In this document: piece by piece, positions 1-37,654 of the stretch | How the letters are laid out: the number at the start of each line of letters is the position of its first letter | Position numbering within the stretch: position 1 is the first letter of the stretch | The notes under the pieces: model-generated | Database searches by the model: none | What the model was told of the DNA's origin: nothing | The model's input: the letters and a program-made list of their open reading frames with translations, nothing else | Origin: Acidobacteriota bacterium | GTDB lineage: Bacteria; Acidobacteriota; Terriglobia; Acidiferrales; UBA7541 | Assembly (NCBI GenBank): GCA_003223255.1 | Contig: QHYJ01000274.1 | Location: 1 to 37,654 of the forward strand | Direction: 5' to 3' | DNA: 37,654 nucleotides | Translations under genes and position numbers: made by a program

Positions 1-240
1 ACATCGAGTCGGGTCAGATGTGACAAACAGATGTACGTGGTCTGGCATCACTTCCATAGTCTCGATGAGCACGCCGTACTGCTGTGCCGTGGCATACAGA
101 ACGTGCTTGAGCCGTTGTTCCACTTCACCGAAAAGAACTTTGCGGCGATACTTCGGGCAGAACACGATGTGGTACGACAGGTTGAAGACGGCTCCGGCGT
201 TCTTGACGTAACGACTGTCTTTTGGAGGCTTAAGTCCTAT
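1..240 (-). CDS. IS200/IS605-type transposase TnpA, N-terminal part (runs off left edge)
   Basis: The minus-strand frame from about 240 to 1 reads as the beginning of a Y1 (HUH) transposase: GLKPPKDSRYVKNAGAVF, then SYHIVFCPKYRRKVLF, and the metal-binding HUH motif inside PDHVHLF near the window edge. The family is normally about 130-150 residues, so the C-terminal half with the catalytic tyrosine lies outside the window. No ATG, GTG or TTG lies in frame upstream of the conserved start: the frame opens after a TAG at 265-267, an ATA codon sits at 238-240, and the nearby ATG (253-255) is in another frame and stops after four codons. The copy therefore either uses a rare start or is damaged. 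TnpA moves single-stranded DNA and recognises hairpins at the element ends; see 303-322. Confidence 0.85.
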   Translation of the reverse strand, partial: MGLKPPKDSRYVKNAGAVFNLSYHIVFCPKYRRKVLFGEVEQRLKHVLYATAQQYGVLIETMEVMPDHVHLFVTSDPTRC

Positions 241-264
241 GTTATAAGCCTGCCATGCTCCTAT

Positions 265-593
265 CTATTTTTCAAGTACTTGTACGCCCTCAACGCCCTC
301 ACCTGCCGCCTAAAGTCGGCAGTCCGACGGGCGGTCACTTATCGCGGAGAATCCACCCACCAGCACCTCATGCGCGCCCCGCCTGGAAGTTCAGCAAAAC
401 ACCTGATTGTGGCGACATCTGAATCACCATACCCTTGCACGCCGTGTGGCCGTTGGGGCTTCGTCATTTTGAGGGTCAAAGACTCCAGAGCAGCGAGCAA
501 AGCCCGCATGGGGGCCTGAACCATAGCAGGGCCGACTGGAATCCCGCCTTCCAGGTTGCAGTTCTATGAAAATTGGGGACAAGGGGGGATCTC
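265..593. other. Gene-poor stretch between the IS fragment and the Asp-box protein gene
   Basis: Apart from the hairpin at 303-322 I see no well-supported gene here. A short minus-strand frame (339-524, 61 codons) is open but has no recognised domain. The last ~15 nt before the next gene hold a purine-rich AAGGGGGG that serves as its ribosome binding site. Confidence 0.5.
303..322. repeat. Hairpin, candidate left end of the IS200-type element
   Basis: CTGCCG (303-308) and CGGCAG (317-322) form a perfect 6-bp stem around an 8-nt loop, about 60 nt upstream of the tnpA reading frame. IS200/IS605 elements carry subterminal hairpins of this kind that TnpA binds before cleavage. The position on the 5' side of tnpA fits a left end. 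The exact element boundary cannot be fixed because the right end is outside the window. Confidence 0.5.
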
Positions 594-2513
594 ATGAGGC
601 GATTCGGGGGTCGCGGGTTGCAGCGCTTTCAGCGAGTAAGCTTGTGGGTGTTGGCCCTGGGTATTGCAGCGCTGGCAGCGCAGGCGCAACAAGTAGCTTT
701 CTCTCCCGCCCTGAATGTCTCAAATGATGCAGGTAACTCGCAGGTCCCCCAGATTGCCGTAGATGGCCGTGGGAATATCAATGTCGTCTGGCGGGACAAC
801 AGCCCCGGCAATTCTTCTGTTTTCTTCAGCCGATCTTCTGACGGTGGCGCAACATTTTCTGCTCCGGTCAACCTTTCGAACAACCCGGGAGGGTCGGCGC
901 TTTTCCCGCAAATTGCCGTGGATTCCAGCGGCAACATCTATGTTGTTTGGTTCGACAGCAACTCGGGGAGCCCGAGCATTTTCTTTCGCCGGTCGACGGA
1001 CGATGGAACCACATTTTCTCCGTCGTTCAGTGGGCCCGCGGTGCGATGGCCCATCTTTCTGGGCGTCGATCGGTCGAGCGGGATCTACCTTCTATGGGCC
1101 GCAAACGATAGCTCGGGCGTTCCGCAGGTTGTCTTCAGCCGCTCCAACGATGGGGGCGCAACGTTTTCCAACCTGACCATTTCGAACTCCGCGACTGGAG
1201 TGAACACGTCTTCTGTTGGGAGCAGCACGCCCGGCTATCTTGCACTGGATTCTAACGGAAACATAAACGTGGTGTGGACCGAGAGCGCATCGCCGCAAGG
1301 TCCCAATCTTATTCTGTTCAGCCGGTCCACGGATAATGGGGCGAGTTTTTCTGTGCCCGCACGGGTGACCGGTTCGGCGGGAACCCTGTTTGGCGTAAAT
1401 GCGCTTGACGTAGATGGCTCCGGAAACATTCATGTGCTGTGGACCGCCTCCAATGCCGGCGTTGAGAACACCTTTCTCAGCCGGTCGAGCGACGGAGGGA
1501 CGACGTTTGCGGCAGAGAATTTTCAAAGCGGCCCCAGTGACTCCTTTCCATTTGGCGCAATGGCTGTGGATTCGCAGGGAGGCATCGACGTCGTTTGGAA
1601 TTCCGGTGGACAAAATCCGGTTCTCCATTTTGCGCGCTCCGCGGATGAAGGGGCAACTTTTACGACGCAGACCCTCGAGGGAGACAACTTCGCCAACCCC
1701 GGTCCTGCCTCCGTTGTCACGGATGCAGGCGGCGACATCGACATTGTGTGGACCCAAGGGGGCGGGCCTGGCGTCCCGGGCGGCGTGATTTTCACCAGGT
1801 CTACAGATTCGGGCAAAACCTTTTCACCTCATCAGCAAATCGCCGGCATGGGAGCACAGAATCTGACCGCAGCTGTGGACTCCGCTGGCAACATTTATAC
1901 CGTCTGGTCGCAAGTCGTCAGTACTGGCAATGGCGATATTTTTTTCGACCGCGGTGCAGCGCCCGCACCGCCTGTTATTTCCTTGGCCTCACTTAGTTTA
2001 AGCTCGCCGAGCCTGACCGGAGGGAACTCCGCGACAAGCTCCGTGACCCTGAGTGGCGCAGCATCGGTGGGCGGAACCACGATCTCGCTAGCAAGCAGCA
2101 ATCCCGCCGTAGCGAGCGTGCCGCCCTCTGTGACCGTTCCCGCAGGAGGAACCAGCGCGTCGTTCAACGTGGTCACCACAGCGGTTTCTACTCCCGCTTC
2201 AATCACGATTTCGGCTTCCTTTAACGGCGTGACACAGACGGCGACGTTGACAGTCCTACCTCCTATTCTTGGCCGTGTTGGCGCTGAACCCCTCCAGTGC
2301 GACCGGGGGCAGCTCCTCCACGGGCACCATTGCCCTGAGCGGGCCAGCCCCGAGCGAAGGGGTGGTCGTGGCGCTTTCGAGCAGCAACCCCGCGGTTGCA
2401 AGGGTACCAGCAAATGTGACGGTGCCAGCCGGATCTACCAATGCGAGGTTCACCATGGACACCCGCGCGGTCCCATGTCTGCTGAACCAGGTAACGATCT
2501 CAGCTGCGTTTAG
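594..2513 (+). CDS. Secreted Asp-box (sialidase-like) repeat protein with Ig-like domain, 3' end frameshifted
   Basis: The start at ATG 594 is chosen over TTG 573 because AAGGGGGG lies 6 nt upstream of it and the protein then begins with a typical signal peptide (MRRF..., hydrophobic WVLALGIAALAA, AQA cleavage site). Residues ~35-460 contain seven Asp-box motifs (for example SSDGGATF, STDDGTTF, SNDGGATF, STDSGKTF), each about 10-20 residues after a V/L-D-x-x-G-x-I-x-V-x-W strand, as in BNR/sialidase-type beta-propellers. Residues ~470-560 form a bacterial Ig-like domain (SSNPAVASVP, VTVPAGGTSASF). After about 2262 the frame turns to low-complexity R/P/G-rich translation, while the expected second Ig-like repeat continues in the +1 frame (see 2269-2604). 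The role is probably an extracellular or surface protein; catalytic sialidase residues are not evident, so enzyme activity is not claimed. The frame as given stops at 2513. Confidence 0.75.
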   Translation: MRRFGGRGLQRFQRVSLWVLALGIAALAAQAQQVAFSPALNVSNDAGNSQVPQIAVDGRGNINVVWRDNSPGNSSVFFSRSSDGGATFSAPVNLSNNPGGSALFPQIAVDSSGNIYVVWFDSNSGSPSIFFRRSTDDGTTFSPSFSGPAVRWPIFLGVDRSSGIYLLWAANDSSGVPQVVFSRSNDGGATFSNLTISNSATGVNTSSVGSSTPGYLALDSNGNINVVWTESASPQGPNLILFSRSTDNGASFSVPARVTGSAGTLFGVNALDVDGSGNIHVLWTASNAGVENTFLSRSSDGGTTFAAENFQSGPSDSFPFGAMAVDSQGGIDVVWNSGGQNPVLHFARSADEGATFTTQTLEGDNFANPGPASVVTDAGGDIDIVWTQGGGPGVPGGVIFTRSTDSGKTFSPHQQIAGMGAQNLTAAVDSAGNIYTVWSQVVSTGNGDIFFDRGAAPAPPVISLASLSLSSPSLTGGNSATSSVTLSGAASVGGTTISLASSNPAVASVPPSVTVPAGGTSASFNVVTTAVSTPASITISASFNGVTQTATLTVLPPILGRVGAEPLQCDRGQLLHGHHCPERASPERRGGRGAFEQQPRGCKGTSKCDGASRIYQCEVHHGHPRGPMSAEPGNDLSCV

Positions 2514-2604
2514 CGGCGTTAGGTTGACCACTCTAAAGGGGTTAGATTGCACAAGAATGGTGCAAAGCCGGGCGCCTCTCCGGCACCGTCCCTCGTTCCA
2601 ATAA
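2269..2604 (+). pseudogene. Out-of-frame continuation of the Asp-box protein (second Ig-like domain)
   Basis: This frame is shifted by one base relative to 594-2513 and encodes LALNPSSATGGSSSTGTIAL, then SSNPAVARVPANVTVPAGST and TISAAFSGV. That is clearly a second copy of the Ig-like repeat that ends the upstream frame (SSNPAVASVP, VTVPAGG, TISASFNGV). The junction lies between about 2262 and 2275. It is either a real single-base indel that truncates the protein or a sequencing or assembly error. It has no start of its own that makes sense. The tail after the repeat (to 2604) does not resemble a known domain. Confidence 0.75.
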
Positions 2605-2630
2605 AGCCCGGGCCGGCCCTGAGGTTTCGC

Positions 2631-2662
2631 CTAAAACCAAAAAGCGGCAGCACGGCTGCCGC
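2631..2662 (-). terminator. Intrinsic terminator at the end of the EPS gene run
   Basis: On the minus strand a GC-rich hairpin (GCGGCAGC / GCTGCCGC, 8-bp stem, 3-nt loop, 2644-2662) is followed directly by TTTTTGGTTTT (2643-2633). It lies 50 nt after the flippase stop codon. On the + strand the hairpin is not followed by a T-run, so it serves the minus-strand operon rather than the convergent Asp-box gene. Confidence 0.85.
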
Positions 2663-2712
2663 GGCCTATACGTTTACCCAAACGATATGATCGTCGATTT
2701 GTGGGATGGCTG

Positions 2713-4257
2713 CTAGTTGGATTGCGCGGCGAGCCAGATTTTTCGTCCCAAGACTTGAAGCACATCCAGGCGCAAGGCACGAAATATCGGCTTGGAATTA
2801 TTGCGCCACACGAAGAAGAGAGTGAGTGCGTATACAAAGCTGCCGGCCAGAGCAACGGCGAGGAGATCCGGCCAACTGTCCACCCGGAACAGGATTTGCA
2901 AGGCAAGGAACGTGGCGGCTGTGGGGAGAGACAAGAGGCACGGCTTTACACAACCGTGAAGCAAATAGCGACGCAGGGGCAGATTCAAAATCTTGCACAA
3001 GTGGCGTGGGACAAGGAACAGGCTAGTGAGAAGCAAGGTGGCGGCCATGACGCTGGCTAGCCCGGGAAGACCAGCAATTCTTAGTGCCGCTGCACCGAAC
3101 GCGGTAATCGAAATTCCCTCTCCTAGGCGGTACCAGAACAGCTGCTTGTGCCTTTCGATGCCGAAAAGCATGGATTGAACGCAGCACTGCGTGGCGGCGA
3201 CGCCGACGCCGAGGGTGAGAAAAGCCAGGAGACGGTACGCAATGGTGTATTGCGGGCCGACCCAAAGAGTGAGCAGTTCGCGGCCAAAGATAAAAAGGAA
3301 CGCGGCGAAAGGGGCAAGTACGAGGAATGCGCTCTGGACGCTCATCTGAATGAGTTCGCGAAGCTTGGCAAAGTCGTTGCGCGCTTCCAGCTGGCTGGAG
3401 AGGGGATTCATGATTTCAGTCATGGTGCCAATGCCGTCGGTTGGGAAGGAGAGAATCTTCATGGGCAGGGCGAAGACGGTCACGGCGATAGGGGAAAGGA
3501 TGCGGGCGATCAAGATGGGGTAAACATAAGTGCGCATCCTCTCGGCGATGCCCACGCCCACACTGATGGAGCCGTAGCGAAACATATTTCGCAACACCGC
3601 CATGCGAATCCACTTGGGGTGAAGGGTAAAGCCCGGATGTGCGCGGAGAGCGAGAGGCACCTGGATGCAGTAGGCGAGCAGTTGAGAAAGAATGGTGGTG
3701 GCGCCTACGGCGAACAGGCCGCCACCCGCGTGCAAGACGTAAATGATTGCGGCAACGCGAAGGGCCAGGCAGGTGACAGTGGTGAGATAGACCTGGTCGA
3801 AACGGCCGGCAGCTTCCAAAGAACTGACGAAGACCAGCAGCGGCAGAGTGAGGCCCTGGACGAGGCCGGCAAGGAGGAAAAGAGATCGAAACGGCCCGAG
3901 GACGTCACGGTGAATGGAGAAGAAGTGGGAAATAGGATTGACCGAAAGATGGGTGGCGAGAACGATCAAGAAGCAGGCAGCGAGGTAATAGTAGAAGGCT
4001 GAGGCAACCACCTCGTTGACGCGGTCCGGTTCGTTGAGTTCCTTGTGGCGTGAGACATAGCGAATGATGGCGGAGCGGACGCCGGCATCCAAGATGCCGT
4101 AGTAGCCCACAAGATTCGTGGTGAGGATCCAGACGCCAAAGGCTTCATCACCTAGGCGGTGAAGGACGTAGGGTGTCAGGAAGATCCCGACCGAAGCATT
4201 GGCGATGACCGCAACCCAACTCGTCGTGACTGCTCTCAGAATGAGAGAGAGGCGCAT
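2713..4257 (-). CDS. Polysaccharide flippase, Wzx-like (MOP superfamily)
   Basis: This 514-residue, very hydrophobic protein has about 12-14 predicted membrane segments. Its N-terminus (GIFLTPYVLHRLGDEAFGVW, then GYYGILDAGVRSAIIRYVSR) is typical of Polysacc_synt / oligosaccharide flippases of the MOP superfamily. It should move undecaprenyl-diphosphate-linked repeat units across the inner membrane for polymerisation by the Wzy-like protein encoded at 15182-16555. The start at ATG 4257 has GAGGA about 5 nt upstream. It is the last gene of the minus-strand run and is followed by the terminator. The substrate cannot be told from sequence. Confidence 0.9.
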   Translation of the reverse strand: MRLSLILRAVTTSWVAVIANASVGIFLTPYVLHRLGDEAFGVWILTTNLVGYYGILDAGVRSAIIRYVSRHKELNEPDRVNEVVASAFYYYLAACFLIVLATHLSVNPISHFFSIHRDVLGPFRSLFLLAGLVQGLTLPLLVFVSSLEAAGRFDQVYLTTVTCLALRVAAIIYVLHAGGGLFAVGATTILSQLLAYCIQVPLALRAHPGFTLHPKWIRMAVLRNMFRYGSISVGVGIAERMRTYVYPILIARILSPIAVTVFALPMKILSFPTDGIGTMTEIMNPLSSQLEARNDFAKLRELIQMSVQSAFLVLAPFAAFLFIFGRELLTLWVGPQYTIAYRLLAFLTLGVGVAATQCCVQSMLFGIERHKQLFWYRLGEGISITAFGAAALRIAGLPGLASVMAATLLLTSLFLVPRHLCKILNLPLRRYLLHGCVKPCLLSLPTAATFLALQILFRVDSWPDLLAVALAGSFVYALTLFFVWRNNSKPIFRALRLDVLQVLGRKIWLAAQSN

Positions 4258-4354
4258 GAATCCTCAGACCTGGTGTTGTGAGCGGGCTTGGGTTGAAGCA
4301 GAAAAATTAGAAACAGAGAACAGATCGTGCAACGCGAATGAATGAGACGGAAAT

Positions 4355-6190
4355 TTATTTTGAAGAGGCGCCCTCACTGGCGCCCACGCCGGCGGCGATT
4401 TGCATGTTTCCGTGTAATTGGCTGCCGCGCTCCGCAGAGCGGCGGGCAACCAGAATGTCCTCGAGGAATAGGAACTCGATGCCCGTATAGAGAAAAGTCT
4501 CGAGGGCTTCGCGCGGGGTGTTGACGATGGGCTGGCCTTTGACGTTGAAACTGGTGTTCAAAAGCATTTCGCGTCCGGTGGTTTTCCCCACGGCCTCCAA
4601 GAGAGCATGGAATTCCCGATTGTCCGAAGCGGAGACGGTTTGAACGCGCGCGGAACCATCGACGTGAGTGATGGCCGGCAGGCGGCGGCGATGCTCTTGG
4701 CGGACATTTACGGTGGTAATCATGTAGGGAAATTCGGCGCGCGCGGGCACGTCAAACCATTTATCCACTTCGCGCAGCGTAACGGCGGGCGCGAATGGGC
4801 GAAAAGCTTCGCGCATTTTCACCATGGCATTGATGCGATCGCGCATTTCAGGGTGGCCGGGGTCGGCCAAGATACTGCGATGGCCCAAGGCACGTGGCCC
4901 GAACTCCATGCGGCCGCGGTACCAACCGACGACGCACCCGTTAGCGATCAGCCGGGCGGCTTCCGCGCATGTGTCCGAGAGGCTTTCAAAAGAATGGATG
5001 TCGATGCGGCTGTCGAACTCTTTGAGGGCTTCTTCGATCCGGGAGTGGGAGTAAGCCGGGCCGTAGAAAGGCACGGGAAAGCGGGTGTTACGAACGCCGC
5101 CGTTCTGAGCGGCCCTGTAGGCGGCTGCTCCCAGAGCCGAGCCGTCGTCACCCGCGGCTGGTTGTACAAAGATGTCGTCAAAGACGCCAGACTGCAACAG
5201 TCTTCCGTTGGCGGTGCAATTGAGAGCGACGCCGCCGGCGAGGGCAAGGCGGCGCAAGCCAGTACACTTTCCAAAGTGCTTGCAGATGTGCAGCATGACG
5301 CGGTCGAGGCACTCCTGGAGAGCGGCCGCGACGTCGCGGTGCTCGTCAGTGATTTCGTCATGCGGATATCGCGGCTTGACTAAGTGTTCGGTCAGGAATC
5401 TCCGCGTGGCGAGGTAGTTTTCGCGTTCGTCGCGAGTGCGGTTCAAGCGAAGGAGCGGGATGCGGATAGTGCCATCTTCGCGCAGTTCGACGGCTTGCTC
5501 GAACAAGGAGCGGAAGCGCGCGGGGTTGCCGTAGGGCGCAAGGCCCATGATTTTGTACTCATCAGCGTTGAAGTCGAATCCGAGATGCAAGGTGACCACG
5601 GAATAAAAAATACCGATGGAATCGCGGGCGGAGATTTCCTGCAGTTTTTCTAGTTTGCCGTTGCGGCCGTGATAAAGCGAAGCGCTTTGAACTTCACCCA
5701 TGCCGTCGGTGACCAGGACAAGGCACTCTTCCCATCCAGAGCAAAAATAGGCGCTAGCCGCATGTGCCAGGTGATGATCGACGTGGCGGACGCGGTCAGC
5801 AGGGTAAGCGTCCAAGTAGCGAATGACTTGTGTGAGAACAGCGTCACGGGAGTAGACATTCTTGTAGAGCGCGGCGGTGGTTGGATCGAGAGAGTAGACG
5901 GCGCGATGCGGGGCGTAGTCGAAAGCGTGCACGATCTCGTCCACATCGTCGAGTGCGATGCCTGCTTCTTTAAGACAGTAGGAAATGGCGCCGATGGGAA
6001 AATCGCCCGTGTGTTTTTCCCGGCTGAAGCGCTCCTCGGCGGCAGCAGCGACCAGTTCGCCGTCAATGAACAAGGCAGCCGCGGAGTCGTGCCCTTGCGA
6101 GATGCGATATTCGCGATCTTCCAGGTTGGGCCAATGAGCTTTTTTGAAAGGTATGGACCCCTCGAAACCGCTAATTCCAAGAATGACCAT
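4355..6190 (-). CDS. Carbamoyltransferase, NodU/CmcH family
   Basis: The 611-residue protein spans the full family length. N-terminal (Kae1-like) domain motifs: GHDSAAA near residue 33, AAAAEERFSREKH near 48, HHLAHAASAYF near 139, VTDGMGE. C-terminal motifs: LALAGGVALNCTANG, AAGDDGSALGAA, EFGPRALGHRSI, FRPFAPAV and LLNTSFNVKGQPIV. ATG 6190 is preferred because it starts the conserved MVILGISG and has GGAG 9 nt upstream; the frame stays open another 111 codons upstream but that part is not conserved-looking. The family transfers carbamoyl from carbamoyl phosphate, via carbamoyl-AMP, to hydroxyl groups of sugars or natural products. In this operon the likely acceptor is a sugar of the EPS repeat unit (inference). 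Confidence 0.92.
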   Translation of the reverse strand: MVILGISGFEGSIPFKKAHWPNLEDREYRISQGHDSAAALFIDGELVAAAAEERFSREKHTGDFPIGAISYCLKEAGIALDDVDEIVHAFDYAPHRAVYSLDPTTAALYKNVYSRDAVLTQVIRYLDAYPADRVRHVDHHLAHAASAYFCSGWEECLVLVTDGMGEVQSASLYHGRNGKLEKLQEISARDSIGIFYSVVTLHLGFDFNADEYKIMGLAPYGNPARFRSLFEQAVELREDGTIRIPLLRLNRTRDERENYLATRRFLTEHLVKPRYPHDEITDEHRDVAAALQECLDRVMLHICKHFGKCTGLRRLALAGGVALNCTANGRLLQSGVFDDIFVQPAAGDDGSALGAAAYRAAQNGGVRNTRFPVPFYGPAYSHSRIEEALKEFDSRIDIHSFESLSDTCAEAARLIANGCVVGWYRGRMEFGPRALGHRSILADPGHPEMRDRINAMVKMREAFRPFAPAVTLREVDKWFDVPARAEFPYMITTVNVRQEHRRRLPAITHVDGSARVQTVSASDNREFHALLEAVGKTTGREMLLNTSFNVKGQPIVNTPREALETFLYTGIEFLFLEDILVARRSAERGSQLHGNMQIAAGVGASEGASSK

Positions 6191-6311
6191 CGATGCAATC
6201 TCCAAATGGCAGGGATTGACGTTCAGCAACGCTGCGTCTTTAGGATGCTTGGGCGGATCAATTCTGTGGACCTGTCGCTTCCTGATGTTTTTATTTATGC
6301 GGCAACGGCCG

Positions 6312-7535
6312 CTAGCCGCCTTGCAGGCGCATCCACCATTCGCCTTCCAATCGCGTAAGGAACGCATCACCCTGTTGAACGGCTTCGCGCAGATCTGCTC
6401 GCTTGGAATGCAGGAGCATGCGGGGGCCAGTGAAGCTAAACAGGCAACGTTCTTCAGAAAAAGCGGTGGTGAATTCGGGATCCATGCGTCCGGAGACTGC
6501 CGATGATCCCGACCGCCAGGCATGAAAAAAGAGTTGATCGAGAACGCGACGAATAGAATTTTTAGTGGCTACGATCTGCAAAACCTGGCTGATACCCTCT
6601 GGATTAACGTAATACATGTACCAGCCTTCGATTTGCCCGCAATCATTGCGAACTAATGAGTTGCGCAGCTTGCCGTGATGTTTCTTCTGGCTCGCCTGTT
6701 CCAGAAGCCAGCGCAAGGAGCGTTCGTCGTAATCCGGGCACAAGGACTTTGTTGCGGCGAATTTTGGCAATTGCTCGAGCAGGATTTCCCGGGTGAAATT
6801 CTCCTCGGGAGGCTGCTCCGTCTGATGGAATGGGCTGCTGCGTTGCCGCGCCGCGAAAAAATCTATGATGGCGGACACTGGGCCGACCGCGAATTGCAAG
6901 GGGGAAAAGAGTCTGCGTTCTTTCCAGCGCTCGAGAAAATACTGCGAGGGCCGCAAGAGGCGTGTCCAGTGGACGCTATAAGGAAAAGCCGTCATCCCGC
7001 CCAGGCCTTCCCAGATTCTGCGGCTTGCTTCGTTGGCTCCGTCGGTGAAAGACAGATCTTGGGGACCCGCAAAGAAGGCGCTCTGGAGCTCGACAGCCGC
7101 CAGACGATTTCTGACGGAAGGATCTACCATGAACTGGCTGGAGACGGCCGTGCGAATCGGCCGGCCGTTCATGCGCATTCGCCTCGGTATCACGCCATAG
7201 AAACCGCAAATCTTTCCGGCATCTTCACGATAAACGAGCGAAGGAAGATCCTCGTCGCACCAAGGATTCTCAAAGAAAAGGTTGCGGAAATGGGTCTGAA
7301 GCTCCGCCGCAGAAAAGGAATTTTCGGGAAATACCTTCCGGTGCAAATCCACGACTTGGGGAATATCGTCGGGCGTAAACGGGCGGATTCTTTTTGGATG
7401 AGCATAGGTATTTTGCGCGCAGCCCGCCTTGGATAGCGCTGCTGCATTCTTGGAAGTACTGCAAATCGGCGGGATGAACCCCGAAGCTAAAGGCCTTGAC
7501 GCGCTCCCGCTCACTTGGTTGATAAGCTTGCGCAA
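6312..7535 (-). CDS. GNAT-family N-acyltransferase
   Basis: The 407-residue protein has an N-terminal GNAT domain: IRPFTPDDIPQVVDLHRKVF, then a central strand region with ICGFYGVIPRRMRM and SSQFMVDPSVRNRLAAVELQ (the acyl-CoA or acyl-donor-binding part), then FTDGANEASRRIWEGLGG. The C-terminal ~200 residues resemble a second, degenerate GNAT-like half, as in FemAB-like and double-GNAT proteins. The start is TTG 7535 with GGAG 8 nt upstream. It lies 50 nt after the carrier protein gene, so the acyl donor may be a carrier-protein thioester rather than acetyl-CoA; that is inference. Confidence 0.75.
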   Translation of the reverse strand: MRKLINQVSGSASRPLASGFIPPICSTSKNAAALSKAGCAQNTYAHPKRIRPFTPDDIPQVVDLHRKVFPENSFSAAELQTHFRNLFFENPWCDEDLPSLVYREDAGKICGFYGVIPRRMRMNGRPIRTAVSSQFMVDPSVRNRLAAVELQSAFFAGPQDLSFTDGANEASRRIWEGLGGMTAFPYSVHWTRLLRPSQYFLERWKERRLFSPLQFAVGPVSAIIDFFAARQRSSPFHQTEQPPEENFTREILLEQLPKFAATKSLCPDYDERSLRWLLEQASQKKHHGKLRNSLVRNDCGQIEGWYMYYVNPEGISQVLQIVATKNSIRRVLDQLFFHAWRSGSSAVSGRMDPEFTTAFSEERCLFSFTGPRMLLHSKRADLREAVQQGDAFLTRLEGEWWMRLQGG

Positions 7536-7585
7536 GGTTAGTCTCCAGCGTCCCGGATCAGGCTATGGATTGGGAATGGCGGCTC

Positions 7586-7849
7586 TTAGTGGCCATTCCG
7601 CAGGGCCAGATGGCATAAACTCTTCACAACAGTGAATTCTTCCGGGGCAACGTCGATCAAATCGAGTTTCTCTTGCGTGTGATTTTCGATGAAAAGAATA
7701 AGGTCGACAAAGGCGAACGAGTCCAAGAGGCCGCTTTCGAGCAAATTCGTGCTCTCGGAGATCTCCGTGTGGCTTCTGCCCTTGAGCCCATTCTCTTTGA
7801 CCCAACCGACCACCAAATCGATGAGTTCTTTTTCTGCGACGGATTTCAT
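7586..7849 (-). CDS. Acyl/peptidyl carrier protein
   Basis: The 87-residue protein is of normal carrier-protein size. The motif LLESGLLDSFAFVDLILFIE (residues ~36-55) contains the phosphopantetheine attachment serine, S44, in the D-S context. The start ATG overlaps the stop of the adenylation gene (ATGA), so the two are translationally coupled and almost certainly partners. It resembles stand-alone carriers such as DltC and those of exosortase-A EPS loci. It should hold an aminoacyl or acyl group as a thioester for modification and transfer. Confidence 0.92.
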   Translation of the reverse strand: MKSVAEKELIDLVVGWVKENGLKGRSHTEISESTNLLESGLLDSFAFVDLILFIENHTQEKLDLIDVAPEEFTVVKSLCHLALRNGH

Positions 7850-9453
7850 GTTTGAAGCCCTGCGAGCAGGCTTGAGAGTTTTGCACGATCGATTTTCTGA
7901 TTCAGGTTCAAGGGCAACTGGTCGATCAAATAGATCTTTTTTGGGACCATGTAATCGGGCAAGACATTGCCGCAGCTTGTCAAAACGCGATCCGGATCGA
8001 ACGACTTAACGCCGGAGACGAACGCGACGACACCGTCGGCACTGCCATCATGAACCGGCCAGGGAACCGAAACCACCTGCTCGGTTCCGCAGGCGTGACG
8101 CAATACCGCCTCAATCTCCTGCAACTCCACGCGGTAGCCCCGGATTTTGACCTGTTGATCGATCCGACCCAGATAACAGAGATTGCCGCCCGCGACTTGC
8201 TTTACCAAATCACCAGTCCGGTACCAAACCCGTTCGCCTCCAGTGGGTAGACGCACGAACTGCTTCTGAGTTTTCGCGGGATCGCTCCAGTAACCGGAGG
8301 CGACTTGTGATCCGGAGAGACAGAGTTCGCCAACTTCTCCGATCGGGACGCTCTCTCTTTCTGCGCCTGTTACGCGGAAATGTTGCCCTTGGAAAACGCA
8401 GCCGATCGGGACGATACCGTTCACGCACTCCGCTGGAGATCTCTCAGTATTCCAGCGGTAGTGGGCGATGGCGATGGTGGCTTCCGTCGGGCCGTAGAGG
8501 TTTTCGACGATGGAGTTTGGAGCGGCTTCCTGCCAGGAATGGGCATAGGCCGCCGGAAGAGGTTCGCCACAAAATAAACTGCAACGCAGCGAGGGAAAGC
8601 AGCCGGGAGAGAGCAGCCGCAGTTTGGCCAGCAGGCCCGCTATGGAAGGGACAGAAAACCACATCGTAAGCTGGTGATCGCGGATGAATTTGGCCGGTGC
8701 CATGACGGACTTCTCGGGAACGCAATACAAAGAAGCGCCGCGTTCCCAGCTGACGAACATGTCGTGTGCGCTCAGGTCGAAAGTGAGGTCAAATTGCTGA
8801 GAGAAGCGGTCGTGTTCATTCACGTTGTAGCGTTGGCAGATGTAGTCAACATACGACCGCACATTTCCCTGGCTGATGGGGACGCCCTTGGGCATGCCCG
8901 TGCTTCCGGACGTGAACAAAAGATAAGCAGGCGAAGCGGGAGTGGAGGTTTTTTCAGAAGAGAAGTCTTCTCCGCTGGGTAATTGCTCGGCAAAAAGGAA
9001 TCGATGACGCCGATTCTTCGATTGCAGATCCTCTGACGCGGCAACTTCCGGCAGAATGACTGTCAAAGAGCGATCGGCTGTTTGGAGTAGCGCGGACAAC
9101 TGAGGAAGAGACTCTTTGCCGACAATGAGAGTGTCGCACCCGGAAAGAGCAAGCATGCGACAGGTGCGTTCGAGGGGAAATCTCGGATTCAGCGGCACGT
9201 ATCCCTTGCCGGCCGCAAGAGAGCCCAGGATTCCAATGTAGGCCGTGTGGCTCCGGTGGGCCCAAACAGCAGCGAGCGGGTAGGGCTTCTGCTCATTTTG
9301 TTGAATTGCCCAGGCGATTTGGCGGACCCTTCGATGCAGGCTCGAATAGGTCAGAGACTCACCGTCAACAACAAGAGCCGTTCGGTCAGGGAAGCACTCA
9401 GCCGATTCGAGGAATCCGCTGATAAGGTTTCGGGATGAATTTTGTGCTGTCAT
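7846..9453 (-). CDS. AMP-forming adenylation enzyme, DltA-like amino-acid:carrier-protein ligase
   Basis: This is a complete 535-residue stand-alone A-domain. Motifs: A3 LLFTSGSTGMPKG (178-190), A4 FDLSAHDMF (~225-233, Asp present at the amino-binding position), FCGEPLP (C295), A5 YGPTEAT (320-326), A7 YRTGD (411-415), A8 GRIDQQVKIRGYRVELQEIE (429-448), and A10 with the catalytic lysine K520 (NQKID). The FCGE...NLYGPTEATIA pattern and the length are closest to D-alanine:carrier-protein ligase DltA, where the Cys of FCGE lines the D-Ala pocket. A small amino acid is therefore a plausible substrate, but I cannot assign it. Exosortase-A-associated acyl-CoA ligases are an alternative. No condensation domain, DltB or DltD is nearby. 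Confidence 0.88.
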   Translation of the reverse strand: MTAQNSSRNLISGFLESAECFPDRTALVVDGESLTYSSLHRRVRQIAWAIQQNEQKPYPLAAVWAHRSHTAYIGILGSLAAGKGYVPLNPRFPLERTCRMLALSGCDTLIVGKESLPQLSALLQTADRSLTVILPEVAASEDLQSKNRRHRFLFAEQLPSGEDFSSEKTSTPASPAYLLFTSGSTGMPKGVPISQGNVRSYVDYICQRYNVNEHDRFSQQFDLTFDLSAHDMFVSWERGASLYCVPEKSVMAPAKFIRDHQLTMWFSVPSIAGLLAKLRLLSPGCFPSLRCSLFCGEPLPAAYAHSWQEAAPNSIVENLYGPTEATIAIAHYRWNTERSPAECVNGIVPIGCVFQGQHFRVTGAERESVPIGEVGELCLSGSQVASGYWSDPAKTQKQFVRLPTGGERVWYRTGDLVKQVAGGNLCYLGRIDQQVKIRGYRVELQEIEAVLRHACGTEQVVSVPWPVHDGSADGVVAFVSGVKSFDPDRVLTSCGNVLPDYMVPKKIYLIDQLPLNLNQKIDRAKLSSLLAGLQT

Positions 9454-9516
9454 CGATGTTGTTCGGGCACGCGCCGGTTACATTGCGGCATCGGAGAATC
9501 GACTGCGTGGGCAGGT

Positions 9517-10623
9517 TCAAGCGAATAAGCCGATTTGTTCCAGCGCTCGTTCGAACGCGGCGCCAGCGTGCTGTAACTCTTCTTCCTCGGGCGGTATGTC
9601 CAGAATGAACGTGCGATAACCCAAACAGAGGTAGCGGGATAATTCATGGGCGACTGAGTCATAGCCTCCCACCAAGTAAGGGCAGAAAGTCTTGTATTGC
9701 TCAAAGGGCCTGAGCCAGTAAGTGCTCCGCATGGCTCGCGTTTTGTTTGCCGTCTCCGAGAGTTGCTTGTGCCATAGGGAATCGGAAACTCTCATCGCCA
9801 ATTGGTGAGTGAGTTCGCCTTTGCGGTCTTCAGGGAATCGTTCCTCGGCGACCTCCCAAGCTTCATCTTCGTTTTCACGCGCAAGGATTCCCACACGAAT
9901 CCCTGATTTTAGAATATTGCTTGCAGGTTCAGCCTCGCACTCGCTTGGCGGGCGGGGATACTTTACGGCGGTCGCGCCGAGTTTTTTTGCCGCATCGAGG
10001 CCGGCCTCCGACGATCCCGAGACAAATGTCTCAGGGAAAAGCTCGGGAGGGAGGGGAGGAGTCATTCGCAGTTGATCGATGTTGTAAAACTCGCCGTGAA
10101 AGGTGACGGGCGCCGAGGTAGACAAGAGCTGATTGATAATGGTCGCGTATTCAATCAGGCGTGTATATCGCTTGTCATGGGGCGTTGGGTCATTTAACGC
10201 AACCAAATCGTTCTTGAAGCCGCCGGCGACCATGTTCAAATAGAGCCGCCGATGATAAAGGAAACCGAAAGAAGCCACCATTTTTGCCACCGAATAGGGG
10301 TGCATGTAGACGGGCTGAATAGCGACGAGTGGACTTAATTTCTGAGTGCTCTCGACGATAATCTGAGACACGAGCCAAGGGTCCAAGAGCGAGTTATCTG
10401 TATAAACCAAAATTCCCGTGCAACCGCAGCGCTCGCTCCAGCGAGCTACTTTCCGGACGTGGCGGGCATACGATTGTTTGTCGAAACCAAGGGATTGCGG
10501 GCAGGTGGAGAAAAGCTCAACGGGCCTCTCCGTATTAATGCGAGCAACGAGGTTAGCGCGGGACACGGGCCTGCGAGTTTCCGATGGAAGCGCCGATCTC
10601 AAGCTTTCCTTGCTCGAAAGCAT
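9517..10623 (-). CDS. LLM-class flavin-dependent monooxygenase (luciferase/SsuD-like)
   Basis: The 368-residue protein has a bacterial-luciferase-like TIM-barrel pattern: VELFSTCPQS at strand 1, CTGILVYTDNSLLDPWLVSQ, VAIQPVYMHPYSVAKMVAS, LYLNMVAGGFKNDLVALND, RYTRLIEYATIINQLL, FYNIDQLRMTPPLP and FVSGSSEAGLDAAKKLGA. These match FMN/FMNH2-dependent alkanesulfonate-monooxygenase-type enzymes, some of which act on carrier-bound substrates in natural-product pathways. The start ATG 10623 is chosen because a perfect AAGGAGG lies 7 nt upstream; the longer GTG 10644 start would place that site inside the gene. The gene start overlaps the 3' end of the deacetylase gene by 71 nt. The gene lies 63 nt upstream of the adenylation gene, suggesting it oxidises the carrier-tethered amino acid (inference). 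Confidence 0.85.
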   Translation of the reverse strand: MLSSKESLRSALPSETRRPVSRANLVARINTERPVELFSTCPQSLGFDKQSYARHVRKVARWSERCGCTGILVYTDNSLLDPWLVSQIIVESTQKLSPLVAIQPVYMHPYSVAKMVASFGFLYHRRLYLNMVAGGFKNDLVALNDPTPHDKRYTRLIEYATIINQLLSTSAPVTFHGEFYNIDQLRMTPPLPPELFPETFVSGSSEAGLDAAKKLGATAVKYPRPPSECEAEPASNILKSGIRVGILARENEDEAWEVAEERFPEDRKGELTHQLAMRVSDSLWHKQLSETANKTRAMRSTYWLRPFEQYKTFCPYLVGGYDSVAHELSRYLCLGYRTFILDIPPEEEELQHAGAAFERALEQIGLFA

Positions 10624-12319
10624 ACCCTTGCCTCCTTTGAGCACTGTCTGAGTGTTTAAGAGCTTGGGTCACCTGGGGATGCAGGTGCTCTTTCGCGGCA
10701 TCTACGAAGTCAAATACAGATTGCAATTCCAACTCAAGCTCCCACTGGCTGCTATAGAATTTCTTTCGATGCAGATGACTCTGAAGTTCGCCGGCTTTGG
10801 GGAAAGACTCTCCACCGAAGGAAGAAACGAAATGCCGGTACGTGGATGCCGCCATGTCCATTGCTTCCGAGGACATGTTTTTAGGTTTTCCAAAGGGGAA
10901 GGCGAAAAACTCCACCGGCTTTTTGAGTTGAGCTTCCAGATCATCCCGCGAACCAACAATCTCCGGCCTCAATTTTTCCGGATCAACAAAACCGCAATCG
11001 AAGTGCGTACGAGTGTGACTACCAAATTCCGCTCCACGGGCGTTCCAATATTGAATTTGATCCCACGTCAACGGAAGAAAGCCAGTCGTGCCGGTCACCA
11101 GGTCATGGTCAAATTCCCGGTGAGTTTCTACTGGGGCAGTGGTAATAAACAAAGTAGGTGAAATTCCCGCTTCATGAGCCACCGCGCGAAGGTTTAAGAA
11201 ATTATCCCCGTAGCCGTCGTCGAAGGTGAGCACGACGGTTGGGACGCGTACTTGACCGGAACGCAAGAGTTCGACCGCCTCGGAAAGACTCGCAATCCGG
11301 TAATGCTTCCGCAGAAAAAGGACTTGCCGCCAAAAGATTTCCGTAGGCACGCCCATTCGGTGCGGGCGGTCCGAGACCAAGTGATGGGCAAGGATAAGCA
11401 CTGGATATCGACCGCTCATGCGGCGACGCCAATTGCGCCCTATGACACTTGGGGAAAAAAGCAGCAACGTATCAAGACACAGTTTCCAGGTAGACCGACA
11501 ACGCTTTCTCTTGGGTTCCGTCTGAGAGGTGTGGCGCTCAATGCCTTTCCACTGTGTAACGGAGGGTGTGAGAATTTTATTGGCCCATTGTAATACCGCG
11601 GCTGATGCACTTGCCGGGTCGCCACACAGCAGACTCACACTTGTTTGCAACAGCAAATCATCCGCAATCAAATCGCTTTTCAAAGTAAACCCCAGGAGGC
11701 CGTCGAGAGGCTGCCAAGGGAGAACCAGAGAAAAAATTTTGCAGGGTATTCCTGTGCCGGCCGCCAAGTGTTCGATACTAAGCAAAGTGCCCCTGGTGCC
11801 GCTCCCCCGCTCGCTGCTAAGGCGGTAGTTGCAAGTGCGCACGCATCCGCTTGATGCATTGGCCCATAATTCTGGCATTGCAGAAAAGTCTCCCAGCAAA
11901 ATGGCAAGATCGACATCTCCGTGGCAGATGCGGGTGGCGGCGCCTGCTTCTTCCCCTTCGCCGGTGACGGCAAGGGGCCATCCCGTTTTAGAGCACTCTC
12001 GAATCAGGCTTTCGACCGCGAATCGCGAATTGTTCAATGGGGCGGGGCAGCCACGTACAAGCCAGAGGAGGCGATCAGCAATCTTGTCGAACGCTGAAGC
12101 AATGAGGAGTCGCACTTTACATCCAAACCCAGGAACATCCGGAATTTTCCGCGTTATGCCCGCAGCAATCAGCTGCTGGACCCAAGGAATTGAGCGTGTC
12201 GACCGCTGGACGATGCCACAAATTTCAGTACCAGGAACTTCTCTGAGGATTCTGTTTGCGAAATTCCAGGTGCGCGAGGGCCGAACGTTGGACACCATTA
12301 ATATGCGAAAGGTCTTCAT
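10553..12319 (-). CDS. Two-domain protein: N-terminal formyltransferase-like region (uncertain) plus NodB polysaccharide deacetylase
   Basis: The protein is 588 residues from ATG 12319 (MKTFRILMVSNVRPS). The C-terminal half is a carbohydrate esterase 4 (NodB) domain: HHLVSD, TFDDGYGDN (catalytic Asp pair), GSHTRTH (metal His), FFAFPFGKP. It should deacetylate N-acetylated sugars of the polymer or repeat unit. The N-terminal ~260 residues look like a Rossmann formyltransferase fold (ILMVSNVRPS; DVDLAILLGDF; GCVRTCNYRLSSERGSG; DDLLLQTSVSLL), but the NxH...D catalytic signature of PurN/Fmt enzymes is not visible, so this part may be inactive or something else. No signal peptide is seen at the N-terminus. 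The C-terminal tail overlaps the monooxygenase gene by 71 nt. Confidence 0.8.
   Translation of the reverse strand: MKTFRILMVSNVRPSRTWNFANRILREVPGTEICGIVQRSTRSIPWVQQLIAAGITRKIPDVPGFGCKVRLLIASAFDKIADRLLWLVRGCPAPLNNSRFAVESLIRECSKTGWPLAVTGEGEEAGAATRICHGDVDLAILLGDFSAMPELWANASSGCVRTCNYRLSSERGSGTRGTLLSIEHLAAGTGIPCKIFSLVLPWQPLDGLLGFTLKSDLIADDLLLQTSVSLLCGDPASASAAVLQWANKILTPSVTQWKGIERHTSQTEPKRKRCRSTWKLCLDTLLLFSPSVIGRNWRRRMSGRYPVLILAHHLVSDRPHRMGVPTEIFWRQVLFLRKHYRIASLSEAVELLRSGQVRVPTVVLTFDDGYGDNFLNLRAVAHEAGISPTLFITTAPVETHREFDHDLVTGTTGFLPLTWDQIQYWNARGAEFGSHTRTHFDCGFVDPEKLRPEIVGSRDDLEAQLKKPVEFFAFPFGKPKNMSSEAMDMAASTYRHFVSSFGGESFPKAGELQSHLHRKKFYSSQWELELELQSVFDFVDAAKEHLHPQVTQALKHSDSAQRRQGYAFEQGKLEIGASIGNSQARVPR
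10631..10637 (-). promoter_or_regulatory. Strong Shine-Dalgarno (AAGGAGG) inside the deacetylase gene
   Basis: AAGGAGG on the minus strand, 7 nt before ATG 10623, decides the start of the flavin monooxygenase. It lies within the last codons of the upstream deacetylase gene, so the overlap is functional rather than an annotation artefact. Confidence 0.75.
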
Positions 12320-12392
12320 GACGGGCAAAAGGCTTGTGGTCGATACAAAATGCTATGCGGCAAAAGCAATGCGAGTTTAAGAGTCAGAAATT

Positions 12393-13787
12393 CTAGTAAG
12401 CATTTTTGTTGCGGTATTTTGGAAAAAGCGTAAGGAAAATGATTCTCAAATCGAAAGTAAAACTCCAGTTTTGCAGGTAGAACAAGTCGTGTTCCACGCG
12501 CTTTCGGATGGATGTGTCGCCGCGCCAGCCATTGACCTGGGCCCAACCGGTGATGCCTACCTTTAGGCGGTGGCGATTGTTGTACCTGGCCACCTCTTGC
12601 AGGAATTTTTCAACAAAGCGAACGAGCTCCGGACGTGGACCCACAATGCTCATATCACCTTTCAATACGTTGAAAAACTGGGGCAGCTCGTCGAGACTCA
12701 TCTTTCGAAGAAGAATTCCCAAACGAGTTCGGCGCGGATCGTTTGGCGTCGTGTGCCGCCGGTCGCTCTCGCGGGAATCGGCGACTCTCATAGTTCGGAA
12801 CTTGTACATGCGAAAGACCTTTCCGTTCAGTCCCACACGGTCTTGAACAAACAGGGCCGGGCCGGGGGATGTCAGGCGCACGGCTAGGGCGATTGCCGCC
12901 ATCAGAGGAGCCGTCAGCAGGATGGCGAAGGTGGAAAATACTATGTCGAACGCGCGCTTCAACAGGGAATACGCAATGGAATCCGTGGGAGTCGCGGTGA
13001 GATCGAAAATCTGCAGACGCCCAAACTGGAATAATCTCTCACGAACCAGCGTGTGATCACCCAAATCAACGATGGCGCGGACCGGCAGACAAAACCGCTC
13101 GAGCATTTTCATAAAGTACGGGATGTCGGAAAAGCGTGTGGGTGGGAGGGCGAGAATGACTTCATCGATGTCTTCATTCCGGCTAATTCGTTCTGTTACC
13201 TGCTGCAAGGGATAGACCGGCGCGTCATCCACGGCAACAGCCTGTTCCGGAAGACTTACATAGCCTATGACCCGGCAGAAAGAAAGTGGTCCGCGGATTA
13301 ATCGGCGCGTTGCTCGCCGAGCAAAGCGATCCGACCCAACAACGAGAATGCGGTTCGGTTTCCTGAGCCCGGAATGACTGTGGGCCAGGAGCCGGAACAC
13401 GGCGCGCACCGTCAGCGTCATTAGAAACAAAGAGACGCCGCTGAACGCAAAAAACATGCGCGACAGGTTCATGTAGCGATGAAAGAAGAAGAGTAGTCCG
13501 ATGTCCAAAGAATAAGTAAGGACGCAGGCTGGGAAAGCAGCTCGAATTCCCGTGCGTTCCTGAAATAGTGTCTGGACGGCCGCAATTCCAAAATGCTCGG
13601 CAATGATGGCCCAGAGGAAAGTCGTAAGCAAAACCAGGTCGAAGTAAAGGTAAGGGTTGATCCCGGAAATGACATCAGCATGACCGGTTAAGATGCGCGC
13701 ATATCCGGCAACGGAAAAAGAGAGGAAGGGCAAGGAGTAGATCACGATGCGGAGGTAGAAATGATAAAAGTTGACAAACCTTCTCAT
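12393..13787 (-). CDS. Undecaprenyl-phosphate sugar-1-phosphate transferase (initiating enzyme, WcaJ-type)
   Basis: The 464-residue protein has four N-terminal membrane segments (residues ~10-125), then a Rossmann-like CoA-binding-type region (RILVVGSDRFARRATRRL...), then the bacterial sugar transferase domain: LLKRAFDIVFSTFAILLTAP (hydrophobic re-entrant helix), PALFVQDRVGLNGKVFRMYK, FRTM, MSLDELPQFFNVLKGDMSIV with the catalytic D-E pair, and GPRPE. The family transfers hexose-1-P to undecaprenyl phosphate and so starts the repeat unit. It is close to the EpsB/TIGR03013-like enzymes of exosortase-A EPS loci. I see no clear ribosome binding site at ATG 13787. The sugar specificity is unknown. 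Confidence 0.93.
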   Translation of the reverse strand: MRRFVNFYHFYLRIVIYSLPFLSFSVAGYARILTGHADVISGINPYLYFDLVLLTTFLWAIIAEHFGIAAVQTLFQERTGIRAAFPACVLTYSLDIGLLFFFHRYMNLSRMFFAFSGVSLFLMTLTVRAVFRLLAHSHSGLRKPNRILVVGSDRFARRATRRLIRGPLSFCRVIGYVSLPEQAVAVDDAPVYPLQQVTERISRNEDIDEVILALPPTRFSDIPYFMKMLERFCLPVRAIVDLGDHTLVRERLFQFGRLQIFDLTATPTDSIAYSLLKRAFDIVFSTFAILLTAPLMAAIALAVRLTSPGPALFVQDRVGLNGKVFRMYKFRTMRVADSRESDRRHTTPNDPRRTRLGILLRKMSLDELPQFFNVLKGDMSIVGPRPELVRFVEKFLQEVARYNNRHRLKVGITGWAQVNGWRGDTSIRKRVEHDLFYLQNWSFTFDLRIIFLTLFPKYRNKNAY

Positions 13788-13871
13788 GGCTAGTGCGTTG
13801 GCGTCAGCGCGTTCTCAAAAATCGAAGTAGAGTTGCTCTGGTTTGAGGAAAGCCAGGCTGACCTCTGCCGT

Positions 13872-15179
13872 TTAGGTGCTCTGAAAGGCCCGTTGTTCGC
13901 CGCCGGAATCATTGGTGGCAGCATGACACGTTGCGGTATTCGCAGGAACTGCCCTCTTGCTGTCTCTGTCGCTCAATGGCAACTCGGAAGGTCGGCGGGG
14001 CGTGGAACTCCACGTGAGTTTCTGTTCACCGCTCACATATCGGAGTAATCCCAGGAGCATCGCTAAATTCATGGAGCAGAAATGCAAAGGCAGGGAGAAG
14101 AGGGGAACGCGTGTTCCCAACTTCTTAAACAAATAACCGGCGCCGGCGCCCAAATAGAAGGCGCTCTGGGCGGCAAGCAGGATCGCATAGGCGCGGTGTC
14201 CAGCCAGCAGCAGGCTGCAGCCAAATCCAATAATCAGCAGAAACGGAGCGAGCCAGCGAAGCACTCTGTGAGAAAAGAAGCAGAATGCCAACATGCCTTT
14301 CAGGGGGTTGAGGCATTCCAGGTTTGCAAAAAGCGTTTGGTAATTGCCGGCGCCAATTCTGACTCTTCGAGCAAATTGAGTCGACAGCGTTGGGGCAATT
14401 TCCTCGACTGCCACGGCTTCAGGATCATAAATGACGCGATAGCCCTTCAAGCGAATTTCCAGTGCAATCTGGAAATCTTCGATGATGGTTTGCTTGTGGG
14501 GCCGGAAAAGCGACCGGCGGACGGCTAATACACTGCCGTTGCCCCCCATCGTACAGTCCAAACGGTTTTCCAAGAGCTTTAGAGCGGACTCGTAGCGCCA
14601 GTAGAGAGTTTCGGCGGCCGGGTCGCATCCCTCAGAGGTCACGCGCCTCTCCTCACCGCTGACAGCACCCACGCGCGGTTCCGCAAAGTGGCGAACCAAG
14701 TTGCGAATACAATGAGGTTCGAGTCTCGTGTTGGCGTCGGTAATCACCAGGATCTCAGCAGAGGTTTGTTGCGCGAGGGCTCTCAGCACGGCTAATTTTC
14801 CTCGGCGTTCTTTGAAATGCGTTACACGAAACGGGCCAAACGTTATCTGTCTCAAAAGATCGGCCGTCGAGTCCGAAGGTGCATCCAGTCCGATGAGGAA
14901 CTCCAGTCGATCGCTTGGATAGTCGGCTTCGAGCGTGTTCTTGACTTTTGCCTGGATTACGGCTTCTTCATTATGGGCGGACATCAGAACCGCGACTCGC
15001 GGCACGTATTGTGCTGGTGGCGTACAACGGCGGCCGCCCCGGTGAAACAGGAACTGCAAATCAGACTTGGCCTGAGATAGCACCGAAAGCATGAAGAGAA
15101 CTAACGGGTAGCCAACATAGTTGTAAGCCACCAGGCCGATACAAATCCAAAAGAGCAATTCGGAGTTGGACATGGCCAT
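13872..15179 (-). CDS. Membrane glycosyltransferase, family 2
   Basis: The 435-residue protein has one N-terminal membrane segment, a GT2 (GT-A) domain and several C-terminal membrane segments (residues ~290-390). Motifs: VAVLMSAHNEEAVI, LEFLIGLDAPSDSTADLL, VITDANTRLEP (DxD-like metal site), GEERRV, TMGGNGSVLAVRR, IIEDFQIALE (catalytic ED) and RRVRIGAGN, a variant of QxxRW. Processive and non-processive cellulose-synthase-like GT2 enzymes share this layout. ATG 15179 is chosen because the polymerase gene stops at 15182, 2 nt away. It should add a sugar to the lipid-linked repeat unit. The C-terminal ~45 residues are polar and unconserved-looking. Confidence 0.9.
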   Translation of the reverse strand: MAMSNSELLFWICIGLVAYNYVGYPLVLFMLSVLSQAKSDLQFLFHRGGRRCTPPAQYVPRVAVLMSAHNEEAVIQAKVKNTLEADYPSDRLEFLIGLDAPSDSTADLLRQITFGPFRVTHFKERRGKLAVLRALAQQTSAEILVITDANTRLEPHCIRNLVRHFAEPRVGAVSGEERRVTSEGCDPAAETLYWRYESALKLLENRLDCTMGGNGSVLAVRRSLFRPHKQTIIEDFQIALEIRLKGYRVIYDPEAVAVEEIAPTLSTQFARRVRIGAGNYQTLFANLECLNPLKGMLAFCFFSHRVLRWLAPFLLIIGFGCSLLLAGHRAYAILLAAQSAFYLGAGAGYLFKKLGTRVPLFSLPLHFCSMNLAMLLGLLRYVSGEQKLTWSSTPRRPSELPLSDRDSKRAVPANTATCHAATNDSGGEQRAFQST

Positions 15180-15181
15180 AT

Positions 15182-16555
15182 TTATGCGCCCCAATTCATC
15201 TCAGCGGCTCGTAACTGCGGAGGCAAAGGCTGTGGCACGGCGTCGGAAGATGCCTCTATCTGCCGGGCAATGTACTGAACACCGACAGCGATTGCGACGG
15301 GATAGTAGAGAAAATATTCATAACCAATGTGCGCAAACAATGCTCCAAAAACGAAGGACAGCAAACTGACGAAAGTTGCGCGGGCCATGACGTTGAGCTC
15401 AAAGCTTTCCCTGTCGCTGACCGTTGTCCTACCCAATGCTTTCAGGCTGCGGACGGCCGTCCAGAGAAGGGCAACGAAGAGCACGAGGGCTGGAATTCCC
15501 GCTTCGGAAGAAATTTCGGCAAATGTGTTATGAGCGCCTAACCAAGCCTCCGGTTTGGCAAGCTCTGTGCCGCTGGCAACCTCGAAGTTTCCAAGCCCCA
15601 AGCCAAAAAGGGGATTCTGTCGGGTGTATTGAATCGCCCGCTTCAAGGCGCCCAAGCGATCTTCTTCGGACCTCATCGCGGACAGGGCGACTTCGCTCTG
15701 CGAACCTTCAGAACCTGACCACACAGTTGCCATCCTCTGCCAAAAAACGCCAGGCGCCAGGCTAATGGCTGCAAGGACAATGAGCACGAGGCCGACGCCG
15801 ATAAATTTTCCGCGAGAGGTGCCTCGCAAGACCACCAGGCACGTTAAGATGATGGACAGGAGCACGTTCAGCGTGCCGCTGCGTGATGCGGTGAGCACTA
15901 GCATCCACATCAGAAATAGAACCGAAGAAATGAGCAAGCCCGTCCTGAGCAATGACGGCTGAGTCGCGTAAATAGCCGCGATGTAGGGAATGGTCAAAGC
16001 GGCAGCAAGACCCAGGAAATTCCACCCAAGAATCCCTAAATTGACTCCCAGTAGACGTTGATCTAGCCATATGACGTGGGACGATTGCATCACCGAGTAG
16101 GCGCAAACGAAAAGTTCACTCAGAATAATGGCCCAGAGAATCTTGCGAATACGCTCGAGCGACACCAGAGTTTGTGTCAGCAGGAAGAATACAATGAGCG
16201 TCTTGAACCACACTTCTGTCAGAACCTGAAAGCTTCCTCCTCTCCAGTAAGCAAAGGGCACACCGGCGATAAACCAGCATGTGAGAAGAAGCACGATTCG
16301 CAGTTCCTTCGTCCAGACAAAAGGAGCGTTTCCTGACAAATACGCTACCAGGTAGGTTAATCCCGCGCATAGGCCGAGAGCAAAAGTTAGATGGAATTGG
16401 GCGATGGCAGGAACAACGTCTTCGGGCCTTGCGTAAATAGCGACGGTAAAGAGCAGGACAAAAAGGAAGCTCAGACTCGCTCGGCGGCTTCCTGGTCGAG
16501 AGAGGCTTGGCTCTGCCATTGTCTCGTAGCCCGTGTATAAAGCGGATTCATTCAC
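15182..16555 (-). CDS. O-antigen ligase/polymerase family protein, Wzy-like
   Basis: The 457-residue polytopic membrane protein has about 11-12 hydrophobic segments and the O-antigen ligase (Wzy_C) signature: LVLTASRSGTLNVLLSIILT, then a large periplasmic loop (GSEGSQSEVALSAMRSEED...), then NPLFGLGLGNFE and AHNTFAEISSEAGIPALVLF. The conserved Arg in TASRSG and the H-N-x-x of AHNTF are typical. It should polymerise flipped repeat units in the periplasm. The GTG start overlaps the stop of the upstream GT4 gene (GTGA), so the pair is coupled; an alternative ATG is at 16519. Confidence 0.9.
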   Translation of the reverse strand: MNESALYTGYETMAEPSLSRPGSRRASLSFLFVLLFTVAIYARPEDVVPAIAQFHLTFALGLCAGLTYLVAYLSGNAPFVWTKELRIVLLLTCWFIAGVPFAYWRGGSFQVLTEVWFKTLIVFFLLTQTLVSLERIRKILWAIILSELFVCAYSVMQSSHVIWLDQRLLGVNLGILGWNFLGLAAALTIPYIAAIYATQPSLLRTGLLISSVLFLMWMLVLTASRSGTLNVLLSIILTCLVVLRGTSRGKFIGVGLVLIVLAAISLAPGVFWQRMATVWSGSEGSQSEVALSAMRSEEDRLGALKRAIQYTRQNPLFGLGLGNFEVASGTELAKPEAWLGAHNTFAEISSEAGIPALVLFVALLWTAVRSLKALGRTTVSDRESFELNVMARATFVSLLSFVFGALFAHIGYEYFLYYPVAIAVGVQYIARQIEASSDAVPQPLPPQLRAAEMNWGA

Positions 16556-17811
16556 GACGTCACCAGCGCAGTTTGACGAGCTGCTGTGTCAGCGAGCTCC
16601 AAGCTCTCGCCCGACGTCACGCGGTTGAGCAGTTCTTCGACTTTATCCACCACGGCTTCCCAGTCATATTTGCCGCTAACCTCTTTGCGTGCCGCATCTT
16701 CCATGGCCTTCCGGATTGCTGCGTTTTTAAGAAGTCCGACAACCGCTTCCGCAAAATGTTGGGGACGCTCCGCAACGCGAATCTGTTTGTTGTTCTCAAA
16801 TGGCAGTCCTTCTGCTCCGATGGGTGTGGAAACCACCGCCTTTGCCATAGCCATGGCTTCCGGAATCTTGACGCGCGTCCCACCGCCGACTCGCAAAGGA
16901 ACTACCACTACTTCCGCCTGCGAAAGATACGGGCGAACATCGGGAACCCATCCCATGATTTCGACGGAAGGGCACTTGGCGGCAATCGCTAGCAACCGAG
17001 GAGAGGGATTTCGCCCGACAACAACGAAACTTGCATTGGACACTGACTGCTGAATGAGGGGATAGATGCTTTCTAAAAACCACACGATTCCATCCTCGTT
17101 GGGGTCCCAGTCCATGGAGCCTACGAAAACCAACCTTCCCGGCTGGCAAGGATTTCCAAGCGGGTAAAAGAAATCCGTGTCTACCCCTGTGGGGAGTGTG
17201 GAAACGTGATTGGCTCCTAATTCCTGCTGAATCATCTGCCGGTCTTCCTCAGACACTGTAAGAACGTGATCAAACAAACGGCAGACGCGAGCTTCCAAGG
17301 GTCGCGTTTTTCTCCATTCCGTGTTAAACACCATCTTGCGCAGAGGGTGCTTTGCGACCCGCCATTTTCGTTTCCGCAACTGGAACTCGACATTGTGCTC
17401 AAAAACGACCTTGGGTTTAAAAGAGCACTTCAGAAGCGGGACTGCGGTTTGCAGGAAATCGCAGAAGAGAAGGTCAAAAGGCTCTCTTGCCAGTAGGTTT
17501 TCGACGGTGGAACGGAAATTCGGTAAGCAGCATTTCGCGAGAAAGTAAGGCAAAGCGCTGAATTGATTGGTGACAAGCTCCCCGTAGAAACGAAGCGAGT
17601 ACTTTTTCGTTTCCTGCCAGGATACTGGAGTATAGCTCTGGAATAGATTTCGCATTTCACAAATGTGCGCGGCATCGGCGACGGGATCCGCAAAAGAAAC
17701 AGCATGAATCGTGGCGCGCTTTGCCAGGCGCGAAAAGATATTCAAGGAACGCACTTTCCCGCCCGTGTCGGCCGGGAAAAGTGGCTGTCGCAGAGTCAGC
17801 AATATCTTCAT
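16552..17811 (-). CDS. Glycosyltransferase family 4 (exosortase-associated Stp1-like)
   Basis: The 419-residue GT-B protein begins MKILLTLRQPLFPADTGGKV, the typical start of the TIGR03087-type glycosyltransferases of exosortase-A EPS loci. The donor-binding half has RLVFVGSMDWDPNEDGIVWF, GWVPDVRPYLSQAEVVVVPL, GGGTRVKIPEAMAMAKAVVS (E-x7-E region) and TPIGAEGLPF. It lies 33 nt downstream of the AsnB-like gene and overlaps the polymerase gene. The sugar donor is unknown. Confidence 0.9.
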   Translation of the reverse strand: MKILLTLRQPLFPADTGGKVRSLNIFSRLAKRATIHAVSFADPVADAAHICEMRNLFQSYTPVSWQETKKYSLRFYGELVTNQFSALPYFLAKCCLPNFRSTVENLLAREPFDLLFCDFLQTAVPLLKCSFKPKVVFEHNVEFQLRKRKWRVAKHPLRKMVFNTEWRKTRPLEARVCRLFDHVLTVSEEDRQMIQQELGANHVSTLPTGVDTDFFYPLGNPCQPGRLVFVGSMDWDPNEDGIVWFLESIYPLIQQSVSNASFVVVGRNPSPRLLAIAAKCPSVEIMGWVPDVRPYLSQAEVVVVPLRVGGGTRVKIPEAMAMAKAVVSTPIGAEGLPFENNKQIRVAERPQHFAEAVVGLLKNAAIRKAMEDAARKEVSGKYDWEAVVDKVEELLNRVTSGESLELADTAARQTALVTS

Positions 17812-17844
17812 CTTTGTACGCTGTCTTTATGCGCTGTCACAACC

Positions 17845-19806
17845 TTAAGAAAGCAGAGGCGTTTCGGAGAGCGCGGCCACGTCTGATTTGTAAAAAGCGG
17901 GTTGCGCGTCGGTCGACGGGGCCAGTGCAACTCCACTGTCACGGTCAAGGAAGATTCGGCACCACAACTCAAAATTCAGGAGCCGCCAGCAAGCTTCGGT
18001 GGCGGATGAACTGCCTTGCCGATGCGCGTTCAACAGAGGTTGAACGTAGCTTGACTCGATGAGCCCTCGTTCCGCCATGCGCCCGTCCGTAAGAATCGCC
18101 TTGAGTTGTTCAAAAAGCTGATTCCTTAGCCACGGGCGAATCGGGGTGGGGAAGCCCTTCTTATTGCGTTGCAAGACTTCAGGCGGCAGTTGACGGGCCA
18201 TGGCCTCGCGCAGCAGGTACTTGCCGGAAGAAAAACGCAGCTTATATCGAGCGGGAAGGCTTGCCGCAAACTCCACCAGCTTGTGATCCAGGAAGGGAAC
18301 GCGGCTTTCGATGGACGCGGCCATGCTCATCTGGTCTTGTTTCATGAGCAGTTCGAGGAGATAAGTTTTTATGTCCATATACAGCAGCTGATTCAGGGCG
18401 TTCCCATTCAGCCCGTCTGTAGGGAAGTACTGCATGGAATTCGCGTAGGCATTGATGTCGCGAAGCTCGTTGTTAAGCGCGCGTGTGAAAAGTCGCGGCT
18501 GCTCGTGCTGAGGAAACGCGGCATAGAAGTTATCGAAATAGATTTGTTCAAAATTATCTGGATGATAGAGGAAAGAATGACGCAACTTGCGCGTCGCCCA
18601 ATCCGGACCAAGCCTCGAGGAAAGCGCTTTACGTACCGCCTGCTGGAGAAATCGCGGAACAACCTTTCTGTAAAGGGGGGCTCCGCGCAGGTTCCATAGT
18701 GCGACGCGGTACTTCAAATAACCTGCGAAAAGCTCATCTCCTCCTTCGCCCGTCAGCACGACCTTTACTTTTTCGCCCGCCAGGCGCGATACAAAAAATA
18801 GAGCGACACTGGAGGGCCAGACGAGCGGCTCATCCTCGTGCCAAATCAACTGCGGCAAACTGCTCAAGAAATCACCGGGACCGAGGATTACTTCGTTATA
18901 TTCGGCGCCGATATGTTTCGCGACGGTGCGGGCATAAGGCAATTCGCTGTATTGATTCTCGGCGTACCCCACGGAAAAAGCTTGAATCGGCTCTTTCGTG
19001 AGAGAGGCCATCACCGCGGCGATGGAGCTCGAATCAAGCCCTCCGCTCAGAAAAACACCTAGCGGAACATCGCCCATGAGATGGCCGCGGACCGTTTCTG
19101 TAAAAAGTTCGCGGAACTGCGAGACGTAGTCCGCTTCGCTGAACGATTCTTGCGGCAACGAGTTATCCAAGTCCCAGTAGCGAGTGATCTGTGGCTGGAC
19201 ATTCTGCGTGGCAAGGTCGAGGCAAAGATGATGCCCTGGCAGAAGCTTGTACACATTCTTGTAGAGAGTTTCGTGTGCCGAGAGATAACCAAACGTGAAG
19301 AACTCGGGAAGGGCACTCCGATTGAGCCGCGCTTTGAAGTCCCGCAATTCGAAGAGCGCCTTGATTTCCGAGACAAAGGCGAATCGATCGCCTGCAATTG
19401 CATAGTAGAAGGGTTTGATCCCTAAGCGGTCTCTGGCGCAGAAGAGCCGGTTGTATCGCGCATCCCAGATTGCAAAGGCAAACATGCCGCGGAGGTGGTG
19501 AACGCAATCTTCGCCATATTCCTCATAGCGGTGACCACGTTTTTCCAAATCATGACGAAGGTCGGCGTGATTATAGATCTCGCCGTTAAACACAATCCAA
19601 ACGTTCCGCTCTTCGTTGCACATCGGCTGATGGCCACCGAGTATATCCACAATGCTCAGCCTTCGGAACGCGAGCGCCACGGAACCGGAAGAGAACGTTC
19701 CTTGCTCGTCAGGCCCGCGATGGCGCAGCACGCGCGACATGGCTTCCAGCTCCTCTGCGGGGGGCCTGTGCCCCCGCATATCGAGAATTCCGCAGATTCC
19801 ACACAT
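17845..19806 (-). CDS. Asparagine-synthase-like amidotransferase 1, with a deletion in the glutaminase domain
   Basis: The protein is 653 residues. N-terminal class-II glutaminase: MCGICGIL (nucleophile Cys after Met removal), RHRGPDEQG, RRLSIVD, FNGEIYN. C-terminal synthetase: LSGGLDSSS (ATP pyrophosphatase P-loop), LTGEGGDELFAGY, DQMSMAASIESRVPFLDHKL. Compared with its paralogue at 27421-29391, the segment between GHR and YEEYG is missing 13 residues (junction near 19527). This removes the SDTE motif whose Asp (Asp98 in E. coli AsnB) helps bind glutamine. The enzyme may be ammonia-dependent or inactive as a glutaminase. In EPS loci such proteins are thought to amidate sugar uronates or are of unknown role (exosortase-A type); plain asparagine synthesis is possible but less likely here. 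Confidence 0.9.
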   Translation of the reverse strand: MCGICGILDMRGHRPPAEELEAMSRVLRHRGPDEQGTFSSGSVALAFRRLSIVDILGGHQPMCNEERNVWIVFNGEIYNHADLRHDLEKRGHRYEEYGEDCVHHLRGMFAFAIWDARYNRLFCARDRLGIKPFYYAIAGDRFAFVSEIKALFELRDFKARLNRSALPEFFTFGYLSAHETLYKNVYKLLPGHHLCLDLATQNVQPQITRYWDLDNSLPQESFSEADYVSQFRELFTETVRGHLMGDVPLGVFLSGGLDSSSIAAVMASLTKEPIQAFSVGYAENQYSELPYARTVAKHIGAEYNEVILGPGDFLSSLPQLIWHEDEPLVWPSSVALFFVSRLAGEKVKVVLTGEGGDELFAGYLKYRVALWNLRGAPLYRKVVPRFLQQAVRKALSSRLGPDWATRKLRHSFLYHPDNFEQIYFDNFYAAFPQHEQPRLFTRALNNELRDINAYANSMQYFPTDGLNGNALNQLLYMDIKTYLLELLMKQDQMSMAASIESRVPFLDHKLVEFAASLPARYKLRFSSGKYLLREAMARQLPPEVLQRNKKGFPTPIRPWLRNQLFEQLKAILTDGRMAERGLIESSYVQPLLNAHRQGSSSATEACWRLLNFELWCRIFLDRDSGVALAPSTDAQPAFYKSDVAALSETPLLS

Positions 19807-19906
19807 AGTCCGTTTTCGAGGCTAGATCTGTTTTGTACTTACTCTAGCGATGTTTGTTTCTACTGAAGCGGCGGGTGTCAAACTCATTTTTTACGAACTG
19901 GCTTTC

Positions 19907-22261
19907 TTACTGCCTAATACCACTTGGAACAGGTTCGTGGCTGACAGCCGGGACGAAGGGCTGCAAGACTTGCTGCTCCTTTGCATTGCGGCTCCATTCG
20001 ATGTGTTTTACGGGCAAATTCGTGTCAAATAGCCGGCGACCATTCCATGCAAAGTGGCTGCCTCCGCACACGACAAACTGACTCACCCTTTTCTTGGAAT
20101 CCGTCGAGCAATACAGGAATTTTGCATTGCTGGCACAAGGGCCGAGATGCCAATTCTCCGATTTTTCTGCGAAAAAAAGATGATCCTCTGTATTCTCAGT
20201 GGAATAGCAAAACGCTCGAACGCAAGGGCCTCTGTGACCTGACTCTATGGACCGAAAGAGCCCCAGGTGTGCGGCCGTCTCCGAGCCGGGAACCAACAAG
20301 GTCGCGAATTCTGCGGGTAACGGGGCACGGGTGGACACGCGGAAAGTAGGAGATAGCTCCCTTCTTCCATATACGGGCGAGTACCAATCTTGGGATATTT
20401 CCATGCTCCGGTTGCTATCGGCGGTAAACAACAAGGCAAGGGAAGAGAGGTGATCGCTAACGAACATGACGCCTCCCGGAATCGCGTCCAAAGAACCCGG
20501 CGCAAAATGCCAGGAGGCTTGTAGTTTGTGCAATCCCGTACCCTCAAGAACGTCGCGTATGAACCAGAAACGCGATTTCAGATGAAAGACGAGACGACGA
20601 TGTTGGACAGGAGAGCACAGCCGGGAATACCCGGTGTGCGAGCCAGCAAAGAAATCAAAAGTCTTGCCGGTTATCCAGGAGTCCACTGTGCCATTGGCTC
20701 TCCCACTCCATCCGAAGGGGCCTGCCGGGGCAACTTGGCTCGAGTCGTCAACGTGTATGGTGTTATGCGCTGCGGTACCGCGGAACCAATCCCGCTCGCC
20801 ACGAGGACCTGCATAGGCAAATGTGCCCGGATCAATCAGCAGAGGCTTGGCATTTTCCGATAGTTGCACACTCAATGCGTCCGCATGACCGTGGCCGGCG
20901 CGCCCCGCGCCTTGCGGCCCTGCGTCTACTACCAGCTGGTACGACGCCGAGCCTGAACTGCGCATCACGTAAATTCCACTTGGCTCCATGGCGAACGAAA
21001 TTTTTCTAGATTCGCGAGCCGGCAATTCATTGAATTGGCTCGCGCCACCTGTGCCAAGCAACCAGAGCAGTTCTTCCGTCAAGTGGCTGTTCACTGCTTT
21101 GAAATCGGGCTGGCTGTACAGCACTGCGCCAAGGATTAAGGGGTCGCGCAGGTGTTCATGGCGGTTGCGGCTTGGGTCAAAAACGCGGCCCCCATCGTCA
21201 TCTCCGAATTGCGGCAGGTTTCCGGCAGCGGCAAACTTGCAGGTAGCTTCAAGCATTTTTTCAATCGTATGGTCGAAGTCTTGAGGGACTACTAGGTCGT
21301 TTAGTCCAGCAAGGATCCGCGTGTGCAGAAAGAGATCCAAGGCATACGTGTGGTAATACATGGATTGCTCGAAATGCATCCCGTCCCGCCGTACTTGCCG
21401 CTGCGCTTCCTGCAAGACGATGTTCCAGCCGCAATCCAGCCAACGCCCCGCCGCAGGAAGACCCGGGCACAACAAGCCAATGAAAAACAGCCCAACGCCT
21501 TCACCGAGCAAATGCGTGTTCGGAGAGAAATAGGTAGAGAGAAAGCGCTCGATGTGGCCCGCGCTCAGAGCCAAGGCATGCGATAGGTCAGCAGGGAATT
21601 GCTGCGGCACAACCGAGCAACCTTCGAGCAGGTGCCATACCCAAAGCCAGGACAGACTTCTAAAGGCCACCTCCAGGCTGCTCGCCCAGTTAATGCCCAT
21701 TGGGTATGGATTTTCGTCGCGCCACTGATACCACTGTTGGAAAAGCTCTTGCGCGTATCGTTCTTCCTCGGTCAAGCGATAAGCCTTCGCAAGTGTGACT
21801 AAGTGTTGGTGCCGGTTTAACTCCCAGGTTACTTTAGAATCGCCGACCTGGCGAAAATCCGAGTACGGAACGCGAAACCACGGACGCAGAGGAGCGCGCC
21901 TGTCATGCACCGCGTCCAGGTGCCAGTCAATTACCGGGCCGTAGTTCACGCCTTGGTACCCGAGCAAATCAAAACGATGCCGGCAAATTTGCTCCGCGCG
22001 TTCGACAATCTGTTCGGCCGTCTCCGGAAGTAGTTTCAAGAGAGAAGAAAGGATTTCCGGCAACTCTTCCTTTTGAAAGAAGAAGCGGCCTCTACGGTCC
22101 AGGCATTCCGCGCGGCCGCCTTTTCCACCGGCAATGCCCGTTCTGAACATCACGAGATCAAGACGCTTTGCAAACGCTTGGCGAGTTCGCACGCGAATCT
22201 CGCCCCAGCTCATTTCCGTGAGCCGTTGGCAGTGCCTGATCCACTGATTGCTAGTCCGCAC
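19907..22261 (-). CDS. Heparinase II/III-like polysaccharide lyase
   Basis: The 784-residue protein has an N-terminal alpha/alpha toroid (residues ~90-420; NPYPMGINWASSLEVAFRSL, YFSPNTHLLGEGVGLFFIG, DGMHFEQSMYYHTYALDLFL) and a C-terminal beta-sandwich domain with AGHGHADALSVQL and GTAAHNTIHVDD, typical of the heparinase II/III family. N257-H, Y, H and N/R residues of the family active site appear present. The GTG start at 22261 is preferred because NQWIRHCQRLTEMSWGEIRV matches the usual N-terminus (L..MS..EI..R..Q). It overlaps the GT4 gene by 11 nt. No signal peptide is visible, which is odd for an enzyme acting on an exported polymer. The family cleaves uronic-acid-containing polysaccharides by beta-elimination, which fits the sugar-nucleotide dehydrogenase of this operon. 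Confidence 0.9.
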   Translation of the reverse strand: MRTSNQWIRHCQRLTEMSWGEIRVRTRQAFAKRLDLVMFRTGIAGGKGGRAECLDRRGRFFFQKEELPEILSSLLKLLPETAEQIVERAEQICRHRFDLLGYQGVNYGPVIDWHLDAVHDRRAPLRPWFRVPYSDFRQVGDSKVTWELNRHQHLVTLAKAYRLTEEERYAQELFQQWYQWRDENPYPMGINWASSLEVAFRSLSWLWVWHLLEGCSVVPQQFPADLSHALALSAGHIERFLSTYFSPNTHLLGEGVGLFFIGLLCPGLPAAGRWLDCGWNIVLQEAQRQVRRDGMHFEQSMYYHTYALDLFLHTRILAGLNDLVVPQDFDHTIEKMLEATCKFAAAGNLPQFGDDDGGRVFDPSRNRHEHLRDPLILGAVLYSQPDFKAVNSHLTEELLWLLGTGGASQFNELPARESRKISFAMEPSGIYVMRSSGSASYQLVVDAGPQGAGRAGHGHADALSVQLSENAKPLLIDPGTFAYAGPRGERDWFRGTAAHNTIHVDDSSQVAPAGPFGWSGRANGTVDSWITGKTFDFFAGSHTGYSRLCSPVQHRRLVFHLKSRFWFIRDVLEGTGLHKLQASWHFAPGSLDAIPGGVMFVSDHLSSLALLFTADSNRSMEISQDWYSPVYGRRELSPTFRVSTRAPLPAEFATLLVPGSETAAHLGLFRSIESGHRGPCVRAFCYSTENTEDHLFFAEKSENWHLGPCASNAKFLYCSTDSKKRVSQFVVCGGSHFAWNGRRLFDTNLPVKHIEWSRNAKEQQVLQPFVPAVSHEPVPSGIRQ

Positions 22262-23360
22262 TGGCGAAGTCCTGCGCTGGTTCGCTTGCTTTCAGAGAAG
22301 ATTCCAACAACCACTCTGCGGTTCGCGCGATATTGTCTTCCGCTTCGGTCAACCGGCTTTGCTCTTTCACTTGCTGGTAGTTCTCTGCGACGTAGGTGAG
22401 CTTTTCGCACAGATCGTCGGGATCGTCTTCGCGATAGGTTGTCACTTGCGGCGGCCGATGGTAGTTTTCGCTGGCTATGACGGGGACGCCTAGCGCCAAA
22501 GACTCCAATACGGAGGCGGCGACGCCATCGCAGGCGGGAGTGCGGATGTACGCGAAGCAGCTTGCAAGCAATGTCGAAAACGCGTCGTGGCTTAAATTTC
22601 CTAGCAGGAGCAAACTTTCTCGTTCCGGGTGTGGCCACGTAGCTACGAATGTTTGGACGGCAGGAAATTCCTTGGAGGGGAAACCCAGCCAAACGTATCC
22701 GGTTTTTTTGTATCGTAGACGGAATTTCTCCATCGCGACGCGTAGCATCGGGAGTTGATACTCCGGGCGAAACGAAGCGTAGCAAAAAAAGACTGGATGG
22801 TGGTTGGCCAGAAAAGATTCAATCCCCGGGTCCAGCGGCATCTTGTGAAACTCCAAGTTTTGTCGGGAAAAGGCGGGAATCGCCACAACGCGGTGACCCG
22901 CAATTCCATAGCTCTCAATCGCTTTCTTAATCTTTATGTCGTTGCAAGCGATCTTCCCGCACAGCAAGAAAAGCATTCTGTACACCTCTCGTAGGAACTG
23001 ACCCTTAGGTCTCGGAAAATACCTTTGTTGCAGTCCGCCCTGCCAGCTCAGGGATACGGGACGACCGCTAAGTTTGCCCACCAAGGCAGCCAGCAGCGCT
23101 AACACATAACCCGTCTTGGACTGGCCATTGACATGCATCTGGAACTGATAGCCTTTTCCGGCAAAGCGCACCAATTTGTAGAGGTAATCGAAACCGTTTT
23201 GAACGTCGACGTACTCACGCGACTTCTTTTTACGGCTCTCGTTGATGTTCAATACCTGACACACATGCCCACGCTGACGAATTTCTTCGACCAGCAATTT
23301 CGTTTGCATGGCCCAGCCGCAGGCCGGCGGAGGATAGTTCCCGATTTGCAGGATTTTCAC
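22251..23360 (-). CDS. Glycosyltransferase family 4
   Basis: The 369-residue GT-B protein starts VKILQIGNYPPPACGWAMQT, typical of EPS GT4 enzymes. GTG 23360 is chosen over TTG 23384 because the conserved start follows it directly. The donor-binding half is visible as PVFFCYASFRPEYQLP, YVWLGFPSKEF, LLLLGNLSHDAFSTLL, RTPACDGVAASVLESLALGV and PVIASENYHRP (E-x7-E-like). It lies 34 nt after the FemAB/GNAT-like gene and is coupled to the lyase gene. Its sugar specificity is unknown. Confidence 0.87.
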   Translation of the reverse strand: MKILQIGNYPPPACGWAMQTKLLVEEIRQRGHVCQVLNINESRKKKSREYVDVQNGFDYLYKLVRFAGKGYQFQMHVNGQSKTGYVLALLAALVGKLSGRPVSLSWQGGLQQRYFPRPKGQFLREVYRMLFLLCGKIACNDIKIKKAIESYGIAGHRVVAIPAFSRQNLEFHKMPLDPGIESFLANHHPVFFCYASFRPEYQLPMLRVAMEKFRLRYKKTGYVWLGFPSKEFPAVQTFVATWPHPERESLLLLGNLSHDAFSTLLASCFAYIRTPACDGVAASVLESLALGVPVIASENYHRPPQVTTYREDDPDDLCEKLTYVAENYQQVKEQSRLTEAEDNIARTAEWLLESSLKASEPAQDFASAD

Positions 23361-23394
23361 AGATTGCTCTCGTTCGTTTTGCAAATGTTCAAGG

Positions 23395-24573
23395 CTAGAC
23401 TGAAGGTGAATTCGCTTGCGGACCTGTCATGCTGAGCTTTATCCGGTGCAAGACGTTCCAGGCAGGCGCGGGCAGACTGTTTCGCAGCCATTCCTTGCTT
23501 TTCGCCATGCTATTGGTGCAGGAGAGATACATGCTTCCCTTGCTCCCGGGCCGCGCGAAACACAAGTTTAAATATGAGCCGGGCTTCGCTCCCCAGTTTT
23601 GCTTGTGCGGAGCGAGGCCTCCCAGAAAGTCGTACCGTTTTGCTCCGGTCTCGATGAAATGCCTAAGCATTGCCGCCCGCAGGGCATAACCCGCCTTATC
23701 GGTCGCAAAGTTCGGATCAAATCCTTCCTGCAAAATGGAAACCGTATCGAGATATCGGAAACAATATTGCGTGGCTGCCGGCACGCCGTTCAATTCCATG
23801 AGCCAAAATTCCAGCCATCCTTTGCGGAGGAAAGATTGTGCCATTTCAAAGTAAAATGCTCTCCGCTCGCGGGAACCAAAGCTGCCTAGCTGATTCACCA
23901 AATTCCATCGTTTTTTGTGAAGAGAGAAGAGAATCTCCAGCATTCCCGAAAGATCGTCAGCATTCTCGCAGCGCCGGAAGCGGACTTGGTGTCGCTGCCC
24001 CAGTCTGCGTGGGTAGCGCGTTACCAAAGGACGGAAACAGGGTGCGAGGCTTTCCACGTAAAGCGGCCACGAATCCGGCAGTGGAATGGCTGAATTCGGA
24101 GAATTCTCTGACACGCACATCCAGTTGACTCTCTTGGCTTCCCGTATCAGGGCTGCGGCCGCCTGAGAATTTTCTGGAAATGTATTCAAAGAACAGACAT
24201 CCCAGTTTCGGTGTTTGGTCAGCCAATGCACAAGAGCCTGCGAGCAAGCCTTCTCGAAGCCTGGCTGAAAAATCAAATCGAGATTGTCGGAGTCTCCCGA
24301 GCCATCGCCGACCAGGCGGAGCCGTGTCAATTTGCCGAAGACGGGGCTATGGATTTCGTCGAAGTAAAATAGAGCCAGGCCCACAAGCGAGTTGTCCTTG
24401 ATGGAAAAAGCCAGGGCATGCATTCGTTTGCTCGACCCAAACGCCTTCCACCAGGAACCGAGCCATTCCGGTGTGGAGAAGATGGATAAGGACGCGTTAT
24501 CCCGCAGGATGGCTTCCTAAGAGGGAATCTGCTCTTGCAGTTGCTCCCAGGAACAATACTCCGATACTTGCAT
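23395..24573 (-). pseudogene. GNAT/FemAB-like acyltransferase interrupted by an in-frame amber codon
   Basis: The open part (24423-23395, 342 codons from ATG) carries a BcsL/CelD-type GNAT (Acetyltransf_6) signature: LFSLHKKRWNLVNQLGSF, WLEFWLMELNGVPAATQYCF, GYALRAAMLRHFIETGAKRY, DFLGGLAPHKQNWGAKPG. The frame stays open and conserved-looking upstream of that ATG (LSIFSTPEWLGSWWKAFG is the classic N-terminus) back to a TAG at 24517-24519. Beyond the TAG it continues, in the same frame, to ATG 24573 (MQVSEYCSWEQLQEQIPS). The TAG sits where Trp (TGG) would fit (PS-W-EAILRDN), so one G-to-A change explains it. An intact gene would be 392 codons. The family transfers acyl groups, or in FemAB-like enzymes aminoacyl groups, to sugars. 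The shorter product from 24423 would lack the first ~50 residues. Confidence 0.75.
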
Positions 24574-24700
24574 GGCCTGACTGTCAGTTCCTGAGAACTT
24601 CCGAGACGGCCGGTCGGCCAAGGGCAAACACCGCCGGTCGACTGCAGCCAGCGGATGGGAGGGAGTGGTAGGGGTTGCCATTCTTGATTGTGACCGACAG

Positions 24701-26056
24701 CTAACGAATATTACTGGTGGGCTGCCACCGTTTTTGACTCATACCAGACTCGGGGCTTGCCGATCTTCCAAGAGAAGAACGATCGCGCGAAGGCCGGAGA
24801 TCAACGACTAACGGCTGCGGCCGGATGGCAGCTTGCAACGTTTCAGTGTCGAGCGTGTCAGTGCCCACAACGACGACTTCCGCCTGCGCGACCGCACCTT
24901 CCAAGTTGGTGGAGAGACGAGCGCCGATGTGCGGAATCTCCTCTTGAATGAATTGCCGATTGGATCCTGTGAGGTGGCCCATGGAAACGTCTTTGTCCCA
25001 AACCTGAACTTCGCAGCCCTCGCCCAGGAGTCGCTTGATCAGTTGCACCGAGGGGCTTTCGCGAAGGTCATCCGTACCCGACTTGAAGCTCAAACCGAGA
25101 ACTGCAATCTTTTTGCATTTCGTCGCCAAGACCGCTTCGACCGCGCGGTCGAGGTGCGCTTGGTTGCTCGGCAGGACAGCTCGTAGTAACGGCAAATCCA
25201 GATCAAGCTGTTTCGCATGATACGTGAGCGCGCGAATGTCTTTGGGTAAACAAGATCCGCCAAACGCAAAACCAGGATCCAGATAGGCTTTGGAGATGTT
25301 CAGTTTTTTATCGGCGGTGAAAATGTTTGTTACCGTGCGAACATCCAAATCCAGCTGTGCGCACAAAGCTCCAATTTCATTTGCGAACGTTACCTTCAAA
25401 GCGTGAAAAGCGTTGCATACGTACTTGACCATCTCGGTTTCGCCTAAGCAGGCCTCAAAGATTTGGCCCGGGATATCCCGGTAGAGGTCGCGCAGGGCGT
25501 CAAGAGCAGAAGGATCATCGGCTCCCAAAACCGTGATTGCAGGATTCAGGAAGTCAGCGACGGCGCATCCCTCGCGCGTGAATTCCGGATTCGAGCACAC
25601 GGCAAAAGCAATCCCGTCCCGCTTTCCGCTCGCCTCTTCGATCAGAGGAATTACCACTGTTTTTGCTGTTCCTGGCAGAACAGTGCTGCGAATCACAACC
25701 AGGTGAAACGTGTTTTTGGATCGGAGCCCCTCCCCAATGTCCTGGCAACTGCGCTTCACAACGCTTAGGTCCAAGCCGCCGCTGCGCGAGCTTGGTGTGC
25801 CCACGCAAATGAAAGAGATATCAGATTTCCGCACCGCCGCATGTGCATCCGTCGTGGCGTGCAACCTGGAGGATCTACGACCCTCCGCAATTAATTCTTC
25901 CAGTCGCGGCTCAAGCACGGGCGCCTTGCCCGATTCCACCATGTTCACCTTCGCCGGATTGATGTCCACTCCCACTACTTCATGACCTTTATGGGCCAAA
26001 CAAGCGGCTGTCACCGCGCCAACGTAACCTAGGCCGAACACACTTACGCGAGCCAT
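24701..26056 (-). CDS. Sugar-nucleotide 6-dehydrogenase, AlgD-like (GDP-mannose or UDP-glucose)
   Basis: The 451-residue protein is a full-length UDP-glucose/GDP-mannose dehydrogenase. Rossmann start MARVSVFGLGYVGAVTAACL, then ICVGTPS, VIRSTVLPGT, NPEFTREG, NAFHALKVTFANEIGALC, FGGSCLPKDIRALTY with the catalytic Cys, and VLGLSFKSGTDDLRESP. Several stretches (GKAPVLEPRLEELI, KVTFANEIG, IQEEIPHI) are closer to GDP-mannose 6-dehydrogenase AlgD than to Ugd. ATG 26056 is chosen for AGGAG about 9 nt upstream. The enzyme oxidises the sugar C6 twice with NAD+ to give a uronic acid donor. The substrate (GDP-Man versus UDP-Glc) needs testing. Confidence 0.9.
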   Translation of the reverse strand: MARVSVFGLGYVGAVTAACLAHKGHEVVGVDINPAKVNMVESGKAPVLEPRLEELIAEGRRSSRLHATTDAHAAVRKSDISFICVGTPSSRSGGLDLSVVKRSCQDIGEGLRSKNTFHLVVIRSTVLPGTAKTVVIPLIEEASGKRDGIAFAVCSNPEFTREGCAVADFLNPAITVLGADDPSALDALRDLYRDIPGQIFEACLGETEMVKYVCNAFHALKVTFANEIGALCAQLDLDVRTVTNIFTADKKLNISKAYLDPGFAFGGSCLPKDIRALTYHAKQLDLDLPLLRAVLPSNQAHLDRAVEAVLATKCKKIAVLGLSFKSGTDDLRESPSVQLIKRLLGEGCEVQVWDKDVSMGHLTGSNRQFIQEEIPHIGARLSTNLEGAVAQAEVVVVGTDTLDTETLQAAIRPQPLVVDLRPSRDRSSLGRSASPESGMSQKRWQPTSNIR

Positions 26057-26196
26057 TTTTTGCTGCTCCTGGGGGTTATTGTGGGCAGTTTTCCTGAAGA
26101 ATTCGCGCACTGCTACAACTGGAGATTTGCGTTGCTGTCCGCCTGACGGGAAGAACTCTTAGAAATCACGGGTCGAGACTTGAGGGATGCATGCGG

Positions 26197-27378
26197 CTAC
26201 TCGTAGATCTGCCGCAGGCTGGCCAAGACTTCTGAAAAAGTGAATCGTGCCCGCACGCGTTCTCGCCCCGCTTTTCCCAGTCTTTCGCGCAATTGCGGAT
26301 CTTTAAGCAGCCGAAGGATCGCCCTGGACAGAGCGGCAGGATTTTCAGGAGGAATCAGCAGGCCATGAACTTCGTTCTCAATGATCTCTGGCACGCCACC
26401 CACGGTAGTAGCGATCACCGGCAGACCAGCGGCCATGTACTCCAGCACCGCATTGGGAAGTCCCTCGGACTTCGAGGCAAGCACGCCAATGTCGCAACAG
26501 GACAACAACTGTGGGATATCCGTTCGATGCCCCAAGAAAACAAAAATCTCGGCCAAACCCAGTGTCCGGACTTGGTCCTCGAAAAACGGGCGCATCTCAC
26601 CATCGCCCGCAAGCAAGAATCGCGCTTCCGGGCATGTTTCTCGTACGGTTCCCGCTGCCTCGATCAAATCACCGTGCCCCTTTGCGCCGGCGTGCATATT
26701 GGCGACCATGATGATTAGTTTGTGGCTTGAAGCGATTCCAGGAAGCAGCTTTTCGCGGTCTGCCTTTGCCAGCACGAATTTCTTGGTGCCGATTCCGTTG
26801 TAGACCACATGAATTCTGTGAGGGGCAAAGCCGTCTTTTATCAGCAGGTCTTGGCGCACAGCTTCCGAGTTGACCAAGATTTTTGTTGAGAGTCCCTGAA
26901 CTTTACGGAGAATCTTGCGCCGTACCGGCGTATACCACCACCAGCGCGCCAAGTCTCTTCGACTCGAAATGATAACCGGAACCCTTGCCAGCCAGGCTGC
27001 AGGGACCGCAAACAGATTCGAGTACAGATCGTTGGTGTGAACGATTCTAAACTTCCTCCTGCGGATAAAGGCAACCAGTTTTAGCATTTGCAAGATCGTG
27101 TTTGGGCGAAGGAGGCTCGTGCGAACCGGAAACTCCACGCATTCAAGCCCGGCTTCATCCAGCCTTGCTTTCAGTGGGCCGCCAGCCCGGAGGCAGCCTA
27201 CCGCTACGCCATATCCTTCCGCTTTGAGCTGGCGAGCGACTTCCACGCATTGCGTTTCCGACCCGCCCAGTTCCAGAGATTGGATGAACATCAACACGCG
27301 TGTGCCTTTTTGTCCTGAAGAAAGAAAGCGCTTCCCGTGGATTTCCTCTTGGTCTCTTGCTCGGGGATCCTTGATCAT
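26197..27378 (-). CDS. Glycosyltransferase family 4
   Basis: The 393-residue GT-B enzyme has an N-terminal acceptor domain (RVLMFIQSLELGGSETQCVE, VHTNDLYSNLFAVPAAWLA, VIISSRRDL) and a C-terminal donor domain (YNGIG, KLIIMVANMHAGAKGHGDLI, FLLAGDGEM, VFLGHRTDIPQLLSCCDIGV, SEGLPNAVLEYMAAGLPVIA, TTVGGVPEII). This is the layout of EPS GT4 enzymes such as those of exosortase-A loci (TIGR03088-like). The start is ATG 27378, 42 nt after the AsnB-like gene; translation could also begin at GTG/ATG nearer RVLMF. Its sugar donor is unknown. Confidence 0.9.
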   Translation of the reverse strand: MIKDPRARDQEEIHGKRFLSSGQKGTRVLMFIQSLELGGSETQCVEVARQLKAEGYGVAVGCLRAGGPLKARLDEAGLECVEFPVRTSLLRPNTILQMLKLVAFIRRRKFRIVHTNDLYSNLFAVPAAWLARVPVIISSRRDLARWWWYTPVRRKILRKVQGLSTKILVNSEAVRQDLLIKDGFAPHRIHVVYNGIGTKKFVLAKADREKLLPGIASSHKLIIMVANMHAGAKGHGDLIEAAGTVRETCPEARFLLAGDGEMRPFFEDQVRTLGLAEIFVFLGHRTDIPQLLSCCDIGVLASKSEGLPNAVLEYMAAGLPVIATTVGGVPEIIENEVHGLLIPPENPAALSRAILRLLKDPQLRERLGKAGRERVRARFTFSEVLASLRQIYE

Positions 27379-27420
27379 GGCCGTCTGCTCAATCGCAAAT
27401 TCCTTTCTCGGGCGCGGTCG

Positions 27421-29391
27421 CTACACCCGCGCGAGTTCCGGTATGCTCTGGCCGACCGCTGCATCACGAAGCGATCGTCCCGGTGTCCGTTGGAACGTCG
27501 GTTTGACGCCAGTTTGCTCTTCCATGAAATTGCGATGCCAAAGCTCGAGGATTAGCAATTGCCAAAGCTCCCAGGAGCGATCCCGAATCCCTTTCCGGTG
27601 TTCCAACAACCTTTGCGTTACACCATTCTTGTCAAAGTAGCCTCGTTGGAGCGTCCTTGGCTCCAATAGAATGTCCAGCAGTGCCGGGGCAGGATTCTGA
27701 CGGAACCAATGCAGAAGCGGCATCGCAAAACCTTGTTTGTGTCGGTACAGCACTTGCTTGGGAACGTTCAGACGTTCTGCCAGCTTCTTCAGGACATACT
27801 TGAGTTCTCCAAAGCGCAACTTCCAACGCGGTGACAACATCGCTGCCCACTCGGCTAAGGGATGATCCAGAAACGGCGCTCGTACCTCCAAGGAATTTGC
27901 CATGCTCATGCGGTCGACCTTGGTCAAGATGTCTCCGGGGAGATACGTTTTTGCGTCGAGATACTGCACTTCGCTCAGAGCGTCAGTAGCGGGACCGTTT
28001 TCTAGCAATTGCCGGAACCCTTCATAGGGCGAGGGTTGCCTGTTGGCCCACGCGAGGAAATCCTTGGAGAAAATATCTGTTTCCCGCCAACTGGTGGGCA
28101 ACGTCGATATCTCATCCAAATAGCGTTCCCGCGGGGGCAGCGAAAGGTTGTAAACAAGTCTGCGCCCGTGCCAATGCATCGGAATGATCGGGTGTACGTG
28201 CTCTCGATACCATCGTCCCAGGGCGAAGGAAAACGGCCGAATTCTTCTGCGTCCCAGATAAGACCCGTACCGATCGTACCCCGCAAAAAGTTCATCTCCT
28301 CCATCCCCCGTCAGGGCCACCGTGACGTGCTGTCGAGCCAAGCGGCACACATGGTATGTCGGGACGATGGATGAGTCCGCGAACGGTTCTTCGAGAATGC
28401 CTGTGAGCAGGTGTACGGTTTGCTCGATATTGGGCTCCACGTAGAGTTCGTGATGCTCCGTGTCAAATTGCCGCGCGACGGCGCGGGCGTGATCACTTTC
28501 ATTAAAGTCCTCATGGGGGAAGCCAATCGAAAACGTCTTGACCGGGTGAGAACTGAAGCGCGCCATGAGCGCCACGACGATGGAGGAATCCACTCCTCCG
28601 CTCAGCAGCGTTCCCAGCGGGACATCGCTGATCAGCCGCACCCGAACCGCTTCAGCCAACCGATGCTCGAGCTGTTCCAGGCATTCTTGCTCGGATTGCG
28701 GTTCATAGGTTCCATAAGCTGGCAAATCCCAATACTTCTGAACGCGGACCCGCCCATCAGAAAATTCGAGGAGGTGTCCGGGCGGTAGCTTCTTTATGCT
28801 CTTGAAGCAGGTATATGGATCGGCGATGTAGCCAAAGTGCAAAAAGCCCAACAGGCTGTGGTGAGCGACTTCCGCAAGTCTTGGCGCCGCAGCTAGAATC
28901 GCCTTGATTTCCGATCCAAATAGAAACCGTCCGCCATCCATCCCGTAGTGCAGCGGCTTCTTTCCGAAGCGATCTCGCGCGAGTAGCAGCTTCTCTCCGC
29001 GTTGATCCCAGACTGCCAGCGCAAACATTCCCCTTAGTTTCTTCACGCATTCGGCCCCATATTCCTCGTACAGATGGACGATGATTTCCGTGTCCGAGTT
29101 GGTGTAAAAGCGGTGGCCCCGAGCTTCCAACTTCGGGCGCAGTTCCGGGAAGTTATAGATTTCGCCGTTGAAGACGACCCAAATACGGCGATCCTCATTG
29201 TGAATCGGCTGATGGCCCGTTGACAGGTCAATGATGCTCAGGCGCCTCATGCCTAGCCCGGCGCGGCCGTGCACGTAAATTCCCTCATCGTCCGGGCCGC
29301 GATGCACAATGGTCTGGCACATCTGCTGGACCTCCGCCGCTTGGGCTGAGTATCCAGGTTCAACGCCAACGATGCCCGCTATGCCGCACAT
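27421..29391 (-). CDS. Asparagine-synthase-like amidotransferase 2 (exosortase-A-type)
   Basis: The 656-residue protein is intact. ATG 29391 is chosen so that Cys2 (MCGIAGIV) becomes the N-terminal nucleophile. Glutaminase motifs HRGPDDEG, RRLSIIDL, FNGEIYN and TNSDTEIIVHLYEEYG are all present, unlike paralogue 1. Synthetase motifs: LLSGGVDSS, TGDGGDELFAGYDRYG, VDRMSMANSLEVRAPFLDH, KQGFAMPL. Such enzymes are standard members of exosortase-A EPS loci. Biochemically, AsnB-family homologues amidate carboxyl groups, including sugar uronates in some O-antigen clusters. With the dehydrogenase 1.4 kb downstream, uronate amidation is a reasonable hypothesis; ordinary asparagine synthesis cannot be excluded. 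Confidence 0.93.
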   Translation of the reverse strand: MCGIAGIVGVEPGYSAQAAEVQQMCQTIVHRGPDDEGIYVHGRAGLGMRRLSIIDLSTGHQPIHNEDRRIWVVFNGEIYNFPELRPKLEARGHRFYTNSDTEIIVHLYEEYGAECVKKLRGMFALAVWDQRGEKLLLARDRFGKKPLHYGMDGGRFLFGSEIKAILAAAPRLAEVAHHSLLGFLHFGYIADPYTCFKSIKKLPPGHLLEFSDGRVRVQKYWDLPAYGTYEPQSEQECLEQLEHRLAEAVRVRLISDVPLGTLLSGGVDSSIVVALMARFSSHPVKTFSIGFPHEDFNESDHARAVARQFDTEHHELYVEPNIEQTVHLLTGILEEPFADSSIVPTYHVCRLARQHVTVALTGDGGDELFAGYDRYGSYLGRRRIRPFSFALGRWYREHVHPIIPMHWHGRRLVYNLSLPPRERYLDEISTLPTSWRETDIFSKDFLAWANRQPSPYEGFRQLLENGPATDALSEVQYLDAKTYLPGDILTKVDRMSMANSLEVRAPFLDHPLAEWAAMLSPRWKLRFGELKYVLKKLAERLNVPKQVLYRHKQGFAMPLLHWFRQNPAPALLDILLEPRTLQRGYFDKNGVTQRLLEHRKGIRDRSWELWQLLILELWHRNFMEEQTGVKPTFQRTPGRSLRDAAVGQSIPELARV

Positions 29392-29485
29392 AATTCCCGC
29401 CACTCGAGAGTCACTTCGACCAACGCACGGAGAATCACGAAGTGCGGAACTCCCGCAGATCGTCTGCGTGCCCGCTGCCTAGGAG

Positions 29486-30046
29486 CTAAGTACAGGGAGA
29501 GCTTAGAGGAACTGCTCCTCCAGTTGGTTGGGAAACGGAATTCACCCATGCGCTATCCACTTCAACTGCTACCGATCGTTGAAGCAGGGAAACGGACAGC
29601 ACCAGGCGGTAGCGCCTCTTGAAATTCAACAGGATTCCTTCCAGCCCGCTGAGCGGTCCATCTTTGACTCTGACTCGTTCCCCGACTTTGAGGAACGGCC
29701 ATGGATGCCTCGGCACGCCGGTCCTGACCGCCGTTTGGAGCGCGTTTACTTCTTCTTCGTCGACAGGAATCGGTGTTTTTCCGATTCCAACAATCTGAAT
29801 CACTCCAGGCGTCGTAAGAATGGGTAGCCGGTCCAGCGCATTAAACCGGCAAAACAAATAACCTGGGAAGAGTGGCATCTCCAATTCCTGCATGCGATCG
29901 GACCAACGCCGCTTGCACAAATAAAAGGGCAAAAAGAATTCGTAGCCCCTGCCAGCCAGTTGCTTGGCCGCAAAGTTTTCGTACCGCGTCCTGGTTTGCA
30001 CGGCAAACCAGGGATAAGCCTCAGAGGAGTTGCTCGACTCGATCAT
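29486..30046 (-). CDS. NusG-paralogue transcription antiterminator (UpxY/RfaH/LoaP type)
   Basis: The 186-residue protein has a NusG N-terminal domain (WFAVQTRTRYENFAAKQLAG, FLPFYLCKRRWSDRMQELEM, PLFPGYLFCRF, GVIQIVGIGKTPIPVDEEEV) and a C-terminal KOW domain (VGERVRVKDGPLSGLEGILL). Specialised NusG paralogues of this length are found in capsule and EPS operons, where they reduce pausing or termination in long transcripts. Here it sits inside the ~33-kb run, after the kinase gene. A 141-nt gap upstream holds an ops-like sequence and a hairpin (30090-30125). Housekeeping NusG is unlikely because the usual secE/rpl neighbours are absent. Confidence 0.9.
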   Translation of the reverse strand: MIESSNSSEAYPWFAVQTRTRYENFAAKQLAGRGYEFFLPFYLCKRRWSDRMQELEMPLFPGYLFCRFNALDRLPILTTPGVIQIVGIGKTPIPVDEEEVNALQTAVRTGVPRHPWPFLKVGERVRVKDGPLSGLEGILLNFKRRYRLVLSVSLLQRSVAVEVDSAWVNSVSQPTGGAVPLSSPCT

Positions 30047-30089
30047 TGTGGGGTTCTACGGCTGGACTGCGAATCTTTCGAAATGAGAC

Positions 30090-30100
30090 ATGCTACCGCC
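30090..30100 (-). promoter_or_regulatory. ops-like element (GGCGGTAGCAT) upstream of the NusG-paralogue gene
   Basis: The minus strand reads GGCGGTAGCAT, matching the enterobacterial RfaH ops consensus (GGCGGTAGCNT), 43 nt before the antiterminator ATG. It lies in a true intergenic gap and on the transcribed-RNA sense strand. ops elements pause RNA polymerase and recruit RfaH through the non-template strand. Whether an acidobacterial NusG paralogue reads the same sequence is unknown. Confidence 0.5.
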
Positions 30101-30103
30101 CTG

Positions 30104-30125
30104 AGAGTCCCAAGGGAGTGACTCT
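30104..30125 (-). promoter_or_regulatory. RNA hairpin just upstream of the ops-like element
   Basis: AGAGTC and GACTCT form a perfect 6-bp stem with a 10-nt loop (ACTCCCTTGG) in the minus-strand RNA, ending 3 nt before the ops-like sequence. It is not followed by a U-run, so it is not an intrinsic terminator. A hairpin next to the recruitment site recalls RNA-hairpin-dependent LoaP antitermination. Confidence 0.4.
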
Positions 30126-30187
30126 AGAACATCAGGGATGGGCCTTGACGCAGGACACCGCCCAGCAGGGACTGGACAGCAGGGACG

Positions 30188-31096
30188 TTACTTCTTGTCC
30201 GTTCCGAATCCGGCACGGAATGAATATCCGCCGTAATTCGCTCCTTCGCTGGCGTCGTTCAGCACAACGCCGAGAAGATTGTTCCCGCGAAATTCTTGCA
30301 ACGTGGTTTTAACCAGATCGTGTGGCGTCTTATTTGCGCGTACCACGACCATTACTCCATCGCAGAATTCTGCAATGATCCCCGCATCCGCCACTGCTAG
30401 AACCGGAGGGGTATCTACAATGACCCACTCAAACACCGGGCTGACTCCATCGATGAAGCTTTTTAGCATTCCGTTTGCGAGTAGTTCCGAAGGGTTGGGT
30501 ACCGGCTTGCCGGCGGGAACTAGAAACAGTTCCACCTTGGGGTCTGCCTGGAGAATAGAAAATTCATCGGCTTTGCCGCTGAGATAGTCGCTCAAGCCTG
30601 GTGCGGACGGCGCACCTAGCCCCACGTGAATCCTCGAAGCTCGCAGGTCCGCATCGATGAGCAGGGCGCGTCTTTCGTGCTGCCGCGCGATCGCCAGCGC
30701 CAGGTTAAGGGCCACAAAAGTTTTTCCTTCCCCTGGCAACGTGCTCGTCACCACGAGCGTCCTAAGGGGGCTTTTTTCTTTCAGTCGATAGAGGCGCGAA
30801 CGCAGCGTCCGAAACTGCTCCGCGCATAGTGCGGATGAGTGTTGAGGGGAGAAGGCATCATAGTCCGGATTCAACTTCCAACCGGGCTTTGAGCTCCGCT
30901 GGCGCAATTCTTCAAGTCGCAGGCGGCGACCCGGCGCAGGAATTTCTCCCCATTTTGGGGAATACAACGCTCTGGAAACCGCCGAAGCCGAGCCTCCCTC
31001 TCCGCCGGCAACGCCGAATGGAGTCGGTTCCGCAGGCTTCCAAGCGGAAGGCCTCTGCTCTTCCGCTCGCTTCAAGGCTTCATGAATCCGGCTCAT
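30188..31096 (-). CDS. BY-kinase, CpsD/CapB-like tyrosine autokinase
   Basis: The 302-residue cytoplasmic protein has the BY-kinase signature: Walker A VTSTLPGEGKTFVALNLA (residues ~118-135), Walker A' LLIDADLRASRIH, and Walker B WVIVDTPPVLAVADA. The N-terminus MSRIHEALKRAEEQRP is typical of exosortase-A-associated tyrosine autokinases. The C-terminus (ANYGGYSFRAGFG) carries only two tyrosines, fewer than the usual cluster. Its ATG overlaps the stop of the ATPase gene (TAATG). It should cycle phosphorylation with the Wzz partner encoded at 32055-33605 to control polymer assembly. Confidence 0.92.
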   Translation of the reverse strand: MSRIHEALKRAEEQRPSAWKPAEPTPFGVAGGEGGSASAVSRALYSPKWGEIPAPGRRLRLEELRQRSSKPGWKLNPDYDAFSPQHSSALCAEQFRTLRSRLYRLKEKSPLRTLVVTSTLPGEGKTFVALNLALAIARQHERRALLIDADLRASRIHVGLGAPSAPGLSDYLSGKADEFSILQADPKVELFLVPAGKPVPNPSELLANGMLKSFIDGVSPVFEWVIVDTPPVLAVADAGIIAEFCDGVMVVVRANKTPHDLVKTTLQEFRGNNLLGVVLNDASEGANYGGYSFRAGFGTDKK

Positions 31097-32052
31097 TAGC
31101 TTCCCTTCCCGGAGCCGACAGCAAAGGAGGCGGGTTGCCGCATTCGTTCGAGAACTGTGGACAAATCGCGCAACACCTTTTCAACCGACAACAGGTTTTC
31201 CAGGTTTTCCGGTTCCGTGCTCACCGGCGCGGCGCTCCCGGCATTGTCCAGCTCAAATTCATGCGCTACTCCTTCAACTTGTGCAGGTGTAACTGTCTTT
31301 TGCTGATCGGCAAAAGCGTTGATGAGAGCATGCTCGCAGAGTACGTTGATGACCCGCGGAATTCCTTTTGCATGGCGATAGATGCTTTCGACAGCATCCG
31401 GCGAGAATATGGGTCCGTTGCTCGCTCCCGCAATTCGTAAGCGCTCCGCAATGTAGCCTTGCGTTTCCTCCAGCGACAGCAGATTCGTCCGGCACCGTAC
31501 GGTAATCCGTTGGCGAAGCTGACGCAGGTGAGGCTGCCTGAGTCTTTCCTCCAATTCAGGCTGCCCCGACAGCACCACTTGCAGCAGTTTCTCGGTTGAC
31601 GTCTCAAGATTGGTGAGAAAACGGATCTCTTCCAACACCTGATCGGAAAGGCTCTGCGCCTCATCGACAATCAGCACCGCCGTCTGCCCATTGCTGTACC
31701 GGTCCAGGAGCCAGCGGTTTAAACGCATCAGGATTTCGCTCTTCGAGTGGGATTCACAGGAGATTCCCAGATCTCCCATCAAACACTCGAACAGCTCAGA
31801 AGTGGTCAGGTGAGGGTTGAAAATGAAAGCAGTGGCGGCGCGGTTCTGGCGAAGCCAGTCGAGCACCATATTGAGCAAAGTTGTTTTTCCGGTGCCTACT
31901 TCGCCGGTTAGCAGGATGATGCCTCGCCGGCCGCGTATCCCATAGGCCAGGCTGGCCAATGCTTCCTGAATTCCCGGCGTCAAGAACAAGTACCGGGGAT
32001 CCGGATTAACTTTAAAGGGGCTCTCTCGCAAGCCAAAAAACTTTTGATACAT
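31096..32052 (-). CDS. ExeA-like AAA ATPase (exosortase-A EPS-type)
   Basis: The 318-residue protein starts MYQKFFGLRESPFKVNPDPR, the hallmark of ExeA/GspA-like ATPases and of the TIGR03015-type ATPases of exosortase-A EPS loci. Walker A is LLTGEVGTGKTTLLN (~residue 48), Walker B is AVLIVDEAQSLS, followed by sensor and winged-helix regions (ITVRCRTNLLSLEETQGYI, GIPRVINVLCEHALI). ATG 32052 is preferred over GTG 32058; GGAAAGAG lies just upstream. It may power or gate export assembly; its exact role is not known. Confidence 0.92.
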   Translation of the reverse strand: MYQKFFGLRESPFKVNPDPRYLFLTPGIQEALASLAYGIRGRRGIILLTGEVGTGKTTLLNMVLDWLRQNRAATAFIFNPHLTTSELFECLMGDLGISCESHSKSEILMRLNRWLLDRYSNGQTAVLIVDEAQSLSDQVLEEIRFLTNLETSTEKLLQVVLSGQPELEERLRQPHLRQLRQRITVRCRTNLLSLEETQGYIAERLRIAGASNGPIFSPDAVESIYRHAKGIPRVINVLCEHALINAFADQQKTVTPAQVEGVAHEFELDNAGSAAPVSTEPENLENLLSVEKVLRDLSTVLERMRQPASFAVGSGKGS

Positions 32053-32054
32053 TT

Positions 32055-33605
32055 TCACTCTTTCCAGGATGATGCCGTCAGACCCAATTCGAACGGCCTC
32101 GCTCGATTTCCCGCTTTGTTCAAGTCGCGAACCTTGTTCGCCCTCCCTGTATGCGAGATCAGAGCCAGTGTCGGCACTCCAAGGTAAATCTCCACGTCAC
32201 GCTGGGTGCGGATGGATTTGTCGCGAGCTTCCGAGAGATGGACGATGCTGACTCCAAGGGCCAGCCCCGCGCAAATTCCTCCGAGAGTAAACAGTTGCCG
32301 GTTGGGGAAGGAAGGGCGCTCGGGCATACTCGGAGGGTCGAGCACGCGAAACTTCTCCGCTTGCTGCTGATTTTCCAGCGTCGTGGCCATTTGCGACTCG
32401 TTCCGTTTCTTGAGCAGGTCGTTGTAAAAATTAAGCGCTGTCTGATAATCCCTCGTTAGCGCCTTGAATTCCTGCTGGATCACAGGGCTCAGTTCAATCC
32501 GTCCCTGAAGCACGCGGATCTGCTTTTGCAGGTCTTCCTGCTCTTTCACTTTTTGGTTGATGCTTATCTCCAACTGGCGGAGTTGGGCGCGATCCTGTTG
32601 GATCTGCGGCGTTTCAGGGACGGAAATTGCCAGCTTCTGTTCTGCGGTTGCGCTCTGATCTCGGGCAGGTTTCGCCTCAATTTGTTTTTCGAGTTGGGCA
32701 ATCGCGTGTTTGAGCTGGATGACCGCAGGATGCTTGTCCGTATATTTCTTCTGAAGTTCGACAAGCTGATTTTTCATCTCGCTGAGCTGTTGCTCCAACG
32801 ACTGCGAAGTCTGTCCGGAAGAAGTTGCTCTTAATCCCGCGAGTTGTTGGTTTAGGAGCGATTCCACGAAGGCCTTTTGCTGCCGCGCTTGATTCAGGCT
32901 TTGCGTGACCGCTTCGAGTTGCGTCGTTGTGCCGGCCAGCAAAGTGACATTCGTCTTTTCGTCTTCGGGCAAAGCTCCCATGTGCTTGCTTTGAAATGCA
33001 GCTAGCTTCGCGTCCTGTTCATCCAGCTTTGCCTTGGCTTCCTCCAGTTGCTTGGCCAAGAACTCCGTTGTGTCCTCGGCCTGCTTCTGACGCAGTTGGA
33101 TGTTTTGGTTCATGAACATAGAGGTGATTTCCGTGCAAATCGCTTGCGCCAGGTGAGCGTCTCCAAGGGTCACGTCGACGGTGAAGCCCGGCAGTTCGTG
33201 CGACGATGTGCCCGGCATCGGGTTCAGCGGCGCTACCTTGATCGATTTCCTTAGCCGTTCGATCATTACTTCCGTAGGGACGCGCCCCGCTTCGTTCTTA
33301 AACGGAGCGAATTTCTCCACCAGACCCTGCAGCCTCGTGCGGCTCAGGATTTGTCCCTGCATGCTTGCCAGGCGCTGGTTCACGTCTTCACTGACAACCG
33401 GCTTGACATAGCTGTCCGGCACTACGGGTTCTTCAACCAGGACCATGGTATGCGACGTGTATTGCGGTGGGATCACGACTGCCAAAAGGAAGCCCGCCGC
33501 ACCCCCCAGGACGGCCGTAAGAAGGAGTAACCAGCGCCGCCGAAGCAGAAGCGTCAGAAATTCCTCTGTGCTCATCTGGCGATGGACTTCCACGTCTTTC
33601 GTCAC
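32055..33605 (-). CDS. Wzz/GNVR-type polysaccharide chain-length regulator
   Basis: The 516-residue protein has an N-terminal Wzz domain with a membrane segment (FLTLLLRRRWLLLLTAVLGG), a long periplasmic coiled-coil region (residues ~170-400; TEFLAKQLEEAKAKLDEQDA and following heptads), and a C-terminal membrane segment with a GNVR-like proline-rich motif (PPSMPERPSFPNRQLFTLGG). GTG 33605 is chosen for GAGG about 8 nt upstream; ATG 33575 is an alternative. No kinase domain is fused, so it pairs with the separate BY-kinase. It sets chain length and links polymerisation to the Wza channel. Confidence 0.92.
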   Translation of the reverse strand: MTKDVEVHRQMSTEEFLTLLLRRRWLLLLTAVLGGAAGFLLAVVIPPQYTSHTMVLVEEPVVPDSYVKPVVSEDVNQRLASMQGQILSRTRLQGLVEKFAPFKNEAGRVPTEVMIERLRKSIKVAPLNPMPGTSSHELPGFTVDVTLGDAHLAQAICTEITSMFMNQNIQLRQKQAEDTTEFLAKQLEEAKAKLDEQDAKLAAFQSKHMGALPEDEKTNVTLLAGTTTQLEAVTQSLNQARQQKAFVESLLNQQLAGLRATSSGQTSQSLEQQLSEMKNQLVELQKKYTDKHPAVIQLKHAIAQLEKQIEAKPARDQSATAEQKLAISVPETPQIQQDRAQLRQLEISINQKVKEQEDLQKQIRVLQGRIELSPVIQQEFKALTRDYQTALNFYNDLLKKRNESQMATTLENQQQAEKFRVLDPPSMPERPSFPNRQLFTLGGICAGLALGVSIVHLSEARDKSIRTQRDVEIYLGVPTLALISHTGRANKVRDLNKAGNRARPFELGLTASSWKE

Positions 33606-33959
33606 GATTCTAACCTCGGCGCCACACCTTGCGGTTAGCCGTACCATCAATCTGCGGCGCTTGACGAACTGCCGCCAGGAAGAAATGCCTCTGACGGGCT
33701 ACCTCCGCTCACTTGCGAATTTCTTGATAAGACCGTTTCCGGTGGCACAGTTCCCCGGATACTGTTTGAGCCTTTCTTAAGGGGGCTCTCCCTTGGAGGG
33801 CAGCCTAATGAACCATGCGTCTCGGAGCAATCGGTAACCTTCCCCATCCGGATAGGCGCAAACACCTGAAGAACGCCTAAAGGAAATCCCCCAAATGGTT
33901 CGCGGTCCGTGAGCTTATCGATTCGCGCCCTCTCGTCGATTTGTGCCCGCATTCTTTTT
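33606..33959. other. 354-nt intergenic region between barrel gene and wzz
   Basis: No convincing gene is seen; a minus-strand frame of about 100 codons (33647-33976) has no recognised domain. An imperfect hairpin occurs at 33784-33805 (GGCT..CCCT / AGGG.AGCC, 3-nt loop) but lacks a U-run on either side. On the minus strand GGAGGTAGC at 33698-33706 is one base off the core of the ops-like element at 30090. The region may hold an internal promoter or leader; I cannot point to a clear -10/-35 pair. Confidence 0.45.
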
Positions 33960-35306
33960 TCAGAATCTGTAATCATGGCTGCGAAAAAAAAGCCCTACCG
34001 TAAGGCGGTCCCTGTCGGCGTCTAACGCAAGCGGCGTAAATTGATTCGTGCGTTGGCGAACGTAGTTGTATCCGAGATGCAGGCTTAGTGCTTGAGCCAG
34101 CGCGTACTCGATGGCCATTTCCGCCGTCTGCGTATTTATCTTTCCCTTGCCCGCAGGCCCCTGAAGGGCTAAAGACCTGGCGTTCGATACGGTGAGGGCG
34201 ACATCCCATCTCCCGCCCATTCGCTGCCGAATCTCTGCGCCTTCATAAGAGTTCGTAACTGCCGGCAATAATCCTCCGCCGTCGGCAACAAGCTGCTGGC
34301 CGGTCAAGCGAATCACCGTTTGATTGGAACGAAGTGTCAGGGACGCGCCGCCTCCGGGATTCCATTGCTTGGTTCTCAGCGAAGTGAGAACGTTTCTCGG
34401 CTGCGCTGGATTTGTCGAGGGGACCAGGAAATCCCCCTGGGAGCGCGAGTATTCCGCGCCTCCATACGCGCCCAGCGTGACATTCGGGCTGATTTCCCAC
34501 AGCACTTTCACAAACCCTCCGTGGGTCTCGTCATGAAAACTTTGGCTATAGCGAAAATTCTGGAATCGATACTCCAACCCCCCGGTGAAGTGCCTCGTCA
34601 TGCGGTAGCTATAGCTTGCTCCACCGAAGTCACTCACGGTGTTAAAGAGACTTATGACCGCATTTGGATTCGCATTTCCCACGTTGGAAAAGCGCCGGAA
34701 CCCCTGCCCGCCGGAAAGGCCAAAGGAACCGCGGCGACTCACGTCGTACGCGGCTTCTCCCGAAGCAGCATTGGCAAATTGCCGCGCAAACGGCGTGAAC
34801 ACCGTGTTGTTCAGATTGGGAGAACCATTTACGGGAAGAGAGATGTTTCCATTCGTCTGAGGTTCCAGCACGCCCGTTGCATAATCGAGGGAATCTCTTA
34901 GACGGAAAAAGAGGTGTCTGGCCAGGTGTAATTCGTTGTTAAAGTCCAAACGTTGGTCGAGTTGATTGAAGCTGCTGGCGGTTCGGTAAAGCAAGGCGTT
35001 CGGGCGGTAATCCAGTCCAAGGCTCCAGTCAGGCTTCTTTGCCCAAATACTGAGCAGCCCTCCCTCCTCGAAGACGTAGTCGTGGATGCGGTGCGCGTTA
35101 TCCCCAAGAATGTTGTTGTCCCAACTCGAGGCGCTGTGCAGCTCGACGGCCAAGCCATTGTCTTCAGGTTGCTCGGTAGCGTAGTGGGAATTGCTTTCGG
35201 GTTCCCTGGGGGCGGCTATCCGCTCTTGTCCTTGCAAGGCAAGCGGCGCTCCCAGAAGCGTGACGGAAGCTGCGAGTCTCAGCAAAGATCTTTTCGCGTA
35301 GTCCAT
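33960..35306 (-). CDS. Outer-membrane beta-barrel protein of the EPS export machinery
   Basis: The 448-residue protein starts with a signal peptide (MDYAKRSLLRLAASVTLLGA, cleavage near LQGQ). The rest has alternating hydrophobic/polar strands rich in Tyr, Phe and Gly (WSLGLDYRPNALLYR, ASYSYRMTRHFTGGLEYRF, VTLGAYGGAEYSRSQ, LSLHLGYNYVRQRT) and ends in Phe after RSHDYRF, as expected for an outer-membrane barrel. The position between Wza and Wzz matches the barrel-type (TIGR03016-like) proteins of exosortase-A EPS loci. GAGGG lies about 9 nt before ATG 35306 and overlaps the wza stop. It probably helps secretion of the polymer through the outer membrane. Confidence 0.8.
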   Translation of the reverse strand: MDYAKRSLLRLAASVTLLGAPLALQGQERIAAPREPESNSHYATEQPEDNGLAVELHSASSWDNNILGDNAHRIHDYVFEEGGLLSIWAKKPDWSLGLDYRPNALLYRTASSFNQLDQRLDFNNELHLARHLFFRLRDSLDYATGVLEPQTNGNISLPVNGSPNLNNTVFTPFARQFANAASGEAAYDVSRRGSFGLSGGQGFRRFSNVGNANPNAVISLFNTVSDFGGASYSYRMTRHFTGGLEYRFQNFRYSQSFHDETHGGFVKVLWEISPNVTLGAYGGAEYSRSQGDFLVPSTNPAQPRNVLTSLRTKQWNPGGGASLTLRSNQTVIRLTGQQLVADGGGLLPAVTNSYEGAEIRQRMGGRWDVALTVSNARSLALQGPAGKGKINTQTAEMAIEYALAQALSLHLGYNYVRQRTNQFTPLALDADRDRLTVGLFFRSHDYRF

Positions 35307-35317
35307 GAGTGCAACCC

Positions 35318-35989
35318 TCAGGGCACAATGATGGTGTCCCCCGGCCGTAACTCGATGTTTTGCGAGTCATTCTGGCCCTTTGACACCTGCTTGTAATTGA
35401 AGGGAAAAGTCACCGTGGTTCCCTGGGGAGTCTTTCTTAGCACACGGATTTTGCTGACCTTGGCAAAGTCGCGGAAACCTCCGGCCAGCGCCAAACCATC
35501 CAGGACGGTGGTTGGTCTGACCAAGGGAAAGGATCCGGGGTGTTCTACCTCGCCCATCACAATGAATTGGCGGCGTTTGATTTCCTCAACGACCACCGTC
35601 ACTTCCGCGTCTTTGATGTAATCGTGAAGTTTCTGCGCAATCGTTGCCTGAAGGTTGTCAGGCATCATTCCGCTGGCTTGAATTTCCCCGATCAGCGGCA
35701 TGGTGATCTTGCCGTCCATCCGCACCGGAACCTTCTGCGAGACTTCCGGTTCGTGAAGTACATTGATGGCCAGTAGGTCCCCGGGCCCAATGACGTAGGA
35801 GGATTTTGTACCGGCGGTGTTTGAGGGCGTGTTATTAGCGCGGATGATCCCCTTGGAACTTGGTTCTGTGAGGGTTGCCGGGTGTGGGTTGCTTTGCTGG
35901 CCCACTGCGCTTGCGCCCATGACGGCGCCTAGGGCCAGGGTCCGAATTAAGAATTTCGCGGGTTGCCTAGGAAAATAGGCAGGGTTCAT
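35318..35989 (-). CDS. Polysaccharide export protein, Wza-like (Poly_export + SLBB)
   Basis: The 223-residue protein has a signal peptide (hydrophobic IRTLALGAVMGASAVG) without a lipobox Cys. The Poly_export domain begins at YVIGPGDLLAINVLHEPEVS and includes VRMDGKITMPLIGEIQASGM; the SLBB domain follows (FIVMGEVEHPGSFPL, LDGLALAGGFRDFAK, then ending in LRPGDTIIVP). This is the short single-SLBB form common in exosortase-A loci. ATG 35989 has GAGGTGG about 4 nt upstream. It is the first gene of the minus-strand EPS run. Confidence 0.92.
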   Translation of the reverse strand: MNPAYFPRQPAKFLIRTLALGAVMGASAVGQQSNPHPATLTEPSSKGIIRANNTPSNTAGTKSSYVIGPGDLLAINVLHEPEVSQKVPVRMDGKITMPLIGEIQASGMMPDNLQATIAQKLHDYIKDAEVTVVVEEIKRRQFIVMGEVEHPGSFPLVRPTTVLDGLALAGGFRDFAKVSKIRVLRKTPQGTTVTFPFNYKQVSKGQNDSQNIELRPGDTIIVP

Positions 35990-36551
35990 CTCACCACCTC
36001 GATGACCTTAGGTCGTGCGGGTCCCGAAGCACACCGCAGTTCCACGCCGAGTCTGCAGACCTTCATTCATTGCAGACGGCACCCAGCCTAGGAAGAGGAA
36101 ACCGAATCGACAATCCGGTGAGTACACGAAACCCCATATAGGTAAATCTCCTACGGCACATTTACATCAAATCCCCAGCGTCTCCCGGTCACGCTAACTC
36201 TTGCTTTAACATGAAGTTACCGTGAAGGTGGGGTTAGGCGTGTCAGCGAACAGACTATTCCTGGAACCGAGGGCTAGAGAGACCAGTGCTCTGCTACTTG
36301 AAGGGCGGCATTATTTCACAGCTGATTTTGTCGGGCGGAATGTTCGCCCTAAAACGGTGAGCCCAGGGGAAAGGGCATTACACGGCATTAGGACAGTAAG
36401 AAACGTGAAGGACGTCCTGCAGGATTGAGGGGCTAGCGACCTTTTCTCAATTGCGATTAAAAGTGGACAGGAGCTTAAGCCGATTCTCCTTTACAACAGA
36501 ATCCGCGAAGGCTCCCGTCCCGATATTCCTTAGGGGTGCCTACCGCCCGTC
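35990..36551. promoter_or_regulatory. Long 5' leader / promoter region of the EPS operon
   Basis: This 562-nt gap separates the kelch-gene stop from wza and must hold the main promoter of the minus-strand run if the kelch gene ends its own transcript. I find no convincing sigma70 or sigma54 promoter by eye. Visible structure: inverted repeat GTAAAT-12 nt-ATTTAC (36142-36165), TAAC-5 nt-GTTA near 36207-36219, a perfect palindrome GTCTGCAGAC (36051-36060) whose TGCAGAC half recurs at 36071-36077, and a hairpin GGGCG / CGCCC (36333-36349). These are candidate operator or RNA elements only. Confidence 0.4.
36142..36165. repeat. Inverted repeat GTAAAT-N12-ATTTAC in the EPS leader
   Basis: Perfect 6-bp arms 12 nt apart, about 155-175 nt upstream of the wza start codon. 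The spacing allows dimeric repressor or activator binding on about two helical turns. No regulator gene in the window can be matched to it. Confidence 0.35.
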
Positions 36552-37654
36552 TCATGGGAAGGGCAAATAGGTCCAAAGATCATCCAAGTAGCCTGGGGGG
36601 GCTCCGGAAGTAGAATCATAGCCCTCTCCACCAAAGAGCCAGAAATAGCAGTTACCGGAAGAAGTGCATGCGTTGACGTCAAGCGGCCAGATGGCTGTCC
36701 CACGGCGTCCGCCAACCACATTATTCACATAGGGTATGCCATTCGTGAGATACTGGCCTGGTTGGTTAACGCTGCTGGTGCCCTTCCACCAAATCCACTG
36801 TTTGGTGTTGCTGCTCTGATACTCCCACACGTCGTTTAGGAATCCGGTCGGCTGGGTAATGGAAGAGCCGTATCCCCAGCCTCCAAAGAGGAAGAGATCG
36901 CCGTCCGGATTGACCCAGCCGACAGCCCCCCAGCGTGCCCCGGGCACATTGCCAGCTGCTGCAGCCGTCTGCGTGCCATAGGTTCCGTTTTGATTAGCGG
37001 TGTTGCTGCCAGAAATCCAAGTCCACTGGCCACCGCTAAACATCCACAGGTCATTAAGAATGGCCCCTGCGGGAGACCCCGTGGGGACTGAATCGAGGCC
37101 GAAACCACCGAACAGCCACACAGTTCCAGCGGAGTCGACCCAGAGAACAGTGTTCTGCCGTGCCCCCGGCACGTTGCCCGCTGTCCCCGTGCCCTGTGTC
37201 CCGTAAGTGCCTTTCTGATTAGCGGTATTTGCTCCGGAGACCCACGTCCACTGGCCGCTGGCAATGTTGTATTTCCAGAGGTCGTTGAGCAAACCGATCG
37301 TGCCTGCGGAATCTACGCCTTGGCCGCCAAACAGCCAAACATTGCTGGATGCATCGACGAAACTTGCAGCTCCCCAGCGTCCGCCTGGAATGTTGCAAGG
37401 AGAATTGCTACCAGTGCAGGTAGCAGCCGCTGTCCCCTGCGTGCCATAGGCGCCACTCTGGTTGAAGTTGCTGGACCCTCCTTGCCATACCCAGTCGCCG
37501 GCGAAGCTGCCATCACCGACCGAGCCGCCGGGAACGAATTCCCACACGTCGTTCAGCAGTTCCGGGTCCAACCCGCTGGCAGCAAATCCTTGGCCGCCAA
37601 ACATCCACAAGTTCCCAGATGGATCGGTCCAGGTTACGCCACCCCACCGGGAAC
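36552..37654 (-). CDS. Kelch-repeat protein, C-terminal part (5' end beyond right edge)
   Basis: The open frame runs from the window edge to a TGA at 36552. It consists of at least four full repeats plus a partial one, ~70-80 residues each: W-x-W-x-x-G...NQ-x-G-x-Y-G-T-Q-G-T, then GNVPGAR-x6-W-x-D, then WLFGG-x-G-x-DS, then LNDLW-x-Y. The GG and W spacing is that of kelch/galactose-oxidase-type propeller blades. Proteins of this style are common, secreted or surface-bound, in Acidobacteria. The signal peptide would be outside the window. It lies upstream of the EPS run on the same strand but is separated by the 562-nt leader. Confidence 0.85.
   Translation of the reverse strand, partial: SRWGGVTWTDPSGNLWMFGGQGFAASGLDPELLNDVWEFVPGGSVGDGSFAGDWVWQGGSSNFNQSGAYGTQGTAAATCTGSNSPCNIPGGRWGAASFVDASSNVWLFGGQGVDSAGTIGLLNDLWKYNIASGQWTWVSGANTANQKGTYGTQGTGTAGNVPGARQNTVLWVDSAGTVWLFGGFGLDSVPTGSPAGAILNDLWMFSGGQWTWISGSNTANQNGTYGTQTAAAAGNVPGARWGAVGWVNPDGDLFLFGGWGYGSSITQPTGFLNDVWEYQSSNTKQWIWWKGTSSVNQPGQYLTNGIPYVNNVVGGRRGTAIWPLDVNACTSSGNCYFWLFGGEGYDSTSGAPPGYLDDLWTYLPFP

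Follow-up and report, generated by a model that had tools for sequence, protein, structure and literature searches.

In butirosin biosynthesis, the carrier protein BtrI is loaded by an ATP-grasp ligase, and BtrH transfers the side chain onto an aminoglycoside amine. Vio-type N-acylamino-sugar pathways of O-antigens attach an amino acid to one of the amino sugars in a surface glycan; we know of no LLM-class flavin-dependent monooxygenase (LLM) in Vio-type gene sets and, to our knowledge, the Alm system does not include one either. In excerpts of the published work, BtrO of the butirosin pathway (UniProt Q4H4E5) is described as an LLM monooxygenase acting on a carrier-bound acyl group (PMC11354265; PMC2922099), MupA as an FMNH2-dependent LLM acting on a carrier-held acyl group (PMC10952193), glycine as the substrate of the AlmE carrier system, and AlmG as the enzyme that transfers glycine to lipid A (PMC12930378).

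The window, that is, the whole stretch of acidobacterial DNA analysed here (37,654 nucleotides), carries an LLM gene beside genes for a stand-alone adenylation enzyme and its carrier, and resembles each of these systems in part. Judged by described function, the butirosin pathway is alike in that the LLM-type BtrO oxidizes a carrier-bound amino-acid derivative; however, its product is an aminoglycoside and its loading enzyme an ATP-grasp ligase, where the window encodes an adenylation enzyme. MupA-type trans-acting LLM alpha-hydroxylases are FMNH2-dependent and act on a carrier-held acyl group, as proposed here, but MupA serves a type I PKS with a polyketide substrate, unlike this stand-alone amino-acid cassette. 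The AlmEF(G) system shares a stand-alone adenylation enzyme and carrier, and nearly all of the substrate pocket, whereas AlmG acts on lipid A and the window has a tandem GNAT in a polysaccharide operon. DltABCD is resembled in the DltA-like ligase and DltC-like carrier; in contrast, no DltB is present on the contig, and the ligase scores far below the DltA cut-offs. What the locus would share with Vio-type pathways is the attachment of an amino acid to amino sugars in surface glycans. No described gene set uniting an LLM, an adenylation enzyme and polysaccharide genes was found in titles and abstract beginnings of open-licence PMC text.

Genetic organization of the locus

The cassette genes are all on the minus strand, in the order LLM, adenylation gene, carrier, tandem GNAT and carbamoyltransferase, within a polysaccharide operon (Table 1). 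This agrees with the preliminary description, which had the adenylation and carrier genes coupled by an ATGA overlap, the LLM gene just upstream of them, and the GNAT and carbamoyltransferase genes after the carrier; the latter two genes lie just beyond positions 7586-10623. The cassette genes follow WcaJ and NodB within a single operon in the window and likewise in three congeners. The WcaJ-like product scored 390.1 bits against TIGR03025 (cut-off 295.55) and 410.4 bits against TIGR03023, slightly below the 410.75 set for that family. Translation of the LLM, the start of which is overlapped by the NodB gene, begins either at a GTG (frame 9517-10644) or at the ATG at 10623 with AGGAGG in front. 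The homologous part of the tandem GNAT runs from about 7397 down, its start codon being uncertain, and the carbamoyltransferase frame extends to 6523; the latter belongs to the TobZ/NodU-type O-carbamoyltransferases (PF02543, 204.6 bits; PF16861, 228.6 bits).

Table 1. Features of the cassette and the surrounding polysaccharide operon
Feature	Position	Strand	Evidence or remark
Wzx-like flippase	2713..4257	-	weak NCBIfam match, 36 bits
TobZ/NodU-type O-carbamoyltransferase	4355..~6190	-	PF02543 + PF16861
Tandem-GNAT acyltransferase	6312..7535	-	PF13527; alignment; fold matches
Carrier protein (peptidyl/acyl), Ser44 phosphopantetheine site	7586..7849	-	ATGA-coupled to adenylation gene
Stand-alone amino-acid adenylation enzyme, pocket DLHSLCLIAK	7846..9453	-	TIGR01733 above cut-off; pocket from alignment; PDB alignments
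LLM-class flavin-dependent monooxygenase, SsuD/MsuD fold	9517..10623	-	PF00296; 1m41 alignment; structure model + Foldseek
NodB polysaccharide deacetylase	10553..12328	-	PF01522 on residues 360-485
WcaJ-like initiating sugar phosphotransferase, host polysaccharide operon	12393..13787	-	TIGR03025

The stated lack of a condensation domain, DltB and DltD is borne out on the window's contig: the genome has one PF00668 match, on contig C397, and two MBOAT (DltB-type) matches, only on contig C305, while DltD had no match in the draft genome. From its gene content, the locus does not appear to be an exosortase-A (XrtA) EPS locus; the single exosortase match in the genome (PF09721) is on contig C373 and none is on the window's contig. 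Several other genes here resemble XrtA-set families at scores below cut-off.

Adenylation enzyme and carrier protein

Against TIGR01733 (amino acid adenylation) the adenylation enzyme scored 336.2 bits (cut-off 317.4), compared with 266.7 bits for the DltA equivalog family (cut-off 559.85) and 212.5 bits for TIGR03098, the exosortase-A acyl-CoA ligase (cut-off 592.35). Among the 81 adenylation enzymes adjacent to an LLM gene, 76, including the window's, were long enough for the pocket to be read. All 76 fit DL.S.C.[IV]A, 61 fit DL.SLCLIA, and every one retains the amine-binding Asp (residue 235 in GrsA numbering). In alignments read by eye, the window pocket equals that of AlmE (4oxi) at eight of nine positions, and those of DltA (3e7w) and 6akd at five of nine each, a prediction of a glycine-type pocket and not of an activity. 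For the central segment, 8k4r and 6akd had the top PDB scores, with AlmE slightly behind. There are two adenylation lineages, sharing about 32% identity, whose pockets are nearly alike; that of the second matches AlmE at seven of nine positions. These sequence features suggest an enzyme that is probably specific for an amino acid, not a fatty acid; its substrate is most likely a small amino acid, with glycine the best candidate and alanine possible.

The same pocket occurs in adenylation-carrier pairs without an LLM (L172 and L173, the latter followed by a weak GNAT match), so the loading module can do without oxidation. Pockets differ in the LLM-free loci L174-L177 (DIFT.[AS]LVV in three, DISSFSLVV in one). 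A Dlt operon was considered for these and rejected, a Pfam scan of six neighbours having returned no MBOAT or DltD; methyltransferases were present in two. The window carrier matches Pfam weakly (18.3 bits, cut-off 20.8), a related carrier (L124) passes at 39.8 bits, and all 25 aligned carriers conserve the Asp-Ser phosphopantetheine site.

LLM monooxygenase

The LLM belongs to its superfamily by PF00296 (96.8 bits, cut-off 27.9) and has the TIM-barrel fold, with MsuD (7k14) the top Foldseek match (E 6.5e-20) to a model of pLDDT 79.9. It falls outside SsuD itself, scoring 110.8 bits against a cut-off of 518.2. The SsuD catalytic residues are Cys54, His228 and Tyr331; in alignment with 1m41, the window LLM has Leu, Gly and Pro at these columns, and Cys, His and Tyr occupy them in none of the 23 aligned LLM rows, all of which retain Arg226. 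Two flavin reductases are encoded elsewhere in the window's genome. In some relatives such a gene is near or in the cassette: 8 of the 81 LLM-adenylation loci have one no more than 7 kb away, and in seven of these it is within 3.5 kb. On four plasmids, LLM homologues (41.6-47.5% identity) have both AMP-binding/NRPS genes and carrier/phosphopantetheinyl transferase genes no more than 10 kb away; the plasmid records give these homologues no name beyond 'LLM class flavin-dependent oxidoreductase'. Long open frames in GC-rich loci had raised the suspicion of LLM-adenylation fusions, but testing found none in the 93 loci.

Conservation and genomic context of the cassette

Loci were compared using the LLM alone as bait. 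The 104 sources comprised the best 80 of 231 related stretches together with the window and 23 regions taken from 22 genomes; dropping 11 with identical LLM stretches left 93 loci, many of which are cut by short contigs. An adenylation gene lies directly downstream of the LLM on the same strand in 81 of the 93 loci, more often than chance would give, with L081 and L096, which have it on the other side, scored as lacking it. This rises to 75 of 78 when the five loci with the lowest LLM scores are set aside along with those that have less than 2.7 kb downstream. Carriers are present in 71 of 93 loci, and record titles place the LLM-adenylation pair in no fewer than eleven named phyla. As a control, the window adenylation enzyme was run in a single tblastn against loci with about 1.5 kb on each side; it was matched in 19 of the 24 from the LLM subfamily and in one (L024) of the 19 from distant LLM paralogues. 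The preliminary description proposed a search for conserved co-occurrence and would have been abandoned had the genes not kept together in related genomes; the pairing recurs in many genomes, so that objection falls.

A formyltransferase, RimL-type GNAT or methyltransferase is often added to the cassette, two together only once, and formyltransferase and RimL co-occur in 0 of 81 loci (3.7 expected). None of the three is in the window cassette, which is followed by the carbamoyltransferase. Some loci also carry KASIII and 3-hydroxyacyl-CoA dehydrogenase. Families beyond the first six profiles were named by Pfam/NCBIfam on one or two representatives per cluster. On the LLM tree, adenylation type needs six changes, only one of which is forced by well-supported branches; the adenylation gene has thus probably, though not provably, been replaced more than once.

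The acyltransferase model (pLDDT 85.8) has two GNAT folds in one chain and resembles N-myristoyltransferase and Eis-like enzymes. Full-length matches, obtained with VIA-align as a re-examination of Foldseek's own matches, were N-myristoyltransferase 1iyl_A (Z 20.7, rmsd 5.8, 314 aligned) and acetyltransferase 3n7z_C (Z 19.8, rmsd 3.4, 284 aligned). Its family is present in 38 of 93 loci (28 close, 1 truncated and 9 distant Bradyrhizobium homologues tied in by profile alignment at 94% probability) and was not found in the other 55; where an adenylation gene and at least 6.5 kb downstream were available, it was absent from 24 of 58 loci. In 61 relatives the family had ten matches, five inside LLM cassettes and five outside, two of the latter being fragments.

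Among 47 loci flanked by 7 kb on either side, window included, 25 carried at least one of five polysaccharide-type markers and 27 a marker or one of two added glycosyltransferase clusters; none of the five markers was found in 22. Eight of the 47 are Bradyrhizobium loci, all marker-free and near an oligopeptide-type ABC transporter. The EPS operon initially reported holds for the window, and the context is partial across loci. Of the 93 loci, 13 have NodB-like matches, often weak ones, and a NodB gene of the window's type was seen in the window and three congeners; that the deacetylase generally serves to expose the acceptor is not supported. The NodB protein has an N-terminal region of about 300 residues of unknown family, with no Pfam match in residues 1-305; a formyltransferase was rejected as its identity, as neither Pfam nor profiles of the cassette formyltransferases matched, the profile comparison being a weak test with only four sequences.

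Proposed function of the cassette

We tentatively propose, at a little short of even confidence, that the block is a portable aminoacyl-oxidation-and-transfer cassette. The sequence evidence strongly suggests that the adenylation enzyme would activate a small amino acid, most likely glycine and possibly alanine, and load it on the ATGA-coupled carrier. Genomic linkage, with BtrO and MupA as precedent, makes it plausible that the LLM, using FMNH2 from a flavin reductase, would oxidize the tethered aminoacyl group. In many relatives a formyltransferase, RimL-type GNAT or methyltransferase may cap the acyl group, which the tandem GNAT would move from the carrier to an amine; in the window this is most likely an amine on a sugar of a polysaccharide precursor, because the cassette sits in a polysaccharide operon. 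Of the original interpretation, a thiotemplate block that is neither Dlt nor a condensing NRPS, and probably amino-acid specific, is retained, without the general NodB role. In a narrower form that we regard as a long shot, the module would make N-hydroxyglycyl on the carrier and plant it on surface polysaccharides, as a hydroxamate in the formyl/acetyl-transferase variant and otherwise free or carbamoylated, and would be widespread and horizontally moving; the alternating formyltransferase/RimL genes would then be the hydroxamate-forming step.

Plain Alm- or Dlt-like aminoacylation, with glycine or alanine transferred unoxidized and the LLM acting on, for example, a sugar nucleotide or lipid-linked sugar, would accommodate the shared pocket of the LLM-free sets and the many loci among polysaccharide genes. 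We think it unlikely, since the LLM is linked to the adenylation gene and to no particular sugar gene, the link persists in loci that yielded no polysaccharide gene, those of Bradyrhizobium among them, and distant LLM relatives reside in plasmid NRPS-like clusters. These clusters, which are natural-product-like, also bear on a diffusible small molecule (a signal, siderophore-like or similar) as the product, as do the Bradyrhizobium loci beside their transporter and the added KASIII and dehydrogenase genes; polysaccharide-operon placement would then be incidental. However, the single operon behind WcaJ and NodB in the window and its congeners, and polysaccharide markers or glycosyltransferases in over half of the well-flanked loci, make such a product rather improbable. 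It is highly improbable that the substrate of the ligase is a fatty or hydroxy acid, as may be the case for the acyl-CoA ligase associated with exosortase A, and that a lipid chain is hydroxylated by the LLM: the TIGR03098 match that hints at this is far below its cut-off, whereas TIGR01733 is exceeded and the amine-binding Asp is universal.

An aminoacyl-oxidation-and-transfer cassette would be an undescribed way of decorating cell-surface polysaccharides. If so, thiotemplate oxidation, known from antibiotics, would also decorate surface polymers of soil, groundwater and nitrifying bacteria, and a clade of enzymes known merely as LLM class oxidoreductases would gain a testable function. The cassette would also provide a genetic marker for non-sugar exopolysaccharide substituents easily missed by monomer analysis. 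Were the N-hydroxyglycyl reading true, the polymer would carry metal-chelating or reactive groups as part of its structure.

An LLM-Adenylation Cassette within a Polysaccharide Operon

The window, contig C247 of a 6.66-Mb draft genome, is mostly taken up by one minus-strand polysaccharide operon. Within this operon, a luciferase-like flavin-dependent monooxygenase (LLM) is followed by an adenylation enzyme, a carrier protein (ATGA overlap), a tandem GNAT, and a carbamoyltransferase. No exosortase match was found on this contig, although the two AsnB-type genes resemble the XrtA-system family. The N-terminal ~300 aa of the NodB deacetylase had no Pfam match; this region was common to three congeners, with part of it absent in one (L044).

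Features of the minus-strand polysaccharide operon
Feature	Position	Strand	Remark
Wza-like, chain-length, and kinase genes		-	Identified by eye from translations, without profile scan
UpxY/RfaH-like antiterminator		-	
AsnB-type amidotransferase	27421-29403	-	XrtA-system amidotransferase family match below cut-off
AsnB-type amidotransferase	17845-19806	-	XrtA-system amidotransferase family match below cut-off
Glycosyltransferases and Wzy-like protein		-	
WcaJ-like transferase		-	Followed by NodB
NodB deacetylase	10553-12328	-	Followed by LLM block
LLM monooxygenase	9517-10623	-	
Adenylation enzyme	7846-9453	-	
Carrier protein	7586-7849	-	
Tandem GNAT	6312-7535	-	
Carbamoyltransferase	4355-6190	-	After LLM block
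Wzx-like flippase		-	After carbamoyltransferase

Using LLM as the only bait, a close homolog (at least 54% identity, E ≤1e-120) was found in 12 of 61 relatives, the window's genome being counted in both numbers, and a match at E ≤1e-40 in 12 of 297 genomes of a phylum draw, again counting the window. A scan of 84,980 species genomes yielded 231 related stretches, the best 80 of which were retained and joined to the window and 23 regions from 22 genomes; after removal of duplicates, 93 loci were compared, with accessory gene families named by Pfam on representatives. The adenylation gene lay directly downstream of LLM, on the same strand, in 81 of the 93 loci. Among the remaining 12, five had less than 1.6 kb of downstream sequence left (two of these had the adenylation gene upstream instead) and four more carried LLMs among the five lowest-scoring, leaving L078, L083, and L087 as the three genuine exceptions. 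A carrier followed in 71 of 93 loci and a GNAT of the window's family occurred in 38, along with carbamoyltransferase (28), RimL-type GNAT (26), formyltransferase (12), flavin reductase (9), and methyltransferase (7). In a control, a single tblastn of the window's adenylation enzyme, a match lay beside 19 of 24 subfamily LLMs versus 1 of 19 distant LLM paralogs. Conversely, among the 61 relatives, all nine adenylation enzymes at least 50% identical to the window's adjoined an LLM, while the six at 40 to 49% identity did not. The GNAT family was less exclusive, with five of its 10 matches in these relatives inside LLM cassettes and five elsewhere (two fragments). Outside LLM cassettes, it accompanied an AsnB gene and another adenylation-carrier pair whose pocket differs in one case (L178), and lay near polysaccharide-type genes in two (L179 and L180).

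In L083 and L087, a 580 aa protein took the place of the adenylation gene after LLM, and that of L087, the only one scanned, matched GINT1_N (glucosamine inositolphosphorylceramide transferase). In L101, L107, and L112, the cassette was followed by a KASIII-family gene, and in two of these loci also by a 3-hydroxyacyl-CoA dehydrogenase-family gene (one representative scanned per family); L107 and L112 further encode a second adenylation-type ligase. These sets look as though the aminoacyl group were elongated.

The Adenylation Pocket Points to a Small Amino Acid

Substrate-pocket positions were named by GrsA numbering. The window's pocket reads DLHSLCLIAK; DLFSLCLIAK occurred in 45 of 76 enzymes and the pattern DL.S.C.[IV]A in all 76, even though 54 belong to a second lineage only ~32% identical to the window's enzyme. 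LLM-free congener enzymes (L174-L177) were nearer overall (39 to 40% identity) yet carried other pockets, which argues that the pocket tracks the cassette rather than overall similarity; L172 and L173, with DLFSLCLIAK, 48 and 46% identity, and no LLM, were exceptions. The L174-L177 adenylation-carrier sets had pocket DIFT.[AS]LVV, or DISSFSLVV in L177, and a neighbor of 550 to 640 aa in no Pfam family (four scanned); both sets examined for a methyltransferase, L174 and L175, encoded one.

In PDB alignments, the top-scoring domain overall was the second adenylation domain of linear gramicidin synthase subunit A, a glycine module. The glycine enzyme AlmE (4oxi) equaled the pocket at 8/9 positions, compared with 5/9 for DltA (3e7w) and 6akd; when the central segment was aligned, AlmE scored slightly lower than 8k4r and 6akd. 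AlmE activates glycine and mis-activates D-alanine, according to PMC12930378. Given the pocket, the alignments, and this activity, we predict that the substrate is glycine or, failing that, alanine. It is very probable that a small amino acid is loaded onto the carrier.

The LLM May Act on a Carrier-Bound Amino Acid

The nearest solved relatives of LLM are the sulfonate monooxygenases SsuD and MsuD. However, of the four SsuD catalytic residues (Cys, His, Tyr, and Arg), the arginine alone was kept (23/23 aligned LLMs), and the other three columns held those residues in none of the 23. Of the 81 LLM-adenylation loci, eight had a flavin reductase gene no more than 7 kb downstream, and in seven of these the distance was at most 3.5 kb, as would suit an FMNH2-dependent two-component oxygenase. 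None was recognized in the window, while its genome encodes two elsewhere, together with three PF01648 (phosphopantetheinyl transferase) matches for the carrier.

Plasmid relatives of LLM (L190-L193, 41.6 to 47.5% identity; four of seven plasmid matches inspected) occupy other thiotemplate settings, neighboring AMP-binding ligases or NRPS plus a carrier or phosphopantetheinyl transferase, and further a P450, an acyl-CoA dehydrogenase, or a gene annotated as tryptophan 7-halogenase. A carrier-bound amino acid is the factor common to plasmid and cassette settings, and hence we place LLM action there. LLM enzymes of this kind are described in PMC11354265 and PMC2922099 (BtrO, on a carrier-bound amino acid derivative) and in PMC10952193 (MupA, on a carrier-bound acyl group). 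Oxidation of the amino acid on the carrier is somewhat favored. The L190-L193 clusters themselves resemble unrelated natural-product clusters of thiotemplate type, and two of their ligases have pocket DVFSLCTVAK in common.

Possible Alternative Caps and an Altered GNAT Loop

Genes encoding the formyltransferase, RimL-type GNAT, and methyltransferase were mostly found between, or right after, the adenylation and carrier genes. RimL and formyltransferase never co-occurred (0/81 loci against an expectation of 3.7; P 0.008 in a hypergeometric test that ignores relatedness), nor did formyltransferase and carbamoyltransferase (0/81 versus 4.1; P 0.004, relatedness ignored), whereas RimL occurred with carbamoyltransferase in 5/81 (8.6 expected) and with methyltransferase in 1/81 (2.2 expected). 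The simplest reading of the mutual absence of RimL and formyltransferase is that they would provide alternative caps at one position.

By its structural model, the window's GNAT is a tandem-GNAT enzyme, sharing its fold with N-myristoyltransferase and Eis-like acetyltransferases. In its coenzyme-loop region, the arginine was invariant (28/28 rows), and the first glycine of the usual GNAT motif, R/QxxGxG/A, was Leu in 18 rows and Gly in only two. Such a loop would suit a carrier-bound donor.

Distribution and Polysaccharide Context

By record titles, the LLM-adenylation pair occurs in Acidobacteriota, Gemmatimonadota, Pseudomonadota, Nitrospirota, Planctomycetota, Myxococcota, Rokuibacteriota, Deinococcota, Verrucomicrobiota, Latescibacterota, and Actinomycetota, though most records are metagenome bins and individual phyla may be mis-assigned. 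Phyla were intermixed on the LLM tree, whose backbone support was weak, and accessory genes changed state many times (carbamoyltransferase 13, RimL 11, formyltransferase 9, methyltransferase 7); hence, the associations were probably rebuilt repeatedly, not inherited once.

In 47 loci, 7 kb or more of sequence was present on each side. Of these, 25 had one or more of the five polysaccharide-type markers and 18 had two or more; adding two glycosyltransferase clusters as markers raised the 25 to 27. Eight of the 20 marker-free loci were from Bradyrhizobium, where scanned neighbors were transporter and metabolic genes. No description of an LLM, adenylation, and polysaccharide gene set was found in open PMC text. 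For the window, we consider transfer to a polysaccharide precursor an even prospect. Polysaccharide decoration fits the window well but, since many well-flanked loci, including those of Bradyrhizobium, lack polysaccharide markers, the cassette may have other uses too.
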